From Ohtaekwangia koreensis (GTDB lineage Bacteria; Bacteroidota; Bacteroidia; Cytophagales; Cyclobacteriaceae): DNA of 64,000 nucleotides. Location of the stretch: NCBI RefSeq assembly GCF_900167975.1, contig NZ_FUZU01000003.1, positions 930,001-994,000 of the forward strand, in the 5' to 3' direction. This document shows, in pieces, positions 1 to 64,000 of this stretch (positions are counted from its first letter, which is position 1; each line of letters opens with the position of its first letter). Under the pieces are notes generated by a model. The model ran no database searches. It was not told the DNA's origin and saw only the letters and a program-made list of their open reading frames with translations. The translations under genes were made by a program, and so were the position numbers.

Positions 1-38
1 ATATGCGCAGGCCGCCCTAAAACATATATACAAACATC

Positions 39-68
39 CATTGCCTCGGGATTAATCCCGAGGCAATG
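39..68. terminator. Perfect 30-bp palindrome, probable bidirectional terminator
   Basis: Two 13-bp arms (39-51 and 56-68, core CCTCGGGA) flank a TTAA loop. It lies 33 bp beyond the stop of the minus-strand transporter gene and near the window edge, so it probably ends that transcript and perhaps one entering from the left. There is no clear U tract on either side. Confidence 0.6.
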
Positions 69-101
69 AATAAATTTCTAGTATATATACTACTGAATAT
101 A

Positions 102-1595
102 TTATAAACTCCTTTGTCGCAGATGGCGGGGAATGAGGATCCATTCCAGTCCTTCGAAGATCAATTCTAAGGTGATGGCTAATAATGCTGATGGGATGGC
201 GCCTTGTAGGATTAACGATGTGTTGTTAAGGGCAAGTCCTGTTACTATGAATTCACCAAGACCTCCAGCGCCTATAAATGCTGCGAGTGTTGCCGTACCT
301 ACATTGATCACGGCTGCGGTGCGAATTCCGGTAAGGATCATCGGCATGGCGAGGGGCATTTCTACGAGCCTCAGCCTTTGCATGCGGGTGAGGCCTATAG
401 CCAATGCTACGTTCTTTAATGGAGGATCTACTGAAAATAGTCCGATTACGGTATTGCGTAAAATGGGAAGCAGTGCATAGAGAAATAAAGCGATGATGGC
501 GGGTATAGTGCCAATGCCGGCCAGTGGAATCAACAACGCCAGCAGTGCTATGGATGGAATGGTTTGCAATATACCGGTTGCATACAAAATCGCTTTTGAA
601 AAAAGAGGGTATAGATATAGCAATATCCCTAATGGGACGGCCAGCAAAATAGCCGCGAACAACGCGAGAAATGTAAGCTGTATATGTACCCACGTCTTCT
701 GCAGAATGATGGCTATATCTGTGTCTGATGCCACTGCTTTAGTTTTTCCAATAAGGTTCTTTGTCAAAAGGAATTCCTGTGCGATAGTGCGATGCGATTT
801 TTTTTCGAACAATGCCTGAGAATTCAGGCGCTGCATGGTTTCCTCATTTATAGTACCTGTTAATTTATCAAGCAACGTACGCGCCCTTTCAGGCAACGAC
901 AAGGTATAAAATGAGACAGCCTGGTAATCAGGAAAAAACTTCTTGTCATCTTCCAGCACAAAAAGGCTATAGCGTTTGATTTCACCATCGGTTGAATATG
1001 CATCCGTTATATCAATCTTATTCTCAAGGATTGCCTGATACGCCAAACCATGCTCAAGGCCTGTTGGCTTTTGTGAAAGTGAATAATGTTGTGCAAGATT
1101 TATCCATCCATCAGCACGCTTCAATAGTTCGAAGCTGAGTCCTATCTTTAGTTCAGGGTGTTGCTTCAAATCGGAAATAGTCTTCACATGAAGTTTATCA
1201 GCCGATGCAACGGGAAGTACCAGCGCATATGTATTATTGAAACCGTATGGTCTTGAAATGCAAAGCTGAAATTTTGTACGCAGTATATCAGCGGCCTGTT
1301 GCATGTCGAGCGTTCGGTCTGCCTGCAGGATCTCTGCTGCAATGGTCCCTGTATATTCAGGATATATATCTATAGCTCCGGTGCGCAGGGCTTCAAAACT
1401 AACAGCAGTTCCTCCCAGATTAAATTTACGTTCTACTGTAAAACCACCATCTTCGAGAATAAGCGCGATCATCTCACTCAATATATACCCTTCGTTAAAG
1501 TGCTTGGCACCAACGCGAATAACAGTAGTATCCTGACTTTGTGCCATACCGACAACAAAATGCACAAACAGTATAATGATTAGAATTCGCTTCAT
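102..1595 (-). CDS. Osmoprotectant ABC transporter, substrate-binding/permease fusion
   Basis: This 497-residue protein imports a quaternary-amine osmoprotectant such as glycine betaine (family knowledge; the substrate is not readable here). It opens with a signal peptide (residues 1-20), then an OpuAC-type binding domain (about 24-285, with GAKHFNEGYI and the acidic DIYPEYTGT segment), then a five- or six-helix permease domain (about 300-490) with the EAA-like stretch near GLTRMQRLRLVEMPLA. Binding protein and permease are separate genes in many bacteria; the fusion is known in others. The start codon overlaps the stop of the upstream ATPase gene by 4 nt (ATGA), so the two are translationally coupled. 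No regulator is adjacent. Confidence 0.9.
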   Translation of the reverse strand: MKRILIIILFVHFVVGMAQSQDTTVIRVGAKHFNEGYILSEMIALILEDGGFTVERKFNLGGTAVSFEALRTGAIDIYPEYTGTIAAEILQADRTLDMQQAADILRTKFQLCISRPYGFNNTYALVLPVASADKLHVKTISDLKQHPELKIGLSFELLKRADGWINLAQHYSLSQKPTGLEHGLAYQAILENKIDITDAYSTDGEIKRYSLFVLEDDKKFFPDYQAVSFYTLSLPERARTLLDKLTGTINEETMQRLNSQALFEKKSHRTIAQEFLLTKNLIGKTKAVASDTDIAIILQKTWVHIQLTFLALFAAILLAVPLGILLYLYPLFSKAILYATGILQTIPSIALLALLIPLAGIGTIPAIIALFLYALLPILRNTVIGLFSVDPPLKNVALAIGLTRMQRLRLVEMPLAMPMILTGIRTAAVINVGTATLAAFIGAGGLGEFIVTGLALNNTSLILQGAIPSALLAITLELIFEGLEWILIPRHLRQRSL

Positions 1596-2377
1596 TTTCT
1601 GCTTGTATAGTTATACTTGGTTTGCTCAATCGTAGCTTTATCACCAGTGGTTTTGATCTTCCCATGCTCCAGCAACACAAACCTGTCAGCAAGAATCTGT
1701 GCTTCTTCCCAATCATGGGAAACCAGCAAGATCGTGCGGGGTTCACTTTTCTGAATATCAATTAAGTGATCATAGATGGAATGCTTTGTCTCATAATCCA
1801 GAGAAGCAAAAGGCTCATCCATCAGTAAAACCGGAGGCTCAAGCAACATAGCGCGACACAGCCCGGCACGCTGCTGTTCTCCTCCTGAAAGCTGATACGG
1901 ATATTTATCAAGATGTAGTAACGGAAGTTGTACCATATTCATGAGCTGTTCCACTCTTTTCCGGATTACATCGGTAGGCCTATGCGCAATCTTTCCAAGC
2001 AACGCTATATTCTCATAGATGGTAAGATGCGGGAACAAACCAACCTGCTGCACTACATATCCAATCTGTAAACGCATTGCCTGGATATTACCGTAATCAA
2101 TAGGCTTTCCAAAAATTTTGACCTCGCCTTGGTCGGGGCGAATCATTCCATTGATGATCTGCAGCAATGTAGATTTACCACTGCCGCTTTTTCCTAAAAT
2201 AGCGGTGATACATTCAGGCGCAAATGCCAGGGACACATCTGAGAGGATCCGCACCGTTGTATAGTGATGCCGTATGTTTATTAACTCAACCGGATACTGT
2301 GTCGTCAAAGGATGTAAGTTTGGATAAATATACACGCTGGCCACAACGTGAACAAATCGTGAATCGTTCCTTTCCAT
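1592..2377 (-). CDS. Osmoprotectant ABC transporter ATP-binding protein
   Basis: ATPase subunit partnering the overlapping binding/permease fusion. It has Walker A GKSGSGKST (residues 62-70), Q-loop VVQQVGLFPH, signature LSGGEQQR, Walker B LLMDEP and H-loop SHD. At 261 residues it lacks the C-terminal CBS pair of longer ProV/OpuA ATPases, so osmotic gating of that kind is absent. The first 29 residues precede the usual ABC start (around VELINIRHHY). No ATG, GTG or TTG codon sits at that boundary, so the ATG at 2377 is kept, although the extension is unusual. It is the first gene of a two-gene minus-strand operon. Confidence 0.9.
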   Translation of the reverse strand: MERNDSRFVHVVASVYIYPNLHPLTTQYPVELINIRHHYTTVRILSDVSLAFAPECITAILGKSGSGKSTLLQIINGMIRPDQGEVKIFGKPIDYGNIQAMRLQIGYVVQQVGLFPHLTIYENIALLGKIAHRPTDVIRKRVEQLMNMVQLPLLHLDKYPYQLSGGEQQRAGLCRAMLLEPPVLLMDEPFASLDYETKHSIYDHLIDIQKSEPRTILLVSHDWEEAQILADRFVLLEHGKIKTTGDKATIEQTKYNYTSRK

Positions 2378-2429
2378 CGTTTACGGTGTAGCTATAAACG
2401 AATTTTAATATCTATATTTTGACGGCCGT

Positions 2430-2516
2430 ATGATTATTCGATTATACTCATTACTTTTCGCGCTTGCAAGTTTAGTGTCGTCATCACAATCAAAGAGTCC
2501 TTTCTCATATATATGA
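2430..2516 (+). CDS. Putative 28-residue leader ORF upstream of the M20 gene
   Basis: A short ORF starts at ATG 2430 and ends with TGA 2514-2516, overlapping the ATG of the next gene by 4 nt (ATGA). Its product is hydrophobic and signal-peptide-like (MIIRLYSLLFALASL...). A -7-like TATATTTTG ends at 2421, only 8 nt before the ATG. It could be a translated coupling leader, or a leftover signal-peptide copy, since the downstream gene carries its own signal peptide. It may not be expressed. Confidence 0.3.
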   Translation: MIIRLYSLLFALASLVSSSQSKSPFSYI

Positions 2517-3841
2517 AATTAGTTCATTCTCTCCTTGTCCTTTGTATTTCAGCGCAAGCTATATATGCACAAACGAAATCGCCAGCAGTAAAACAAATTG
2601 AAGAGTTCACTAAGGGACAATATCCCTCCCTTGAAAAGCTATACCGCCAACTTCACCAGAACCCGGAGCTTTCGCTTCATGAAGAAAAAACTTCTAAAAT
2701 CATGGCAGCGGAATTGCGTGCGCTCGGTTTTACCGTCACTGAAAAATTAGGTGCTTTTGGATTGGTGGGTATATATTCCAATGGAAAAGGACCAACCGTA
2801 CTGATCCGTACCGATATGGATGGTTTACCACTCGAAGAAAAAACAGGTTTACCCTATGCCAGCAAAGCACGCGGAGTAAATGCTGCGGGAGCAGAAGTTT
2901 CGGTAATGCATGCCTGTGGTCATGATATTCACATGACTGTATTTATAGGTACAGCACGCGCATTAATTGAAACTAAAAAGAATTGGAAAGGAACACTTGT
3001 AATGGTAGCACAGTCTGCCGAGGAAAACGGTTTTGGTGCTGACCTGATGTTTAAGGCCGGGCTATATGATAAAATTCCGACACCGGACTATGCTATAGCA
3101 CTACACGACCATGCAACATTGGAAGCAGGCAAAATCGGTTACCGCTCCGGTGCGTTCATGGCCAGTGTCGATATGATGAACATTACTATACATGGTAAAG
3201 GTGGACATGGTGCTGCTCCTCATACGACCATTGATCCGGTGGTGTTAAGTGCTGAAATGATTATGGCCTTTCAGACTATCGTTAGTCGTGAGATCAACCC
3301 GCTTGAGCCGGCAGTAATTACAGTTGGTTCTGTCCACGGCGGTGCAGTTCATAATATTATACCGGATGAAGTGAAACTCCAGCTTACATTGCGCTCATAT
3401 TCACCAGAGGTCCGTCAACAGATTATTACTGCTATACACAGGTTGAGTAAGCAACTTGCTTTGGCGGCAGGACTTCCGGAAGATAAAATGCCGGAGATTA
3501 CAATCAACGATCCGCAGACTCCAGCTACCATCAACGATGCTGCGTTGACCGCGCGACTGGTAAGTATATTTCAGCAAAACTTTGGTAAAGAGAATGTACT
3601 TGAAATGCCACCGGCTATGGTGGGCGAGGATTTCAGTCGCTTTGCTTTACAGGATAAGAAAGTGCCTATCTGTATGTTCTGGCTTGGAACAATCGATCCT
3701 GCTATAGCGAAAGATGCGCGAGATAAAGGCATTATACTTCCCTCCTTACACTCCTCCACATTTTCACCATCACCGGAGCCAACGATAAAAACAGGTATTA
3801 CAGCTATGAGTGCAGCAGCATTGGACCTCTTCAAAAAATAG
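2513..3841 (+). CDS. Exported M20-family amidohydrolase
   Basis: Metal-dependent amidohydrolase of the M20D type (hippurate or IAA-amino-acid hydrolase group) that cleaves N-acyl amino acids; the natural substrate is unknown. Residues 1-20 form a signal peptide, so it acts outside the cytoplasm, which many family members do not. Visible metal/catalytic motifs are HACGHD (133-138), SAEE (168-171) and the dimerisation-domain GGHGAAPH. The C-terminal metal histidine lies in the LHSSTF stretch. At 442 residues it is slightly longer than usual because of the leader. The start overlaps the small ORF at 2430-2516. A hairpin follows the stop. Confidence 0.9.
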   Translation: MKLVHSLLVLCISAQAIYAQTKSPAVKQIEEFTKGQYPSLEKLYRQLHQNPELSLHEEKTSKIMAAELRALGFTVTEKLGAFGLVGIYSNGKGPTVLIRTDMDGLPLEEKTGLPYASKARGVNAAGAEVSVMHACGHDIHMTVFIGTARALIETKKNWKGTLVMVAQSAEENGFGADLMFKAGLYDKIPTPDYAIALHDHATLEAGKIGYRSGAFMASVDMMNITIHGKGGHGAAPHTTIDPVVLSAEMIMAFQTIVSREINPLEPAVITVGSVHGGAVHNIIPDEVKLQLTLRSYSPEVRQQIITAIHRLSKQLALAAGLPEDKMPEITINDPQTPATINDAALTARLVSIFQQNFGKENVLEMPPAMVGEDFSRFALQDKKVPICMFWLGTIDPAIAKDARDKGIILPSLHSSTFSPSPEPTIKTGITAMSAAALDLFKK

Positions 3842-3845
3842 TTAT

Positions 3846-3873
3846 GGTGAGATATAGGTAAACCTATTTCACC
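3846..3873. terminator. Short inverted repeat between convergent genes
   Basis: GGTGA...TCACC with an inner ATAGGT-aa-ACCTAT stem and a 2-nt bulge. It sits between the stop of the M20 gene and the stop of the convergent ABM gene, and overlaps the latter's last codons. There is no U tract, so it is a weak candidate. Confidence 0.4.
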
Positions 3874-4169
3874 GCGAAGGTTTCATAGTGCTTAACGTGT
3901 GGTTCAAATTCGAGTAGAAAATCTTTGTCCTCGGGATAGTAACGGGCTATCGTAACATCTTCGCCTGCAAACATCTTGATACTCTCGAAGTTTTCCCATG
4001 TCGATACCGTCCAGAAGTGCGCTATATCGCCTTCTATTTCTCTCCATATCTTTACTTCGATATTTCCGGGAGTAGCCATATAGTCTTTAATGCCTGAATC
4101 ATACAAAAATTTTAAATAACGCTCTGCATCAGAGGCTTTCGTTCTGCCATGCCATACGCGGGTGATCAT
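3864..4169 (-). CDS. Antibiotic-biosynthesis-monooxygenase-like (ABM fold) protein
   Basis: A 101-residue single-domain protein resembling the dimeric alpha+beta barrel ABM/Dabb group: it begins MITRVWHGRT, has central SGIKDYMATPGN and WREIEGDIAHFWTVSTW, and ends in an acidic FEPHVKHYE stretch. Members include small monooxygenases and stress proteins of unknown substrate; no reaction is assigned here. There is no signal peptide. It lies 102 bp downstream of the FAD oxidoreductase gene on the same strand and may be co-transcribed with it, which would fit a redox role. Confidence 0.7.
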   Translation of the reverse strand: MITRVWHGRTKASDAERYLKFLYDSGIKDYMATPGNIEVKIWREIEGDIAHFWTVSTWENFESIKMFAGEDVTIARYYPEDKDFLLEFEPHVKHYETFAVK

Positions 4170-4271
4170 ATTGAAATTGTTTGTGTGCTATACTAAAATA
4201 TCGAACCATGTATAGGGCTTCATACCCATCGATTTCTCTAGCGGACAGCACTGGCAATTCAACAGAAGTCG

Positions 4272-5696
4272 CTAGGTAAAAATATCTTTCAGTGCCCGTT
4301 TCGCGGCATGATGTCCGCACATGCCATGAACACCTCCACCCGGTGGCGTTGACGATGAACATATATAGATTCCTTTAGCAGATGTCCTATAGGGAGAATA
4401 ACGAAGCGCAGGACGTGTAAAGAGTTGCCCTATATCCTGAACACCACCATTGATGTCGCCTCCTATATAGTTGGGATTATACATCTCCATGGAAGCGGCA
4501 TCCATTGTATGCCGCGCGAGGATTAATTCCCGAAAGCCCGGAGCAAAACGTTCGATCTGCAGCTCGATGGCCTCCGTCATATTTTTTGTCGAGCCGCTGG
4601 GAACGTGACAATATCCCCACGCAGTATGCTGATCTTTGGGAGCACGTGTCGGATCAAACAGACTTTGCTGAGCCAGCAACACAAATGGTTTATCGGTATG
4701 TTTTCCCTTTGATACGGTATACTCGGCATCGGCTATCTCATGAAAGGTATTGCCTATATGTACCGTACCAGCCAATCGGCATTCAGGGGCTTTGAAAGGG
4801 ATAGGCCCTGCGAGTGCCCAGTCTATTTTATACACACCCATTCCGTACCGATAGCGATTCAGCTGCCAGGTGTATAGGGATGAAAATGTATAGCCTGCAA
4901 TCTCCAGCAACTGCCGGGGAGTTACATCCAACAATATAGCTTTCGCGGAAGGCAATTCTTTGAGTGATGATACCATCCAGTCAGTACGAATCGCCCCTCC
5001 GATAGAAGTGAAGTAGGAAGCTAGTGCATTCGCGATCGACTGCGATCCTCCTTTCGGTATAGGCCACTCTCCCAAATGTCCATTTGTCAAAAGCACAAGA
5101 CCTATAGCAGCAGACGCTATATTTGTCAGCGGCTGCATGGCATGTGCTGTCATTCCACCCCATAATCCACGGGCATGTTCGGTTCGGAACCGATTTGCAA
5201 TTTGCTTTGCAGACCAGATGGCGTTCAATCCAAATCCCGCCAGCGCTATAGGATGCTTCGGGATACCAAGCGGTCCTAATATATACTGCGAAATGGCTGG
5301 CCAGTGGTCCCGTATAGGTTCTATAAGTTTCCGGTATGCATTTTCATCAGGCCCCAGACTTCTGGCCGTAATTTCCAGCGAATGCTCGAGTATAGCAGCT
5401 GTACCATCATCGAAAGGATGCGCAGCCGAGAATGTGGGCGATATATACTCCAACCCGTGCTTATGCAGCGGAAGCGTTGAGAAAAAGGGAGAAGCTTTTG
5501 CAAGTGGATGAATGGCCGAGCACACATCATGAATAAATCCGGGTAACGTGAGTTCTTTGGAACGGAGCCCGCCTCCGATCGTATCTTTCCCTTCAATCAG
5601 TAAAACAGATAGACCTGCCTGTTGCAAAGTGATCGCAGCGGCAAGTCCGTTTGGCCCTGAGCCTACAACAACGGCATCATATTCTGTTTTATTCAC
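4272..5696 (-). CDS. FAD-dependent oxidoreductase (phytoene-desaturase/PYROXD2-like)
   Basis: A 474-residue flavoprotein. The dinucleotide-binding motif GSGPNGLAAA lies close to the N-terminus, followed by GKDTIGGGLRS, and the family's C-terminal FAD motif is visible in YICSSSTPPGGGVHG. These are features of the NAD(P)/FAD oxidoreductase group containing phytoene desaturases and PYROXD2; there is no carotenoid gene nearby, so the substrate is unknown. I chose the GTG at 5696 (protein starts MNKTEYDAVVVG). A longer TTG-started reading to 5735 would lie upstream of the transcription start expected from the -7 element at 5733-5740 and would add an atypical cysteine-rich tail. Confidence 0.85.
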   Translation of the reverse strand: MNKTEYDAVVVGSGPNGLAAAITLQQAGLSVLLIEGKDTIGGGLRSKELTLPGFIHDVCSAIHPLAKASPFFSTLPLHKHGLEYISPTFSAAHPFDDGTAAILEHSLEITARSLGPDENAYRKLIEPIRDHWPAISQYILGPLGIPKHPIALAGFGLNAIWSAKQIANRFRTEHARGLWGGMTAHAMQPLTNIASAAIGLVLLTNGHLGEWPIPKGGSQSIANALASYFTSIGGAIRTDWMVSSLKELPSAKAILLDVTPRQLLEIAGYTFSSLYTWQLNRYRYGMGVYKIDWALAGPIPFKAPECRLAGTVHIGNTFHEIADAEYTVSKGKHTDKPFVLLAQQSLFDPTRAPKDQHTAWGYCHVPSGSTKNMTEAIELQIERFAPGFRELILARHTMDAASMEMYNPNYIGGDINGGVQDIGQLFTRPALRYSPYRTSAKGIYICSSSTPPGGGVHGMCGHHAAKRALKDIFT

Positions 5697-5732
5697 GGTT
5701 TGTCTGCAGCACTTAATTTGCAGTAAGTAAAG

Positions 5733-5740
5733 CAAACATA
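5733..5740 (-). promoter_or_regulatory. -7 element TATGTTTG for the FAD oxidoreductase gene
   Basis: On the minus strand this matches the Bacteroidota -7 consensus TAnnTTTG. No TTG is seen at the -33 position. It predicts a leader of about 30 nt before GTG 5696. A direct repeat CAGTAAGTA (5721-5729 and 5750-5758) straddles it and could bind a regulator. Confidence 0.45.
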
Positions 5741-5760
5741 CTTAAAAATCAGTAAGTATA

Positions 5761-5860
5761 ATATCGGGTTGTACATTCTCGCTGAACCTAAAGCGTGAAA
5801 ACCTGTAACCCCTACTCGTTTCACATCTCTCTTTACAGGAGAATATACAACCCGATATAT
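5761..5860. repeat. 100-bp element bounded by 20-bp inverted repeats
   Basis: Left arm 5761-5780 (ATATCGGGTTGTACATTCTC) pairs with right arm 5841-5860/5839-5858, with 19 of 20 positions matching. Inside are further pairings (GTGAAA with TTTCAC; CCTGTAA with TTACAGG), so the interior can fold in alternative ways. It sits between the FAD gene's upstream region and the 3' end of the TolC gene. It could be a structured RNA, a long terminator or a small non-autonomous element. Confidence 0.55.
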
Positions 5861-5904
5861 TAAAAGTCTATAGGCATCCGTACCACGGACCCAACTTTCG
5901 CTCC

Positions 5905-7239
5905 CTATTCAACCGTACCCATGATGCGGAGCAATACAATGCGCGCATTGAGGTAATCGTATACTGCTTCCAGGTAATTCGATTGAGCGGTAGACAGTGC
6001 CAGTTCAGCATCAGTAAGTTCAAGCCGTGATGCAATGCCATTCTTATAGCGATACTGAATTATAGTATAGCTAAGCTGAGCAGTTTCCTTTACGATTGCC
6101 GTATTCTGCAAGCGAAGGAGAGACTCCCTACTTCCTGCTATAGCTTCATGAACTGTAGCACGCAATTGCTCGTGCGCGTAATTTAAAGTGAGGCCGGATT
6201 GCTCTTTACTTAAACCCGCCTGCCTTACTTTGGCCTGCGTGCTGAAGCCTGAGAAAATAGGAATGGAAAGTTGAAGTCCTACGAAAGAAGAATTAGGATA
6301 ATACGCATTTCCATATTCAAAATTACTCGTCTGCGATTGCACCTGGTATTGCGCTACAGCTGAGAGTGTCGGCTTACGCAACGCAGAGGCTGCACGCGTA
6401 TTCTGATGACTGATCTGCTCCTGCAAAGCCAGCACCTGGAAATCAGGGTTCTTCGCTTTTGCTTCGTTATATACTTCTTCCTCCGAAGGAATAGATTCGG
6501 GTGCAGGTACAACCAATGAGTCTGTAAGTACAATATCTTTTAGAGAATCTATACCGATCAGTGTTTTCAATTGAAGCTTACTGGTCTCGACTGCATACGA
6601 TAATTTTACAAGCTCAGGTTCCAGGTTCTTTACAGAAGTATAGGCGCGCAGTGTATCAACACGCAAGCCTTTTCCCTGGAGAAACAGTGATCTTGAATCG
6701 CGCAGTACGCGTTGATTCCGATTTATACTTTCCTTCTGCAATTTAATCCGCTCGTTCAACACCAGTATCTGGAGATACGTTTGCTTGATCATTGTTTGCA
6801 CTACCAACTGCTTACCACGTGACGTTGCTCTACTCTCTTGCTCTTGTAGTCGTGCGCGTTGAAGAGACGGATATGCGAGCGGATTATACAAAGGTTGCAC
6901 CGCTGCAACGGCTACAGCGAGTTGATCTTCGCCTCCGAATCGTCCATAGGGAATTTTACCTTCCGATGTTGTTTCTCCAAATCCAAAGAATGGAGTCAGC
7001 CGGAAATAATGGTTTGCTTGTGCATTGGCACTTACCGTAGGTAAATATAGGCTTCGTGCAACGATGCGTTGTTGCTGCGATTTACTGATCTCCAGTTCAC
7101 TGGATTTCAGTTCGGGATTGGAGGTTAATGCCAGGGTAATAGCCTCCTGCAACGACAGTTCCTGCTGCTGCGCACTCACCGGAGATACCAGTGAGGCGAG
7201 CGCAAAAACTATATACATGTAATATATATTTGATTTCAT
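5905..7239 (-). CDS. TolC-family outer-membrane efflux protein
   Basis: A 444-residue outer-membrane channel, last gene of the arsR-adaptor-pump-tolC operon. It has an N-terminal signal peptide (cleavage near SPVSAQQ), the typical opening LSLQEAITLALTSNPELK, two long alpha-helical coiled-coil repeats, and a second-half LELTDAELALSTAQSNYLEA that mirrors the first. Length is normal for the family. It would join the RND pump (16 bp upstream) and the lipoprotein adaptor into a tripartite exporter. Cargo is not readable from the sequence. Confidence 0.92.
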   Translation of the reverse strand: MKSNIYYMYIVFALASLVSPVSAQQQELSLQEAITLALTSNPELKSSELEISKSQQQRIVARSLYLPTVSANAQANHYFRLTPFFGFGETTSEGKIPYGRFGGEDQLAVAVAAVQPLYNPLAYPSLQRARLQEQESRATSRGKQLVVQTMIKQTYLQILVLNERIKLQKESINRNQRVLRDSRSLFLQGKGLRVDTLRAYTSVKNLEPELVKLSYAVETSKLQLKTLIGIDSLKDIVLTDSLVVPAPESIPSEEEVYNEAKAKNPDFQVLALQEQISHQNTRAASALRKPTLSAVAQYQVQSQTSNFEYGNAYYPNSSFVGLQLSIPIFSGFSTQAKVRQAGLSKEQSGLTLNYAHEQLRATVHEAIAGSRESLLRLQNTAIVKETAQLSYTIIQYRYKNGIASRLELTDAELALSTAQSNYLEAVYDYLNARIVLLRIMGTVE

Positions 7240-7255
7240 GATTCTTGAATGATAC

Positions 7256-10200
7256 TTAAGCTATAGCAGCTTGTTCTTTATTAATTTCAGATGCAGGGCT
7301 TTCACCGTCTTTCGCTTTGTGTACGTGTGCCCTTGAGAAGTACGAGTATACTGATGGAATAACATAGAGTGTAAGTACACCAGCAAAGATCAACCCTCCT
7401 ACTACGGCAATTCCCAGTGAAGTACGACTGCCTGAAGAGGTTCCCAACGACAGGGCTATGGGCAACGTACCAAAGATCATGGCAAGTGTTGTCATGAGGA
7501 TTGGACGGAAGCGTGATGAAGCTGCTGCGAGTACAGCATCGCTTACCGACATGCCTTCTTCTTTTCTCTGGTTGGCAAATTCTACGATGAGGATACCGTT
7601 CTTGGTTATCAAACCGATCAGCATAATAATCCCGATCTCACTGAATACGTTGATCGATTGACCCGTTAACCACAAGCTGAGCAATGCACCGGTAAGCGCC
7701 ATCGGCACAGTAAGTAGAATGATGAATGGATCGATCAGACTTTCAAACTGTGCGGCCAACACCAGGTATATCAAGAGTATGGCGAAGATGAAAGCAAATA
7801 CCAGACTGGAGCTACTCTCAGCGTAATCACGGCTTTGTCCTGCAAGAGCAGTACTGAATCCAGCAGGCAAAATGCCTTTGGTGATACCGTCCATTTCCTT
7901 GATCGCTTCTCCCAGACTTACTCCCGGTGCCGGTGTTGCAGAGATCGTTACGCTATAGGCTTGGTTATACCTATATATAGCGGGTGGACTCACACTTTCA
8001 TTCATGGTCACCAGGTTATCAAGCGATACCATTTCTCCGTTCTGTGCTTTCAAGAACAAGGAATTAAGGTCAGCCGGTGCAGAGCGTTCTTTTCTGTCCA
8101 ATTGCCCGATTACTTCATACTGTCGGTCATTGTATATAAAATATCCATAGCGTCTTCCACTCAGCGCGAGTTGCAACGTGCGGCCTATCTCTTGTGTAGA
8201 AATTCCTACTTGAGCAGCGCGTTGTCTGTCGATGGTTATACCAATCTCCGGACGGTTGATTTTAAAATCAGGATCCTGAAAACTGAGTTTTTTACTTTGG
8301 TATACTTGTCCCATCAGCTTCGGCATTACATCGATGAGACTTGGCAGATCAGGTGCCTGTATAACATACTGCAACGGCTGTGAGCTTGAGAATCCACCAA
8401 TGGTAGGAATCTGGATGGGTATAAGAATTACATTTCTAAATCGTCCGGAGGCTGCTACCAGCTTTTCATATACCTGTTGTTGCGAAAGACCACTGGCACG
8501 GTCTGCCGGATCTTTCAGGAACACCCATTGGAAGCCACCGTTTACAGGCTGCACCAACGTTCCTATAGATGCAGCTATACCTGCATAGGTACGATTACCA
8601 TTCAAATCCGGCACAGAGTCAGAAACGAAGTTGTTTATCTCCTTCATGGTTTGCTCCATACTCTCATACGATGTTCCTTCCGGTGCAATCACTGCAAGAC
8701 CAATCATCGAGCGATCTTCTAACGGAGCGAGCTCAGAAGGAAGTTTCGGTAACAGATACCAGGCTATACCAAATGATAATAGCAAGAGTACAAATCCTAA
8801 CCAGCGGAATTTAAAAAATGCGTGAAGTGATTTTTCATAGCCGCGATTCAAAGCTTCGAACCAAGGCTCTGTCTTTCTGTATAACCATCCTTGTGATGCA
8901 CTCGCTTTCAGCAAGTATGCACTCATCATCGGTGATAACGTCAAGGCAACAAAGGCTGATATCAATACAGAACCAGCTACAACAATCGCGAACTCCTTGA
9001 ACAGTCTGCCGGTAATTCCTCCGAGGAAAAGTATAGGAAGGAAAACGGCGGCCAGTGTTACCGTTGTTGAAATTACTGCAAAGTATATTTCATCGGCTCC
9101 TTTTCGTGCTGCTTCGATCGGGCGCATGCCCTTCTCAATCTTGCTATATATATTTTCCAGTACTACAATCGCATCATCCACCACGAGTCCAATCGCGAGT
9201 ACCAGACCTAACAAGGTGAGCACGTTAATCGAAAAGTCTGCTATATACATAATAAAGAATGCAGAGATGATCGATACCGGTATAGCAACCAGCGGAATGA
9301 TTGTACTTCTCCAGTCACGAAGGAATATAAAGATGATGAGTGCCACCAAAACGAAGGCGAGGATCAACGTCTCCTCCACTTCGTGAAGCGAGTTCCGTAC
9401 CGGTACAGTAAAATCTTTACCCAGAGAAATGATATAGTCTTTTGGTGCATTCTTTACAATTTCATCGAAGCGATTCTTGAACTCGTCTACAATGGCGAGT
9501 GAGTTCGCACCACGCTGAGGCTGTACGCCCGTACCTACGCCATAGCGCGCGGTCGGTCCTTCCCCTACAATCATCGCGGTACGTTCATTCTGAGACGACA
9601 TGATCGCTGTACCTATATCTTTGAAGCGTACAATCGCGCCTTCTTTTTGAAGAATGATCATGTTGTTAAAATCATCTTCGGTTACAAGTCTTCCTTGTGT
9701 ACGGAGTGTCACTTCCGTGTTTTCGCCTTCAATACGACCGCTTGGTAAATCTACGTTCTCACGTTGCAGTGCTGCCTGTACATCAGCGGGTGTTAAATTA
9801 TAGGATGCAAGTTTCAACGGATCCATGCGTAAACGCATCGCACGCTTACGTCCGGCATATGAATCTACGAGTCGTACTCCGGGTATAGATTGTAACCTTT
9901 CTTTTATATTGATGTTAACAAAATCGGTTACATCTTCCAGGCTGCGTGTATCGCTTTGCACTGTGAGGAAAACAAGGAACTCTGCAGGTCCTGACTTTTC
10001 TACAATGGTAGGTTCTATATCTGCTGGCAATTGTTGACGCGACTTCGAAACTTTATCGCGCACATCGTTGGCAGCGGCTTCGAGGTCGGCATCCAAATTA
10101 AATTCAACGGTAATGATACTTACCTGCTCGCGTGATACCGAAGACAAAGCGCGTATACCGTTTGCTTCTGCTATAGCCTCTTCCAGAGGTTTTGTTACCT

Positions 10201-10387
10201 GTGACGCAATGATGTCTGCACTAGCGCCTGGGTATACCGTTGTAACCATAACGATCGGTGAATCCGTTACCGGATATTCGCGTGTGCCCAGAAAGGTATA
10301 GCCTACTATACCAAACAAAATTAACAGCACCGACATAACTCCCGCCAAAACCGGGCGGGATATACTTACTTGTGAAATTGCACTCAT
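7256..10387 (-). CDS. RND efflux pump, HAE-1-like
   Basis: A 1043-residue inner-membrane proton antiporter with the usual 12 helices and two large periplasmic loops. The N-terminus ISQVSISRPVLAGVMSVLL is typical, and the proton-relay motif GLVVDDAIVVLENIYSKIEKG in helix 4 retains both aspartates; GLITKNGILIVEFANQRKEEG marks helix 10. It belongs to the hydrophobe/amphiphile efflux group rather than the heavy-metal group, because helix 4 carries DD rather than the metal-type DxE pattern. It lies 51 bp after the adaptor gene and 16 bp before the tolC-like gene. Confidence 0.93.
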   Translation of the reverse strand: MSAISQVSISRPVLAGVMSVLLILFGIVGYTFLGTREYPVTDSPIVMVTTVYPGASADIIASQVTKPLEEAIAEANGIRALSSVSREQVSIITVEFNLDADLEAAANDVRDKVSKSRQQLPADIEPTIVEKSGPAEFLVFLTVQSDTRSLEDVTDFVNINIKERLQSIPGVRLVDSYAGRKRAMRLRMDPLKLASYNLTPADVQAALQRENVDLPSGRIEGENTEVTLRTQGRLVTEDDFNNMIILQKEGAIVRFKDIGTAIMSSQNERTAMIVGEGPTARYGVGTGVQPQRGANSLAIVDEFKNRFDEIVKNAPKDYIISLGKDFTVPVRNSLHEVEETLILAFVLVALIIFIFLRDWRSTIIPLVAIPVSIISAFFIMYIADFSINVLTLLGLVLAIGLVVDDAIVVLENIYSKIEKGMRPIEAARKGADEIYFAVISTTVTLAAVFLPILFLGGITGRLFKEFAIVVAGSVLISAFVALTLSPMMSAYLLKASASQGWLYRKTEPWFEALNRGYEKSLHAFFKFRWLGFVLLLLSFGIAWYLLPKLPSELAPLEDRSMIGLAVIAPEGTSYESMEQTMKEINNFVSDSVPDLNGNRTYAGIAASIGTLVQPVNGGFQWVFLKDPADRASGLSQQQVYEKLVAASGRFRNVILIPIQIPTIGGFSSSQPLQYVIQAPDLPSLIDVMPKLMGQVYQSKKLSFQDPDFKINRPEIGITIDRQRAAQVGISTQEIGRTLQLALSGRRYGYFIYNDRQYEVIGQLDRKERSAPADLNSLFLKAQNGEMVSLDNLVTMNESVSPPAIYRYNQAYSVTISATPAPGVSLGEAIKEMDGITKGILPAGFSTALAGQSRDYAESSSSLVFAFIFAILLIYLVLAAQFESLIDPFIILLTVPMALTGALLSLWLTGQSINVFSEIGIIMLIGLITKNGILIVEFANQRKEEGMSVSDAVLAAASSRFRPILMTTLAMIFGTLPIALSLGTSSGSRTSLGIAVVGGLIFAGVLTLYVIPSVYSYFSRAHVHKAKDGESPASEINKEQAAIA

Positions 10388-10438
10388 GAAATATTGAATT
10401 GAATAATCATTAGAAGAATAATGGGTTGTTGGGGAAGA

Positions 10439-11521
10439 CTATTTCACAGATACAAGTTGCACGGGAGCACCAGGGCCCAGACGGAGCAGGTTGCTGACGA
10501 TGACCGTATCACCTTGATTTAATCCTTTTGTTATTTCAACAGAACCTGTACTGCGTTGACCAATTACTACAGGTATTGCTTCAGCTTTATTTTTGCGTGA
10601 TACAAATACAGAGTAACCGTTCGAGGAAGGTATCAATGCTTGTGACGCCACGGTAAGGGCACTGGACGAAGTGTTCAATGATAAAGTAAGTCTCACACTT
10701 TGACCGGGTAATAACTTACCCTCCGGGTTTGATGTAGCGCCTCTTACTAACAGTGTACGTGTGTCGTTGCTAAGGCTCGCACCGCGTGCTACAACTTTTG
10801 TTTTATACTGTTTTGAATCAGAGATGACTGTAAAAGTTTGTTCGCTGCCTGTCTGGATGATGTTCGTATATTTTTCAGGAACAGAGAATTCAACTTTTAC
10901 GACACTATTGTCTTCGATGTTTGTTAATATAGTGTTCACTGAAACAATCGCTCCGGGATAGGTATTGATCATTCCGATCTGTCCATCAAATGGTGCTACG
11001 ATTCTGGTCTTGTCGATCATCACCTGGAGTTCAAGGATCTGTGCCTGTAATACTTTCAGATTTGTAGAAGCCTCATCGTAATCCTGTTGTGCTATAGCTT
11101 CCTTTTCAATCAGATCTTTCAAGCGAACTTCATTGAGCTTTGCTAATTTTTCCTGCTGGCGAAAGCGTTCAAGCTGTGCCTGTAAATCTGAATCATCGAG
11201 TTGAAACAAGAGTGTGCCGCGCTTTACTTTACTTCCTTCCTTTACATTTACGCGCACAACTTTACGGGTAAGTTCACTGGCTATATCTACTTGTTGATTG
11301 GCTACGATCGTTCCTGTTACTTCAAGTTCATCGCGAACTATACCGGGCTGTACAATAACAGCATCTACCGGAACTCCACTCGGCACCACTGCCGCTGTTT
11401 TTGTTTCACCTTTCAAGTCGTCAGCTTTGGAAGTACAAGCTGCTATAAAACCAGCCAGAAGAGTATATCCGGCTATTGAGAGAACAAGGGTGCGTAACCG
11501 CTGTTTGTTTGAATCATTCAT
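10439..11521 (-). CDS. RND periplasmic adaptor (membrane fusion) lipoprotein
   Basis: A 360-residue HlyD/AcrA-type adaptor linking pump and TolC. I placed the start at ATG 11521 (MNDSNKQRLRTL...), which puts a signal sequence directly before a lipobox GFIAAC. A longer in-frame ATG at 11599 would add 26 residues ahead of the signal. After the anchor come the lipoyl half-motifs (VNVKEGSKVKRGTLLFQLD and IVAPFDGQIGMINTYPGAIV) around an alpha hairpin, then the beta-barrel and membrane-proximal domains. It is 141 bp downstream of arsR. Confidence 0.9.
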   Translation of the reverse strand: MNDSNKQRLRTLVLSIAGYTLLAGFIAACTSKADDLKGETKTAAVVPSGVPVDAVIVQPGIVRDELEVTGTIVANQQVDIASELTRKVVRVNVKEGSKVKRGTLLFQLDDSDLQAQLERFRQQEKLAKLNEVRLKDLIEKEAIAQQDYDEASTNLKVLQAQILELQVMIDKTRIVAPFDGQIGMINTYPGAIVSVNTILTNIEDNSVVKVEFSVPEKYTNIIQTGSEQTFTVISDSKQYKTKVVARGASLSNDTRTLLVRGATSNPEGKLLPGQSVRLTLSLNTSSSALTVASQALIPSSNGYSVFVSRKNKAEAIPVVIGQRSTGSVEITKGLNQGDTVIVSNLLRLGPGAPVQLVSVK

Positions 11522-11633
11522 ACGTTTGGGGTTTACATTTATTGATTTATTTAAAAGTTTCGATACGTTTTTGGATAAGGGGTGCGAAGTAAAACTCATA
11601 TTTATTCAGAAGCTAGTATTTATTGATATATTT

Positions 11634-11645
11634 AAATTAATCGAT
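11634..11645. promoter_or_regulatory. Candidate ArsR operator, downstream copy
   Basis: AAATTAATCGAT is found here between arsR and the adaptor gene and again at 11982-11993 upstream of arsR. The core ATCGAT is self-complementary and the flanks form an imperfect dyad (AATTAATCGATTATT). Copies on both sides of the regulator gene suggest autoregulation plus pump control. Confidence 0.5.
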
Positions 11646-11662
11646 TATTGAAAAGAAAAAAA

Positions 11663-11971
11663 TTAGTCTTTCTTCAACGCTTCCAGGAACTTGATATACT
11701 CATCGAGCACCTTGTTGTTAAGCTTGTACTTAACATTCCTTCCCTCCTTTTCCGCAAGTATAATCTCAGTATCTGTCAATTGTTTCAAGTGATGACAGAT
11801 CGATGGTTGCGCCAGATCAAGGATATCATTGATATCCACACAGTATAGACAATCCTTCGTTTTTTTAATCTCCTTCAAAATGAGTAATCGGTTAGGGTCA
11901 GCCAAAGCTTTCGAGATCTTCTCTGCCTTCTTAGAGTTCATCGCTGGTGGATTTGGCGCTAAAATACTCAT
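11663..11971 (-). CDS. ArsR-family winged-helix repressor of the efflux operon
   Basis: A 102-residue DNA-binding regulator. The helix-turn-helix is visible as VDINDILDLAQPSICHHLKQL (about residues 45-65), followed by the wing EGRNVKYKL and a dimerisation helix. A CLYC pair (about residues 41-44) lies where SmtB/CadC-type members have ELCVxDL, and a further Cys sits in the recognition helix, so metal or thiol/redox sensing is possible but unproven. It is first in the operon with the adaptor, pump and TolC genes, an unusual regulator type for an HAE-1-like pump. The same 12-bp sequence flanks the gene on both sides. Confidence 0.85.
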   Translation of the reverse strand: MSILAPNPPAMNSKKAEKISKALADPNRLLILKEIKKTKDCLYCVDINDILDLAQPSICHHLKQLTDTEIILAEKEGRNVKYKLNNKVLDEYIKFLEALKKD

Positions 11972-11981
11972 TTATGTATTG

Positions 11982-11993
11982 AAATTAATCGAT
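11982..11993. promoter_or_regulatory. Candidate ArsR operator, upstream copy
   Basis: Second exact copy of AAATTAATCGAT, 10 bp upstream of the arsR start. Two more ATCGAT cores lie at 12037-12042 and 12095-12100, so several weaker half-sites may exist in the arsR upstream region. Confidence 0.5.
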
Positions 11994-12199
11994 GTAACGA
12001 AAAAGAACGTTTTTAGTTTTCTATAGGCCTAACTACATCGATCTATTCCAAAAAGTTTCTACATAGTTTAAATTTTATAAAAGAATTTTCCGCAATCGAT
12101 AATTCTGAGGTTTATTTATACTCCTTCTTGATGTTTACTATATATTAAAGAATGTTATCACATCTATATAATATTCGTTTTCTTTAACCTACCGTATGT

Positions 12200-12231
12200 A
12201 AGCATGCCAATCCAAAATGATCAACATGCTT
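12200..12231. terminator. Imperfect hairpin after the SDR gene
   Basis: AAGCATG (12200-12206) pairs with CATGCTT (12225-12231), with a competing CCAAT/ATTGG pairing. It lies 14 bp past the stop of the minus-strand SDR gene. There is no U tract, so this is a weak terminator call. Confidence 0.35.
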
Positions 12232-12244
12232 ATTGGATCAATAT

Positions 12245-13336
12245 TTATTTTACTGCTTCCTCTTTATAGAACAGATAGCCTCCATGGTGAAGAACGCCTT
12301 CACGAAAATCGCCTGATGCGGTAAATCCTGTATCATCTATATATTCAATGTGGTCACCATCTATAGTATAGCTCCCGGTGTAGGCGCTCTTCTTCGTACC
12401 ACGCGCCTCGTCATACCTACCACCTGGCAAAAGCTCCTGACGAATATGGCCGTCTTTTGTAACCCACATACCTATATATGATTGTGCTCCCTCCTTGGCA
12501 AACCCTGTTGACACCGTTATATTTTTCCAGGTTTCAATTTCCTGCTGAAGCGTTGCCATCTTTTGCAACGCCATGGTATAGGCGTCTTCACCGAGCAACA
12601 AATGCAGCGGTGGATTTTTCTCTTTTGCTATAGCAATCAATGCATCTGCAGCTTTATCAGGGTCACCTTGCTGATTACCATTCAACGTATTCTGATGAAG
12701 GCTTTGTGACTCGCGCACATTCTTATACTCATCAATCTGATGAGCAGGAACTGCCATCGAGCTTGCAGCAAGAAAATTCGTTCTGAAATATCCGGGCTCT
12801 ACTACGGTTACATCTATACCAAAAGCCTTTGCTTCTTCCGCAAGTGATTCTGTTAAACCAGATACTGCAAATTTAGTAGCACAGTATATTCCCCAGCCTG
12901 GAAACGCTCCCGTAAATCCACCAATAGAAGATATATTGAATATATGACCGGAGCGCTGGCCGCGCAGATAGGGCATTGCCTTCCGGATAACATTTAATAG
13001 CCCGAACACATTGATCTCAAAATTACCACGTACTTCCTGATCACTCAGTTCCTCTATACCACCTGCTAAACCATACCCGGCATTATTCACAATTACGTCC
13101 ACCCTGCCAAAGCGATTTACGGTTTGATCTATAGCATTACCGACACTCACTTCTGAGGAAAGATCTACTGCTATTGGCAGAAAGTTGCCGTTGCGTGTAC
13201 CCACTGCGTTGTTCAAGTCCTCAACCTTACGCGAGGTTGCCGCTACCTGATATCCTTGTTCCAGTAATTTTTTTACGATGGAGAGTCCCAAACCTTTTGA
13301 AGCTCCCGTCACGAACCATACTTTTTTTGTTTTCAT
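12245..13336 (-). CDS. SDR oxidoreductase fused to a C-terminal Atu4866 domain
   Basis: Residues 1-270 form a classical short-chain dehydrogenase: cofactor motif TGASKGLG (10-17), NNAG (84-87), catalytic Ser near 136-137, and YCATK with Tyr151/Lys155. Residues about 285-363 match the small Atu4866 domain (YIGMWVTKDGHIRQ, GGRYDEARG, YTGSYTIDGDHIEYIDDTG, LHHGGYLFY), which usually stands alone or near SDR/AraC genes. At 363 residues it is about 90 longer than a normal SDR because of the fusion. It lies 82 bp downstream of an AraC regulator on the same strand and has its own -7 element. The substrate is unknown. Confidence 0.88.
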   Translation of the reverse strand: MKTKKVWFVTGASKGLGLSIVKKLLEQGYQVAATSRKVEDLNNAVGTRNGNFLPIAVDLSSEVSVGNAIDQTVNRFGRVDVIVNNAGYGLAGGIEELSDQEVRGNFEINVFGLLNVIRKAMPYLRGQRSGHIFNISSIGGFTGAFPGWGIYCATKFAVSGLTESLAEEAKAFGIDVTVVEPGYFRTNFLAASSMAVPAHQIDEYKNVRESQSLHQNTLNGNQQGDPDKAADALIAIAKEKNPPLHLLLGEDAYTMALQKMATLQQEIETWKNITVSTGFAKEGAQSYIGMWVTKDGHIRQELLPGGRYDEARGTKKSAYTGSYTIDGDHIEYIDDTGFTASGDFREGVLHHGGYLFYKEEAVK

Positions 13337-13358
13337 ATTTTATTCCTTTTGACAGGAA

Positions 13359-13366
13359 CAAAATTA
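13359..13366 (-). promoter_or_regulatory. -7 element TAATTTTG for the SDR-Atu4866 gene
   Basis: Full match to TAnnTTTG on the minus strand, predicting a leader of about 18-20 nt before the ATG at 13336. No -33 TTG is seen at the right distance. Confidence 0.45.
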
Positions 13367-13418
13367 GACTACTGCAACAGGCTGGCGATTACTTCTTTCA
13401 AACCAATGCTTGCAAAAT

Positions 13419-14321
13419 TCAAACAATTCTAAAAGATGAAGGGGTAACGCTTGTTTGCTTTTTGAAAAAGTTATTGAAATGAGAAGGTTCTTCGAACCCA
13501 AGGCTATAGCTGATCTCTGAAATATTCCAGTTGGTATGTTTCAATAATGCTTTCGCTTCAGCGGCAAGGCGTTCTGAAATGTGGTCGGTTGTTGTTTTAC
13601 CGGTGGTTACCCGAATGGCACGGTTCAGGTGATTAACATGTACTGCCAGTTGCTCTGCGAAATCTTTTGCAGAACGCATGGAAAATCGTTGTGCCGGTGA
13701 TTCAATCGGAAACTGACGCTCAAGCAACTCAGTAAATATAGCCGTGATCCGGGAGTTCGCATCTGTATGCTGATATAGCGTTTCCGTAGGCTGCATCTTT
13801 AATGCATAGTGAATCATCTCCGTTACATAGTTCCGAAGCAAGTCGTATTTATATACATACTCGGAATCAATTTCTTCCAGCATCTTCGTAAAGATCTGAC
13901 TCACATGTTTATCCTGACTCTTATTTAATATATACGATGGTTTACTGCCCATCGTAAACATAGGTAGCTCATTTATATTACCGCGCAGTCTTTCTGTAAA
14001 AAATGCCTCTTTAAAAATACAGAAGAAACCGGTTTTATCATCCGAGAGAGATTCCCAGGCATAGGGAACATGCGGATTAAAAAACATAAGCGTTGTACCG
14101 GCTATCTCTACACTCTTATCTGAATAGTGATAAACGTTCCGGCCGCGAATTAAGCTTATCTTATAAAAGTCTCTGCGACTATATTGCACCGGTACAGCAT
14201 TGGGTCCCACGCAGTCTTCCAGGCGGAATACATTGAAGTGACCTATATCCTGCTGCAGGTTGTCAGGCAGCCAGTTGAATTTCTTTTTATAAAAATCTTC
14301 GAGCGTTTCTATGTTTGACAT
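13419..14321 (-). CDS. AraC-family transcriptional regulator
   Basis: A 300-residue regulator with an N-terminal cupin-like sensing domain (about 30-170) and a C-terminal double helix-turn-helix (about 195-300). The second HTH shows NISEISYSLGFEEPSHFNNFFKKQ, which is diagnostic of the family. The opening NIETLEDFYKKKFNWLPDN is common in Bacteroidota AraC proteins next to oxidoreductases. It lies upstream of and co-directional with the SDR-Atu4866 gene, its likely target, and divergent from the GH106 gene, with which it shares 98 bp. A -7 element sits immediately before the ATG. Confidence 0.88.
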   Translation of the reverse strand: MSNIETLEDFYKKKFNWLPDNLQQDIGHFNVFRLEDCVGPNAVPVQYSRRDFYKISLIRGRNVYHYSDKSVEIAGTTLMFFNPHVPYAWESLSDDKTGFFCIFKEAFFTERLRGNINELPMFTMGSKPSYILNKSQDKHVSQIFTKMLEEIDSEYVYKYDLLRNYVTEMIHYALKMQPTETLYQHTDANSRITAIFTELLERQFPIESPAQRFSMRSAKDFAEQLAVHVNHLNRAIRVTTGKTTTDHISERLAAEAKALLKHTNWNISEISYSLGFEEPSHFNNFFKKQTSVTPSSFRIV

Positions 14322-14325
14322 GCAG

Positions 14326-14333
14326 CAAAATTA
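14326..14333 (-). promoter_or_regulatory. -7 element TAATTTTG directly before the AraC start
   Basis: Full TAnnTTTG match ending 4 nt before the ATG at 14321. If used, the transcript would be leaderless or nearly so. The protein start is supported by the conserved N-terminus, so a mis-called start is unlikely. Confidence 0.4.
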
Positions 14334-14419
14334 CAAAATTCAAATATGATTCGATAACTTTAAATTTTAAGCTTCAAGTCCTGAGCTTTAACCACGATTT
14401 TTTTACTGAATATTAAGAT

Positions 14420-17332
14420 ATGTTTTCACGAATAATATTGTCCAGCCTGTCCATGTTGATGGTTGCGCTCCTGAGCACCGGATTTTTCAATATAGAGAAG
14501 AGTGGGGTTTCGGGTATCGGATCTGACAGCGACTCAACTCTGGCGCGTCACTTCAAACAACCGCCACAACAATATGGCATTCGTTGCTGGTGGTGGTGGC
14601 TGAATGGCAATGTTACGAAGGAAGCTATAACACGTGACCTTGAAGAAATGAAGCTGAAAGGCTTTAGCGGTGCATGTATAGTAGATGCTGGTGGCCAGAC
14701 ACAACAAGGGAATGGTGATGTACCGGAAGGGCCTATGTTTGGGAGTAATGCGTGGCGTGATTTATTTGTTCATGCTATAAAAGAAGCAAATCGTCTCGGA
14801 CTCGTGATCAGCCTTAACATTCAGAGTGGATGGAATTTAGGAGGACCCGATGTTACTCCGGAAGAAGCAACCAAACATATTACATGGTCTGAACTTACCG
14901 TGACAGGACCATTGAAAACAACGCAACCTCTCCCCTTACCTCCTGTGCATGATAATTACTATAAAGATATAGTGGTAATCGCATTTCCGAAAAGATATAT
15001 ACCTGCAGAGCGTGCACCTATCAGAAGCCTGGACGTGAAAGCTGCTTTTAAGGAAGGAAGTCGTTCCGGGTATGATACAGAAAAATTACTGGATGATGTT
15101 CCGTCTTCTATACATGAAGAAGATGCTGTTCTTCGCGATATCGTTGTGCTTCACAATAAGCTTGACGCGAATGGAAAACTGCAATGGCAGGTACCGGCAG
15201 GTGAATGGACCATCATGCGCTTTGGTTTTACCACCAGTGGAGCAGAAGTTTCAACGTCCAGCGGAAAATGGCAGGGCCGCGTCATTGACTATATGAACGC
15301 TAAATACTTTAATCGGTATTGGGACACTTTCGTGGATCCATTGCTTCAATCGATCGGTCCGATGGCAGGCACTACACTTCGCTACTTGCAAACGGATAGC
15401 TGGGAATGCGGTGGTATAAATTGGTCCGATCAATTTGCAGAAGAATTTAAAAAACGCAGAGGGTATGATCTATATACCTATTTGCCGATAGCAGCGGGCA
15501 AGATCATTGAGAATCGTGAGGTGAGCAATGCATTCCTGGCGGACTTTCGTAAAACTATAGGAGACTGCATAGCAGACAATCATTACCGTGTCTTCTCGGA
15601 GCGTGCAGCGAAATATAGCATCGGCATTCAACCGGAATCTGCGGGGCCGCATGCAGGACCATTGGACGGCCTGAAAAATTATGGATTCAATGAAATTATG
15701 ATGAGTGAATTCTGGTCGCCCTCGCCACACCGCTCACGCCATGAAGAACGCTTTTTTGTTAAACAGGCATCGAGTGCAGCACATATATATAATAAACAGC
15801 TTGTCGGTGCAGAGTCCTTTACTACCATCGGCAGACATTGGAATGATGTACCGTGGGCAACCATGAAGCCTGCATTCGATCATGAAGTTTGCTCCGGTCT
15901 CAACCTGGTCGTGTTGCATACGTTCACATGCTCTCCGAAAGAAATGGGACTTCCCGGTCAGGAATATTTTGCCGGCACGCACATCAATCCAAACATAACG
16001 TGGTGGCATCTTTCAAAAACCTTTTTCGATTATCTAAAGCGATGTCAATATATACAACAACAGCCCGGCACCACGGTAACGGATATACTATATTATTATG
16101 GCGATCACGTACCCAACATTGGTCACCTCAAAGAACATGATCCTGCCAATGTATTACCAGGCTACGATTATGATCTTATCAACGAAGACCGGCTTTTGGC
16201 GCTAGAGGTAAAAGATAGTAAGATCGTACTGCCTCATGGTGTCTCTTATCGCGCATTGGTATTGCCTACGCATAAAGTATTATCACTTGCAGCATTGCGT
16301 AAGATCAAAACACTGGCGAGCAACGGAGCCATCATTATAGGTGCAAGGCCTGAACGCCTTGTTAGTCTCTCCGGAAATCCGGGAAGTACAACCGAATTTA
16401 AAAACATTGTCAGTGAACTATGGGGTAATGGTATAGATACGGTTGGAGCAAAGAACATTGGTACCGGGAAAATCATCTGGGGAAAAGCTGTACGGGATGT
16501 ACTGGCAGAAAACGGAGTACCTCCCGATTTCAGTGTTATCAACAATGAGAAGAATGGAAATTTCGACTATATACATCGCGTTGTCAACGGTGACGATATA
16601 TATTTTGTAAGCAGTCAGAACCAGGCGGAGTCTGCCGCAAGCTTTTCATTTCGCACCACTGGAAAACAGCCTGAACTGTGGGACGCTGTAACCGGTACTA
16701 TACAAACAGCAAAGGCTTTCCGTGAAGAAAATGGGAGAACTATACTTCCATTAGAATTCGATCCCTATGGCTCTATGTTTGTTGTCTTTCGCAATAACGC
16801 AAAACCATCTACAGCGGGTACATCTACGACCAATGCTTTACACTATAAGAATGTACTGAACGTAAAGGGGCCCTGGAAAGTAAAACTGGACACATCTATG
16901 GGAGTACCTGCATCGCTAAACCTTGATACGCTTACAAGTTTAACACAACGCCTTGAAGCGGGTGTGGTAAATTACTCAGGCAAAATTATATATACCTCAG
17001 CATTTGATTTCCCCAAATCCAAAAAGGACACCCGGTATTTCATTATACTTGGAAATATACAGGATGTCGGGATTGCCCGGATAAAACTAAACGGTGAGGA
17101 GATTGGTGTGACGTGGACGCCTCCATTTAGAATGGAGGTAACCAAACAGCTTCGGAAGAAGGGAAATCAATTGGAGATAGAAGTTGTAAATTCATGGCGA
17201 AACAGACTGGTGGGTGATCGTGGGCTACCTGCCGATAAAAGATATACTCAAACCAATATCACCATCAAACCAGAATGGCAACGGTTGGATGCAGGGTTAC
17301 TCGGACCGGTACATCTTGCGACAGGTAATTGA
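14420..17332 (+). CDS. GH106-like alpha-L-rhamnosidase
   Basis: A 970-residue exported glycoside hydrolase. After a hydrophobic leader (1-22) comes the characteristic GH106 opening (RCWWWWLNGNVTKEAITRDL), a long catalytic (beta/alpha)8 region with LRYLQTDSWECGGINWS and GIQPESAGPHAGPLDG, and C-terminal beta-sandwich domains ending in the galactose-binding-like segment with VEVVNSWRNRLVGDRGLP. GH106 enzymes remove terminal alpha-L-rhamnose from rhamnogalacturonan and related glycans (family knowledge). It has no SusCD genes beside it but is in the same window as GH43, GH105 and DUF4038 genes. It is transcribed alone. Confidence 0.85.
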   Translation: MFSRIILSSLSMLMVALLSTGFFNIEKSGVSGIGSDSDSTLARHFKQPPQQYGIRCWWWWLNGNVTKEAITRDLEEMKLKGFSGACIVDAGGQTQQGNGDVPEGPMFGSNAWRDLFVHAIKEANRLGLVISLNIQSGWNLGGPDVTPEEATKHITWSELTVTGPLKTTQPLPLPPVHDNYYKDIVVIAFPKRYIPAERAPIRSLDVKAAFKEGSRSGYDTEKLLDDVPSSIHEEDAVLRDIVVLHNKLDANGKLQWQVPAGEWTIMRFGFTTSGAEVSTSSGKWQGRVIDYMNAKYFNRYWDTFVDPLLQSIGPMAGTTLRYLQTDSWECGGINWSDQFAEEFKKRRGYDLYTYLPIAAGKIIENREVSNAFLADFRKTIGDCIADNHYRVFSERAAKYSIGIQPESAGPHAGPLDGLKNYGFNEIMMSEFWSPSPHRSRHEERFFVKQASSAAHIYNKQLVGAESFTTIGRHWNDVPWATMKPAFDHEVCSGLNLVVLHTFTCSPKEMGLPGQEYFAGTHINPNITWWHLSKTFFDYLKRCQYIQQQPGTTVTDILYYYGDHVPNIGHLKEHDPANVLPGYDYDLINEDRLLALEVKDSKIVLPHGVSYRALVLPTHKVLSLAALRKIKTLASNGAIIIGARPERLVSLSGNPGSTTEFKNIVSELWGNGIDTVGAKNIGTGKIIWGKAVRDVLAENGVPPDFSVINNEKNGNFDYIHRVVNGDDIYFVSSQNQAESAASFSFRTTGKQPELWDAVTGTIQTAKAFREENGRTILPLEFDPYGSMFVVFRNNAKPSTAGTSTTNALHYKNVLNVKGPWKVKLDTSMGVPASLNLDTLTSLTQRLEAGVVNYSGKIIYTSAFDFPKSKKDTRYFIILGNIQDVGIARIKLNGEEIGVTWTPPFRMEVTKQLRKKGNQLEIEVVNSWRNRLVGDRGLPADKRYTQTNITIKPEWQRLDAGLLGPVHLATGN

Positions 17333-17415
17333 TATCGCAGTAAAAAGTTATGGATTGTTATTGACCTCATCAACCTATATACATTCATATGATGATAAAT
17401 CTCTACACACCATAA

Positions 17416-17449
17416 AAAGCATGCTTTGTTTTAAAGAAGCAAATGCTTT
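17416..17449 (+). terminator. Hairpin after the GH106 gene
   Basis: AAAGCATGCTT (17416-17426) pairs with AAGC/ATGCTTT (17437-17440 and 17443-17449) with a 2-nt bulge. It lies 84 bp past the GH106 stop. Only a short T-rich stretch follows. Confidence 0.45.
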
Positions 17450-17511
17450 CTGCAACGGGCACGACATTTCTATACTCTACATGAATTCATAACACTTCAA
17501 CAAAATATAGT

Positions 17512-18255
17512 ATGCGCGCTGAAAGTAATCTTACCACTTCGTACGATCAGCAGGTTCAGAAAGAACTTTCGCAGTGGCAAAAGCGCATGCAAAAAAAACC
17601 TTCTTTCCTGAACAGGTTCTCCAAGACCACACAGGAACGGATCAATCGCATCATTCCTGAAAAAATACATGGAACCATTACTACCGCGATCAAACAAATG
17701 ACACGCGCGCTGATTTTTGGTATTGGTATAACTTCGAGTAAACCTTTGGTTCTCGCCACACTACAAGAACGGGAAGCAGCTGTATTGGAAACGATTCGCA
17801 AACATCGGAATACGGCTACTGCTGAAGGCGCTATTACCGGTGCCGGAGGACTGCTACTCGGACTAGCAGACTTTCCAATCTGGCTTACTATCAAAATGAA
17901 AATGCTGTTTGACATCGCAGCACTATATGGCGTTGATGTAAAGGATTACAAAGAACGTATATATCTGCTTCATATTTTTCAGCTTACGTTTTCCAGTCAA
18001 CAACACCGTAACAGAATCTATACTACAATAGCAAATTGGGAAAAAGAAAAACTTCTCTTGCCAAACGATACTAATCAATTTGACTGGCGCAGCTTTCAAC
18101 AAGAGTATCGTGACTATATTGACATTGCTAAACTTCTACAACTCGTGCCTGGCATTGGCGCGGTGGTAGGAGCATACGTTAATCACAGGCTCACGGCCAA
18201 GCTGGGCAAATATGCGATGAATGCTTTTCGGATGAGGATGATTCCTTCTCTATAA
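17512..18255 (+). CDS. EcsC family protein
   Basis: A 247-residue protein of the EcsC family, whose molecular function is not settled. It shows the basic N-terminus, a central glycine/alanine-rich hydrophobic segment (AEGAITGAGGLLLGLADFP, about 102-120) and a second one (LVPGIGAVVGAYVNHRLTAKLG, about 205-226), with an HRNRIYTTIANWEKEK linker. The segments could associate with the membrane. There is no signal peptide. It lies 179 bp after the GH106 stop and just upstream of the two-component pair; the first TTCAGAAT tandem box begins 9 bp after its stop. Confidence 0.8.
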   Translation: MRAESNLTTSYDQQVQKELSQWQKRMQKKPSFLNRFSKTTQERINRIIPEKIHGTITTAIKQMTRALIFGIGITSSKPLVLATLQEREAAVLETIRKHRNTATAEGAITGAGGLLLGLADFPIWLTIKMKMLFDIAALYGVDVKDYKERIYLLHIFQLTFSSQQHRNRIYTTIANWEKEKLLLPNDTNQFDWRSFQQEYRDYIDIAKLLQLVPGIGAVVGAYVNHRLTAKLGKYAMNAFRMRMIPSL

Positions 18256-18263
18256 ATATCCAG

Positions 18264-18282
18264 TTCAGGATTTATTCAGAAT
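18264..18282 (+). promoter_or_regulatory. Tandem 11-bp-phased box 1 (TTCAGGAT-N3-TTCAGAAT)
   Basis: Direct repeats at 18264-18271 and 18275-18282, one helical turn apart, as is typical for OmpR/PhoB-type regulators. It lies 111 bp upstream of the response-regulator gene. A single further copy of ATTCAGAAT sits at 18383-18391, 1 nt short of the start codon. Confidence 0.6.
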
Positions 18283-18392
18283 CCTTGTTGAATTTTACTC
18301 CTGTTCCAGAATACAAGACGTGACCGTTAAACTACTGGATTCCAAACACGCTTTATGGTATATTTCCAGCGGATATTACGCTATTCAGAATT

Positions 18393-19067
18393 ATGAAAGT
18401 GCTTATTGTTGAAGATGAAATTGAGCTTGCTCAAAGCATGGCCAAGTTTTTGGGTTCTGAATCTTTCATATGTGAACAGGCCCATTATTACGATACAGCA
18501 CTTGATAAAATTACGGTTCACGATTACGATTGTATCTTATTGGATATTTCTTTGCCTGACGGAAACGGTCTTCTGCTTCTGGAGAAATTAAAAGCTCTCA
18601 AGAAAAATAACGGAGTAATTATTGTCTCTGCTAAAAATTCCATCGATGACAAAATCAATGGCCTGAACCTGGGAGCTGACGACTACCTGGCAAAGCCGTT
18701 TCACATGGCAGAACTTGCTGCACGGGTACAAGCCGTTGTACGAAGAAGATTATTCAACGGTCGCGATATACTTGAATTCAATGAGATAAAAATCGATACT
18801 GCGGCCATGGCGGTCACGATATCGGAGAAAGCAGTACCCCTCACACGAAAAGAGTATGAACTGCTGATATTCCTGCTGTCCAATAAAAATAAAGTCATCT
18901 CCAAAAATGCTATAGCGGAGCATTTAACCGGAGATATAGCAGAAGTAATGGATAACTTTGACTTTATATACGCGCACATAAAAAATCTAAAAAAGAAATT
19001 AGCCGATGCCGGGTGTCCGGATTATATTAAAACGATCTACGGACTAGGATATAAATTTACCACATGA
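18393..19067 (+). CDS. OmpR-family response regulator
   Basis: A 224-residue two-component regulator. The receiver domain (1-118) has the acidic pocket VEDE (6-9), phosphoacceptor Asp51 in ILLDISLPDG, a Ser in VSAKN and Lys in LAKPF. The C-terminal winged helix (about 125-224) includes LTRKEYELLIFLLSNKN and ends IYGLGYKF, as in OmpR/PhoB. Its stop overlaps the kinase start by 4 nt (ATGA), so the two are coupled. The tandem TTCAG boxes around this operon are its likely DNA sites, suggesting autoregulation and control of the LTA-synthase-like gene. Confidence 0.92.
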   Translation: MKVLIVEDEIELAQSMAKFLGSESFICEQAHYYDTALDKITVHDYDCILLDISLPDGNGLLLLEKLKALKKNNGVIIVSAKNSIDDKINGLNLGADDYLAKPFHMAELAARVQAVVRRRLFNGRDILEFNEIKIDTAAMAVTISEKAVPLTRKEYELLIFLLSNKNKVISKNAIAEHLTGDIAEVMDNFDFIYAHIKNLKKKLADAGCPDYIKTIYGLGYKFTT

Positions 19068-20332
19068 GGTTACTAAATGTAAATCTGAGAAGTTTCCTAT
19101 ATTATTCATTATTACTGGTACTTATCGGAGTGCCCTTATTCTTCATCACCATTCGGGAAATCCTCGAACAAGAGATCGATAAAACACTGCATCTTCAACG
19201 CGAAGAGTTCATCAACCACTTACGCAACTATGAATATTTGGAAGACCTTGAAGTGGATCTCCACGTCTTTGATGAACTTGCATATGACATCAGCATTCAA
19301 CCGGCATCGTCCGGCAGTAAAGATGAATTCTATGAAACCACTTCCCTTTATGATAGCATCGATCGTGAGGCAAAACCCTATCGCGTAGCAACTTCTTACT
19401 TTATTGTTAAAGGTAAGTGGTATAAACTCATCATGCGCATGTCGCTTGTAGAAAGCGAAGATCTGGTTTTGGTGATTGGCCTCGTTCAAACTTTGTTAGT
19501 CTTATTTTTGCTCGGTGGTTTCTTATTGATCAACCGCTCGCTGTCCAAAAAAATCTGGCAACCATTTTATAAAACACTTACCAAACTAAAAGCATATGAA
19601 CTGAATAAATCTGAATCGTTTCAATATGAAGAAACGCGAATCGATGAGTTCGATGATCTGAATGCCGCCATACGTTCACTTACTAATAAGAACATGGAAG
19701 TATTTCAGCAGCAAAAAGAATTTATTGAGAATGCATCACACGAACTGCAAACACCACTCGCCATTTTACAATCCAAGCTTGACTTGTTGATGCAAGATGA
19801 AGCATTAACTGAAGAACAAGCTGCATTGGTAAAAGACATGACCAATACAAACCAACGTCTCTCTAAATTAAACAAGAGCTTGCTGCTGCTTTCCAAAATA
19901 GAAAACCAACAGTTCATTGATAAAGAAGACGTTGATATAACGCAGATACTGCGTGATACAATTTTGAATTACCAGGAACTCACAGCAACCACAGCTCCGA
20001 ATATTTTAACGACTTCACCATTTATACTTCAGGGAAACAAAGTACTTTTGGAAATCCTGGTCAACAACCTCGTACTAAATGCATTTCAGCATACAACACA
20101 TCACGACCAAATTAAAATCAAGCTACAAGATGGAATTCTCACCATCGAAAATCCGGGAGAACCCTTTAAGCAAGGCTCAGAAAAAATATTTGAAAGATTT
20201 CATAAAGAAAGCACCAACCGCTCCAGCACGGGCCTTGGATTGGCAATTGTAAAAAAAATATGCGACCTCTCGGGGTATAATCTTACATATGCATATCAAT
20301 CGGGGGCGCACTATTTTAGAGTAAAATTCTGA
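19064..20332 (+). CDS. Sensor histidine kinase partner of the OmpR-type regulator
   Basis: A 422-residue membrane kinase: helix 1 (about 11-28), an acidic periplasmic sensor domain (about 29-135), helix 2 (about 138-160), then HisKA with the phospho-His motif ENASHELQTPLAILQSK (about 223-240) and an HATPase domain with NNLVLNAFQH, ENPGEPF and TGLGLAIVKKIC. No HAMP is obvious, though the KAYELNKSE linker is in its place. Overlap with the regulator gene makes the pair certain. The signal is unknown. The genes under the shared box motif point to envelope lipid or polymer stress. Confidence 0.9.
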   Translation: MRLLNVNLRSFLYYSLLLVLIGVPLFFITIREILEQEIDKTLHLQREEFINHLRNYEYLEDLEVDLHVFDELAYDISIQPASSGSKDEFYETTSLYDSIDREAKPYRVATSYFIVKGKWYKLIMRMSLVESEDLVLVIGLVQTLLVLFLLGGFLLINRSLSKKIWQPFYKTLTKLKAYELNKSESFQYEETRIDEFDDLNAAIRSLTNKNMEVFQQQKEFIENASHELQTPLAILQSKLDLLMQDEALTEEQAALVKDMTNTNQRLSKLNKSLLLLSKIENQQFIDKEDVDITQILRDTILNYQELTATTAPNILTTSPFILQGNKVLLEILVNNLVLNAFQHTTHHDQIKIKLQDGILTIENPGEPFKQGSEKIFERFHKESTNRSSTGLGLAIVKKICDLSGYNLTYAYQSGAHYFRVKF

Positions 20333-20351
20333 TTCAGAATTTCTTCAGAAT
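20333..20351 (+). promoter_or_regulatory. Tandem 11-bp-phased box 2 (TTCAGAAT-N3-TTCAGAAT)
   Basis: Two identical octamers at 20333-20340 and 20344-20351, starting at the base after the kinase gene's stop codon. This is the most perfect of the three copies. It is 217 bp upstream of the LTA-synthase-like gene and may act as a distal site with box 3. Confidence 0.6.
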
Positions 20352-20512
20352 TATTACAAGTCTTTTTTCTTAAAGTCTTTAGCCCTTAATGGTGTATATT
20401 CATTTAAAATATACCCGCTAAAAATCGGTAACAACTTACATAACTATAGTATTCCACATATTATACTCCCGTTACAAGATAAATATATAGCATTGCCATA
20501 GTAAAATAAACG

Positions 20513-20531
20513 TTCAGATTAAATTCAGAAT
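20513..20531 (+). promoter_or_regulatory. Tandem 11-bp-phased box 3 (TTCAGATT-N3-TTCAGAAT)
   Basis: Octamers at 20513-20520 and 20524-20531, 37 bp upstream of the LTA-synthase-like start. A weak -7-like TAGGTTGA follows at 20534-20541, so the box would sit where the -33 region normally is, the position expected for an activator. Confidence 0.6.
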
Positions 20532-20567
20532 CTATAGGTTGATTTGCAGGGTAAATACTTCTGATCA

Positions 20568-22505
20568 ATGTCTACCAAAAAATCAATCGCTGCCTTTCTG
20601 CAACGATTCACCAAAAGCCGGTTCAGCAACCTTCTTCTTCTTATCGGATTGCTCGTCAGCATTTCAATGATCACACGCGTAGTGTTCCTGATCCAATCAA
20701 TCCAGGGAGTTGATATAACAATCCTCAATATAGCAGGCATCTTTATACTGGGACTTTTTTACGACCTTATCAACGCAAGTTATTTCATTATACCCTTATT
20801 GTTCTATATATGGATCACGCCACAACGTATATATTCAAAAGCGTGGAGTAAATATATACTTTACGGATTCTTCTCTCTATTAACATTTATTCTCTTGTTC
20901 AATGCAGTTGCAGAGTGGTTCTTTTGGGATGAGTTCGGTGCGCGCTACAACTTTATAGCGGTAGATTACCTGGTTTATACCAATGAAGTATTAGGGAATA
21001 TTAAAGAATCCTATCCGGTTGCCTGGATTGTCGCTGGTGTTATTACGCTCTGTCTTCTTCTTCAATACGCATTACGAAACCGGATCAGAACTACCGATAC
21101 GTTGCCTATGAGCTTGAAAAAAAGAAGCAGCATTGCTCTTGTATTCATTCTCCTGCCTATAACTTTCTTTTTTACCGTAACAAACCGCGGCCATCATTTT
21201 AGCAGCAACGCGTATGTAAATGAACTTGCAGCGAACGGTATGTATGAACTCTTTGCTGCTTACCGAAACAATGAACTTAACTACGAACAGTTTTATAAAA
21301 AAATACCGAATGAAGAATCATTTATAGAAGTAAAAAAACTTATTCATACAGCAGAGTCACAATATATATCGAATGAAAAGCACGATCTCACTCGTAAAGT
21401 AACACATAGCGGGAAGGAAAAAAGGCTCAACGTGGTATTGATCTCGGTAGAAAGTCTGAGCGCAGATTTTATGAGCACCTTCGGAAGCACAAAAGGGATT
21501 ACACCTTTTCTGGATTCATTGGCTACACAAAGTCTGTTATTCACAAAGGTATATGCCACCGGCACGCGCACCGTTCGCGGCCTCGAAGCATTATCGCTGT
21601 GTGTACCACCTACACCGGGCCAGTCCATTGTAAGAAGACCACACAACGAGCACATGTCATCGTTGGGAAAAATCTTCGAGCAAAAAGGTTATGAAAGCAA
21701 ATTCATCTATGGAGGCTACGGCTATTTTGACAATATGGGCTACTTCTTTGCAAACAATAGTTATAGTGTCGTTGACCGTAATGAATTGAAGGATGAAGAA
21801 ATTGACTATGAAAATATATGGGGTGTTGCTGACGAAAATCTTTTTACACTTACGCAACACGAAATAGAAAAAACCATCGCCGCTGGCAAACCTGTATTTG
21901 CTCATGTCATGACAACGTCTAATCATCGCCCGTATACATATCCCGAGGGACGCATCAATATACCCTCGCATACATGCCGGGAAGGTGCAGTGAAATATAC
22001 CGACTATGCAATTGGCAAATTCATCAAATCTTGCAGCCATAAAAGCTGGTTTGCCAATACAGTCTTTGTGATCATCGCAGACCACTGCGCGTCCAGTGCC
22101 GGGAAATCAGAATTACCAATTCAGAAATATCATATACCATTATTAATCTATTCACCATCAAATATACCGGCATCACATATGGACAGACTTATGAGCCAGA
22201 TCGACCTGGGCCCTACCCTGCTTGGCTTGCTGAACTTTTCGTATACCAGTAAATTTTATGGTTACGATATATTTGCGCTGGAACCGGGACGCGAACGGAT
22301 CTTCATCAGCACGTATCAGAGTCTTGGGTATGTACGCGACAATAAACTGATCGTACTATCTCCTCAACAGAAAGAGCAAACCTTCCTGGTAAATTTCAAA
22401 ACTAATTCACTTAGTCCAATAGCCAATGACAGTAAACTGACCCGTGAGGCAATTTCATGGTATCAATCGGCAAGTTATGCGTTCCGCAAAGGACTTATGC
22501 ATTAG
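20568..22505 (+). CDS. LTA-synthase-family membrane phosphotransferase
   Basis: A 645-residue protein with about five N-terminal helices (20-210) and an extracytoplasmic sulfatase-fold domain. Metal/catalytic positions visible: Glu295 in VVLISVESLSADF, Thr335 in GTRTVRGLEALSL, and the distal metal motif FVIIADHCA. The family transfers phosphoglycerol or phosphoethanolamine from phospholipid headgroups to an acceptor; in Gram-negative Bacteroidota the acceptor is unclear. It is monocistronic or leads into the two PAP2 genes (60 bp and 252 bp gaps). Boxes 2 and 3 upstream suggest control by the neighbouring two-component system. Confidence 0.88.
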   Translation: MSTKKSIAAFLQRFTKSRFSNLLLLIGLLVSISMITRVVFLIQSIQGVDITILNIAGIFILGLFYDLINASYFIIPLLFYIWITPQRIYSKAWSKYILYGFFSLLTFILLFNAVAEWFFWDEFGARYNFIAVDYLVYTNEVLGNIKESYPVAWIVAGVITLCLLLQYALRNRIRTTDTLPMSLKKRSSIALVFILLPITFFFTVTNRGHHFSSNAYVNELAANGMYELFAAYRNNELNYEQFYKKIPNEESFIEVKKLIHTAESQYISNEKHDLTRKVTHSGKEKRLNVVLISVESLSADFMSTFGSTKGITPFLDSLATQSLLFTKVYATGTRTVRGLEALSLCVPPTPGQSIVRRPHNEHMSSLGKIFEQKGYESKFIYGGYGYFDNMGYFFANNSYSVVDRNELKDEEIDYENIWGVADENLFTLTQHEIEKTIAAGKPVFAHVMTTSNHRPYTYPEGRINIPSHTCREGAVKYTDYAIGKFIKSCSHKSWFANTVFVIIADHCASSAGKSELPIQKYHIPLLIYSPSNIPASHMDRLMSQIDLGPTLLGLLNFSYTSKFYGYDIFALEPGRERIFISTYQSLGYVRDNKLIVLSPQQKEQTFLVNFKTNSLSPIANDSKLTREAISWYQSASYAFRKGLMH

Positions 22506-22565
22506 TATACATATTAACTGATAACATAACAATATTTCAAATCCGTAATCTATATACTTATTCAT

Positions 22566-23330
22566 ATGAAATATGGTATCCTGATCGTTCTTCTCTTGCG
22601 TATCTCGCTATGCTTTGGTCAATACAATCTGCGAAGCAAGAACTATACGTCCATCAACCTTACTTTACAGAAAGAACCAATACATAAAAAAAACGTATGG
22701 CTGCAGGCAACATATGTACCACTCACGCTTGTGGCACTGGGTGCTTTAAGTACACAGAACAATAACATCATCGACCGGCACGAGATCCGTGAAGAGAGAA
22801 ATGAATATACACCAACCTTTCACCACAAGGCCGATAATTATTTACAGTTTGCTCCTATACTGGCAGTATATGGTTTGAATGCTGTTGGTATAAAAGGGAA
22901 AAATACCATGGCAAACCGCACAGCCATTTTAATAAAAGCAGAATTGATCATGACAGCTTTAACATTTTCATTAAAGAAGATAACAGCAGTGCCCAGACCC
23001 GATACTGGTCATCCTACATCATTTCCGTCCGGGCATACGGCACAAGCATTTGCTGCAGCAACCTTTATGGCAAAGGAGTATGGTGACCAAAGTATATGGT
23101 ACCCCATCGGGGCGTATACCGTTGCTACAGGTATCGGTGCTATGCGGATCTTGAACAATCGCCATTGGATATCCGATGTGCTGGCCGGAGCCGGGATTGG
23201 TATATTGGCTACCAACATCGCGTACCTTACACATGGCTATAAATGGGGAAGCAAGAGAAAAAATACAATGATTGTGCCTTCGTATAGCGGATCTGCAGCA
23301 GGATTATATATCCGCTACCAGTTCCGGTAG
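22566..23330 (+). CDS. PAP2-family phosphatase, first tandem copy
   Basis: A 254-residue exported or membrane phosphatase. It has a signal peptide (1-19, ending CFGQ) and the three PAP2 motifs: KKITAVPRP (motif 1), FPSGHTAQAF (motif 2) and RILNNRHWISDVLAG (motif 3), with the catalytic His in place. PAP2 enzymes remove phosphate from lipids such as undecaprenyl pyrophosphate, phosphatidate or lipid A. It has few transmembrane helices, closer to the periplasmic/outer-membrane type. The downstream gene at 23583 is a close paralogue of the same length. Location after an LTA-synthase-like gene suggests recycling or trimming of the lipid by-products. Confidence 0.87.
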   Translation: MKYGILIVLLLRISLCFGQYNLRSKNYTSINLTLQKEPIHKKNVWLQATYVPLTLVALGALSTQNNNIIDRHEIREERNEYTPTFHHKADNYLQFAPILAVYGLNAVGIKGKNTMANRTAILIKAELIMTALTFSLKKITAVPRPDTGHPTSFPSGHTAQAFAAATFMAKEYGDQSIWYPIGAYTVATGIGAMRILNNRHWISDVLAGAGIGILATNIAYLTHGYKWGSKRKNTMIVPSYSGSAAGLYIRYQFR

Positions 23331-23537
23331 GTATAAACACTGAATACCCCATCCACAGTGAGCGTTGTGGCAGGTAAAAAATTGGGGCAATTTGGCCTGT
23401 TCTTTGCTTTTATGCGAAGCAAAAAGATTCAAAAATCTGCATTTTGGACAAGCTAATGCATACTATAATTCCTTTTTGGAAGTTATGATGCATGTACTTT
23501 TCAGATTTAGTTTTCCCTTTTTCAATTAACAAATGAT

Positions 23538-23561
23538 GCGTATCTTGATACCTTGATACGC
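23538..23561 (+). promoter_or_regulatory. Hairpin GCGTATC/GATACGC in the 5' region of the second PAP2 gene
   Basis: A 7-bp stem with a 10-nt loop that contains a third GATAC, so it can re-pair. It lies 21 bp before the ATG at 23583 and would be in the leader. The rest of the 252-bp gap (23331-23582) holds only a weak TTTGCTT/AAGCAAA hairpin at 23403-23423 and a single TTCAGATT at 23500-23507. Confidence 0.3.
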
Positions 23562-23582
23562 CCGGGAATCAGCGACAGCATT

Positions 23583-24350
23583 ATGAAATTTCAACCTCTA
23601 GCCTTATTTGTAAGTATTTGTCTTACTTTCCAAGTATGCAGTGCCCAGATTAATCAGCAGAAACGCAGCTATGATGATGCGAACCTGGGTCTTCCCGATC
23701 AAAAACTCAAACGGAAAAACAGTCTTTTCCACGCGGTAAAGGTTCCGGTGACACTCATCGCGCTGGGTATATATGCAACGGCCGACCACAAGGTTATTAA
23801 TCGATACGAGATTCGTGAAGAACGCAATGAGTACATGCCGAACTTCCGCAGCAGCGTTGATAATTACCTGATGCATGTACCGGTATTGGCAGTATATGGA
23901 TTAAACATGGCGGGTGTAAAAGGCAAACATGATTTCAGAAACCGCTCGCTGTTATTGATGAAATCTGAAATGATTATGGCGGCAATGGTATTCTCTGTAA
24001 AACAATTTACACAGGTTACGCGCCCGGATGATAGTAATAACTACTCATTCCCTTCCGGACATACTGCACAAGCTTTTGCTACGGCAACGTTTATGTCTAA
24101 AGAATATGGCGACCAAAGTATATGGTATAGCGTAGGAGCTTACGGCATGGCCACTACAGTTGGCGTTATGCGCGTTCTTAACAACCGCCACTGGATCTCC
24201 GATGTGCTGGCTGGAGCTGGTATCGGTATTCTTTCCACCAATCTCGCATACCTTACCCATCGGTATAAATGGAAGAATAAAAACAGTGATCTGACCATCA
24301 TTCCGATGTATACTAATGGCCCTGGAATATATCTGGGATATACTTTATAA
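23583..24350 (+). CDS. PAP2-family phosphatase, second tandem copy
   Basis: A 255-residue paralogue of the preceding gene, with signal peptide MKFQPLALFVSICLTFQVCS, motif 1 KQFTQVTRPDD, motif 2 FPSGHTAQAF and motif 3 RVLNNRHWISDVLAG. Both share the signature YEIREERNEY/HEIREERNEY and the C-terminal AGAGIGIL...LAYLTH segment, so they arose by duplication. I use ATG 23583; an in-frame TTG at 23553 would put ten polar residues before the signal sequence. It is separated from its twin by 252 bp, so it may have its own promoter and a different expression pattern. Confidence 0.87.
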   Translation: MKFQPLALFVSICLTFQVCSAQINQQKRSYDDANLGLPDQKLKRKNSLFHAVKVPVTLIALGIYATADHKVINRYEIREERNEYMPNFRSSVDNYLMHVPVLAVYGLNMAGVKGKHDFRNRSLLLMKSEMIMAAMVFSVKQFTQVTRPDDSNNYSFPSGHTAQAFATATFMSKEYGDQSIWYSVGAYGMATTVGVMRVLNNRHWISDVLAGAGIGILSTNLAYLTHRYKWKNKNSDLTIIPMYTNGPGIYLGYTL

Positions 24351-24595
24351 CAGCAACAATCCTGGTATAATATATTGCTGAAATGAGACAGCATGTTGCA
24401 TCAAATTAAATTTCTTCTCGTGTTCAAACACACAACGGATGGCCTAGCGTATTTGAAACGCAGGTAAAAAAATATTATCGCCTGACGTCTTTTACTCCGT
24501 TCACAAATTCGTTATCTTCAACTACCCTTCCATACAACATGTGAACAGGATAGAAATTTCACAAGTCGGTTTTCGATGTATTTAATATATATACC

Positions 24596-24988
24596 ATGAA
24601 GAAAATTCTGCTAGTTGATGACGATCAAATCTGTAACTTAATCAGTAAGAAAACACTTCAGCGCATGGGCATTGTAAATGAAGTGCATACTGCATTGAAT
24701 GGTGAAGAAGCGATCACGCTGTTGAATGATTATTTCAAGGGAGCACTTTCCTTGCCGGATGTTATATTACTGGATCTGAATATGCCCATTATGGATGGCT
24801 TCAGTTTTATAGAGGCCTTTAACAGACTTAAGATTCCAAATAAAGAGAGTATGCGAATCGTAATCGTTACCTCGTCACAAAACCCAAACGACATCAGCAA
24901 AGCCCGAGAATTAGGTGTTACATCTTTTCTCACAAAACCGGTTACAGAAACAAACCTGCGTTCTGCCTTTGAAGAACTCATCAGCTGA
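24596..24988 (+). CDS. Single-domain response regulator (CheY-like)
   Basis: A 130-residue stand-alone receiver: LLVDDDQ (6-11), phosphoacceptor Asp60 in ILLDLNMPIMDG, the switch Thr/Ser in IVTSS and Lys in LTKPV. It has no output domain. The spacing N-terminal ICNLISKKTLQRM is typical of Bacteroidota Rcp1-like receivers that act in phosphorelays. It is convergent with the large hybrid kinase gene (33 bp between stops), which ends in a phosphotransfer domain and is a plausible partner. Confidence 0.88.
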   Translation: MKKILLVDDDQICNLISKKTLQRMGIVNEVHTALNGEEAITLLNDYFKGALSLPDVILLDLNMPIMDGFSFIEAFNRLKIPNKESMRIVIVTSSQNPNDISKARELGVTSFLTKPVTETNLRSAFEELIS

Positions 24989-25021
24989 TACAATTACTCA
25001 GATAAATCGTATCTCCGGAAG

Positions 25022-27598
25022 TTATGTCGGTTGTATAGTATACGTCTTATTCATTTCATCTTTCAGGAGTATCACTGCTTCATCACAGGTTTTATAAAAG
25101 TGTACACGCAGTGCCTCCGGAAATGAATCATTACCAGGATATATAGCCGTCATTTTTTCGCGGGCATCATTGATTGCTTCTGACAAAGGCTTATGGTTAA
25201 TAACACTCACGGTTGTTTTACTCTTATGCACACCGGCACGAAATATATCAGCATTTCTTTCTGTTACAGCTTTTTCAAAAGCTGATTTTAGTTCTTCAAG
25301 GTTATCTATGAACTGCCGGATCAATTCTCTTTTAAACTCTATATTTCCCTCGGTATATAAATCAAGTTGGTTAGATATAGACACTGGTGTAGCCTCGAAC
25401 TCTCCATTCAGAATATATTTCGCAATGATCCGCTGTAGATCCGCAGGATGGAATGGTTTGCTCATATAGTCGGTCATACCTGTCATCATTACTTTATCGC
25501 GCATCTCAATCATGGCAGAGGCCGTCAAAGCAATGATCGGGATATTTTTAAAGTATAGATCATCCAACGCACGGATGGCCTGCGTAGCATCATAACCATT
25601 CATTACCGGCATTTGCAAATCCATCAAAACCAGGTCATATCTTTTTTCAAGGATCAACTCAAGCGCTTCTTTTCCATTGCTCGCCACAACGGTATGGATA
25701 CCCCAACTTTGTAAAAAGTTTATAGCAACAATTTGATTAACGCGATTGTCCTCTACCAGCAGTACACGAATATTTCTATTCTTCAACATGGTAACAAGGT
25801 CACTGTTGGCAGTCTCTCCTTCCAGGGGCTTCTCACCTTCTTCCAGCGTGAGCGTAAAATAGAATTTAGAACCTTTACCTGGTATACTCTCAACGGCAAT
25901 ATCACTGTCCATAAGCCGCAGCAGCTTTCGCGTAATGGTAAGGCCCAATCCCGTGCCACCAAATTTCCGCGCACTGCTATCGCCTGCCTGTGAGAAGCTA
26001 TCAAAGATCGATTCTATATTTTCGGGAGGTATACCAATGCCTGTATCGCTAACACTGCAATATAAAGTCACGGCACTTCCGGTATTCTTAATTTTCCGGA
26101 TGGTGAGTATAACTTCTCCCTCCATTGTAAACTTTACTGCATTCCCCATCAGGTTTGTAATAATCTGAGTAATGCGTACGGGATCGCCCCTAAAGTATTG
26201 CGGAAGTTCATCGTCATACTGAGCCGATACTTTTACATTCTTTCCGAAGGCATGATACTCCATCATCTTGACTATGCGCTGAACAATCTCCTTCAGATCA
26301 AAATCAATTGTATTGATTTCGATTTTGTTCGCTTCAATTTTGCTGAAGTCCAGAATATCGTTAATGATCGTCAACAGGTTTTCACCTGAAAACTTCAGCA
26401 GCTTAAGATTCTCGGCCTGTCCATTGTTTCGTTTTTCTTCAAGCAAAAGATTTGTCAATCCAATGATCGCGTTCATGGGAGTACGGATCTCGTGGCTTAT
26501 CATGCTCAGGAATTTACCCTTTGTTTTTGCTGCTGTCTCTGCTTTTTCTTTTGCTTCCATCAACGCTTCTTCCGTTTTTTTGCGCTGTGTAATGTCACGT
26601 GATGACATCTGGAATCCATCGAGTACACCAGTCTCAGTATAGGTGGCCATTATATAAGCCTCCATCCAGATACTCGCACCGTCCTTCCTCACCATGCGAT
26701 ATTCCATACTTTGTACATCATGCGACCCGGAAGCAATTTCCGAAAAACCTTTTTGCAAGCGATCACGATCTTCCGGATGAATGAACCGGTATATTTCCTG
26801 TCCCAAAAATTCACTCGTGCGATAGCCTGTGATATGCTCGACAGAAGCGGAGATAAATTTATACCGGACTTCCGGAGTATAGAGACAAATAAGGTCTTTC
26901 GTATTCTCGGAGAGAAGACGGTATAACTTTTCACTCTTCACCAACGCATTAGCCTGCCTGGACAATTTTTTATTATTGGTCCGTAACCGGTTTAGCACGG
27001 GAAGAAATATATAGATAAATTCGAATATCAGAATGGCAACCGCTAGCCCAGACAATGCCAGTTCTATCTTTTTTAAATAGTATAATTTTTGTTCAGCTTC
27101 ATATTGATAGGTGTATACCGTCTTCTCCATCAACAGCAGAAACGGTAGCTCATCCGTTGTAATCTGGTCAATTGCCTGCTCGATAACAGGAAGTGTGGGA
27201 GTTTCAAGTATATTTCGGGAAGCTGCCGCAATGGCTGCGAGGTGACTTGTATTCAACTGTAACAGTGAATCAATTGCTTTACTTCTAGCATTGTTCTTGT
27301 TCTGATCAATCAATGTACGGTGCACATTTTCCCAGCTATCAACCAGGGTGCGCAAAGTATCCAACCGGTTAAAACGTATAGCTCCGGTTTCTACAATATC
27401 ATTTTTAAGGTAAAGTATCAGTTTGGAAATTCGCTGACTTAACATGCGCTGCCGACCTGCCGTGTTAATGAGATGCGCGTCTTGATTTTGCCGTTGCAAG
27501 TCATACTGGATAATTGCCTGCGTAGCGATAATCGTTAACACAACGGAACCGATAAACAAAATGTAGCGCCCTTTCAAAGAGCGTGGTGTTGTTTTCAT
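25022..27598 (-). CDS. Hybrid sensor histidine kinase (PilJ-type sensor, PAS, HisKA, HATPase, REC, HPt)
   Basis: An 858-residue multidomain kinase. A helix (10-30) and another near 185-205 bracket a type IV pili/NarX-like four-helix sensor (NTAGRQRMLSQRISK). Next come PAS with PAC (about 220-345), HisKA with SMISHEIRTPMNAIIG, HATPase (NLMGNAVKFT, DTGIGIP, GTGLGLTITRK), a receiver (VLLVEDNRVNQ, VLMDLQMPVMNG, MSKPF) and a C-terminal HPt whose His lies in GVHKSKTTVS. All catalytic residues are present, so it can run a full internal phosphorelay. It is divergent from the polymer operon's response regulator (72 bp between starts) and convergent with the CheY-like gene; either may receive its phosphate. 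Confidence 0.9.
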   Translation of the reverse strand: MKTTPRSLKGRYILFIGSVVLTIIATQAIIQYDLQRQNQDAHLINTAGRQRMLSQRISKLILYLKNDIVETGAIRFNRLDTLRTLVDSWENVHRTLIDQNKNNARSKAIDSLLQLNTSHLAAIAAASRNILETPTLPVIEQAIDQITTDELPFLLLMEKTVYTYQYEAEQKLYYLKKIELALSGLAVAILIFEFIYIFLPVLNRLRTNNKKLSRQANALVKSEKLYRLLSENTKDLICLYTPEVRYKFISASVEHITGYRTSEFLGQEIYRFIHPEDRDRLQKGFSEIASGSHDVQSMEYRMVRKDGASIWMEAYIMATYTETGVLDGFQMSSRDITQRKKTEEALMEAKEKAETAAKTKGKFLSMISHEIRTPMNAIIGLTNLLLEEKRNNGQAENLKLLKFSGENLLTIINDILDFSKIEANKIEINTIDFDLKEIVQRIVKMMEYHAFGKNVKVSAQYDDELPQYFRGDPVRITQIITNLMGNAVKFTMEGEVILTIRKIKNTGSAVTLYCSVSDTGIGIPPENIESIFDSFSQAGDSSARKFGGTGLGLTITRKLLRLMDSDIAVESIPGKGSKFYFTLTLEEGEKPLEGETANSDLVTMLKNRNIRVLLVEDNRVNQIVAINFLQSWGIHTVVASNGKEALELILEKRYDLVLMDLQMPVMNGYDATQAIRALDDLYFKNIPIIALTASAMIEMRDKVMMTGMTDYMSKPFHPADLQRIIAKYILNGEFEATPVSISNQLDLYTEGNIEFKRELIRQFIDNLEELKSAFEKAVTERNADIFRAGVHKSKTTVSVINHKPLSEAINDAREKMTAIYPGNDSFPEALRVHFYKTCDEAVILLKDEMNKTYTIQPT

Positions 27599-27670
27599 AA
27601 AGAAATTTAATAAATTAATAAATGTTATTTACTCGCCAGCGCACTGGAATAATTTTTTAATAAGAGGAAC

Positions 27671-28036
27671 ATGATGAAAATTTTAGTCTGTGATGATGAC
27701 GAAGCATTGGTTAGCATGGTACGATTCAAGCTCTCTCGCGAAAATTTCGGTGAAGTATTTAAAGCCGCTGACGGTCGCGAAGCAAAACGTTTACTGGATG
27801 AGAATACATTTGATCTTATTATCTCTGATATTCACATGCCCTTCCATTCAGGACTCGAGATCGTAACGCATGTGCGGCAGGTACTAAAAAAAAATACGCC
27901 GATTATCATTCTCTCTGCTGAAGGACTTGAGGAAACAGTATTGCAGGCTTTCGATATGGGTGCAAATGATTTCATCACAAAACCATTCAGTCCGGCAGAA
28001 CTTGCTATACGCGTGAAACGCCTGCTAAATTTATGA
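27671..28036 (+). CDS. Response regulator heading the polymer operon
   Basis: A 121-residue receiver-only protein: VCDDDE (6-11), Asp53 in IISDIHMPFHSG, Ser in ILSAEG and Lys in ITKPF. It has no DNA-binding domain, so it should act by protein contact. It is the first gene of a tight plus-strand operon (3, 17, 4 and 1 nt gaps to the next genes), which suggests it controls the HEAT/GT2/phosphotransferase/YaiO machine directly after translation, for example through the HEAT protein. The hybrid kinase divergent to it is the best candidate phosphate donor. Confidence 0.88.
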   Translation: MMKILVCDDDEALVSMVRFKLSRENFGEVFKAADGREAKRLLDENTFDLIISDIHMPFHSGLEIVTHVRQVLKKNTPIIILSAEGLEETVLQAFDMGANDFITKPFSPAELAIRVKRLLNL

Positions 28037-28039
28037 TGC

Positions 28040-29164
28040 ATGATGTATGAACAATGGCTACATGCTTACGGGATCACTGATGAAGAAAAAGTATTCACCT
28101 TCATTGCGATGTTCTTTTTCATCGCCGCCTTCCTGTTCATCACATTTATACTTATCAGTCGATTTACCAAGAACAACCGGCAGCAGCATGAAGTAGCGTT
28201 ACGCAATCATTTTCAACGCTCACTGAATGCCATCATCATTATGGAAACTACTTCTGCGGTTCCCGATTCATCTTATCGTTTCAAGATTGAAAGTCTGAAA
28301 AATGTGATGAAGCAATCTTCTTTCGCGCGGCAGGTCATGATGAATCAATTGGTAGCGCTGAAGAAGACTATATCCGGTTCCACTTCGAAAATATTGGAGC
28401 GAATATATATAGAGCTTGACTTGCACAGCTATAGTATTCGAAAATTGAAACGCGGTTCGTGGAAAATGAAAGCGCAGGGAATCCGGGAACTAACCGAACT
28501 TAATTATACCGATGCTATACATTCTATCCGAAATTTTCTGACTGCTAAAAATAAAACGCTGCGGGAAGAAACATTTCTGGCGCTCGTGCGGCTTGACCAG
28601 GACAAGCCACTTTCCTTTCTGGATCATTATACCGGTGAACTCACACCGTGGATGCGCATCAATATACATTATCACTTGTCGAAGTCTGATTCACGCAGAA
28701 TACCGGATTTCAGCCAATGGTTTACAAGTAGTAACCTAGACGTTGTATTGTTCTCTCTAAGTATGGCACGTCAACTGAGGCAAACTTCTGCTGTAACGAA
28801 GTTACCCGAACTTTTATCGCATAGCGACGTGCGTGTAGTATCCCTCACGTTCGAAACGATCACTGAGTTAGAAGCGTACGATCTGGCAGATGTTGTAACC
28901 GCGAAAACAGATACATTCTGGAACAATGAAAAGATCAGCGCACGGCTGGTACGATGCCTCGGAAGAATCAGTTATACGCATGAACACAAGCAAGCGATCC
29001 TTACCTATCTTGACCACCCGGACTATCACGTGCGTTTTTACGCAACGAAGGCTTTATATACACTGGACGATGAAGCACGAAACATGCTTCAAGATTTCAA
29101 TACAGAAATGAATGGTATACTTTCCGGTATCATCAACCATATATCGGAACCGCTTTTACAATAA
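28040..29164 (+). CDS. Membrane-anchored HEAT-repeat protein
   Basis: A 374-residue protein with one N-terminal transmembrane helix (about 19-43, FIAMFFFIAAFLFITFILI) followed by cytoplasmic HEAT-like alpha repeats: KMKAQGIRELTELNYTDAI, NKTLREETFLALVRL, HSDVRVVSLTFETITELEA and DHPDYHVRFYATKALYTL. There is no enzymatic motif. HEAT arrays serve as protein docking surfaces. The gene begins 3 nt after the receiver gene and ends 17 nt before the GT2 gene, so a role as a scaffold between the regulator and synthase is a reasonable inference. ATG at 28040 or 28043 are both possible starts. Confidence 0.8.
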   Translation: MMYEQWLHAYGITDEEKVFTFIAMFFFIAAFLFITFILISRFTKNNRQQHEVALRNHFQRSLNAIIIMETTSAVPDSSYRFKIESLKNVMKQSSFARQVMMNQLVALKKTISGSTSKILERIYIELDLHSYSIRKLKRGSWKMKAQGIRELTELNYTDAIHSIRNFLTAKNKTLREETFLALVRLDQDKPLSFLDHYTGELTPWMRINIHYHLSKSDSRRIPDFSQWFTSSNLDVVLFSLSMARQLRQTSAVTKLPELLSHSDVRVVSLTFETITELEAYDLADVVTAKTDTFWNNEKISARLVRCLGRISYTHEHKQAILTYLDHPDYHVRFYATKALYTLDDEARNMLQDFNTEMNGILSGIINHISEPLLQ

Positions 29165-29181
29165 CTGTAATCAACCGTTGA

Positions 29182-30609
29182 ATGTGGAATATTATTTACC
29201 AGGTCGTTAACACACTTATTCTCGCTTATGCCGTTACCATCGCAGTGAGTTACCTGGTGCTTGCCATCATTTCCATGATTGAAATGCATGCCTATATCAG
29301 AAGAAATTATTTCATAGATTATAAATATATCCTTTCATCACCCTTTGCTCCAGGCATTTCGCTGATCGCCCCGGCTTATAATGAAGGACTCACCATCATC
29401 GACAATGTGAAGTCGCTGCTTTCGATCATGTATAATAATTATGAAGTGATCATTATCAACGATGGCAGTAAAGATGATACGCTGGCAAAACTGATTCCTG
29501 CATTCGACCTCGTGAAAGTAAATTATGATCTGCAATATACCGTAGCCACAAAACCGGTACGCGGTATATATAAATCCAGGAACAGAGCTTTTAAAAAACT
29601 CACTGTAGTGGACAAAGAGAACGGTGGAAAAGCAGACGCATTGAATGTGGGGCTAAATTTCTCCAGGAAAGATCTCGTGGCCTGTATAGATGTAGACTGT
29701 ATCATTGAACCAGATGCGCTTCTGAAAATGGTAAAACCTTTTCTGGAAGATCGCACCGTTATTGCTTCCGGTGGTGTAGTGCGCATTGCCAACTCATGCA
29801 TTATAGAAGAAGGAAGATTGATTGAAATAAAACTCCCGGTAAGTCTTCTTGCACGCATGCAGGTGTTAGAGTATATACGGGCTTTTCTATTGGGCCGTAT
29901 GGCATGGAGCAAATTGAATGGACTACTGCTCATTTCAGGAGCCTTCGGCTTATTTAAGCGTGAGACTGCCTTGAAAGCCGGTGGCTATAATCACAAAACC
30001 GTGGGCGAAGATATGGAACTCGTGGTACGCATGAGAAGGTATATGCAAGACCAGGGACAGCGTTACCGGGTTGCCTATATACCGGATCCGCTTTGCTGGA
30101 CAGAAGCACCTTCCAGTGCTACGATCTTAAGCCGACAGCGTAACCGTTGGGCACGTGGTACTTTTGAGACTCTATCACTCCACAAGAAGTTATTCTTCAA
30201 TCCTAAGTACGGAGTTATGGGAATGCTCAGTTACCCGTTTTGGTTTTTCTACGAATGGCTCTCTCCCTTTGTAGAGTTTATAGGGCTCGTGTTTTTCCTG
30301 CTCCTCGTTATACTTGGTAAAGTGAATTGGACTTTTTTCATTTCATTGACCTTTGCCGTTTATTCATTCGCGTTTTTCATTTCCATGTTCTCTATGTTAG
30401 CAGAAGAGACATCTTTCTTTAAATACACGGCCAAGCGTGATATATTCAAAATGATTGCCATTGCTTTACTCGAACCGATCTGGTTTCATCCACGCGTAGT
30501 GTGGTGGTCTATAAAAGGAAATTATGATCTGATGAAAGGAAAAAAATCCTGGGGTGAAATGACGCGCCAGGGATTTGTTCAGTATAAGCGTAAAGAGAAA
30601 GTTGCATAG
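29182..30609 (+). CDS. Membrane GT2 polysaccharide synthase (PgaC/NfrB-like)
   Basis: A 475-residue processive beta-glycosyltransferase. It has one or two N-terminal helices (10-35), the GT2 domain with LIAPAYNEG, INDGSKDDT, GGKADALNVGL, substrate Asp in CIDVDC, catalytic GEDMELVVRMRR, and the QRNRWARGT (QxxRW) motif of processive synthases, then three C-terminal helices. Poly-N-acetylglucosamine and hyaluronan-type synthases share this layout, but the sugar cannot be read from sequence. There is no PgaD-like partner and no deacetylase; instead a sulfatase-fold phosphotransferase follows 4 nt downstream. Location between a regulator and a barrel protein points to a secreted polymer. Confidence 0.88.
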   Translation: MWNIIYQVVNTLILAYAVTIAVSYLVLAIISMIEMHAYIRRNYFIDYKYILSSPFAPGISLIAPAYNEGLTIIDNVKSLLSIMYNNYEVIIINDGSKDDTLAKLIPAFDLVKVNYDLQYTVATKPVRGIYKSRNRAFKKLTVVDKENGGKADALNVGLNFSRKDLVACIDVDCIIEPDALLKMVKPFLEDRTVIASGGVVRIANSCIIEEGRLIEIKLPVSLLARMQVLEYIRAFLLGRMAWSKLNGLLLISGAFGLFKRETALKAGGYNHKTVGEDMELVVRMRRYMQDQGQRYRVAYIPDPLCWTEAPSSATILSRQRNRWARGTFETLSLHKKLFFNPKYGVMGMLSYPFWFFYEWLSPFVEFIGLVFFLLLVILGKVNWTFFISLTFAVYSFAFFISMFSMLAEETSFFKYTAKRDIFKMIAIALLEPIWFHPRVVWWSIKGNYDLMKGKKSWGEMTRQGFVQYKRKEKVA

Positions 30610-30613
30610 CAGC

Positions 30614-33043
30614 ATGAAGCATACGATAGCCGAATCACTAAAGAAAATTTTACCAGCAACACTCTTGTTCGCGGTGGTATCTGTATTCATCCGGCTATAT
30701 GAATATATTGTTGTAACCAGCAACTATAGTACCCTCAACGTGGCAGCCTTTGAACTGCGCGGTATAGGTTATGATGTAATTGTATCGCTTTCTTTTGCTT
30801 CCGTTGTCATGCTTGTGCATCTCATGCTTTCACTCTGGTCGCTTCGTATAGCGTACGTGGTGAGTTCCGTTTTGTTTACAGGACTTGTGATACTATCGTT
30901 TTGCATCACGCATTACTTTACCGTGACGCTGTTCCCGTTGAGCACTGATCTATATGGATACTCACTCCGAGATATTGCCACAACGATACGCTCTTCGGGA
31001 GGAACAAGTGTAAGCGCCCTGATTACCTTTATCCTTATACTCACAGGCTTTATAGCAGCACTGTACTGGATTTACCATGCAAATTTTCTTCAAGGTATAT
31101 CAGCTTTTGCGGCGTTATGCTCGCTCGTGATTTTCATTTCGTTGATTCTTCCACACCATGCAGCGCCCGAGAATTTTGATCGGGATATAGATTACTATTT
31201 AGCCGTTAACAAAACCTGGTATTTCACTGATCGAACAAAAGACTATATCCGCGACAAATTTATACAAGAGAATTTTGATCCGAATGCATATCCGTTTCTA
31301 CACCGCGTTGAGTATACCGATAGCCTGGGCCAATATTTTCATAAAGCACCAGAACCGCCTTCCATAGTAATGATTATCGTGGAAGGCCTTGGTCGCGATT
31401 TTACCGGACCGCAGGCACCCTATGGCGGCTTCACACCTTTCCTCGATTCACTGTCACAACGGAGCCTCTACTGGGAGAATGCTGTCAGCAACGCTGGTCG
31501 TACATTTGGTGCACTGCCGAGTATACTCGGGTCGCTGCCTTATGGGAGCGAAGGGTTTATGGGCTATGGCGCTTCTCTACCAGATCATCAAACTTTGGTG
31601 AGCCTTCTTAAACCCCACGGCTATAGATCCAGTTTTTTTTATGGTGGTTCCGCACATTTTGATAACCAGGATATCTTCCTGGAATATCAGGGCATAGATC
31701 GGTTTATAGATGAAAGTAAATTCCCGGCATCGTATCGACAGACGACACATGTATCATCGTGGGGGTTTGCGGATGATGAAGTCTTTACCTTTGCTGCACA
31801 GGAACTAAAGCAAGAAAAGGCTCCGCGATTGGATATATACCTCACACTTACAACGCATGAACCCTTTATTTCTCCGAATCCGAAATTTGATACCCTGCTC
31901 TCCAGGCATCTTGAGAATCTTTCCTCCCCAATCTTAAAAAAGGAAGTGCAGGAGAATAAAGGAATCTTCTCGTGCCTGCTATATACCGATAATGCGATAC
32001 GAAATCTGTTTCGGCACTATCAGTCGCGTGCCGACTTCAGTAATACTATATTCATTGTAACGGGTGATCACCGGCTTATTCCCATGGCACCTGGTAATAA
32101 GATTAAACGTTTTCATATTCCGCTCATTGTATACTCGCCACTTCTCAAGCAAGAAAAAAAATTTGCTTCACTCGCGGTCCATTCGAATATCACGCCAACC
32201 TTGTTAAACTACCTTGCTGCAAATTATAACTTTGATTTTCCTGACGAAATGCCTTTTATTTCCGGGCCTTTGCACTTTGATTCTACATTCTCCAGTAATC
32301 TGGACGTTGCACTCACCCGAAGTAAAAATGAAATACGCGATTATGTAGACGGTGAATATTTCTTGTCCGATGACAGACTATATAAGATTTTACCAGGGCT
32401 GAACCTGGAACCGATTCAGAATGAGACAATCAAAAAGAACGTGATTGAAAAACTGAAACGTTTTAAAGCTAAAAATACATTTGCGTGCGACCACAACAGG
32501 GTTGATAAACGCTCTGCTCCAAAACTTGTGTTGTTCACTTTTTCAGCAAGTGAGCAACAAATACTGGATGATTTGAAAATCGAGTCACTGGATGTTGATC
32601 AGCAATTTATAAAAGCACGGGATGTTGCATTTGAAAAACAATATCTTCAGAGCCGTACCATCCTGAAATATCTCCTGAATAAAAATCCGAATTACCACGA
32701 TGCGCGCATCTTACTGGCCAGAACCTATGCCTGGGATGCACGCTACGATAGCGCCATGCTATATATACAGCAGGCACTACAACGCAGTCCGTATTATGCA
32801 GATGCATATGTAGCCTGGGGCGACCTTGAATATTGGCAAGGGCATCATCAGCAATCTGCACACGCCATCAAAAAAGGTCTGAGTATTGACAGCAGCAATA
32901 TAGACCTGCGTGCACGCCATGCGCGTGTGCTGATACTGGAGGGAAAAAATAAAGACGCGGAAAAAATACTGCTCGAGGTATTAGCAAAAGATCCCAACCA
33001 GGAGATTGCAAAGGACTTGATTCGTAAACTAAAAAAAGAATAG
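30614..33043 (+). CDS. Sulfatase-fold membrane phosphotransferase with C-terminal TPR domain
   Basis: An 809-residue protein: five N-terminal helices (about 10-175), an extracytoplasmic LTA-synthase/sulfatase-type catalytic domain with Glu257 (IVEGLGRDF), Thr297 (NAGRTFGALPS) and the metal motif FIVTGDHRL, then three or so TPRs (about 670-809). The TPR part resembles the TPR part of the next gene (shared LARTYAWD). I start at ATG 30614; a longer TTG reading from 30575 would overlap the GT2 gene by 35 nt. The family transfers phosphoglycerol or phosphoethanolamine, so this may decorate the polymer made by the GT2. A TPR fusion is not usual for LtaS-type enzymes. Confidence 0.85.
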   Translation: MKHTIAESLKKILPATLLFAVVSVFIRLYEYIVVTSNYSTLNVAAFELRGIGYDVIVSLSFASVVMLVHLMLSLWSLRIAYVVSSVLFTGLVILSFCITHYFTVTLFPLSTDLYGYSLRDIATTIRSSGGTSVSALITFILILTGFIAALYWIYHANFLQGISAFAALCSLVIFISLILPHHAAPENFDRDIDYYLAVNKTWYFTDRTKDYIRDKFIQENFDPNAYPFLHRVEYTDSLGQYFHKAPEPPSIVMIIVEGLGRDFTGPQAPYGGFTPFLDSLSQRSLYWENAVSNAGRTFGALPSILGSLPYGSEGFMGYGASLPDHQTLVSLLKPHGYRSSFFYGGSAHFDNQDIFLEYQGIDRFIDESKFPASYRQTTHVSSWGFADDEVFTFAAQELKQEKAPRLDIYLTLTTHEPFISPNPKFDTLLSRHLENLSSPILKKEVQENKGIFSCLLYTDNAIRNLFRHYQSRADFSNTIFIVTGDHRLIPMAPGNKIKRFHIPLIVYSPLLKQEKKFASLAVHSNITPTLLNYLAANYNFDFPDEMPFISGPLHFDSTFSSNLDVALTRSKNEIRDYVDGEYFLSDDRLYKILPGLNLEPIQNETIKKNVIEKLKRFKAKNTFACDHNRVDKRSAPKLVLFTFSASEQQILDDLKIESLDVDQQFIKARDVAFEKQYLQSRTILKYLLNKNPNYHDARILLARTYAWDARYDSAMLYIQQALQRSPYYADAYVAWGDLEYWQGHHQQSAHAIKKGLSIDSSNIDLRARHARVLILEGKNKDAEKILLEVLAKDPNQEIAKDLIRKLKKE

Positions 33044-33044
33044 T

Positions 33045-34310
33045 ATGGCATCCCCGAAATGTTTCATATACTATATGTTGTGTATGCTTACAGCATTTTC
33101 CTCCACAGCACAGGAATGGAAGGCATTGGGTGTTGATGAGCTTTTCGAAAAGGCACGTCAGACCGCCTTTGATGGTAAACGGGAAGAAGCACGGACTATG
33201 CTGATCACTATTCTCGAACGCGCTCCAGACTATACGGATGTACGGATTTTCCTGGCGCGCACTTATGCGTGGGACGAACAGCGTGCGCAAGCTCGAAAAG
33301 AACTTCAAACGGTTTTGGCGAAATCGCCTTCACATGAAGATGCGCTCAACGCATTAACAGATGTAGAAATGTGGGATGATAACTTTGCGCAAGCCCTTAC
33401 CGTTGTAAATACCGGTCTCTCCTATTATCCTAATTCGGAAGATCTTTTATACAAAAAGGCACGTATACTAAAATCACTTGATCAGCCGGAAGAAGCTCAA
33501 CGTGTACTGAATCACTTACTGTCCATTAACCCAGCGCATACCAAAGGCCTTGAGTTATCGGAAGATTTTCGTCTGGCACGCATGAAATATACTGCCGGTG
33601 TATCGTATGACCTCGATCTTTTCAGTCGCACCTATAATCCTGCGCACTCATTGGCTGTACAACTTGCGCGTGCAAACCGGTGGGGTTCATCCATTATCCG
33701 GTTAAATTATGCGCATCGCTTTTCTTCCAATGGAATTCAACCTGAAATTGATCTATACCCCCGGATCGTACAGGGTGTATATGCTTACCTCAATTATGGA
33801 TATTCCGATAGCGACTTGTTTCCGCAACATCGCTTTGGTGCAGAGGTGTTCACCAAGCTCCCTTTAAGCTTCGAAGCATCGGCAGGTCTCCGGCATTTAT
33901 ACTTTGGGACAACCAGCAAAGTGACGATCTACACAGGGTCTATCGGCTGGTACTATAAAAGTTACTGGTTCTCGTTCCGTCCCTATATTACTCCGGGCGA
34001 GCCGGGTACATCGTTCTCCTCCACGTTAACGGTCAGGAAATATTTCAAAGATGCAGACAACTATATCGGACTCACCGGTGGCTATGGGTTCTCTCCGGAC
34101 GATCGCAGGATTCAAAGTTCTACCGGCCTGAGTGCAGATCGCATTTATATTCTGAAATCACAACGGGTGGGATTTGCCTGGCAAAAAACGCTGAAGCGAA
34201 ATTTTATACTAAACATCAGCCTGGGACTGTCCCGCCAGGAATTATCTTTTGATGAAGGTAAATATGTGTGGATCACAAACACGGTTGTGGGTTTACGCAA
34301 AAGGTTTTAA
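33045..34310 (+). CDS. YaiO-like TPR/outer-membrane beta-barrel protein
   Basis: A 421-residue exported protein. A signal peptide (1-22, ending STAQ) precedes TPRs (about 28-165), then a barrel domain with alternating aromatic strands (about 180-421) ending VVGLRKRF with a C-terminal Phe, as outer-membrane barrels do. The pattern matches the YaiO family. In PNAG-type systems an outer-membrane TPR/barrel protein (PgaA) exports the polymer, so this protein probably does the same for the product of the GT2 gene. The start lies 1 nt after the preceding stop. Nothing resembling a terminator with a U tract follows in the 206-bp gap; CCTATAT/ATATAGG at 34389-34420 is weak. Confidence 0.85.
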   Translation: MASPKCFIYYMLCMLTAFSSTAQEWKALGVDELFEKARQTAFDGKREEARTMLITILERAPDYTDVRIFLARTYAWDEQRAQARKELQTVLAKSPSHEDALNALTDVEMWDDNFAQALTVVNTGLSYYPNSEDLLYKKARILKSLDQPEEAQRVLNHLLSINPAHTKGLELSEDFRLARMKYTAGVSYDLDLFSRTYNPAHSLAVQLARANRWGSSIIRLNYAHRFSSNGIQPEIDLYPRIVQGVYAYLNYGYSDSDLFPQHRFGAEVFTKLPLSFEASAGLRHLYFGTTSKVTIYTGSIGWYYKSYWFSFRPYITPGEPGTSFSSTLTVRKYFKDADNYIGLTGGYGFSPDDRRIQSSTGLSADRIYILKSQRVGFAWQKTLKRNFILNISLGLSRQELSFDEGKYVWITNTVVGLRKRF

Positions 34311-34516
34311 CCGTATACCTATAATACCGCAAGTTTTGTTTAATGAAAGCAACATCATCTTAAACGGCTTATCCTCAGCATATCGTAGCCTATATCTGAT
34401 TCATGCTTTAAGAATATAGGTAAATATCTGAGGCAGCCAACTACAGCACTACATGAATATGTAGGCAAAATGCTGAAGCACCAAGACCTGCCATACTATG
34501 TTTATACATCCAAATG

Positions 34517-36169
34517 CTATAGCTTTCGCTCACCAACAATCAACACCCACGGATTGTTATCGGGGGCTATAAATGTATTCTCTTGCCGTGATGTTCTCAC
34601 ATTTACAAATGCTCCGGTTTTGGGATTGAACCAGTGATGAGGAAGATTAGCCGGTATATTTCGGATCGTTATCGCTCCGCCTTCCGCGAGGTATGCTATA
34701 TAAAACGTGCCCTCTTTCGCAAGCAACGGTTTATTACCTTCGGTGAGGTCAAAACGTTTCTCCATATCCGTAAAATCAAAATGCTGAAAGGCTTTTGATA
34801 CGAACCCTACATATTTACTTCCTTCAAGATGTATAGCCTCGCGCCAGGACACCGGCTGATCAGTCCACGTGTCCCATCCCGCTTCATCCGGCTTTACTTT
34901 CCATTGCCAAAGACCGGCAGCACCATATACTACACCCATGGTTCCTCCGTGCATCAATTGTGTCCATGCCTCTTCACCTTGCCACCATCCCAATCCCAGC
35001 GTGCCCCCACCCATACCTTCGTATGTTGGCTCTCCGTTAAGGACAGCCTTCACAGGTTTATTACTATACATCTCCTCCACCTTGTAGAGTATATGTTTGC
35101 CTTCATGTCCGCTTTGGGCCCACTGGAAGTCAAGCCAGGGTTCAGCCTGATGCGAACGGTTATAGTGAAAACACTTTGTGCTGTCGTCTTGCGCCCAGGG
35201 TGCGAGGTAATTGTCTGCAGGATTATAGTGAATACCCGTGGGCTGCCTATAACAATCCCACGCTTCAATGGCTATACCACCAGGCTCTACTCCGGGATCA
35301 AGCCCTGTGCCATCGGCACTTACAAGCCAACATGCAGGCATACTTCCGTAACGTGCTATTAGGTATTTACAATACCGAGCATACTCTTCGGGAACAGCTG
35401 TAGTACCCAGTACTGTTTTACCTTTCCAGCCGAAACCATGAAAGACCGGTTGATATACCGGTACTATACCATGGTCCACCAGTATAGTCATCAACGAGTC
35501 GAGATACTGAAAGTAATCAGGCTTTAGTATATTCAAATGTCCTTGCGGGAGATCCTCAAAAGCTCTGTCAAAGCCAAATATACTATCACGCGCTTCGGGG
35601 CCTTCCGCATACCGATCCGGTTGGACAGACATCAGCAGCGCTGTGTTATAGCCTTTTTGCTTACGGTCATTAGCATATATCTTTACCTGATCGGTAGTGG
35701 CCCGGAACGGAATAGCCCAAGGTGTATCCCCTATAACCAGAAAGGGTGTGCCATCATGATGTACTATATTTCTCTTTTCGGGAGATATTCGAAGCAAACC
35801 ATGTTTCAACAGGGTGTTATTGCCCGTATATACTACAGATTTAAGTTTACCATGCTGTCTGGATAAGCCGGCATCATTACCCGAAGTATAGGTTGTCCAA
35901 CTCCATACTGTTGCGGTATCGGGTGGCGTAAACCTTATCTTCCAATACTTATCGCCGTCCCAAAATGCGGGCCTCTTTAAAGAATCTCCACGATTATTGG
36001 TAAATACAGCCCATATATCTATATCTGTATATGGGTTTTTATATATATTCTGAGACGTTAGGGTAATTTCATAAGTTGTCCACTGCGGAATATGGGGTAT
36101 AATTTGATCTTTAGGGCCGCATTGTGTGAAAATTATATATACTATGAGGATAAAGCGACAGTTTTTCAT
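34517..36169 (-). CDS. DUF4038-type glycoside hydrolase lipoprotein with N-terminal DUF5060-like domain
   Basis: A 550-residue surface lipoprotein (lipobox FTQCG within the first 20 residues). It has an N-terminal beta domain of the DUF5060 type (about 28-115), a (beta/alpha)8 DUF4038 domain with GDTPWAIPFRAT and DRKQKGYNTALLMSVQPDR (about 140-470), and a C-terminal beta-sandwich of the collagen-binding-like type (about 475-550). DUF4038 enzymes include GH140 apiosidases acting on rhamnogalacturonan II. Exact specificity here is not determined. It is transcribed alone, convergent with the polymer operon. Upstream, a TATCTTTATAGATA palindrome precedes its start at about 36225-36238. Confidence 0.82.
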   Translation of the reverse strand: MKNCRFILIVYIIFTQCGPKDQIIPHIPQWTTYEITLTSQNIYKNPYTDIDIWAVFTNNRGDSLKRPAFWDGDKYWKIRFTPPDTATVWSWTTYTSGNDAGLSRQHGKLKSVVYTGNNTLLKHGLLRISPEKRNIVHHDGTPFLVIGDTPWAIPFRATTDQVKIYANDRKQKGYNTALLMSVQPDRYAEGPEARDSIFGFDRAFEDLPQGHLNILKPDYFQYLDSLMTILVDHGIVPVYQPVFHGFGWKGKTVLGTTAVPEEYARYCKYLIARYGSMPACWLVSADGTGLDPGVEPGGIAIEAWDCYRQPTGIHYNPADNYLAPWAQDDSTKCFHYNRSHQAEPWLDFQWAQSGHEGKHILYKVEEMYSNKPVKAVLNGEPTYEGMGGGTLGLGWWQGEEAWTQLMHGGTMGVVYGAAGLWQWKVKPDEAGWDTWTDQPVSWREAIHLEGSKYVGFVSKAFQHFDFTDMEKRFDLTEGNKPLLAKEGTFYIAYLAEGGAITIRNIPANLPHHWFNPKTGAFVNVRTSRQENTFIAPDNNPWVLIVGERKL

Positions 36170-36342
36170 ATATATGGGGGTTTTGAGATATATGAATTTA
36201 AAGATATTCTGGTATAAAAGAAGCTATCTTTATAGATAGTATATGAAAAAGTATAGTACTTTTTATGTATATATTATTTCATTCCAATACAAATCCGTAT
36301 AATTGCACCTATAATTATATTTTTAACTTAAATAATCTGAAA

Positions 36343-36534
36343 ATGGCAAAGAAAAAACTCCCAGACAATCACGGTAAGCTTGTTACTAAAAAAGAACTAG
36401 CTGAGATTAAAAGACTGGTTAAAGCAGGAAACAATTCAACTAAAGTTGCTAAAGAAGTAGGCCGTACACTTGGTTCACTTCGTAAGATTGCTTTTGACAA
36501 TCAGATTTCTCTTCGCGTTAAAAAAGCAAAATAA
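36343..36534 (+). CDS. Small basic HTH-like protein
   Basis: A 63-residue, lysine-rich protein (MAKKKLPDNHGKLVTKKEL...). The core KELAEIKRLVKAGNNSTKVAKEVGRTLGSLRK reads as a helix-turn-helix of the SANT/resolvase-tail kind, suggesting DNA binding. I start at ATG 36343: residues encoded upstream of it are of low complexity and asparagine-rich, and look like leader. A -7-like TATAATTG lies at about 36297-36304, giving a leader of around 35 nt. Function is unknown. The strong hairpin at 36600-36628 ends its transcript. Confidence 0.75.
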   Translation: MAKKKLPDNHGKLVTKKELAEIKRLVKAGNNSTKVAKEVGRTLGSLRKIAFDNQISLRVKKAK

Positions 36535-36599
36535 TCGTTGATTTAGTATAATCAGATCTGTTCTTATTACTACTGGTTAGATAATAAGTAAGCAGTTCG

Positions 36600-36628
36600 T
36601 AGCCCTGCATCATACTGATGCAGGGCTA
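36600..36628. terminator. 11-bp perfect stem, bidirectional terminator
   Basis: TAGCCCTGCAT (36600-36610) and ATGCAGGGCTA (36618-36628) with loop CATACTG. It lies between the stop of the small HTH gene and the stop of the convergent 55-residue ORF at 36660-36827. No U tract, but the stem is strong and well placed. Confidence 0.65.
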
Positions 36629-36659
36629 TACGGACGCTTAAAGTCTCCTCTCCTCTTAA

Positions 36660-36827
36660 TTATGATTGCTGAATCTCCTGCAATCTGTTTCTTTCAACAG
36701 CCATGATACTTGGCCCCGGCAATTCAACACTGTAGATTGTTTTAGATCGGTTTACCGGCTTAAGGATTACCACAACTATTTTACCGTCCAGTAAATACTG
36801 ACGGCCTGCTACCAATTCATTGTTCAT
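36660..36827 (-). CDS. Small uncharacterised protein, 55 residues
   Basis: An uninterrupted ATG-started ORF on the minus strand: MNNELVAGRQYLLDGKIVVV, then a lysine/proline segment and ELPGPSIMAVERNRLQEIQQS. The predicted beta-rich start (a short SH3-like or regulatory peptide) resembles a conserved small protein more than noise: it uses normal codons, has a clear ATG and ends just before the bidirectional terminator. No function is assigned. It lies downstream (73 bp) of the 114-residue gene at 36901 and may be co-transcribed with it. Confidence 0.6.
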   Translation of the reverse strand: MNNELVAGRQYLLDGKIVVVILKPVNRSKTIYSVELPGPSIMAVERNRLQEIQQS

Positions 36828-36900
36828 TCTATTACTATACTATTTGTGAAAGCTTGCATACAACATACTATCCTTCATATCAACGTTGGAAGTTGTTTGA

Positions 36901-37245
36901 TTATGATGCGTAAATATACTTTTTGATCATCCTGTCCAGCTCACGGTAGAATAATTTACCATGATCGCCTGTGAAAGATACCGTACCACTCGCGTTAAAA
37001 TCTTCTATGATCTCACGGTATAGCTCGCCATCTACCGGTTCAGCCAGCATTACTTTAAGATCACGTCTTATGAATTGAATCTTTACAGGCGATAGTTCCA
37101 CCAGTTTATACTGCTGTGCTACATATGCTACCAGATTTCGTTCATCCAGAAAATCTTTTATCAGATCATTTCGATGCTGCTGTATAAGTTCAATTATACT
37201 CCGCGGGTCTTGTTGTTGTGTCGACAGATCGCTTTGTTTTTGCAT
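36901..37245 (-). CDS. Uncharacterised 114-residue protein
   Basis: I do not recognise this protein. It is soluble, with a glutamine-rich N-terminus (QKQSDLSTQQQDPRS), a charged helical middle (QQHRNDLIKDFLDERNLV) and a C-terminal segment HGKLFYRELDRMIKKYI. There is no signal peptide or membrane segment. The ATG at 37245 has a TACTTTTG -7 element ending 4 nt upstream, so the mRNA may be leaderless. A possible 34-residue ORF ends 14 bp upstream on the same strand and a 55-residue ORF follows 73 bp downstream, so these three could form a small operon of unknown purpose. Confidence 0.65.
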   Translation of the reverse strand: MQKQSDLSTQQQDPRSIIELIQQHRNDLIKDFLDERNLVAYVAQQYKLVELSPVKIQFIRRDLKVMLAEPVDGELYREIIEDFNASGTVSFTGDHGKLFYRELDRMIKKYIYAS

Positions 37246-37249
37246 GGTG

Positions 37250-37257
37250 CAAAAGTA
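37250..37257 (-). promoter_or_regulatory. -7 element TACTTTTG directly before the 36901-37245 gene
   Basis: Full TAnnTTTG match on the minus strand, ending 4 nt before the ATG at 37245, so the transcript would start at or next to the start codon. No -33 TTG at the proper distance. Confidence 0.4.
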
Positions 37258-37259
37258 AA

Positions 37260-37364
37260 CTATTCAAGCCCGTGTTTGTGTGCTATTTGTTCCAAAAAGG
37301 TATATGCTTTCACTATTTCACGATAAAATGCGGATGATATAGCCCGAATATTCAAAAAATCCAT
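37260..37364 (-). CDS. Possible 34-residue ORF
   Basis: ATG-started ORF encoding MDFLNIRAISSAFYREIVKA followed by a short amphipathic helix ending HKHGLE. The frame stays open upstream for about 23 further codons to a TGA, with a TTG as an alternative start. Not recognised; the helix-rich composition and position just upstream of the 114-residue gene are the only support. The remaining sequence to 37561 contains nothing I can call beyond the leader of the FucP-like gene. Confidence 0.3.
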   Translation of the reverse strand: MDFLNIRAISSAFYREIVKAYTFLEQIAHKHGLE

Positions 37365-37561
37365 TGCAATAACTTGAATTATAGGTGTTCGATGACCCAA
37401 GCGGTAGATTTTGTTTTGTACATCCGTGGATTGGAATAATCAGCCTGAAATGTATTCAACTAGCCACGTAAGTGTATCTATTACACATTTTCTATTTCAA
37501 TTTTGACTTTTTTTACATAATCCGAAGATGCAAATTGGCCGCTCAATTCTTAATAAACCTT

Positions 37562-38959
37562 ATGGCGTCCATCATATCATCTTCCACCGCCTCATCAAAC
37601 AATGAGAAGGGTAATTATACCTTACCACTCATCATTCTTACAACCTTGTTTTTTATGTGGGGTTTCATAACCTGTATGAACGATATTCTTATACCATATC
37701 TACAGGGCATCTTTAAACTTACGCCTGCTCAAGCCGGATTTATACAATCCGCTTTTTTTGGTGCTTACTTTTTTGTATCGCTGATCTACTTCCTGGTGTC
37801 TATCAACCTGGGCGATCCGCTTGCCAAGATTGGCTATAAGAACGGAATTATTGTAGGACTGATCACGGCAGCCATTGGTTGTTGCCTTTTCTACCCGGCT
37901 GCAGAATCGAAAGCTTATGGTATATTTCTGCTTGCACTTTTTGTGTTGGCCGGTGGTATTACCATTCTGCAAATGGCGGCTAACCCATACGTTGCGTTGC
38001 TCGGCAACTCGGAAACTTCCTCCAGTCGTCTTACGCTCACACAAGCATTCAATTCTTTTGGAACTACGATCGCTCCGATCATTGGAGGTAAACTGATCTT
38101 TAAAAGTGTTGGTGGAAAAGAACACATGACTGCCGAAGCCGTGAAGACTCCCTATCTCTTTCTCGCTGCTACATTGATTGCCTTAGCTGTAATCATTTCA
38201 TTGTCCAAGCTTCCGAGATTTACCGGTGAAAAAATTGAAAAAGGACTTGAAGTATTGAAGTTCTCTCACCTTACACTCGGTGTGATCGGTATCTTCATGT
38301 ATGTAGGTGGTGAAGTCGCTATAGGAAGCTACCTGGTAAAATACTTTGATGAGCTGCTTGGTTTCAAAGAAGCAACGGCTGCCACATATGTTGCTTTCTA
38401 TTGGGGAGGTGCCATGGTAGGCCGATTTATAGGGGCAATCTCATTGACAAACCGGAATCAAACTCAAAAATTCTTATTGATGGCCATGATCACGCTCATT
38501 GCCGTGGTAGCAGTATTTATGCTTATGGAAAGTGTACTGTTTGCTTTGATTATCCTCGGACTGGTTACCGGTAACTGTATAGCATTCATACTTGGTAAAT
38601 CTGTTCCAGCCAAGACCCTGGCTATATTCTCAATCATCGTTGTAGGGCTTTTGATAACGACTGTATTTACATCGGGCGCTGTAGCGATGTGGTCTGTTCT
38701 TGCCATTGGCTTATTTAATTCTATTATGTTCCCTACGATCTTTACGTTGGCGATCAAAGATCTCGGGAAATATACCAGTCAGGGTTCTTCTTTGTTGGTA
38801 ATGGCAATTGTAGGCGGAGCGGTTCTTACACCGGTAACAGGTATTATTGTAGGTGCTATCGGGTATCAGAAAGCATTCCTGTTTCCGATCATCTGCTACC
38901 TTTTTATATTCTACTATGGTGTAAAAGGACACGAGGTTAAACGCAAGGCCAGCGCCTGA
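37562..38959 (+). CDS. FucP-like sugar:proton symporter (MFS)
   Basis: A 465-residue major-facilitator permease with 12 predicted helices. The opening FFMWGFITCMNDILIPYLQ is characteristic of the FucP/GlcP sugar transporters, as are AGGITILQMAANPYVALLG and RLTLTQAFNSFGTTIAP. The likely cargo is fucose, glucose, galactose or rhamnose; specificity cannot be read. The start is ATG 37562 (MASIISSSTAS); a GTG-led reading from 37472 would prepend a stretch that looks like leader DNA. It is convergent with the GH43 gene, with a strong terminator between them, and fits the nearby plant-glycan hydrolases. Confidence 0.88.
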   Translation: MASIISSSTASSNNEKGNYTLPLIILTTLFFMWGFITCMNDILIPYLQGIFKLTPAQAGFIQSAFFGAYFFVSLIYFLVSINLGDPLAKIGYKNGIIVGLITAAIGCCLFYPAAESKAYGIFLLALFVLAGGITILQMAANPYVALLGNSETSSSRLTLTQAFNSFGTTIAPIIGGKLIFKSVGGKEHMTAEAVKTPYLFLAATLIALAVIISLSKLPRFTGEKIEKGLEVLKFSHLTLGVIGIFMYVGGEVAIGSYLVKYFDELLGFKEATAATYVAFYWGGAMVGRFIGAISLTNRNQTQKFLLMAMITLIAVVAVFMLMESVLFALIILGLVTGNCIAFILGKSVPAKTLAIFSIIVVGLLITTVFTSGAVAMWSVLAIGLFNSIMFPTIFTLAIKDLGKYTSQGSSLLVMAIVGGAVLTPVTGIIVGAIGYQKAFLFPIICYLFIFYYGVKGHEVKRKASA

Positions 38960-38988
38960 TCACCGCGATCTATACTTGTAACTATACA

Positions 38989-39029
38989 AAACAAGAAAGG
39001 CTTCGAATTGATCGAAGCCTTTCTTGTTT
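38989..39029. terminator. 18-bp perfect stem terminator between convergent genes
   Basis: Arms 38989-39006 and 39012-39029 pair perfectly around the loop ATTGA; the outer AAAC/GTTT provides the A and T tracts for both directions. It serves the FucP-like gene (+) and the GH43 gene (-). Confidence 0.85.
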
Positions 39030-39057
39030 CATCAGGTGTTGATTGCTTTTGATACTA

Positions 39058-40044
39058 TTACTTGATCGTCTGTGCGGCTACACCTTCTGTTGTGATCTTT
39101 ATAGGCTTGATAAATCCTTTCTCATCAAAATACATTTTGTCAATGCATGTAACACGATGATCAGCATGTGTTTCACTAAGTGGTCTTCTGTGGTATACAA
39201 TATACCAGGAGTCTGTCTTAGGAACATGGAGAACAGAGTGATGTCCTGCTCCGGTCGCTACAGCGGGATCTTGCTGCAATATTTTATCAACGCGTTTGAA
39301 CGGACCTAATGGAGAGTCTGCTATAGCATATGCTACTGAATAATCCGGTCCGGTCCATCCTCCTTCTGACCACATGAAATAATACTTTCCGTCTTTGATG
39401 AACATGAACGGACCTTCTACATAACCTTCGGGAGTGACTTCTTTATAGATGCTGCCATCAGCAAAAGGTACAAGCCCGGTGAATGAATCGTTAAGCCTCG
39501 CCACATTGCAGTGACGCCATCCACCGTAAAAGATATACCATGCACCATCTTTGTCTTTAAAGATAAACTGATCGATAGGCTGTGCACCATTGTGAAATTT
39601 ATCAATCAACGGTTTGCCTAACAGGTCTTTGAACGGACCTTCCGGGCGATTGGCAACCGCTACACCTATACCACCATATTCATTGTCATTCTGAATATCA
39701 TTCGCACCAAAAAAGATATAGTACTTACCGTCCTTTTGAACAACAGCCGGTGCCCATACGGCACGCTTTGCCCACTTCACAGAAGCAGTGTCCAATATCC
39801 GTTCGTGCTTTGTCCAATGCACGAGATCACGGGACGAAAACGCATCGAAAAAAACCTGCTTCTCATACCGTGCCGAATACGTAGGGTATATCCAGTATTC
39901 TTTTCCGAAGATCACGGCTTCAGGGTCAGCATACCATCCTTCGAAAACAGGGTTACCCGATTTCTGTTTTTTCTGTTCAGTGGCCGATTGTCCCGAAGCG
40001 CTACACGCTATACATAAAACATACAGTATAAAAAGGTTCCTCAT
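39058..40044 (-). CDS. GH43-like glycoside hydrolase
   Basis: A 328-residue exported five-bladed beta-propeller hydrolase. A signal peptide (1-19, CSASGQS) is followed by the GH43 hallmarks: catalytic base Asp in FEGWYADPEAVIFG, the transition-state Asp region in QPIDQFIFKDKDG, and the acid Glu in GYVEGPFMF. Family members cleave arabinan, xylan or galactan side chains; the specificity is open. It is the last of three minus-strand genes with short gaps (36 and 32 bp). The shared terminator at 38989-39029 closes the unit. Confidence 0.88.
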   Translation of the reverse strand: MRNLFILYVLCIACSASGQSATEQKKQKSGNPVFEGWYADPEAVIFGKEYWIYPTYSARYEKQVFFDAFSSRDLVHWTKHERILDTASVKWAKRAVWAPAVVQKDGKYYIFFGANDIQNDNEYGGIGVAVANRPEGPFKDLLGKPLIDKFHNGAQPIDQFIFKDKDGAWYIFYGGWRHCNVARLNDSFTGLVPFADGSIYKEVTPEGYVEGPFMFIKDGKYYFMWSEGGWTGPDYSVAYAIADSPLGPFKRVDKILQQDPAVATGAGHHSVLHVPKTDSWYIVYHRRPLSETHADHRVTCIDKMYFDEKGFIKPIKITTEGVAAQTIK

Positions 40045-40076
40045 AATAAAAGGTATAAATGATTGATGTGATGCAA

Positions 40077-40451
40077 TCAGAACTCATCAGGCGTGCGTTC
40101 CGGCTGGTTCTCTCCTGCTATCATAACCGTTTGGTTATCCAGGTCTATATGAAATGAACATATCATGCTTTCCCGATTATCCGTTGTGATGTCATCGCAT
40201 GCAAAGAAGTAGGAAACTTTATATTTCACCACAAATATTCCATTGGCGGCAGTCTGAAACCGGATACTCGCATCATCAATCGCAAGATCTACAACGCTTC
40301 CTTTCTTTGAAAACCAATAGCCTTCGATCATGGACTGCAGTGCTGACTGATGTTGATGTAAAAATTCGGTTATCGCAAGCGTTCTGCCGTCTTCCTGATG
40401 TGCAACAGCGCCTAATGATTCTGTGGTCTTTAATGTGATACTTTCCTGCAT
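40077..40451 (-). CDS. Uncharacterised 124-residue protein
   Basis: Not recognised. A soluble protein with a helical N-terminal half (ALQSMIEGYW) and a beta-rich second half (FQTAANGIFVVKYKVSYFFACDD, SFHIDLDNQTVMIAGENQP), perhaps an NTF2/SnoaL-like or Lipocalin-like fold, but I cannot confirm it. No signal peptide. A TATCTTTG -7 element ends 8 nt before the ATG. It lies 36 bp downstream of the GNAT gene and 32 bp upstream of GH43. Confidence 0.6.
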   Translation of the reverse strand: MQESITLKTTESLGAVAHQEDGRTLAITEFLHQHQSALQSMIEGYWFSKKGSVVDLAIDDASIRFQTAANGIFVVKYKVSYFFACDDITTDNRESMICSFHIDLDNQTVMIAGENQPERTPDEF

Positions 40452-40458
40452 GATATCT

Positions 40459-40466
40459 CAAAGATA
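40459..40466 (-). promoter_or_regulatory. -7 element TATCTTTG for the 124-residue gene
   Basis: Exact TAnnTTTG match on the minus strand. Predicted start of transcription is about 3 nt before the ATG at 40451, a third case of a near-leaderless transcript in this window. Confidence 0.4.
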
Positions 40467-40487
40467 GCACAAGAGGCGCTCATAAAT

Positions 40488-40949
40488 TTACTCGATGTGA
40501 ATCAGTGCCTTGTGCATACACACGGAGTGATCTATACCTACATATTGACCGTAGTTTTCGGTAACCGTAAATCCGCTTTTCAGATATAGCGCAATGGCTT
40601 CGGGCTGATACGTTCCTGTTTCCAAAATACAATCGGTATACTTTAATTCCGATGCCCATGCTTCAAGCGCATGTACTATGCTCCGACCAATGCCCTGTCC
40701 ACGAAACTCACTGGATACAAACATGCGTTTGATCTCAGCCGTTCGGTCTGTATAAAGTTTAAATGCACCACATCCCACGGGTACAGTATCGCTGTACGCG
40801 ACAATCACATTTTTGATCGTGTCCAATGAATTGAACTGTGCAAAGAAACTTTGCTCGGCACCATATCTACTCAGAAGATCGCGATCGAGCATCTCCACCA
40901 GTTTCCTGAAATCATGGTTACCGGAATCTGTTCTGACGAGCTTTACCAT
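40488..40949 (-). CDS. GNAT-family N-acetyltransferase
   Basis: A 153-residue acetyl-CoA-dependent transferase. The acetyl-CoA-binding motif A is visible as MFVSSEFRGQGIGRSIVHALEAWA, with R/Q-x-x-G-x-G/A intact, followed by motif B YLKSGFTVTENYGQYVG. The preceding strand GCGAFKLYTDRTAEIKR is also typical. The acceptor is unknown. No signal peptide. It may lead a short operon with the 124-residue and GH43 genes, though the latter pair has its own -7 element. Confidence 0.88.
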   Translation of the reverse strand: MVKLVRTDSGNHDFRKLVEMLDRDLLSRYGAEQSFFAQFNSLDTIKNVIVAYSDTVPVGCGAFKLYTDRTAEIKRMFVSSEFRGQGIGRSIVHALEAWASELKYTDCILETGTYQPEAIALYLKSGFTVTENYGQYVGIDHSVCMHKALIHIE

Positions 40950-41023
40950 TTGATGCGTGATTATGTAAATGTAAAAAAACTTTCATTCACGTTCGGTGGC
41001 AACATCATGGCAAGTTGCGCACA

Positions 41024-41052
41024 ATAAAAAAGGATGCTACAAAAGCATCCTT
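41024..41052 (-). terminator. Intrinsic terminator of the S41 peptidase gene
   Basis: AAGGATGCT and AGCATCCTT (41030-41038 and 41044-41052) with a 5-nt loop. On the minus strand the stem is followed by TTTTTTATTG. It lies 25 bp past the stop at 41077. Confidence 0.8.
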
Positions 41053-41076
41053 CTAAAATATAGGATAAATGAATTG

Positions 41077-42522
41077 CTAATGCAGCAATATTTTCTTTAC
41101 ATCTATACCGTCTACCGTCAATGTAAAGCCACGTGCTTTTCTATCCAGCGAAGAGCCTATGAATTCTTTCGTCTCCTTCTCTCCTTTTCTTCCGGATGAC
41201 GCCAGCCCTGTGATCTGCTCCATCGCCAGGCTCAATAACGTTTCGCGGGTATCGCCCAATGGATAAAGTAATGTGCTGTTATCCGCATTGTATATATCCG
41301 GCACAAAACCGCTGGCGTAGTCAGATTGATTAAGGCTGTTATATACCTTCAAGACTATAGGCTGCATGCCCCACGTATTTTTGGAATCATTCTCTTCGTA
41401 CAATGAAATCGAGCCGACATTTTTCCCATACGTTGTGTCACCAATGACGAAGACTTCCATATAGGGCTTCAGTGCATTGATCACAAGTTCACTGGCAGAC
41501 GCTGTGCGTGAGCTGGTGAGTACATATAGTCTGCTGTTCTGAAGCTGATTTCCTACATTCGAGGTTTTCGCTTGATAGTAGCTGGTCAAATAAGCTTCGC
41601 CCATGGAAGGCGTATTGATGATCTCTTCCTCTACATCGTCATTATACTCACGCTTCAGAAATATACTGCTTGTATTTACACCGGTTCCGATCAGGCTCGC
41701 CAGGTTGTTCGCAGAAGTTTCCGAGCCGCCACTGTTATAGCGAAGATCAAGTACGAGGTCTGTTATACCTTGTGCCTTGAAATCGGCAAAGACAGATTCC
41801 ATTTCGTCATCATACGTAGTGCTTTCTGAATCCGCACCGGTTGCAAAAAAGTTATATACATAGTATCCCACTTTATGATTATCGCTTTCGATAACCGTGT
41901 GCATATAGTTGGGATCCTCCTGGTACTCCGTTGTGGTCAACGAAAGGGTTGTCTCTGTGCCAAACTGTTCCTGGTCAATAAGGAGTGGACGGTAGCGGAC
42001 CGTGTGATTTTCACTTATCGCACCCAACAACGTCTGGTAATTGGATATGGTAATCTGTTGTTCATTTATAGCGGTGATCACATCGCCACGTTTCAAACCT
42101 GCTTGCGCTGCTGCCGATGCCGGCTTGATGTAAACGATCTGTGCTATAACATTGCTGTTCGATGAACTTTCTCTGTATAATTTATACTCATACCCCGCTT
42201 CCTTGCTAACGCCTTGCAGCGAATTCAAAAGTTCCTGATAGTCTGCCTGAATCCAGGAGAACCGATCTTCGGAGGATAGCAACGAATTAAAAAACTCCTC
42301 AGGTGCAAGCGTAAGGTCGGGTGATGCAGGAATCTTATCATGCCACAAATACCAAAAATTCATGTTCTCCAATATCCAGTTATTGACATAACTATTTTCA
42401 TCACTGGTGGTCGTGTTGGTTGTGGGTGTAACTTCATCATCCTTGCACGTTGCCAGTAAAAAAATCATGGCAGCACCGAGTACCCATCGTGTAAACAAAA
42501 CTCTATCAATCTTAATTTTCAT
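41077..42522 (-). CDS. S41-family (C-terminal processing) peptidase lipoprotein with PDZ domain
   Basis: A 481-residue exported protease. The N-terminus MKIKIDRVLFTRWVLGAAMI leads to a lipobox FLLATC. After a threonine/asparagine linker come an N-terminal helical domain, a PDZ domain (KPASAAAQAGLKRGDVITAI, about 125-205) and the S41 domain with DLRYNSGGSE, catalytic Ser in SSRTASASEL and Lys in TTYGKNVGS. I start at ATG 42522; a TTG reading to 42627 would bury the signal. Such enzymes trim envelope proteins; no target is evident. It is monocistronic with its own terminator. Confidence 0.88.
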   Translation of the reverse strand: MKIKIDRVLFTRWVLGAAMIFLLATCKDDEVTPTTNTTTSDENSYVNNWILENMNFWYLWHDKIPASPDLTLAPEEFFNSLLSSEDRFSWIQADYQELLNSLQGVSKEAGYEYKLYRESSSNSNVIAQIVYIKPASAAAQAGLKRGDVITAINEQQITISNYQTLLGAISENHTVRYRPLLIDQEQFGTETTLSLTTTEYQEDPNYMHTVIESDNHKVGYYVYNFFATGADSESTTYDDEMESVFADFKAQGITDLVLDLRYNSGGSETSANNLASLIGTGVNTSSIFLKREYNDDVEEEIINTPSMGEAYLTSYYQAKTSNVGNQLQNSRLYVLTSSRTASASELVINALKPYMEVFVIGDTTYGKNVGSISLYEENDSKNTWGMQPIVLKVYNSLNQSDYASGFVPDIYNADNSTLLYPLGDTRETLLSLAMEQITGLASSGRKGEKETKEFIGSSLDRKARGFTLTVDGIDVKKILLH

Positions 42523-42677
42523 AATCATATTGTATTCTGTATTCAACGTTAAAACCATGGCATCTATTACAAAACATTGCGCAGCCTGGTCTACTGATTC
42601 ATCGTATTGGTCTATACATAAAAGCAATTAACCTTTTTATAGGCTGAGGTTGTTTTTCCACAAGTATAGTTAAAGAA

Positions 42678-43940
42678 TTATCGATACTGATATTTATTCT
42701 GACTATCGTACGCGAGGCCTAGTCCAACACTGGAAAGTTTATTCTCATCAGCCAGCGCTGCATTGGGGAAAAGTTTTTTGAATTCTGATTGTATTAACGG
42801 AACTTCCGTGGAGCCACCGGTAAGGATCACAAGGTCTATATCTTCTTTTTTTACCTGGGCTTCACGCAAACATTGCATCACAGAGTCGAGAATTTTATCT
42901 ACCTCGTAACGAATCGCTTCTTCAAATTGTTCACGTTGGATGGGTATAGATAAACCTTCTTCTAGAAAATCGAATGGCGTATTATATTGAGATTGCGCTG
43001 TGAGTGCGATTTTAGTGTCTTCGGTAACGGCTAACAATGCATGTCCTCGTTCCTGTTCAAGTACCTGCAGCAATCTCGAAAAGCGCTTCCGGTCATGCGA
43101 ACTGTTTAACAACTGCCGCATCTGCGTGATGATCTTGGGAGTATACAGGAAATTTACTTTACTCCATTCAGCCAGGTCGTGATACGGCTTGAGGGGCACC
43201 TCCAGGTGTTTGTCACCGTATGTACTTTTATACCCGATCTCCGGCATGATGGCTGCGAGACTAAGGTCTTTATCAAAGTCGTTGCCACCAACACGTATAC
43301 CGGTGTTTGCTAATATATCTGTGGTGCGATCAGTCTTACGAATATTCTGGTTCGACAAACGGATCACCGTGAAATCGGAAGTTCCTCCTCCAAGATCGGC
43401 CACGATTGCCAATTTCTCTCCTGTGATCTTTACTTCGTGCGCGAAAGCTGCTGCGATTGGTTCAAACTGAAATTCAATATTTCTGAAACCAACACTTCGC
43501 GCTATATCTCTCAACTCCTGCTCTGCACGGCTATCGGCATCCGCATCATTATCTATGAAATGTACCGGCCGGCCCATGACTACATTTTCAATTTCGTGCC
43601 CGGTATATGCATCTGCTTTTGCTTTGAGGTTCCGGAGAAACAATGCAATGATCCGGTCAAACTTCATCAGCTTTCCATTCACGATCGTACCTTGTTTCAT
43701 CAGCGATGTTCCCAGTACACGCTTCAGACTTCGCATGAATCGTCCTTCACGTCTTTCGAAAAACATGGTGACAGCAGTACGACCGTAGGAAGGTATATTA
43801 CCATCCTGCGCAAAAAAAAGTGCACTTGGAATTGTTACATGCGAGCCTTCTACAGGTGTGAGCGTTATAGTACCCTGGTTGGCGATGGCTACACTGGAAT
43901 TGGATGTACCGAAATCAATTCCACAGGAAATCTCTGTCAT
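42678..43940 (-). CDS. Hsp70-family protein, YegD-like, without substrate-binding domain
   Basis: A 420-residue actin-fold ATPase: phosphate-1 motif CGIDFGTSNSSVAI (N-terminus), phosphate-2 VADLGGGTSDFTV, and adenosine motif ILTGGSTEVPLIQ. The length fits only the nucleotide-binding domain; the beta-sandwich substrate domain and lid of DnaK are missing, as in YegD. The role is not established for the family. It is downstream of GH105 but separated by a hairpin, so is probably transcribed separately. Confidence 0.88.
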   Translation of the reverse strand: MTEISCGIDFGTSNSSVAIANQGTITLTPVEGSHVTIPSALFFAQDGNIPSYGRTAVTMFFERREGRFMRSLKRVLGTSLMKQGTIVNGKLMKFDRIIALFLRNLKAKADAYTGHEIENVVMGRPVHFIDNDADADSRAEQELRDIARSVGFRNIEFQFEPIAAAFAHEVKITGEKLAIVADLGGGTSDFTVIRLSNQNIRKTDRTTDILANTGIRVGGNDFDKDLSLAAIMPEIGYKSTYGDKHLEVPLKPYHDLAEWSKVNFLYTPKIITQMRQLLNSSHDRKRFSRLLQVLEQERGHALLAVTEDTKIALTAQSQYNTPFDFLEEGLSIPIQREQFEEAIRYEVDKILDSVMQCLREAQVKKEDIDLVILTGGSTEVPLIQSEFKKLFPNAALADENKLSSVGLGLAYDSQNKYQYR

Positions 43941-43975
43941 CTTATATCATTTCAACGTGCAATTTGCAGGATGTA

Positions 43976-44014
43976 AACGGCTCTTCAAAATCGGCATGAA
44001 GCTGAAGAGCCGTT
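43976..44014 (-). terminator. 11-bp stem hairpin between GH105 and Hsp70-like genes
   Basis: AACGGCTCTTC (43976-43986) and GAAGAGCCGTT (44004-44014) around a 17-nt loop. It is 91 bp past the GH105 stop and 36 bp before the Hsp70-like start. There is only a short T run after it on the minus strand. Confidence 0.6.
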
Positions 44015-44104
44015 GATCATTCAAGTACTATGATTTCAAGGTTTTATCAATTAAAAATTTTAGTCATAGTCAGTATTTTGGTCGAATCCAACTGACGGGC
44101 TATA

Positions 44105-45187
44105 CTATTTCAGCTTGGTTAATTCGCTTCCTGCCAACAGAAATGCACCCGATCCATATTCCTGGAAATTATCGATCGTAACTTTATCAGGTGCTGCTCC
44201 AATCGGTTGTACCCACTGAAGTTTACCTTCTGCGGTAACATATATATTTAAACCTTTCCATGCTTTTTGTACCACCGGAAGATATTCATTCTTGTCAAGT
44301 ATACCGTTGTTAATCCCCCACGTCAATGCATAGCAGAAGAATGATGAACCGCTTGTTTCGGGGTGTGGTACTTCGCTTTCATCCAACAGGCTTGGTCTCC
44401 ATAAACCATCTTTACTTTGGATCTTTTTTACAGACGCAGCCATCTCCTTCAGCAACGTTACGTATCGGTTATACTGCGGATGATCTTTCGGGAGGTATTG
44501 CAATACGCGAACCGTACCTGCCATTACCCAACCATTGCCACGAGCCCAAAAAGTTTTTTTACCATTGGGCGTTTTCTTGTCGAAGTAACTCTTATCGCGA
44601 TAGAACAGATGTTCCTCTTTGTCATAGAGAAAATCATACGTGTCCCAAAACATCGTATTGAGATAATCTATATAGCGCTGATCTCCTGTTGCTGCTGCCA
44701 ATCGCACCAACACAGGTGGTGCCATATAGAGAGCATCACACCACCACCAATCCTCTCTTCCTGGTTTCGGATCCAGGATGAGTGAATCAAATGTAATCTT
44801 AACATCTTCGATCATCTTCGGATCTTTCTTAACTTCATAGATCTCGAGATACGTTTGTCCTTTTGCATGATCATCAGCATGCCGCAGACGCTTTGCCAAT
44901 TTCCAGTCGAAAGATTCAGACCACGCTATAGCAGCATTCAGATACTTTTCATCATTCGTAGTGCGATACGTTGCCATCACTCCGGTATAAAAGGCCGCAC
45001 GCGCCCAATCATTATCATTTTTCTCGTTGATGGTAACCGGATTACTTAATTGCCAATCGCATACCTTTCGCATCTGGTCTGTGATGAAGGATTTGCTATA
45101 GATGTTCTGTTCTTTCTTTTGACATAGCGCGGCTGTACTCACGAGCATTGTGAGCATGACGCCAAGAAAACAAATAGGTAATTTCAT
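44105..45187 (-). CDS. GH105/GH88-like unsaturated rhamnogalacturonyl hydrolase
   Basis: A 360-residue exported (alpha/alpha)6 barrel enzyme with signal peptide (1-22). Family features include RHADDHAKGQTYLEIYE, DWWWCDALYMAPPVLVRLA, KTFWARGNGWVMAGTVRVL and PETSGSSFFCYALTWGIN. These enzymes remove the unsaturated galacturonyl residue left by pectate/rhamnogalacturonan lyases. It agrees with GH106, GH43 and DUF4038 genes in the window, suggesting pectin side-chain and backbone use, although the genes are scattered rather than in one PUL. Confidence 0.87.
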   Translation of the reverse strand: MKLPICFLGVMLTMLVSTAALCQKKEQNIYSKSFITDQMRKVCDWQLSNPVTINEKNDNDWARAAFYTGVMATYRTTNDEKYLNAAIAWSESFDWKLAKRLRHADDHAKGQTYLEIYEVKKDPKMIEDVKITFDSLILDPKPGREDWWWCDALYMAPPVLVRLAAATGDQRYIDYLNTMFWDTYDFLYDKEEHLFYRDKSYFDKKTPNGKKTFWARGNGWVMAGTVRVLQYLPKDHPQYNRYVTLLKEMAASVKKIQSKDGLWRPSLLDESEVPHPETSGSSFFCYALTWGINNGILDKNEYLPVVQKAWKGLNIYVTAEGKLQWVQPIGAAPDKVTIDNFQEYGSGAFLLAGSELTKLK

Positions 45188-45313
45188 GAGGGGTACGTTT
45201 TATGAAGTTGGGTTGTATTATATACTTCTGTGAAGCCAAAATATAGCGTCACGGAAAGTGAAACCAATCTACTAAAAAGTCATTAGCATACCGCAACTCT
45301 GGGATAAGCGGAA

Positions 45314-45703
45314 CTATAACTGGCGCACCGGAAGAATAATTTCAAACGTAGCACCTATACCTTCTTTACCATGCGCGGCAATAAGACCTTGATGCTTCTC
45401 AATGATTTTTTTGGTGATTGCCAGACCAATGCCTGTTCCTTCAAATGAATCACGAGGGTTTAACCGTTGAAACAGTTGAAATATATTCTCAGAAAATTTC
45501 TCATCGAAGCCAATTCCGTTATCCTCCATCGCTATTTTACAGTATTGGCCATCCGGCACTGCCGGACTCTGGAATAATTTACCGGCGATATGCCTCTGAT
45601 GAGGGTGCGAACATTTTCCCCTTGAAAACTTAAATAAATTGTTGATGACATTGAATTGCTGATGATGTTTTGAAACACCTGAATTACATAGTACAACTGT
45701 TTT
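45314..45703 (-). pseudogene. Truncated histidine kinase remnant (HATPase domain only)
   Basis: An open frame of 130 codons without a convincing start encodes the C-terminal part of a PAS-type kinase. The N box survives in altered form (QQFNVINNLFKFS instead of QxLFxNLIxNAxKFS), then a corrupted stretch, then intact EDNGIGFDEKFSENIFQLFQRL, the G box GTGIGLAITKKIIEKH and the end GATFEIILPV. The dimerisation/phosphoacceptor domain is missing and a TGA closes the frame at 45706. A GTG at 45559 could start an 81-residue fragment, but it would lack the N box. Confidence 0.75.
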
Positions 45704-45919
45704 TCAAAAAAGAGCAGAACTTACCCATATACCATGGCATGAATTTTTATAAGCAGCAACATGCGTGTTATGAGAATGTATTTCTACAACAATTGTGTAT
45801 AACTATCGGATGGTTAAACGCATTTTATAAATACATATATATACAACGGAGTCAATAACATATTTTTTTTATGATAGTTGCAATTGCTATTTAGATTTAT
45901 CTATATTCGAGCATCTATT
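45704..45919. other. AT-rich intergenic stretch with no gene seen
   Basis: No ORF or family motif is visible. A small exact palindrome GCCTAC-AG-GTAGGC lies just to the right, at 45920-45933. This interval probably holds the eroded 5' part of the kinase remnant. Confidence 0.5.
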
Positions 45920-45944
45920 GCCTACAGGTAGGCAGGTTAGGATT

Positions 45945-45982
45945 AAAAACCGATAATTCCAGACGGGATGTTATCGGTTTTT
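45945..45982 (-). terminator. Intrinsic terminator of the GAF-PAS sensor operon
   Basis: AAAAACCGATAA (45945-45956) and TTATCGGTTTTT (45971-45982), 12-bp stem, 14-nt loop. On the minus strand the stem ends in TTTTTAAT. It lies 39 bp past the stop at 46022. Confidence 0.8.
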
Positions 45983-46021
45983 TCGTTTATAGTATATACC
46001 GTTATAAGGGTTAGCGTATCT

Positions 46022-47770
46022 TCAGGCAACGGTTTGGAGCAATCGAATTTTGTGAGCCGTAATGTCGGTTGCAAGTTTCAGAACACGCAACGGCTTTCCG
46101 TTCCGGTCGCGGATCGCGGAGTAACTTCCATGGATATATACTTGCGAACCGTCTTTCTGAACCCGTTCATATTCACCCGGACGCGCAACACCTGCTACAA
46201 GATCTTGCCAGAATTGTTTATACTCTTCTGTTCTCGCATACTGTTCATCAACAAAAATACGATGATGCTTTCCGGCTATCTCTTCCAGGGTATATCCCAT
46301 CAACTTAAGAAAGGATGAATTTGCAGTCAGAATGATTCCATCCAATGAGAATTCGATGGATGCTATACCACTGACATTGATCGCCTCAATTCTGCTTTCC
46401 ATCTCCGTGGTATTACGCTTCATCTCTTCCTGTGTTGCAGAAAGCTCTTCCATGTTCTGCCGCATCTCCTCTTCCTGCGAACGCATTTCTTCTTCGCGCT
46501 GCTGTGACTCTGCCAGCAACATCCTGATTCGTTCGGTAGTTTTCACAGACAAGAAAGAGGTCGCGATAGCTTCTGATGCTTTCTTCATAAATTCAATTTG
46601 TCCATCACTATAGGGAGTAAAGGAGGCGAACTCCATAACTCCTGTAACATCTCCATTTGCAAGCAGCGGCACAATAATGATACAGGTAGGTGTTGCCAAC
46701 CCGAGACCGGAAGTGATTTTTACATAATCACGCGGAACCTTTTTCATGATGATGATTTCTTTTTCCAGAAAGCACTGCCCTACAAGCGAGTCTCCTATAG
46801 CAATTCGCTTCTCCATATACTTCTTCCGATCGTATGCATAACACGCTGTTAGCTTGAGATACTCACTTCCATCGGTATCTTTATCAAGGAGAAAAACAGC
46901 GCCCTGACTTGACCCGGTATATTTGGACATCTCATTGACAAGCTCATACGAAAGTGTGTCAAGCGTATCCGTATGCTTCCGCAGAATTCCACCGATGGTA
47001 GCAATGCCTGTCGTGATATACTTATCTGCCTTGTCGCGTATATTTGCTTCGATCAGGTTGTGTTGCATTTTGAACAATGATTTCCCAAGTTCATCATCAT
47101 CCGATGACACGTTGTAATCGATGTTGAGATTTCCTTTACTGATCTCCTCCGCAAAAAAAATATTGCGTTTTATGTTCTTAACCTGTGCCTCCAGTTCTGA
47201 TTTTGCCTGCATCTCGCTGAACGTACGTATACCTAAATTATATCCCCACAAAGCGTTGATAAAAAGAATTATACCGGCTACGGCCGCGTGAATTACAAAC
47301 GCTTGCAAGTTCATATAATCCAGTTGTGTGAAATATATACCTTTCATACCGCTATATTGGAGGTACGCGAATATACTATGATGCAGCAGTACAAAGACGA
47401 GTAGTGGAATCTGGAGCTTCCAGTTTTGAAATGTGATGAGGAGCGCTGATCCTACAAAAAAGAAAAAATGCATCTCAAACATACCATGCATCTGGTAAAT
47501 ATATTGTGCTGAAAAAATACCAACGATTACCGCGAGCACATACCGGTATAATCCGGAGTCTGGCAAGATCGTTTTTGTGGTATAGTAGCTCACGAGACTA
47601 AGGCCTCCCACTCCCACCGCTATCAGGTAGGTATCGTAAAAGAATGCGAACACAATACCGAGAATAAAATATAGCGCCAGCGCTATATTCATAATGCGAT
47701 CTGATTTCTTGTTGATGTCGGCAAACACACGGGTTCGTTGGGTTGCAAACACTTCAGGTGATACGTTCAT
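46022..47770 (-). CDS. Membrane sensor with GAF and PAS domains, no kinase domain
   Basis: A 582-residue protein with five or six helices (about 25-190), including a histidine/aromatic-rich pair (YQMHGMFEMHFFFFV and LLHHSIFAYLQY) that might bind a cofactor. A HAMP-like linker (200-250), a GAF domain (about 265-420), a coiled coil (QQREEEMRSQEEEMRQNMEE, about 420-465) and a PAS domain with PAC (about 465-578) follow. The protein ends right after PAS: no HisKA, HATPase, GGDEF or MCP output is present. Start overlaps the stop of the upstream thioredoxin-like gene by 4 nt (ATGA). Confidence 0.78.
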   Translation of the reverse strand: MNVSPEVFATQRTRVFADINKKSDRIMNIALALYFILGIVFAFFYDTYLIAVGVGGLSLVSYYTTKTILPDSGLYRYVLAVIVGIFSAQYIYQMHGMFEMHFFFFVGSALLITFQNWKLQIPLLVFVLLHHSIFAYLQYSGMKGIYFTQLDYMNLQAFVIHAAVAGIILFINALWGYNLGIRTFSEMQAKSELEAQVKNIKRNIFFAEEISKGNLNIDYNVSSDDDELGKSLFKMQHNLIEANIRDKADKYITTGIATIGGILRKHTDTLDTLSYELVNEMSKYTGSSQGAVFLLDKDTDGSEYLKLTACYAYDRKKYMEKRIAIGDSLVGQCFLEKEIIIMKKVPRDYVKITSGLGLATPTCIIIVPLLANGDVTGVMEFASFTPYSDGQIEFMKKASEAIATSFLSVKTTERIRMLLAESQQREEEMRSQEEEMRQNMEELSATQEEMKRNTTEMESRIEAINVSGIASIEFSLDGIILTANSSFLKLMGYTLEEIAGKHHRIFVDEQYARTEEYKQFWQDLVAGVARPGEYERVQKDGSQVYIHGSYSAIRDRNGKPLRVLKLATDITAHKIRLLQTVA

Positions 47771-48396
47771 TGAAAAAGGTTCATTAGAATACCGGACTTA
47801 CTCTCAGCGGTTGGAAATTCACAACCGTACGGCTTGGTGGCGAGCTGATCAAAGACGGGGGGATTTTTACCTGCGACCAGTGCCCTCAATGAGATCTCTA
47901 CAAAGTTGGTTTCCCGAACATTGCAGTATCGCGATGTATTGTAGTTGCCGCGATAAAATAATTTTTGATTTTTATCAATGATCACCGCTTGAGGTGTTGC
48001 GTAGACACCGCAGGCATGCGCTAAGGAATCGGCTATATCTTTTATTACCGGAATGTTTTCGTCATCAATCATGACGCGCGCCTGGTTGACATCTGCATAC
48101 GCGGGAACGACAGCAAAGATCTGCACGCTATCGCTGAACGTTTTTACAAGGTGACGAAAATGCTGAATATTAAAACGTGAACACGGACAATCGGGATTAA
48201 AAAAATGAATATATACTGGTATATTTTTTCGATAACCTTTCAGTGCATCAACGTCTATATGTTCATGTATACTGCGTTTCGCAAAATTCGCAGGCACGGG
48301 TGTGGGCAATGCGTATTTTAATTCCTGCGACCAAAATAAGGCAGCAATACCCGCTGCCGCAAGTACCAAAACACAGCTTACAAATACTTTTCTCAT
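47767..48396 (-). CDS. Exported thioredoxin-like protein (DUF6436-like)
   Basis: A 209-residue protein anchored by one N-terminal helix (4-23) with a periplasmic thioredoxin-fold domain: IPVYIHFFNPDCPCSRFNIQ carries a CPC motif in place of CxxC, and cis-Pro is visible in VYATPQAVIID. The pattern fits the AhpC/TSA-like DUF6436 group. A CxC pair is less common than CxxC and usually marks a different redox potential or metal-binding role. It is coupled by 4-nt overlap to the GAF-PAS sensor, so a redox signal to that sensor is possible (inference). Confidence 0.75.
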   Translation of the reverse strand: MRKVFVSCVLVLAAAGIAALFWSQELKYALPTPVPANFAKRSIHEHIDVDALKGYRKNIPVYIHFFNPDCPCSRFNIQHFRHLVKTFSDSVQIFAVVPAYADVNQARVMIDDENIPVIKDIADSLAHACGVYATPQAVIIDKNQKLFYRGNYNTSRYCNVRETNFVEISLRALVAGKNPPVFDQLATKPYGCEFPTAESKSGILMNLFQ

Positions 48397-48535
48397 CTCT
48401 CTTCAATCAATCGACATACGAACTAAACCCCGGGGACGGATCTGTATCGCTTATAAAAACAGCAATGTTGATGGATTGTTTAAAAGAAAAATGAAAATAT
48501 GTAAAAAAGTGCTTATTGAAAGCAGCGGCCTTGCC

Positions 48536-48667
48536 TTCACTCGACTACAAAAAACAACGCTAAAATCTTTTTAAGCTATATCTTTTACATACCGATCTAT
48601 ATCATTTATACTGGCGTTTTTAACAAAATCTGAATGCAAGAGCAGTTAGAAAAGATAAGCCTTTCAT
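48536..48667 (-). pseudogene. Broken fourth copy of the small-lipoprotein family
   Basis: From ATG 48667 the minus strand reads MKGLSFLTALAFRFC and stops, resembling the start of the 48878-49390 lipoprotein. After a frame change it reads KNASINDIDRYVKDIA, stop, KDFSVVFCSR, which matches GNASIDDIHKDVKEIAIESD and DFSVVYF in the intact paralogues. It thus has at least one frameshift and one stop. From 48535 to 48397 nothing recognisable remains. Confidence 0.75.
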
Positions 48668-48700
48668 GAGTATTGACATTTAATGATCTTCATGATCGTA

Positions 48701-48880
48701 CTATTTAATCAAGACTTCCGAATTTTTGTTTTTATAACGATTGGCAATATCCCTAACTTCATCGTCAGTAAAATCTTTCTTTGCTAAAATTATATTGAAT
48801 AATTCGCCCCATTGTTTTTTATAAGCGAGCATTCCTTTTAGAACTAAGACCTCTGCGTCATGAGGTTAGGATACGCACTA
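48701..48880 (-). pseudogene. Displaced 3' fragment of the metallopeptidase-like gene
   Basis: The minus strand encodes VLVLKGMLAYKKQWGELFNI..., ending in RYKNKNSEVLIK and TAG 48701-48703. This is a diverged copy of the last ~50 residues of the gene at 50781-52199 (GLILKGMLDYKKQWGELFNI). It has no start codon; a small deletion shifts the frame just before it and similarity starts exactly at the stop codon of the lipoprotein gene 48878-49390. Confidence 0.8.
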
Positions 48881-49390
48881 TCTTAATGATTCCTTAGAAT
48901 ACCACTCATTTTCATAAAGCGAGATAATCTTTTCAATATCTTCCCATTCAGTCATTGCCCGGCAATCTTCTTTACGGTTATATAGTTGATAGGTGAGGTT
49001 TCTGACGTTACTTCCATGAATTATATAAAAGCTTGAAAAACCCAGATCTGTATATTCAGGCACTTTGTTATCAGTTCTTAATTTCTTCACATCTTTTTTA
49101 AGTTGAGATTCCTCCTCCATTATAAAAAGGCTGTAAGTCGTAAGTTTTTTTAGAAAAGATTCTCTTTCAATTTTTCGGCAAACCTTTTTAAGAATGATAT
49201 TCTTTTCAACAACATCCGGGTCTCCTTGAGAGTATAAAGAATCCACTTCAATAATGCCTCTTCTTATTTCAATTTTCTCCCACTGATCTCCCTTAAGAGC
49301 GAAATTTTTATCAAAATTTGGAAACTTGTTATTATCCTGCTGGGAGCAGCAGGATAATGCAAGAGCAATTAGTACGGGTAAACCTTTCAT
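48878..49390 (-). CDS. Small lipoprotein, paralogue 3 (shortened)
   Basis: A 170-residue lipoprotein (lipobox LALSCC within the first 16 residues). The body matches its two upstream paralogues: GDQWEKIEIRRG, LKKLTTYSLFIMEEE, SNVRNLTYQLYNR and the ending LYENEWYSKE. Relative to them it lacks a block of about 40 residues after the lipobox (the DFSVVYF/GWYKIL region), so it may be a partly degraded copy. Function is unknown. It is 22 bp downstream of paralogue 2, and the displaced peptidase fragment begins at its stop codon. Confidence 0.7.
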   Translation of the reverse strand: MKGLPVLIALALSCCSQQDNNKFPNFDKNFALKGDQWEKIEIRRGIIEVDSLYSQGDPDVVEKNIILKKVCRKIERESFLKKLTTYSLFIMEEESQLKKDVKKLRTDNKVPEYTDLGFSSFYIIHGSNVRNLTYQLYNRKEDCRAMTEWEDIEKIISLYENEWYSKESLR

Positions 49391-49412
49391 TAGAATTGAA
49401 ATTTAATTATCT

Positions 49413-50012
49413 CTAGTGCTTGTTGATATACCATTTCTCTTCGAATAATTTTTCGATTTTTAATATACACTCCCATTCCTTTATACTTGAACATTGGGAT
49501 TGTCTGTCGTAGGAATCATAATAACTCAAACTCCTTACTTTGTCACCAGAGATTATTTGAAAATAGGTAGTTGACGCATCTGCAATGACGAATGGAAGTT
49601 TCTCTGTTTTTAAGGACTGTTTGCATTTGTCTAAAATCACTTCCTCCTCGTCAATTTCAAATAGATGATATTGCACAAGTTTATCTATAAGGTATTTACC
49701 TTCATTTTCTTCAAGTTGCTTTGTGATTATTATATCTTTTAGTACTATTTCCGTAGAGTCACCCTCAGCCACACCGGTTCTAATCTCAATTTTTTCCCAT
49801 CGATCGTCAGTAAGTGTCAATATTTTGTACCATCCATTATCGGCTTCTCCCCATTTAAAATAAACAACACTAAAGTCTTTTTTCTCTACAATAGATCTCA
49901 CTTTAGTATATATATCTTTTTGACTTCCATTCGAAGAATAAGATGGAATTAACTTGTTTGTCTCCTTATGACAACCTACTAAAATCATAAATAGTAAAAA
50001 TGAGTACCGCAT
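49413..50012 (-). CDS. Small lipoprotein, paralogue 2
   Basis: A 199-residue lipoprotein (MRYSFLLFMILVGC, lipobox ILVGC). Shared family features are DFSVVYFKWGEADNGWYKIL, DDRWEKIEIRTG, KLVQYHLFEIDEEEVIL, ISGDKVRSLSYY and IEKLFEEKWYI. The family is not one I recognise. Charged helices and no catalytic signature suggest a binding role. It could be an immunity or inhibitor protein for the neighbouring peptidase, since several copies lie directly after it. It is 149 bp after paralogue 1, with a hairpin in the gap. Confidence 0.7.
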   Translation of the reverse strand: MRYSFLLFMILVGCHKETNKLIPSYSSNGSQKDIYTKVRSIVEKKDFSVVYFKWGEADNGWYKILTLTDDRWEKIEIRTGVAEGDSTEIVLKDIIITKQLEENEGKYLIDKLVQYHLFEIDEEEVILDKCKQSLKTEKLPFVIADASTTYFQIISGDKVRSLSYYDSYDRQSQCSSIKEWECILKIEKLFEEKWYINKH

Positions 50013-50087
50013 AATATTTTTCAGAAGTTAAGAGTACATAATATTTTGAGTAATTCTTAGCAATGGTGAGTTCATAGATTCCCTTTA

Positions 50088-50121
50088 TCATAAACCAGTT
50101 CAGAATAAAACCGGCTTATGA
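50088..50121 (-). terminator. Minus-strand hairpin between lipoprotein paralogues 1 and 2
   Basis: Read as minus-strand RNA, 13 consecutive pairs form (two G-U), with an 8-nt loop; as plus-strand RNA two mismatches break it, so it appears oriented for the lipoprotein transcript. There is no U tract, so attenuation or mRNA processing is as likely as termination. Confidence 0.4.
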
Positions 50122-50161
50122 TGAAAAGGCAAGTGCAGCGATGTGCTTCTCTACAATATTT

Positions 50162-50770
50162 CTAATGCATAAGTGAATCTGGAAGCCACTCTTTTTTAAA
50201 TAACTCCTCAATCTTGTAGATGTTTTCCCTCTGTCCATCTAGGCATTCGTAAACACCAGAGTATTTTAAGCTTCTTACTTTATTTCCTGAAACAATGTCA
50301 ATGTATGTGCTTCCTATATCTGCAATACCGCTATCCTTACATTTTTTAAAGAGGATTTTCTCCTCCGGCAATTCGAACAATCCATAACTCTTGAGTTTCG
50401 ATAAGAAAGAGTTCGCTTCTTCGAGCTTACAGAGTTTTCTTGTTGTTATGTCTCTAGCTATATAGTATCCGGGGTCTTTTCTCATCTGTTCTTCATCCAT
50501 AACATTTTGCTGAATGTCAATCTTCTCCCAGTTATCACCTTTTAGCGAAAATATTTTATACCATCCGTGATTGATGTTGTCTCTAATACAAAAAATGACA
50601 CAAAAATCGCTTTCAATGGCTATTTCTTTAACATCCTTATGTATATCATCAATACTGGCATTCCCTTCAAATTTGGAATTCCATTGGTTATTATCCTTGT
50701 TTTTTCTATCATTATTCTTGCAGCAACTGCATATTATTGTAAGCAAAACTAAAGTATAAAGACTTTTCAT
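50162..50770 (-). CDS. Small lipoprotein, paralogue 1
   Basis: A 202-residue lipoprotein starting at ATG 50770 (MKSLYTLVLLTIICSCCK, lipobox ICSC). A longer in-frame reading to 50833 would run into the peptidase gene's 3' end. It shares with paralogues 2 and 3 the segments GNASIDDIHKDV, DFCVIFCIRDN, HGWYKIFSLKGDNWEKIDI, KLKSYGLFELPEEKIL, VSGNKVRSLKYS and IEELFKKEWL. The start lies 10 nt after the peptidase stop, so the two are surely co-transcribed. Function unknown; being the immediate neighbour makes it the best candidate partner of the peptidase. Confidence 0.72.
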   Translation of the reverse strand: MKSLYTLVLLTIICSCCKNNDRKNKDNNQWNSKFEGNASIDDIHKDVKEIAIESDFCVIFCIRDNINHGWYKIFSLKGDNWEKIDIQQNVMDEEQMRKDPGYYIARDITTRKLCKLEEANSFLSKLKSYGLFELPEEKILFKKCKDSGIADIGSTYIDIVSGNKVRSLKYSGVYECLDGQRENIYKIEELFKKEWLPDSLMH

Positions 50771-50780
50771 AATGTTGATT

Positions 50781-52199
50781 TTAGTTGCAGGAAGTACCTG
50801 ATATTCCATTTTTATACCGCCTCTTGATTTCATCCACTTGACCCTCTGTGAATCCTTTCTTTTTTAGAATTATATTGAATAATTCGCCCCATTGTTTTTT
50901 ATAGTCGAGCATTCCTTTTAGAATAAGCCCTTGTGCTTCGCGAGAATTGAGATTAGGGTACGCACTTTGCAGCCCTTCAGCTACTAAATCCAGGTAAGTT
51001 GAGAATATTGCAATATGATCATCCGTAGGTGTATTCTTAAACCAGTTATCTCTATCAAAATAATGCACTACTGCATGGAAGGCTTCGTGGCATACAGTAG
51101 CTGCAATGAACTCCTGAGAAGTATTAGAAAGATTCTGAGGATGAAGCTTTATAGTTACACCCACTATACCGTTGTATAATTCTACTGGTTCTGTCCAACC
51201 GTATGTATTATTTAACTCTGGTTTTTTTCTTATATCTTCGGCTGTCCCTTCCTTCAGAATCAAATTTACCTTATCATTTTTATTAAATATATCCTGTATC
51301 AGTTTATTATACTTATTTGCTATAGCAGGATTCAATACTTTTTTAGCAACCATTTTCAAACAAGGATCTTTCAACTGATTCTCTATACAGGCCACACAGT
51401 TGTCGCCTACGTAAAAGTCGTTTTCAGGCACTACTATTACTACTGGTTTTTTCGGGACTGGTTTTGTAGCACCCGTATTATTGCCTCCGCTTCCACCTGC
51501 CTTGGGCGATGGCCCGCTACCCATCGCTACATACGTACCTCCACCACCAGCCGGAGGTACAGCTATCATATCATCGCACATGCCCATGTTAAACGAAAAA
51601 GTGCATACGCTACTCAGTTGTGTCTTACGATCATATTGGCAATGGCAAGGATAATCGGTAACGGTTTCGACTTTGTAGGTAGTTACACAGTTTTGTTCAA
51701 TGCTTTTAACACATTGATTAACCAATTGTGTTCTTCCACCTTTAGATATACTATCTCGCTCAAAGGGAATTGAAAATTCTCCGATCAGGTTGCCTTCCAG
51801 ATCAAATTGCTGAAGGCTCCCTCTAAAAGGCTCATCTTTGGTATAGCTTTCATCCGGTATATAGCGGTATATAAATCCATAAAACCCGTCATCATACTTT
51901 GATAGAACCATGTTTTCAAAATAATCCGGTGAGTCGTCAGGTAGCGGAAAAGTATAATTCAGTACTCCACTATCAGGATCTTCGTATTTAAAAAATGCAT
52001 CTTTAATTTCGAGGCTGCTTACTCTTCCGTTTGCCGCATTGCCTTGCAATTTTGATAGCAGGTCTTTGGCAATTGGTTCATGATCAAGGTCTGTAATGAC
52101 AATTTTTTCATCAGGAGTCTTCGAAACGGGTGTCTCTTCATTACAGGATGAAGCCCACAGGAAAAGAATGGCGAAGAAAACAGGTAACCGTTTTTGCAT
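50781..52199 (-). CDS. Lipoprotein with HExxH metallopeptidase-like C-terminal domain
   Basis: A 472-residue lipoprotein (lipobox WASSC). An N-terminal beta-rich region (about 20-150) is followed by a cysteine-containing segment (CVTTYKVETVTDYPCHCQYD), a glycine/proline linker (GGGGTYVAMGSGPSPKAGG, about 220-255), and a C-terminal domain (about 265-472) with the zinc-protease motif VCHEAFHAVVHYF and a downstream acidic LVAEGLQ helix that could supply the third ligand. Linker plus separable catalytic tail, followed by repeated small lipoproteins and an orphan copy of the tail, resembles toxin/immunity modular arrays, but no secretion-domain marker is present. A housekeeping zincin role remains possible. 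Confidence 0.72.
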   Translation of the reverse strand: MQKRLPVFFAILFLWASSCNEETPVSKTPDEKIVITDLDHEPIAKDLLSKLQGNAANGRVSSLEIKDAFFKYEDPDSGVLNYTFPLPDDSPDYFENMVLSKYDDGFYGFIYRYIPDESYTKDEPFRGSLQQFDLEGNLIGEFSIPFERDSISKGGRTQLVNQCVKSIEQNCVTTYKVETVTDYPCHCQYDRKTQLSSVCTFSFNMGMCDDMIAVPPAGGGGTYVAMGSGPSPKAGGSGGNNTGATKPVPKKPVVIVVPENDFYVGDNCVACIENQLKDPCLKMVAKKVLNPAIANKYNKLIQDIFNKNDKVNLILKEGTAEDIRKKPELNNTYGWTEPVELYNGIVGVTIKLHPQNLSNTSQEFIAATVCHEAFHAVVHYFDRDNWFKNTPTDDHIAIFSTYLDLVAEGLQSAYPNLNSREAQGLILKGMLDYKKQWGELFNIILKKKGFTEGQVDEIKRRYKNGISGTSCN

Positions 52200-52254
52200 A
52201 CTTATATAGTTATGGTATAAATGGGTTCTTCACCAAAGCGCATTGCGCATAACA

Positions 52255-52326
52255 GATTAAAAACAAAAGGGCATGCTCTTATCAGAACACGCCCCTCTTA
52301 ACCCCTCAACACTTTCTCTTTCTGTT
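52255..52326 (-). ncRNA. Candidate short transcript or attenuator upstream of the peptidase gene
   Basis: A -7 element (52331-52338) and an intrinsic terminator (52260-52297) on the minus strand bracket about 65 nt with no ORF. The transcript would be a small RNA, or the terminator would act as an attenuator for the peptidase gene, whose ATG is at 52199. Confidence 0.4.
52260..52297 (-). terminator. Strong intrinsic terminator, 13-bp stem with GAUA loop
   Basis: Arms 52268-52280 and 52285-52297 pair fully as minus-strand RNA (three or four G-U pairs) and are followed by TTTTGTTTTT. On the plus strand the arms mismatch, so it is specific to minus-strand transcripts. It lies between the GH63-like gene and the peptidase gene, 61 bp before the latter's ATG. 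Confidence 0.75.
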
Positions 52327-52330
52327 AAAA

Positions 52331-52338
52331 CAAAACTA
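52331..52338 (-). promoter_or_regulatory. -7 element TAGTTTTG
   Basis: Full TAnnTTTG match on the minus strand, 132 bp upstream of the peptidase ATG and about 35 bp before the terminator hairpin. No -33 TTG. The rest of the gap to 52614 holds only a small TATAGCT-gca-AGCTATA palindrome (52456-52472). Confidence 0.4.
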
Positions 52339-52614
52339 TATAGCAGGGCATAATAATGTAAAGAGGGCTTTCACGGAGAAGCATGTACAGAAAATATAGA
52401 TAGCCGTGTCTGTATTAGTACGGAGAAATGGACACTGGATTTTGTAGGTATGTAGTATAGCTGCAAGCTATATAAGCGTTGCAACTTACATCAGATCAAC
52501 ATCATTTGCAATACTAATTGTACTGTTTGTTGGCTTAGCAGCAATTCTAAATATCCATCAAATCGAATCGCTTGTACAGGTGACAATGAACTTGGTCTCC
52601 ACAGTACTAGTGCA

Positions 52615-55236
52615 TTATGTATTCTTAGGTTGAATCAATTTCGCGACAAGCCCTGTCCAGCCGGTTTGGTGTGTGGCGCCTACTCCCCTCCCGTTGTCGC
52701 CATGGAAATACTCATAGAACAATATATACTTGTTAAAATCAGGATCGTTTTGAATACGCTTCTCATGATTATATACCGGGCGCATTCCGTCTTTATCTTT
52801 CGTGAAAATACTCACGACACGTGCTGATAGTTCATCGGCTATTTCAAGTAACGTCCGCATTTTACCGGAGCCTGTAGGATGTTCTATTTTAAAATCTTCT
52901 CCATAATATTGATAAAAGCGTTGAAGAGATTCGATCAGCAAATAATTTACCGGGAACCAGATGGGTCCGCGCCAGTTTGAATTACCGCCAAACATTCCCG
53001 AATCGCTTTCGCCTGGTATATATTTAACCGTAAGGTTATTCCCGTTGCTGTTAAAGGTATAGGGCTTGGCGTCATATACTTTAGACAACGCACGTATACC
53101 ATATGGAGAAAGAAACTCCGTTTCGTCCAGCATTCTTTTCAGGATACGTTTCATCCGGTGACCACGCAACAGTGATAACAAGTGGCGTTCTTTTCTTCCC
53201 TTCTCTGCCCAACGTGAAATAAGGTTTGCCAGGTCAGGTCTGTTCTTGAGGAACCATTCTAATCGTTCAGTAAACTCGGGATTGGATTCAAAAACCTCTT
53301 CATCGAGAATCTCTACAGCAAACAACGGAATCAATCCTACCATCGACCGGACTTTCATCCGGATATCTTTATCATCGGAAGTATGCAGAACATCGTAGAA
53401 GAATTCGTCTTCTTCATCCCACAGGTCAATACTTTCATTACCAATGTTTCGCATGGCACCCGCTATATATAGGAAGTGCTCAAAGAATTTTGTTGCCAGA
53501 CTCTGATACGTTGGATTTTCTTTCGCGAGCTCAAGCGATAAGCGCAGCATGTTTAAGGTAAACATCGCCATCCAGCTTGTACCATCGGTCTGCTCAATGA
53601 ATTCTCCTGCAGGCATTGGCGCACTCCGATCGAATACACCAATATTATCCATCCCGAGGAATCCTCCCTGGAAAATGTTATTCCCTTCGTGATCTTTTTT
53701 ATTTACCCACCACGTAAAATTCAGCAGGAGTTTGTGAAAGACTTCTTCGAGAAATTTCCGGTCGCCTTTGCCGTTTTGTTTCTCATCAATCCTATATACT
53801 CTATACGTTGCCCAGGCATGTACCGGTGGATTCACATCGCCAAGCGACCATTCATACGCAGGCAATTGCCCGTTGGGATGCATATACCATTCCTTTGTAA
53901 ACAACAACAATTGCTGCTTGGCAAATTCTGCATCTACCAACGCAAGCGGTATAGTATGGAAGGCTACATCCCACGCGGCATACCAGGGATATTCCCATTT
54001 ATCGGGCATCGAAATAATATCTGCATTGTGTAAATGCATCCATTCATGGTTTCTTCCCTTCTTGCGTTGTGCCGGTGGTGCCGATTTTCCCGGATCACCA
54101 TTCAACCAACGCGCAACATCATAGTAATAGAATTGTTTGCCCCATAACATGCCGGCGAAGGCTTGGCGCTGTATGTCTTTTTTATCTTCGTCTGCTATAT
54201 TTTGTTGCAACTCCTGGTAGAACGCATCGGCTTCTTCTACTCTGCTGTTCCATATAGTATCAAAATCACTGAAAGGTTTTGCACTAAAATTATTGGTGAG
54301 GCGGAGTCGGTGTGTAACTGCCTTTCCTGCCGGTACAGTTACATCATAATTAAATGCAGCCCGGGTACCCCGCGGACTCCGGTTTAATGTTCCTTTCTTT
54401 TTATTAACGATATAGTCGTTGATGCCATCTTTAAATGTACCCGTGGATGGGTAATTATAGAGCCGTGCTGTGTTCGTTTCATTCTCACAAAAAAGAGCTT
54501 CACCTTTTTCTTCTGTGAAAAGATAAAATCGTCCGAGCTGCGGATGAATGATGAGAATTGTATGCGCATCGTCCAGGTACATCTCAGGCCTGCGTGATTC
54601 GTTATTCCACTGCCATGTATTCCGAAACCAGATGTGCGGAAGTATATTTACGGCAGCATCTTCTGCTCCTTTGTTGTGTACAGTAATTTTGATCAGCAGG
54701 TCATCGGCATCTGCTTTGGCATACTCTATAAAAACGTCAAAGTATTTTTTATCATCAAATATACCCGTGTCCAATAGTTCAAATTCCGGATCATTTTTAC
54801 CCCTGCGCTTGTTTTCATCTTTAAGCCACTGGTATGGATACTCCCGCTGTGGATATTTATACAGCATCTTCATATAGGAGTGTGTGGGAGTGCTGTCGAG
54901 GTAATAGTATTGCTCTTTGCAATCTTCTCCGTGATTGCCTTCGTAGCTGGTGAGACCAAAGATCCGTTCTTTCAGAATAGGATCTTTCTTATTCCAAAGT
55001 GCGAGTGAAAAGCAAAGCAACTGTTCATCATCGCTGATGCCACCAATACCTTCTTCGCCCCACCGATACGCTTTACTTCGTGCTGCATCATGCGAAATAT
55101 AGTCCCATGCATTTCCGTCAGCACTATAATCTTCACGCACCGTTGCCCATTGACGTTCGGTCAGATAGGGTCCAAATTTTCGCCAGTTCTTTTGTTTAGC
55201 ATGATCCTCCTGTAGACGTACTTTTTCTGCGGTCAT
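52615..55236 (-). CDS. GH63-like (MGH1-type) alpha-glucosidase/mannosyl-glycerate hydrolase
   Basis: An 873-residue cytoplasmic (alpha/alpha)6 glycosidase. Visible features: the family opening KFGPYLTERQWATVREDYS, DAARSKAYRWGEEGIGGISD, an N-terminal beta-sandwich, the catalytic-domain signature WDVAFHTIPLALVDAEFAKQQ, QTDGTSWMAMFTLNMLRL and NSNWRGPIWFPVNYLLIES near the C-terminus. I use ATG 55236 rather than a TTG three codons upstream. The group acts on glucosyl- or mannosyl-glycerate and other small glucosides, so a compatible-solute role is possible. It lies 60 bp after a glucose-dehydrogenase-like SDR gene, likely the same transcript, so released glucose could be oxidised. Confidence 0.85.
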   Translation of the reverse strand: MTAEKVRLQEDHAKQKNWRKFGPYLTERQWATVREDYSADGNAWDYISHDAARSKAYRWGEEGIGGISDDEQLLCFSLALWNKKDPILKERIFGLTSYEGNHGEDCKEQYYYLDSTPTHSYMKMLYKYPQREYPYQWLKDENKRRGKNDPEFELLDTGIFDDKKYFDVFIEYAKADADDLLIKITVHNKGAEDAAVNILPHIWFRNTWQWNNESRRPEMYLDDAHTILIIHPQLGRFYLFTEEKGEALFCENETNTARLYNYPSTGTFKDGINDYIVNKKKGTLNRSPRGTRAAFNYDVTVPAGKAVTHRLRLTNNFSAKPFSDFDTIWNSRVEEADAFYQELQQNIADEDKKDIQRQAFAGMLWGKQFYYYDVARWLNGDPGKSAPPAQRKKGRNHEWMHLHNADIISMPDKWEYPWYAAWDVAFHTIPLALVDAEFAKQQLLLFTKEWYMHPNGQLPAYEWSLGDVNPPVHAWATYRVYRIDEKQNGKGDRKFLEEVFHKLLLNFTWWVNKKDHEGNNIFQGGFLGMDNIGVFDRSAPMPAGEFIEQTDGTSWMAMFTLNMLRLSLELAKENPTYQSLATKFFEHFLYIAGAMRNIGNESIDLWDEEDEFFYDVLHTSDDKDIRMKVRSMVGLIPLFAVEILDEEVFESNPEFTERLEWFLKNRPDLANLISRWAEKGRKERHLLSLLRGHRMKRILKRMLDETEFLSPYGIRALSKVYDAKPYTFNSNGNNLTVKYIPGESDSGMFGGNSNWRGPIWFPVNYLLIESLQRFYQYYGEDFKIEHPTGSGKMRTLLEIADELSARVVSIFTKDKDGMRPVYNHEKRIQNDPDFNKYILFYEYFHGDNGRGVGATHQTGWTGLVAKLIQPKNT

Positions 55237-55296
55237 TAAAATCAAATGGTTAGGAAAGAAATGATGTGTAAGACAAATCGCGTGTAATATAGAGTA

Positions 55297-56109
55297 CTAA
55301 CCATTATCTTCAAATCCTGGATACAGCAACATGCCTCCATCAACAAATAAAGTAATTCCGTTTACATACTCGGAGTCATCGGAAGCAAGCCATACCGCTG
55401 CGCGACCAACATCTTCGGCTTCGCCGATTCGCTTGGCAGGAATAAGTTTCAGCAACTGATTATAGGCCTGTGGTGTTTGCCATGCAGCGTAATTAATAGG
55501 AGTACGAATTGCGCCCGGGCCAATGCTGTTCACACGAATTTTCAGTGGAGCATATTCCTGCGCGATAGTTTTCATCAACATCATTACTCCTCCTTTAGAG
55601 GCAGCATAGTTTGCATGCCCTGCCCACGGAATTACTTCGTGCACCGAACTCATGCAAATAATTTTCCCGGCAGACAATGAACGTTCCGGTGATACACCGC
55701 GCTTTATAAATTCTTTGATGGCTTCACGCGCACATAGAAACTGGCCGGTGAGATTTATACCGATCACGTGATCCCATTGTTCCAGTGACATCTCGTGAAA
55801 CTTTGCATCCTTCTGCAAGCCCGCATTGTTTACCAGGATGTCAACGGTGCCATACCGTTTTATAGTTTCGCTGAACATCCGAAGCACATCTTCTTCTTTA
55901 CTAACATCTGCTTTTATAGTAAAGCCATCACCACCTTCACCCTTTATTTCTTTTAGTACCTCTTCTGCTTTATCAGCACTGCTGGAATAATTAACAACCA
56001 CTGCTGCACCGGCTGATGCCAACGCTTTTGCAACGCCCGCTCCTATTCCTGAACTGGCTCCGGTAACAATGGCTACCTGGCCCTGAAGCTTCTTTGTTTT
56101 TACGATCAT
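55297..56109 (-). CDS. Glucose-1-dehydrogenase-like SDR
   Basis: A 270-residue short-chain dehydrogenase: cofactor motif TGASSGIGAGVAKAL (16-30), NNAGLQKDA, catalytic Ser in CMSSVHEV, YAASKGG with Tyr/Lys, and the PG motif NSIGPGAIRTPIN. The ending SEYVNGITLFVDGGMLLYPG is the glucose 1-dehydrogenase/YgfF type signature. The best match is the NAD(P)-dependent glucose 1-dehydrogenase group; the true substrate may differ. It precedes the GH63-like gene on the same strand. Confidence 0.85.
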   Translation of the reverse strand: MIVKTKKLQGQVAIVTGASSGIGAGVAKALASAGAAVVVNYSSSADKAEEVLKEIKGEGGDGFTIKADVSKEEDVLRMFSETIKRYGTVDILVNNAGLQKDAKFHEMSLEQWDHVIGINLTGQFLCAREAIKEFIKRGVSPERSLSAGKIICMSSVHEVIPWAGHANYAASKGGVMMLMKTIAQEYAPLKIRVNSIGPGAIRTPINYAAWQTPQAYNQLLKLIPAKRIGEAEDVGRAAVWLASDDSEYVNGITLFVDGGMLLYPGFEDNG

Positions 56110-56229
56110 GTTGATCTTTTTTTAATGATTTACAATTATTCCTGATTTTCTGCAAGACAACATCGTGCGAAAGAAAAAATTGCACCTGCTACGAGTAGCG
56201 AAGTATCAACATGCTCACGATCTCATATA

Positions 56230-56267
56230 TAAAAAAAGCGGGATAATTTTCCTCAAATTATCCCGCT
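56230..56267 (-). terminator. Intrinsic terminator of the second RND operon
   Basis: AGCGGGATAATTT (56237-56249) and AAATTATCCCGCT (56255-56267), 13-bp perfect stem, 5-nt loop, followed on the minus strand by TTTTTTTATATATG. It lies 21 bp past the pump's stop at 56288. Confidence 0.9.
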
Positions 56268-56287
56268 GCATTTCTTTACTGATCAAA

Positions 56288-59200
56288 CTATATACGTGGT
56301 GGAATAAGTTTATATACTACCGGTGTTACAATGCGTGAAAGCAATGTTGAGCTGATCAAACCTCCGATCAATACAATCGCCAGCGGTGCTATCAACGGAT
56401 TGGTTGATAAAGCAATCGGCAACAACCCTCCAATGGCAGTAAGTGATGTCAACACGATTGGAAGAAATCTTACTTCACCCGCTTCGCGAATAGCTTCGTC
56501 TACGGATTTACCTTGCATTCGTAATTGATTGGTGAAGTCAACCAGCAGAATGGAGTTCTTTACCTCTACTCCGGCCAGTGCGATCAACCCGATGATGGCT
56601 ACAAATGAAAGCGGATTGCCGGAGATTAAAAGTCCTAACAACGCTCCTACTATACCGAGCGGTATAACACTGAGTACGATGAGCATACTCTTAAATGTTT
56701 TGAACATTAAAATGAGCACCGCGACAAACATGAAGACCGTCATGATGATGATTGTACCGAGTCCTCCAAAAGAATCGTTGCTGGCTTCTACATCACCGCC
56801 CATCATATAGCTATAGCCTTCAGGAAGTTTCATCTTCTCCATCTTGCTCACTACATCACTGATCACTACACTATTCAGGTATCCTTTTTCCACAGATGAC
56901 GATACCGATACCATGCGTATTTTATTATAGTGATCGATACTCAGTGGTGATGTCTCTAATTTTAATGAAGCGATTTGATCCAGCGGCACCGGTGCACCGA
57001 GGCGTGTATTCACAAACAGGTTATCAAGCGATGCGAGGGTAGCACGTTCCTTCTTGGGTGTTGTCAGGTATATATCATAATCCTCTCCATCGGCATCTGT
57101 GAAATTGCCCATGTTAAGACCCGCTACAGCAAGTCGTACAGTGCGATCTATATCTACGGTATTGATACCCGTCATTCGTGCTTTATCCTGATTGATCACA
57201 ACGCGCATATCACTTTTCAGATTGTTCACCGGGTTGTTCACATACAATGTACCTTCGGTTTGCTTCATCATGCTTTCAACGCGTGCTGCCAGTGTGCGAA
57301 GTGTATCGAGGTTGTCACCAAATAACCGAATCTCAACCGGTGCTACTATCGGTGGACCTTGTTCGAAATTTTTTACTTCAATTTTAGCACCGGCATGTTG
57401 ATTAAATTCATCGCGGAGCTGGTTGATGATTTCAAGCTTACGATCTGGCGATGTGTGCTCGTCCAATTGAACAAAAGTCTGTGCAAAATCTGTACGCTCA
57501 TTCTCCTGCGTTACGTTATAATATACCCTTGGATTTCCTTTCCCTACATTTGAAGCATAGTATTTCACTTCCGGAATTTTACTTACCGCTTGCTCTACAT
57601 ATCGTGACACAGAATCGGTCGCCTCTATATTAGTTTGCAACGGTGTAATCGTATTGATGATAAACTGTGGCTTTTCAGAGGCAGGAAAAAGACCAAAGCC
57701 TATGATCGGGAATAATTGCAGTGACCCTATGAAAACAACCCCTGCCACCACCATGGTGATAATGGGATGTTTCAGTGCTTTATCCAGCAATACAGAATAA
57801 CTTCCATGAATCAATTTCTGCATGCCGCGAAGAAATATATTTCCTTCAGCATTTTCATGACTCTTTAAAATGCGGCTCGATAGAAACGGAATTACTGTAA
57901 TGGAAACAAGCATCGAAGCAAGCACCGCCATAATTACTGCAAGCGGCAATCCGCGAATAAAATCACCGGCACCCTCCGGCAAAAATACCAGTGGCATAAA
58001 AGCGATGATCAGTGTTACTGTACATCCCACCACAGCAAGACCAATCTGGCGTGTAGCCTTCAGCGTTGCGTCCAGTCTGGAATGTCCTTCACGCATCCAT
58101 CGCTCTATATTTTCAACCACCACAATGCTGTCGTCTACCAATAAACCCAAGGCTACCACCAGCCCTACTATACTTAACTGATTCAGACTGATTCCAAAAA
58201 GGTTCAGCAATACCAGACCAATCGCCAGGGATAATGGAATAGAGATCATCACTATAGAAGCAGCTCTCCATCCTAATGGCAACAGCGTGATCGATACTAA
58301 CAAAATAGCAATGAGAAAATCTTTTCCTAAGCCAGCTAATCTTCCATTCACATTATCAGCCTGATCGAAATGGTGTACCATGTCGATGTTGGAAGGCAAC
58401 TTTTTAGCGAAAGATTCCAATACGGGTTTATATACCTTCTGTGTGTTGGTAATGTTCAATCCTGATTTTTGTGCAGCGATGACAAATACGCAACGGTGTC
58501 CATTCAACCTGGTGATGTGTTTGGTCTCATCAAAAGTAGTATAGGCGTCTGCTACATCTTTAAGAAGTATATTCTTTCCATTGGCAGAATATACAATGGT
58601 GTTCTTGATTTCTTCGAGTCCTTTATAGTTACCACTGGTTTTGATGCTGAACGACTTTGAACCCGCAACGATACTTCCTCCGGGAATGTTGGCCATTTCG
58701 CTTTGCAAACTTCCTGTGATAGCATCCAGCGGTATATGCATTTGCGCTATCTTTTCAAGACGCAATTCTACCCGCACGATCTGTTCAGGAAGTCCTTGTA
58801 TTTCTACATTCTTCAACAGCGTGATTTTTTCCAATTCATCCTTCAACGCTTCGGCATGAAATTTCAATTTTGTACGCGATGCATTTTCTGAGATCAACGC
58901 GATCTGCAAAATATTTACATCCGAGGGTTGAAACTTGTTGATCTCCAAACTAAATATATCCTCGGGTAATTCAGGGCGAAGACTGTTTATCTCGCGTACA
59001 ATTTCCTGGTATTTTTCATCCGGATCACTTTCATATTTATACTCGACACGAAATACTGCAAGCCCATCGCTGATCGTGGTGCGAATACGCTTCATGTCTT
59101 CAAGCTCATTGATCCTTTCTTCAATCGGATCAACCACCAGTTCTTCCATATCCTTCGGACTGGTGCCGGGATATACCACTATAACTGCAAACTGAGGAGA

Positions 59201-59323
59201 CTCCACATCCGGGTCTTCACTACGGGGCATGGTAAAGAGCGTGGTTATACCCAACGCTATTGCCATCAGAAACATCACCAGTGTAAACTGATAATTCTTC
59301 ACGGCATATTCTGAGATTTTCAT
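56288..59323 (-). CDS. RND efflux pump, second operon
   Basis: A 1011-residue inner-membrane antiporter, 12 helices. The start MKISEYAVKNYQFTLVMFLM, helix-4 motif LGLLVDDSIVVVENIERWMREGHS with both aspartates, and helix-10 GVEVKNSILLVDFTNQLRMQGKS are typical. It is only remotely similar to the HAE-1-like pump at 7256-10387 and closer to the shorter AcrB/MdtB-like family lacking the N-terminal ISRPV signature. The periplasmic domain has the EINKFQPSDVNIL stretch. Cargo unknown. It is the last gene of the tetR-tolC-adaptor-pump operon, 5 bp after the adaptor. Confidence 0.93.
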   Translation of the reverse strand: MKISEYAVKNYQFTLVMFLMAIALGITTLFTMPRSEDPDVESPQFAVIVVYPGTSPKDMEELVVDPIEERINELEDMKRIRTTISDGLAVFRVEYKYESDPDEKYQEIVREINSLRPELPEDIFSLEINKFQPSDVNILQIALISENASRTKLKFHAEALKDELEKITLLKNVEIQGLPEQIVRVELRLEKIAQMHIPLDAITGSLQSEMANIPGGSIVAGSKSFSIKTSGNYKGLEEIKNTIVYSANGKNILLKDVADAYTTFDETKHITRLNGHRCVFVIAAQKSGLNITNTQKVYKPVLESFAKKLPSNIDMVHHFDQADNVNGRLAGLGKDFLIAILLVSITLLPLGWRAASIVMISIPLSLAIGLVLLNLFGISLNQLSIVGLVVALGLLVDDSIVVVENIERWMREGHSRLDATLKATRQIGLAVVGCTVTLIIAFMPLVFLPEGAGDFIRGLPLAVIMAVLASMLVSITVIPFLSSRILKSHENAEGNIFLRGMQKLIHGSYSVLLDKALKHPIITMVVAGVVFIGSLQLFPIIGFGLFPASEKPQFIINTITPLQTNIEATDSVSRYVEQAVSKIPEVKYYASNVGKGNPRVYYNVTQENERTDFAQTFVQLDEHTSPDRKLEIINQLRDEFNQHAGAKIEVKNFEQGPPIVAPVEIRLFGDNLDTLRTLAARVESMMKQTEGTLYVNNPVNNLKSDMRVVINQDKARMTGINTVDIDRTVRLAVAGLNMGNFTDADGEDYDIYLTTPKKERATLASLDNLFVNTRLGAPVPLDQIASLKLETSPLSIDHYNKIRMVSVSSSVEKGYLNSVVISDVVSKMEKMKLPEGYSYMMGGDVEASNDSFGGLGTIIIMTVFMFVAVLILMFKTFKSMLIVLSVIPLGIVGALLGLLISGNPLSFVAIIGLIALAGVEVKNSILLVDFTNQLRMQGKSVDEAIREAGEVRFLPIVLTSLTAIGGLLPIALSTNPLIAPLAIVLIGGLISSTLLSRIVTPVVYKLIPPRI

Positions 59324-59328
59324 ACAGG

Positions 59329-60396
59329 CTATTTCAAAATGTTGATAGGAGAATTGTCGGTGAGATAAGCGCTTCCGGAAATGATCAGCGCTTCTGCGTT
59401 TTCAAGTCCTTTGCTGATGCGTATACTCTTGCCGTTGAATGATTCTATAATAACGGGTTGCTTGTGTGCTGTTTTGTGATCGGTTGTGATGAACACAAAC
59501 CCTTCATTGTCATTGGCATCTAACACGGCTTCATAGGGAACGCTCCACGAAGACTGCGTCTCACCTGTTTGAATAACAGCAGATCCAAACATACCAGTAG
59601 CAAGTCGCGCACCTTCATTTTTTATTTGCAGCTCCAGTGTAAATGTACCGGTCTGCGCATCTGACGTTTCTGACTTACGACTCACAATAGCCGGGAACGT
59701 ACGACCGGGAAATGCATCTATATGTATAGCAGCTTTATCATGCAGCGAAACAGAACCCCATTGCTTATCACTCACACTTACTTTGAGAATCCAGTTTCCA
59801 CTAGCCGCACCGTTGGTTAACAGGATTGGGTCACCAATGCTTACTACTTGTCCGGAGTTTACAAACTTGCGCAACACATAACCACTCTCTGGTGCATGAA
59901 TCTCGGAGAAGCTACGATTGAAGTCCGCAGCTTGCAATTGCTCTTTTGCAACTGCCAATGCTGTCTCGGCATTTTGCAATTGCTCCAGTGTAGCAACGCT
60001 ATCGCGATATAAACTTGTTACGCGTTTAAAATCGCGTTCTGCTTTTTCATAACCATGACGAGCCTGTGATACTTGTGTATTGATCTCGGTAAGATTCAGT
60101 GTAGCGAGCAACTGTCCTTTCTTTACTTTATCACCTTCCTTTACAAGCACCCGGTTTACTATACCACCAATCTTGAATGCCAATGTAGTTTCATCATCTG
60201 TTGTAAGTTGACCGGAAGCATTGATCGCACTTACATCTGTAGATTTTTGCAGTGACATTACTTTCACGGGGATTGGCTCAGCACCGGAAGGAACAGAGGC
60301 TTCTTTTCCTTTGCTGTCGGTGCAGGCTTGCAGCACTATCAGTAGCAATGTCATAACCAACAGGGTTACCGTAAAATGTGTTGTGAATTTTTTCAT
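59329..60396 (-). CDS. RND periplasmic adaptor lipoprotein, second operon
   Basis: A 355-residue HlyD/AcrA-type adaptor. A basic start and helix lead to the lipobox VLQACT. The lipoyl halves VLVKEGDKVKKGQLLATLN and IHAPESGYVLRKFVNSGQVV flank a short alpha hairpin (RHGYEKAERDFKRVTSLYRD); beta-barrel and membrane-proximal domains follow. It is 12 bp downstream of the tolC-like gene and 5 bp upstream of the pump gene. Confidence 0.92.
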   Translation of the reverse strand: MKKFTTHFTVTLLVMTLLLIVLQACTDSKGKEASVPSGAEPIPVKVMSLQKSTDVSAINASGQLTTDDETTLAFKIGGIVNRVLVKEGDKVKKGQLLATLNLTEINTQVSQARHGYEKAERDFKRVTSLYRDSVATLEQLQNAETALAVAKEQLQAADFNRSFSEIHAPESGYVLRKFVNSGQVVSIGDPILLTNGAASGNWILKVSVSDKQWGSVSLHDKAAIHIDAFPGRTFPAIVSRKSETSDAQTGTFTLELQIKNEGARLATGMFGSAVIQTGETQSSWSVPYEAVLDANDNEGFVFITTDHKTAHKQPVIIESFNGKSIRISKGLENAEALIISGSAYLTDNSPINILK

Positions 60397-60408
60397 AAAG
60401 GTTAATGA

Positions 60409-61782
60409 TTAGTATTGAAGAGTATAAGATGCTGTTTCGCGTTCCAGTTTTGCTTCGGCAGTAAGCATTTCGAATAACCGCAGACTTTGCTGCAGTTGTG
60501 AAGAAGTTAGTTGATTGCGTGCGTCCAGAAATTCGATCAACGTGTTAACTCCTTGCTGATATCCTTTCTCAATCAGGTTAAAGTAACTTTGCGCTGATTT
60601 CAATTGCTCGCGTGATGCGAGATAATTTTGTACGGTAGTTTGAAGATCATTCTTCGCTACAGACTCTGCGAGCTGTAGCTGTCGCGTTGTATTGAGCAGA
60701 TTATATTCTGTCTTTTGAATTTCAAGTTTACTCTGACGGATGGTGGTTGCGTTACGAAACCCCTGGAACAACGGTAACGATAGCTGTACACCTACGAGGT
60801 AATATCTCGAATCGTTATTATACTTCCAGTCTGAAGCCTGTGAGCCAAGATCCAGGAATGCGTTTACTTTGGGCACGCGCGTAAGCCTGTTCAAACGCAA
60901 CGTTGATTGATTAATGTCACGTGCAGTCTTGATCAATTGAAGTTCTTCACGCTGTTGAAGTGAGATAACCGTTGTATCAGGTATAGATGTCGTTTCGAGG
61001 TTTGTAATATTTATATCTATAGTGCTATCGAGATTTTTGTTCAATAAAAAATTGAAGTATTTCTTAGCATTTGCTTCCGTGTTCCTGGCGCTGTTCAATT
61101 CTGACTTTACGCGCTCGGCTTCACTTTTCGAACGCAGGTAATTTGCAGGCAGGCTTCTTCCGTTGCGCAGTAAAGATTCATTGATCTCTACATTTTTATT
61201 TACGAGAGCGAGTCCGCTTTCATAAATTTTAATAGCAGCTACAGCAGTGAGATAGTTGAAGTAGGCGGTCTTGATATCAAGCACAAGCTGACGCTTGTAT
61301 ATATCTACCTCGAACTCTCGCATCATCACCTGTTGTCCCTGGATTGTTCTATTCACATAGAGGTCAGTATTGATGATTGGCAAAGAGGTGCGTACACGTG
61401 CATCGTAAAAATTCTTCGGAAAAAAATTCTGACTTACGTTATCGATTTGTGGAAACTGATCGCTCTGCGTCATCTGGTTTAACGATGTATATACCGGATT
61501 GAGCAGATCCCCTACTGGTATAGATATACTCCGTCCCCCGGATCCGGAAGTATAGTCACCCAACAAGGTTACAGAAGGCATAAAATAACTCTTCGCGATC
61601 TGCAAAGACTGCTGAGCCTGTTGCAACGAAAGGTTTCTTTGCTGCAACAACAGGTTGTTCTTGAGGCCCTCATGCACGTAGTCGTCCAGGGCTGACTGTG
61701 CTTGCAAGGACATCGGAATGATCGCGAATGCCGCCATCACGAAGAGTTTTGCAAGCTTGATTTTGGGGTTAAAAGTTTCCAT
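60409..61782 (-). CDS. TolC-family outer-membrane efflux protein, second operon
   Basis: A 457-residue outer-membrane channel protein. A signal peptide (1-29, cleavage near LQAQSA) precedes LDDYVHEGLKNNLLLQQRNLSLQQAQQSL and two long helical repeats; the second carries LPLFQGFRNATTIRQ and the family's C-terminal TLIEFLDARNQLTSSQLQQ. In this operon the channel gene comes first, in contrast to the first RND operon where it is last. It starts 42 bp after the tetR stop. Confidence 0.92.
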   Translation of the reverse strand: METFNPKIKLAKLFVMAAFAIIPMSLQAQSALDDYVHEGLKNNLLLQQRNLSLQQAQQSLQIAKSYFMPSVTLLGDYTSGSGGRSISIPVGDLLNPVYTSLNQMTQSDQFPQIDNVSQNFFPKNFYDARVRTSLPIINTDLYVNRTIQGQQVMMREFEVDIYKRQLVLDIKTAYFNYLTAVAAIKIYESGLALVNKNVEINESLLRNGRSLPANYLRSKSEAERVKSELNSARNTEANAKKYFNFLLNKNLDSTIDINITNLETTSIPDTTVISLQQREELQLIKTARDINQSTLRLNRLTRVPKVNAFLDLGSQASDWKYNNDSRYYLVGVQLSLPLFQGFRNATTIRQSKLEIQKTEYNLLNTTRQLQLAESVAKNDLQTTVQNYLASREQLKSAQSYFNLIEKGYQQGVNTLIEFLDARNQLTSSQLQQSLRLFEMLTAEAKLERETASYTLQY

Positions 61783-61824
61783 TGATATTTAAGTTTACAC
61801 TGTTAAGTCGTAGAGCAAAAAAAT

Positions 61825-62457
61825 TTATTGTATGTTTTTAGGGTGCATGCGCTCAAATATTTCAATAATAATAGCACACGCCTTATCAGAAAGGCCCTGA
61901 CGATTCTCTTCACTGATCACATCACAGCGATTACGAATCTCCAGCGAACACACACCATGCACCATAGACCAAACTGTAAAGGCCAATACCTCCGGATTCA
62001 TTCCTTTGAAGTATCCCTTCTCTATACATTCTGTAATGGTACCGGTCAGAAATCCGAAAGCACGCTTACCTTCTTCCCACTTGGCATCTTCCTTATTAAT
62101 TGAATTTATAGGAGATCGGTTTATGAACATTAAATCATAAAATTCTCCATTTTCTACAGCGAAATTGATATATGATTTTGAGATTGCCTTCAAGCGTTCG
62201 AATGGATCTGACACATGCTCGAGTGCGCGGAAATATTGATTCAGGAGTATAAATCCTTCCAGGTGCAAAGCGTGGAAGATGTCGTCCTTATCTTTAAAGT
62301 AGAGATATATAGTGGTTGGAGAATACTCAATTCGTTCAGCGATATTCCGGATAGATGTTTGCTCGAAGCCGTGCTCTATGAACAATTCCTTCGCAGTTTG
62401 AAGGATTTTAGCCCTCAATTCCTCTTTCTGGCGCTCTTTTCTCGTGGAAATAGTCAT
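61825..62457 (-). CDS. TetR/AcrR-family repressor of the second RND operon
   Basis: A 210-residue regulator with an N-terminal HTH: LRAKILQTAKELFIEHGFEQTSIRNIAERIEYSPTTIYLYFKDKD is fully canonical. The C-terminal ligand-binding domain shows KGMNPEVLAFTVWSMVHGVC. As the first gene of the operon it probably represses itself and the pump, released when a hydrophobic ligand binds. Repeats of TTAACGG/ACGCAACCGTTAA lie immediately upstream (62482-62553) and are the likely operators. Confidence 0.9.
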   Translation of the reverse strand: MTISTRKERQKEELRAKILQTAKELFIEHGFEQTSIRNIAERIEYSPTTIYLYFKDKDDIFHALHLEGFILLNQYFRALEHVSDPFERLKAISKSYINFAVENGEFYDLMFINRSPINSINKEDAKWEEGKRAFGFLTGTITECIEKGYFKGMNPEVLAFTVWSMVHGVCSLEIRNRCDVISEENRQGLSDKACAIIIEIFERMHPKNIQ

Positions 62458-62481
62458 AACCTTTTTGAATTGATATTTTAC

Positions 62482-62553
62482 TTAACGGTGTAAAGTTAAT
62501 TAGAGTTGCGTAAAAAACTGCCTTTTCCTTAAAAAATTAAACGCAACCGTTAA
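62482..62553. promoter_or_regulatory. Candidate TetR operators
   Basis: ACGCAACCGTTAA (62541-62553) has its complement split into TTAACGGT (62482-62489) and GTTGCGT (62505-62511) closer to tetR. The half-sites lie in inverted orientation 25-90 bp before the tetR ATG at 62457. Confidence 0.4.
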
Positions 62554-62595
62554 TTCAGCGCCAGTCCAAGCTAATTAGCTCTTCTGAAGGATGTG

Positions 62596-64000
62596 TTATT
62601 TCCTGCCAGCCTTAATTTTGATCAGGGCGATTAATGAGAGAAAGAGAATCCCTGCCCCTACTGTCATAACAATAGAATTTACATCGGCCGCCCAGCCTAA
62701 TACAAATATACCAAGCCCTACAAATGCAGACGCAAATACAATCACGCTTACACCGAAACGATTCTGACGCTCGGCTTCCTGATGGTCGTGTGCATGGCCA
62801 TGGCCTGTCTGTGCATGTTTCAGTATATGCTTTTCAATAATAAGAGCACCCGGATCAATGTGCTTGCGTGTATAGTAGTATATTTCAAAAAGTGCCAGCA
62901 ATAACAACGGTATCCCTACACCCAGAACTGTTTCTATAGTACGGCTCAGCTTTGTATGAAAAATTACAGGCACTATAACTTTAAAGAAAAGATTAACCGT
63001 AAGTGCCACCACTGTAGTCGTGATCACTGAAACGGAGGTCTGGCGTCTGGAAAATAAAGACCAGATCATCGGCGCGAACAAGGCTCCCCCTGCAATCGCT
63101 GCTATACTCAGCACTACTTCCACTATACCACCTGCCAGTGGAACGAGCATGGCGACTACGATGGTTCCTGCGCCAAACAGCAACGTAAATATCCTGGCGA
63201 TCAACACCAATGTTTTATCGGTCGCTGCCGGATGAATAACTTTTTTGTAAACATCATTCGCAAATACAACGGCTGCCAGGTTGATCGTGGTGTTGGCCTT
63301 ACTCGATGTAGCGGATATCATGCCCGACAGAACAAGTCCTATTAAACCTGCCGGCAATATTTTTTGACAGAGCATCATATAGGCACCTTCCGGTTCGAGG
63401 CCTTGCAGATCCGGATTGATAACGCGATAGATCATAGGAGGCAACATCCAGATAACAGGGCTTACCAGGTATAGTATAGAAAACAGGTACGCAACTTTGC
63501 GCGCGTTCCGTTCACTCGACACGCTGGTATAGCGTTGCACATAAGCCCAGTTGCCTCCAATATATACCGTCTGGTATCCTATAAATGCGAGCATGAAGCC
63601 AGCCGTATAATCGTTGCTGAAAGGTTCAAAGAAATCTTCCGGAGCTTTTTGAACAAAACTGTCGAAGCCTCCTACATCTCCGAGTGCAGCGGGTATAACA
63701 ATGAGTACCGCTGCCATCAGTATAACAAATTGCACGACATCCGTTACCAGTACTGCCCACAATCCTCCGGCTGCTGTATACAGAACAATGATAATACCAA
63801 TCGCGATTATACAGGCATTCAGAGAAAAAGGCGTAGCCACATATACCATTTTCCCAACCGGGTATAATACAGCGCTGGTGTTTACCAAACTCAAAACAAG
63901 GATGAGGTATGTATAGAACTGTTGTGCACTTGTGCCAAACCGCAGGCCTATATATTCAGCAGCGGTGCGCGTACCGGTGCGTTTCCATCGGGCTGAGATA
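62596..64000 (-). CDS. Sodium/solute symporter (SSS family), truncated by the window edge
   Basis: A 468-residue C-terminal portion of a sodium-coupled symporter (SGLT group). The readable frame continues past the TTG at 63894 into the edge with RWKRTGTRTAAEYIGLRFG, a family hallmark, so that TTG is not the start. Following helices show GLWAVLVTDVVQFVILM, GYQTVYIGGNWAYVQRYTS (the sodium-solute motif), and SGMISATSSKANTTINLAA. The C-terminus has a histidine-rich loop (GHGHAHDHQE) before the last two helices. Sugar or another small solute is likely. It lies 138 bp upstream of tetR. Confidence 0.88.
   Translation of the reverse strand, partial: ISARWKRTGTRTAAEYIGLRFGTSAQQFYTYLILVLSLVNTSAVLYPVGKMVYVATPFSLNACIIAIGIIIVLYTAAGGLWAVLVTDVVQFVILMAAVLIVIPAALGDVGGFDSFVQKAPEDFFEPFSNDYTAGFMLAFIGYQTVYIGGNWAYVQRYTSVSSERNARKVAYLFSILYLVSPVIWMLPPMIYRVINPDLQGLEPEGAYMMLCQKILPAGLIGLVLSGMISATSSKANTTINLAAVVFANDVYKKVIHPAATDKTLVLIARIFTLLFGAGTIVVAMLVPLAGGIVEVVLSIAAIAGGALFAPMIWSLFSRRQTSVSVITTTVVALTVNLFFKVIVPVIFHTKLSRTIETVLGVGIPLLLLALFEIYYYTRKHIDPGALIIEKHILKHAQTGHGHAHDHQEAERQNRFGVSVIVFASAFVGLGIFVLGWAADVNSIVMTVGAGILFLSLIALIKIKAGRK

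Follow-up and report, generated by a model that had tools for sequence, protein, structure and literature searches.

Tandem direct repeats with an 11-bp period as probable operators of an OmpR/PhoB-type regulator and a predicted envelope regulon in the Bacteroidota

Introduction

Which protein reads the three direct repeats of the form TTCAGNNT-N3-TTCAGAAT that accompany a two-component operon and an LTA-synthase-like gene in a 64-kb window (the whole stretch of DNA analyzed here), and which genes are controlled through them? To our knowledge, few two-component operator codes are known in the Bacteroidota, where the sigma-A promoters differ from those of the Proteobacteria. An earlier note on this DNA had proposed that the repeats join the regulator and kinase genes to the transferase gene in a self-regulated envelope regulon. 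The analysis presented here favors, with a probability of about 0.86 and from sequence comparison, a reading in which the adjacent OmpR/PhoB-type regulator uses the boxes as its operators and would through them activate its own operon and an envelope regulon.

Gene content of the locus and position of the boxes

The regulator, which combines a receiver with a winged-helix Trans_reg_C domain, adjoins a HisKA/HATPase_c kinase whose gene overlaps its own, the organization of an OmpR/PhoB-type operon. Its nearest PDB sequences are 1kgs and then BasR/PmrA (8jo2 and 4s04), and its scores stay below the cut-offs of the PmrA equivalog NF007928 (153.2 bits, cut-off 330), the PhoB model TIGR02154 (150.5 bits, cut-off 296.2), and the Bacteroidota PhoB model NF053854 (148.8 bits, cut-off 270). 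The kinase passes the cut-off of NF052314, a subfamily-level model of the PorY family (448.8 bits, cut-off 350). The LTA-synthase-like transferase has a sulfatase-family domain and, by reading of the sequence, a membrane anchor; its best PDB sequence is 3lxq (VP1736), followed by the LtaS-type chains 2w8d and 2w5q, and it scores below the cut-offs for LtaS (NF053595, 55.8 bits, cut-off 970) and for OpgB/phosphoglycerol transferase I (NF009027, 68.3 bits, cut-off 572). The PAP2 gene next to it is probably co-transcribed with it, and a search for a box of its own at up to two mismatches found none. The start of the second PAP2 gene is an internal ATG chosen within an open reading frame listed from 23553.

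The half-sites begin 11 bp apart in all three boxes (18264/18275, 20333/20344, and 20513/20524), with box 1 in the gap between the EcsC and response regulator genes and with 36 bp between the end of box 3 and the start of the LTA-synthase-like gene (Table 1). No further tandem with up to two mismatches was found in the whole window. The earlier description of three repeats, spaced by 11 bp, set around the regulator/kinase and LTA-synthase-like genes and exclusive to these sites within the window, was therefore borne out in each respect, the last of them at up to two mismatches.

In the window's genome and a near-identical sibling (G177), the kinase/LTA-synthase gap measures ~235 bp and contains two boxes, and in the siblings G197 and G213 it measures ~60 bp and contains one; the box between the EcsC and regulator genes is kept in all three siblings. 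The extra box in the kinase/LTA-synthase gap is likely the result of a local duplication or insertion. Box 2 occupies the old place with a poor -7 element, and the good element stands at box 3. Box 2 could be a remnant or serve as an additional putative binding site.

Table 1. Coordinates of genes, tandem boxes, and promoter elements of the locus within the 64-kb window.
Feature	Position	Strand	Remark
EcsC gene	17512..18255		gene context of box 1
Tandem box 1, TTCAGGATTTATTCAGAAT (TTCAGGAT-N3-TTCAGAAT)	18264..18282	+	promoter of the regulator/kinase operon
-7 element GAATTTTA, imperfect	18290..18297	+	7 bp after box 1
OmpR/PhoB-type response regulator gene (Response_reg, Trans_reg_C)	18393..19067	+	proposed binder of the boxes
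Sensor histidine kinase gene	19064..20332	+	NCBIfam PorY family
Tandem box 2, TTCAGAATTTCTTCAGAAT	20333..20351	+	immediately 3' of the kinase stop codon, a conserved post-kinase position
-7 element AGTCTTTT, weak	20359..20366		after box 2
Tandem box 3, TTCAGATTAAATTCAGAAT	20513..20531	+	promoter of the LTA-synthase-like gene
-7 element TTGATTTG, clear	20539..20546	+	7 bp after box 3
LTA-synthase/OpgB-like membrane sulfatase-family transferase gene	20568..22505	+	proposed target
PAP2-family phosphatase gene	22566..23330	+	
Second PAP2-family phosphatase gene	23586..24350	+	

Conservation of the box across the Bacteroidota

A kinase homology search gave at least 543 relatives in at least 591 stretches, and the best 80 of them are the named loci considered below. 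A box was called where TTCARAAT-N3-TTCARAAT matched at 14 or more of its 16 positions within 150 bp upstream of the response regulator (RR) gene or after the histidine kinase (HK) gene. Six of the 80 loci, in which the match to the regulator began beyond residue 5, were left out of these positional counts, leaving 74 usable loci, and all 80 were retained for the counts of box presence, of repeats sought without a motif, and of residues. Of the 74 loci, 40 carry the box upstream of the regulator and 37 carry it after the kinase, compared with 33 of 6388 background windows (50–54% at the operon versus 0.5%). Periods from 8 to 15 other than 11 gave at most 3 of the 74 loci, and 60 shuffled motifs gave means of 1.1 and 1.0 loci at the two positions; one shuffle that scored 34 and 23 of 74 was the motif shifted by one base and hence an unfair control, and the next best among those listed reached no more than 7 loci upstream of the regulator and 9 after the kinase.

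On either side of the operon taken together, the box is present in 57 of the best 80 of at least 543 relatives and absent, at 14/16, from the other 23. By class, as assigned from the record titles, these 80 loci carry it in 10 of 17 Cytophagia, 12 of 15 Chitinophagia, 2 of 6 Sphingobacteriia, 21 of 24 Flavobacteriia, 3 of 6 Bacteroidales, and 9 of 12 metagenome-assembled genomes without a class. The consensus TTCARAAT was built after the relatives had been seen, and some of them were counted again in these figures, a bias that is removed for the 80 loci by a second test in which a near-identical 8-mer is sought again at some distance with no motif assumed. In that test, a period of 11 was found upstream of the regulator in 44 of 80 loci (other periods, 3 to 9) and after the kinase in 29 of 80 (other periods, 1 to 15), compared with 2 of 80 inside the regulator gene (other periods, 1 to 14). 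The commonest words recovered were TTCTAAAT and TTCAAAAT, with TTCAGAAT fifth, after two of their one-base shifts. Direct repeats with a period of ~11 bp are the operator form of the OmpR/PhoB family. Within the fetched stretches of the same best 80 loci, 11 include an LTA-synthase homologue and 18 include one of PAP2, and these partners are common yet not universal.

Promoter geometry and the direction of control

The box also stands in a preferred relation to the promoter. In the exact sites and in two promoter-like sites with one mismatch, 7 bp separate the second half-site from a word more or less close to TAnnTTTG, and in the siblings G197 and G213 TTGATTTG lies at the same distance after the box. 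TAnnTTTG is the consensus of the Bacteroidota sigma-A -7 element, and ECF promoters carry a CGT box (PMC9723704). Among the 74 usable named loci, 27 of 40 post-kinase sites have a TTTG whose first base lies exactly 11 nt beyond the box. At sites upstream of the regulator, the offset is one base longer and less strict, with TTTG at +12 for 8 of 40 and at +11 for 1 of 40. An operator at a fixed place before the -10/-7 element is the class II arrangement, which is found here after the kinase and in weaker form upstream of the regulator. Such geometry resembles that of PhoB and PmrA and predicts a dimer bound head to tail over the -33 region.

A composite of the box, 7 bp, and the -7 element, allowing up to three mismatches, has 8 matches in the window's own genome and none when reversed; the pattern was derived from some of these own-genome sites, which makes that count not independent and the relatives the better test. 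In eight relatives, the composite gave 22 matches, compared with 1 for the reversed control, and among 20 new composite loci in relatives a queried homologue was found at 15 and none at 5.

A box that overlaps the promoter fits either sign of control, and the regulator could bind it as a repressor, its dimer over -33 blocking RNA polymerase in negative autoregulation. PhoB- or PmrA-type activation needs a fixed distance between box and -7 element with the box in the -33 place, which is what the 27 of 40 post-kinase sites suggest, whereas repression would not require the distance to be fixed. Repression is accordingly regarded as unlikely.

Identity of the regulator that reads the box

That the adjacent regulator is the reader of the box is suggested by the manner in which the two vary together. 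In the best 80 of at least 543 relatives, the box accompanies 4 of 6 regulators that are at least 60% identical to that of the window, 36 of 40 at 55–60%, 13 of 21 at 52–55%, 2 of 5 at 50–52%, and 2 of 8 below 50%. The loci with the most similar regulators (at least 60% identity) do not lead this series. The recognition helix of the regulator, which would include A194 and H195 judging by the pattern of the family, varies with the box as well: of the same 80 loci, 57 bear the box, and 50 of these retain A194, compared with 6 of the 23 box-less loci, the corresponding counts for H195 being 56 of 57 and 17 of 23. This association is correlative and uncorrected for kinship among the loci.

An unlinked regulator, either PorX/SigP or a paralogous OmpR-type protein, might instead read the boxes and control the two-component operon from above, as the PorY-family assignment of the kinase could suggest together with a PorX-like open reading frame (PglZ, with a receiver by reading of the sequence) that lies elsewhere in the genome, unlinked to the kinase gene. 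Yet the box marks the regulator–kinase operon in much of the phylum, becomes rarer as the regulator diverges, and goes with the recognition-helix residues of the adjacent regulator, and the word downstream of it resembles the sigma-A consensus and not the ECF CGT box, as both are given in PMC9723704. Control by an unlinked regulator is therefore considered quite improbable, and the boxes are very probably, as far as comparison of sequences indicates, the landing sites of the adjacent regulator.

Distribution in the family and chance expectation

Kinase homologues at E <= 1e-60 are present in 57 of 196 family genomes and regulator homologues at E <= 1e-66 in 158 of 295. Among 27 family loci chosen as good kinase matches, a box was found by reading at the operon in 19 and was absent from it in 8 (L082, L084, L091, L094, L096, L099, L108, and L109), of which L091 is cut by a contig end and starts ~40 bp before the regulator. 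Nine of the 27 have an LTA-synthase homologue at the operon (7 upstream of the regulator and 2 after the kinase), and 6 have a PAP2 homologue inside the fetched stretch.

The exact composite pattern, which was designed after the family loci had been seen so that some of those genomes are counted again, matches 48 times in the family, in 39 of 295 genomes, compared with 1 match for the reversed control. The regulator (E <= 1e-66) is present in 35 of these 39 genomes compared with 158 of 295 overall (Fisher p 3e-7, which treats the genomes as independent, although they are not), and for at least 18 of the 48 pattern places, one of the 150 regulator places listed is no more than 10 kb away. Against the favored reading, the exact composite occurs in only 39 of the 295 genomes, compared with 158 for the regulator. 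In 30 loci fetched by the pattern, which overlap in part with the genomes of the 27-locus set, a homologue of the regulator, kinase, LTA-synthase, or PAP2 lies within ~1.5 kb in 16; with a wider target set added, the number is 22 of 30, and the remaining 8 have no homologue of any proposed target. The motif-bearing genomes without a regulator at E <= 1e-66 are G147, G148, G214, and G282; G148 has a regulator of 48% identity and a kinase beside its site (L137), and the loci of G282 and G214 (L112 and L113) have no queried target homologue. Within the same genus, G127, whose regulator is 60% identical, has no composite match, and G074 has two, neither with a known target.

The exact tandem is expected 0.0022 times per window under a third-order Markov model of the window and was observed 3 times; under the same model, 0.25 are expected in the 7.24-Mb genome and 5 were observed, 3 of them in the window. 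The genome scan proposed in the earlier note thus found the exact tandem not to be spread at random, and the genes downstream are given below. Looser matching is less informative. Dinucleotide shuffles of the window contain a mean of 0.97 tandems at up to two mismatches, and 8 of 100 reach 3; the tandem count alone at that stringency is not striking in the window. In the genome, up to two mismatches give 160 tandem matches, compared with 31 for the reversed control, and these loose matches are mostly noise, since ~110 of them are expected by chance when the mean of the window shuffles is scaled to the genome. The single half-site TTCAGAAT occurs 12 times in the window, compared with 4.9 expected. 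Of nine genome matches with one mismatch, six lie, by reading of the loci, inside coding frames on either strand (L006, L007, L008, L011, L013, and L014), L009 and L010 are promoter-like, and L012 overlaps an antisense frame.

That the boxes arose by chance, or that they belong to a general promoter element of the Bacteroidota with no tie to the regulator, is scarcely credible: the half-site is not rare and the 160 loose tandems are common, but 3 exact tandems against 0.002 expected in the window, reversed controls of 0 versus 8, 1 versus 48, and 1 versus 22, background windows of 0.5% versus 50–54%, and a period of 11 that stands out in the motif-free test already contradict it.

Predicted targets

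In the window's own genome, boxes stand before the regulator/kinase operon and before the LTA-synthase-like gene, which is followed by two PAP2 genes. Elsewhere in the genome, the box at C4:703799 is followed by a gene for a small exported protein and then by those for a CusA/CzcA-family RND pump, a TolC-like open reading frame, and a CusB-type adaptor; that at C5:1070701 precedes a DUF3570-thioredoxin-ApbE-DUF4266 operon, and that at C4:825296 an OMP_b-brl_3 outer-membrane barrel. The TolC-like frame and the thioredoxin were assigned by reading of the sequence. Two further composite matches (C2:152443 and C3:71208) were dropped as targets, having no plausible downstream gene. The predicted regulon is wider than that of the earlier note, as the CzcA-type metal-efflux and DUF3570/ApbE operons also carry the box.

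The same kinds of genes stand behind the box in other genomes: DUF3570 at L118, L123, L235, and L238; the CzcA operon at L120, L121, L222, L228, and L234; and the barrel at L114, L115, L135–L137, L139, and L141. Targets common to several species include the regulator, the LTA-synthase-like gene, the CzcA-type operon, the DUF3570 operon, and the outer-membrane barrel. Across the phylum, the box also precedes genes for PepSY-like secreted proteins, Omp85-family proteins, PAP2 phosphatases, and TauE- and DUF347-type membrane proteins. At locus L155, from Epilithonimonas, it is followed by a DagK gene and then by an LTA-synthase homologue. LtaS- and EptA-type enzymes release diacylglycerol, and DagK is therefore a sensible recycler in the operon of a transferase. 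Mainly from this operon, we infer transfer of a phospholipid head group by the enzyme onto an envelope acceptor, the nature of the product being part of that prediction.

Proposed mechanism and relation to known systems

In the favored reading, the PorY-family kinase would phosphorylate the regulator, which as a dimer would bind head to tail on two half-sites one helical turn apart and so cover the -33 region, 7–8 bp upstream of a sigma-A -7 element of the TAnnTTTG type. Transcription would then be activated in the class II manner of PhoB or PmrA. By this means, the regulator would drive its own operon in positive feedback, the local genes for the LTA-synthase-like transferase and the PAP2 phosphatases, and, elsewhere in the genome, the CzcA-type metal-efflux operon, the DUF3570-thioredoxin-ApbE-DUF4266 operon, and the outer-membrane barrel. 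The transferase would place its head group on the envelope acceptor, and DagK, where present, would recycle the diacylglycerol released. To judge from this mix of targets, the signal is perhaps a divalent metal or another cationic envelope stress. The self-regulated envelope regulon of the earlier note thus gains support from the recurrence of the box at the orthologous operon across much of the phylum, its greater frequency in genomes that hold the regulator, its fixed distance to the -7 element at most post-kinase sites, and its position before envelope genes in other species.

The predicted regulon resembles several known systems without coinciding with any of them. PhoB binds two head-to-tail half-sites with an 11-bp period that replace the -35 element upstream of -10, and the boxes described here share this geometry; they differ from the pho boxes of PhoB-PhoR in the half-site, the regulator lies below the PhoB cut-offs, and, unlike in PhoB-PhoR, no phosphate-uptake genes were seen among the box targets. 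In Enterobacteria, PmrA of the PmrA/BasR-PmrB system regulates itself and recognizes a box of CTTAAT-like repeats. Its targets include lipid A head-group transferases such as EptA (PMC2904496). PmrA is among the regulators nearest to the present one by sequence, but its box differs, the present regulator is far below the PmrA equivalog cut-off, and the kinase here is PorY-like, the enzyme LtaS/OpgB-like instead of EptA, and the targets include CzcA and DUF3570-ApbE. Similarly, the transferase shares with LtaS, OpgB, and EptA a sulfatase-family domain, which aligns to LtaS (2w5q) and VP1736 (3lxq), but it falls below the curated equivalog cut-offs for LtaS and OpgB.

The third comparison is with PorX-PorY-SigP of Porphyromonas gingivalis type IX secretion, to which the kinase is tied by passing the PorY-family cut-off and the genome by its PorX-like open reading frame. 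The partner named for P. gingivalis PorY (PGN_2001) is PorX (PGN_1019) (PMC4800418), which is distant from PorY by locus number, whereas in the present operon the genes of the kinase and of an OmpR-type regulator overlap. The boxes would therefore define a candidate new regulon that works like PhoB or PmrA, with identity claimed with neither. No description of this box or regulon was found in the openly licensed literature searched, a body outside which most subscription papers fall.

Significance

A broader reading can be put forward tentatively, at odds judged somewhat short of even. It would combine an ancient OmpR-type regulon of the Bacteroidota, marked by a TTC(A/T)(A/G)AAT-N3 tandem box at 7–8 bp from TAnnTTTG, with a link from PorY-family kinases to head-group transfer (LtaS-like enzymes, DagK, and PAP2), CzcA-type efflux, and ApbE-linked outer-membrane genes, and with a PorY-PorX pairing in P. 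gingivalis that would be an offshoot whose kinase has lost its original partner. If this reading is true, the box allows the regulon to be listed in any Bacteroidota genome.

A box at a fixed offset, found from Cytophagia to Flavobacteriia, offers a ready predictor of the regulon and, for the LTA-synthase-like genes of Gram-negative bacteria, a function that can be put to the test. Whether kinases of the 'PorY family' generally act through PorX becomes a question as well, and the box marks a set of envelope and metal-efflux genes that has received little study.

Box number and promoter position

The gap between the PorY-family sensor histidine kinase gene and the LTA-synthase-like gene contains two tandem boxes (window 20333-20546), an arrangement shared with the sibling genome G177, and the siblings G197 and G213 carry a single box in a gap much shorter than that of the window. 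A local duplication or insertion likely accounts for this difference. At the response regulator gene, the start codon falls only a few bases past the end of the -7 element (the Bacteroidota sigma-A promoter word, TAnnTTTG type) in the fetched loci L105, L106, L107, L110, L151, L154, L173, and L212, and this proximity suggests that the regulator mRNA would be leaderless or nearly leaderless in these loci. A mutation in the Flavobacterium johnsoniae OmpR-family regulator FJOH_RS14175 is reported in one coevolved isolate (PMC10197871).

Related genes in the window and genome

The tandem PAP2 genes share 54-57% identity in a comparison made via the sibling locus L080. The additional LTA-synthase/sulfatase-like match lies within an 826-aa open frame, near which the window scan returned no tandem box at ≤2 mismatches. 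The PorX-like ORF is located far from the PorY-family kinase gene in the genome. The small exported protein encoded beside the box-preceded CzcA-type metal-efflux operon has no Pfam match, and its homologues (25-40% identity) occupy the equivalent position in other genomes.

Coordinates of the additional features (G000:C3, contig of the own genome; L, fetched loci)
Feature	Location	Strand	Remarks
PorX-like ORF, 519 aa	G000:C3:484173-484745; L242:1204-2763	-	PglZ and receiver domains (latter by author's reading)
Small exported protein	L101:3844-4218		5' of CzcA operon
PAP2 gene pair in tandem	window 22566-24350		mutual paralogues
Additional LTA-synthase/sulfatase-like frame	window 31358-32239	+	29% identity to the gene at 20568
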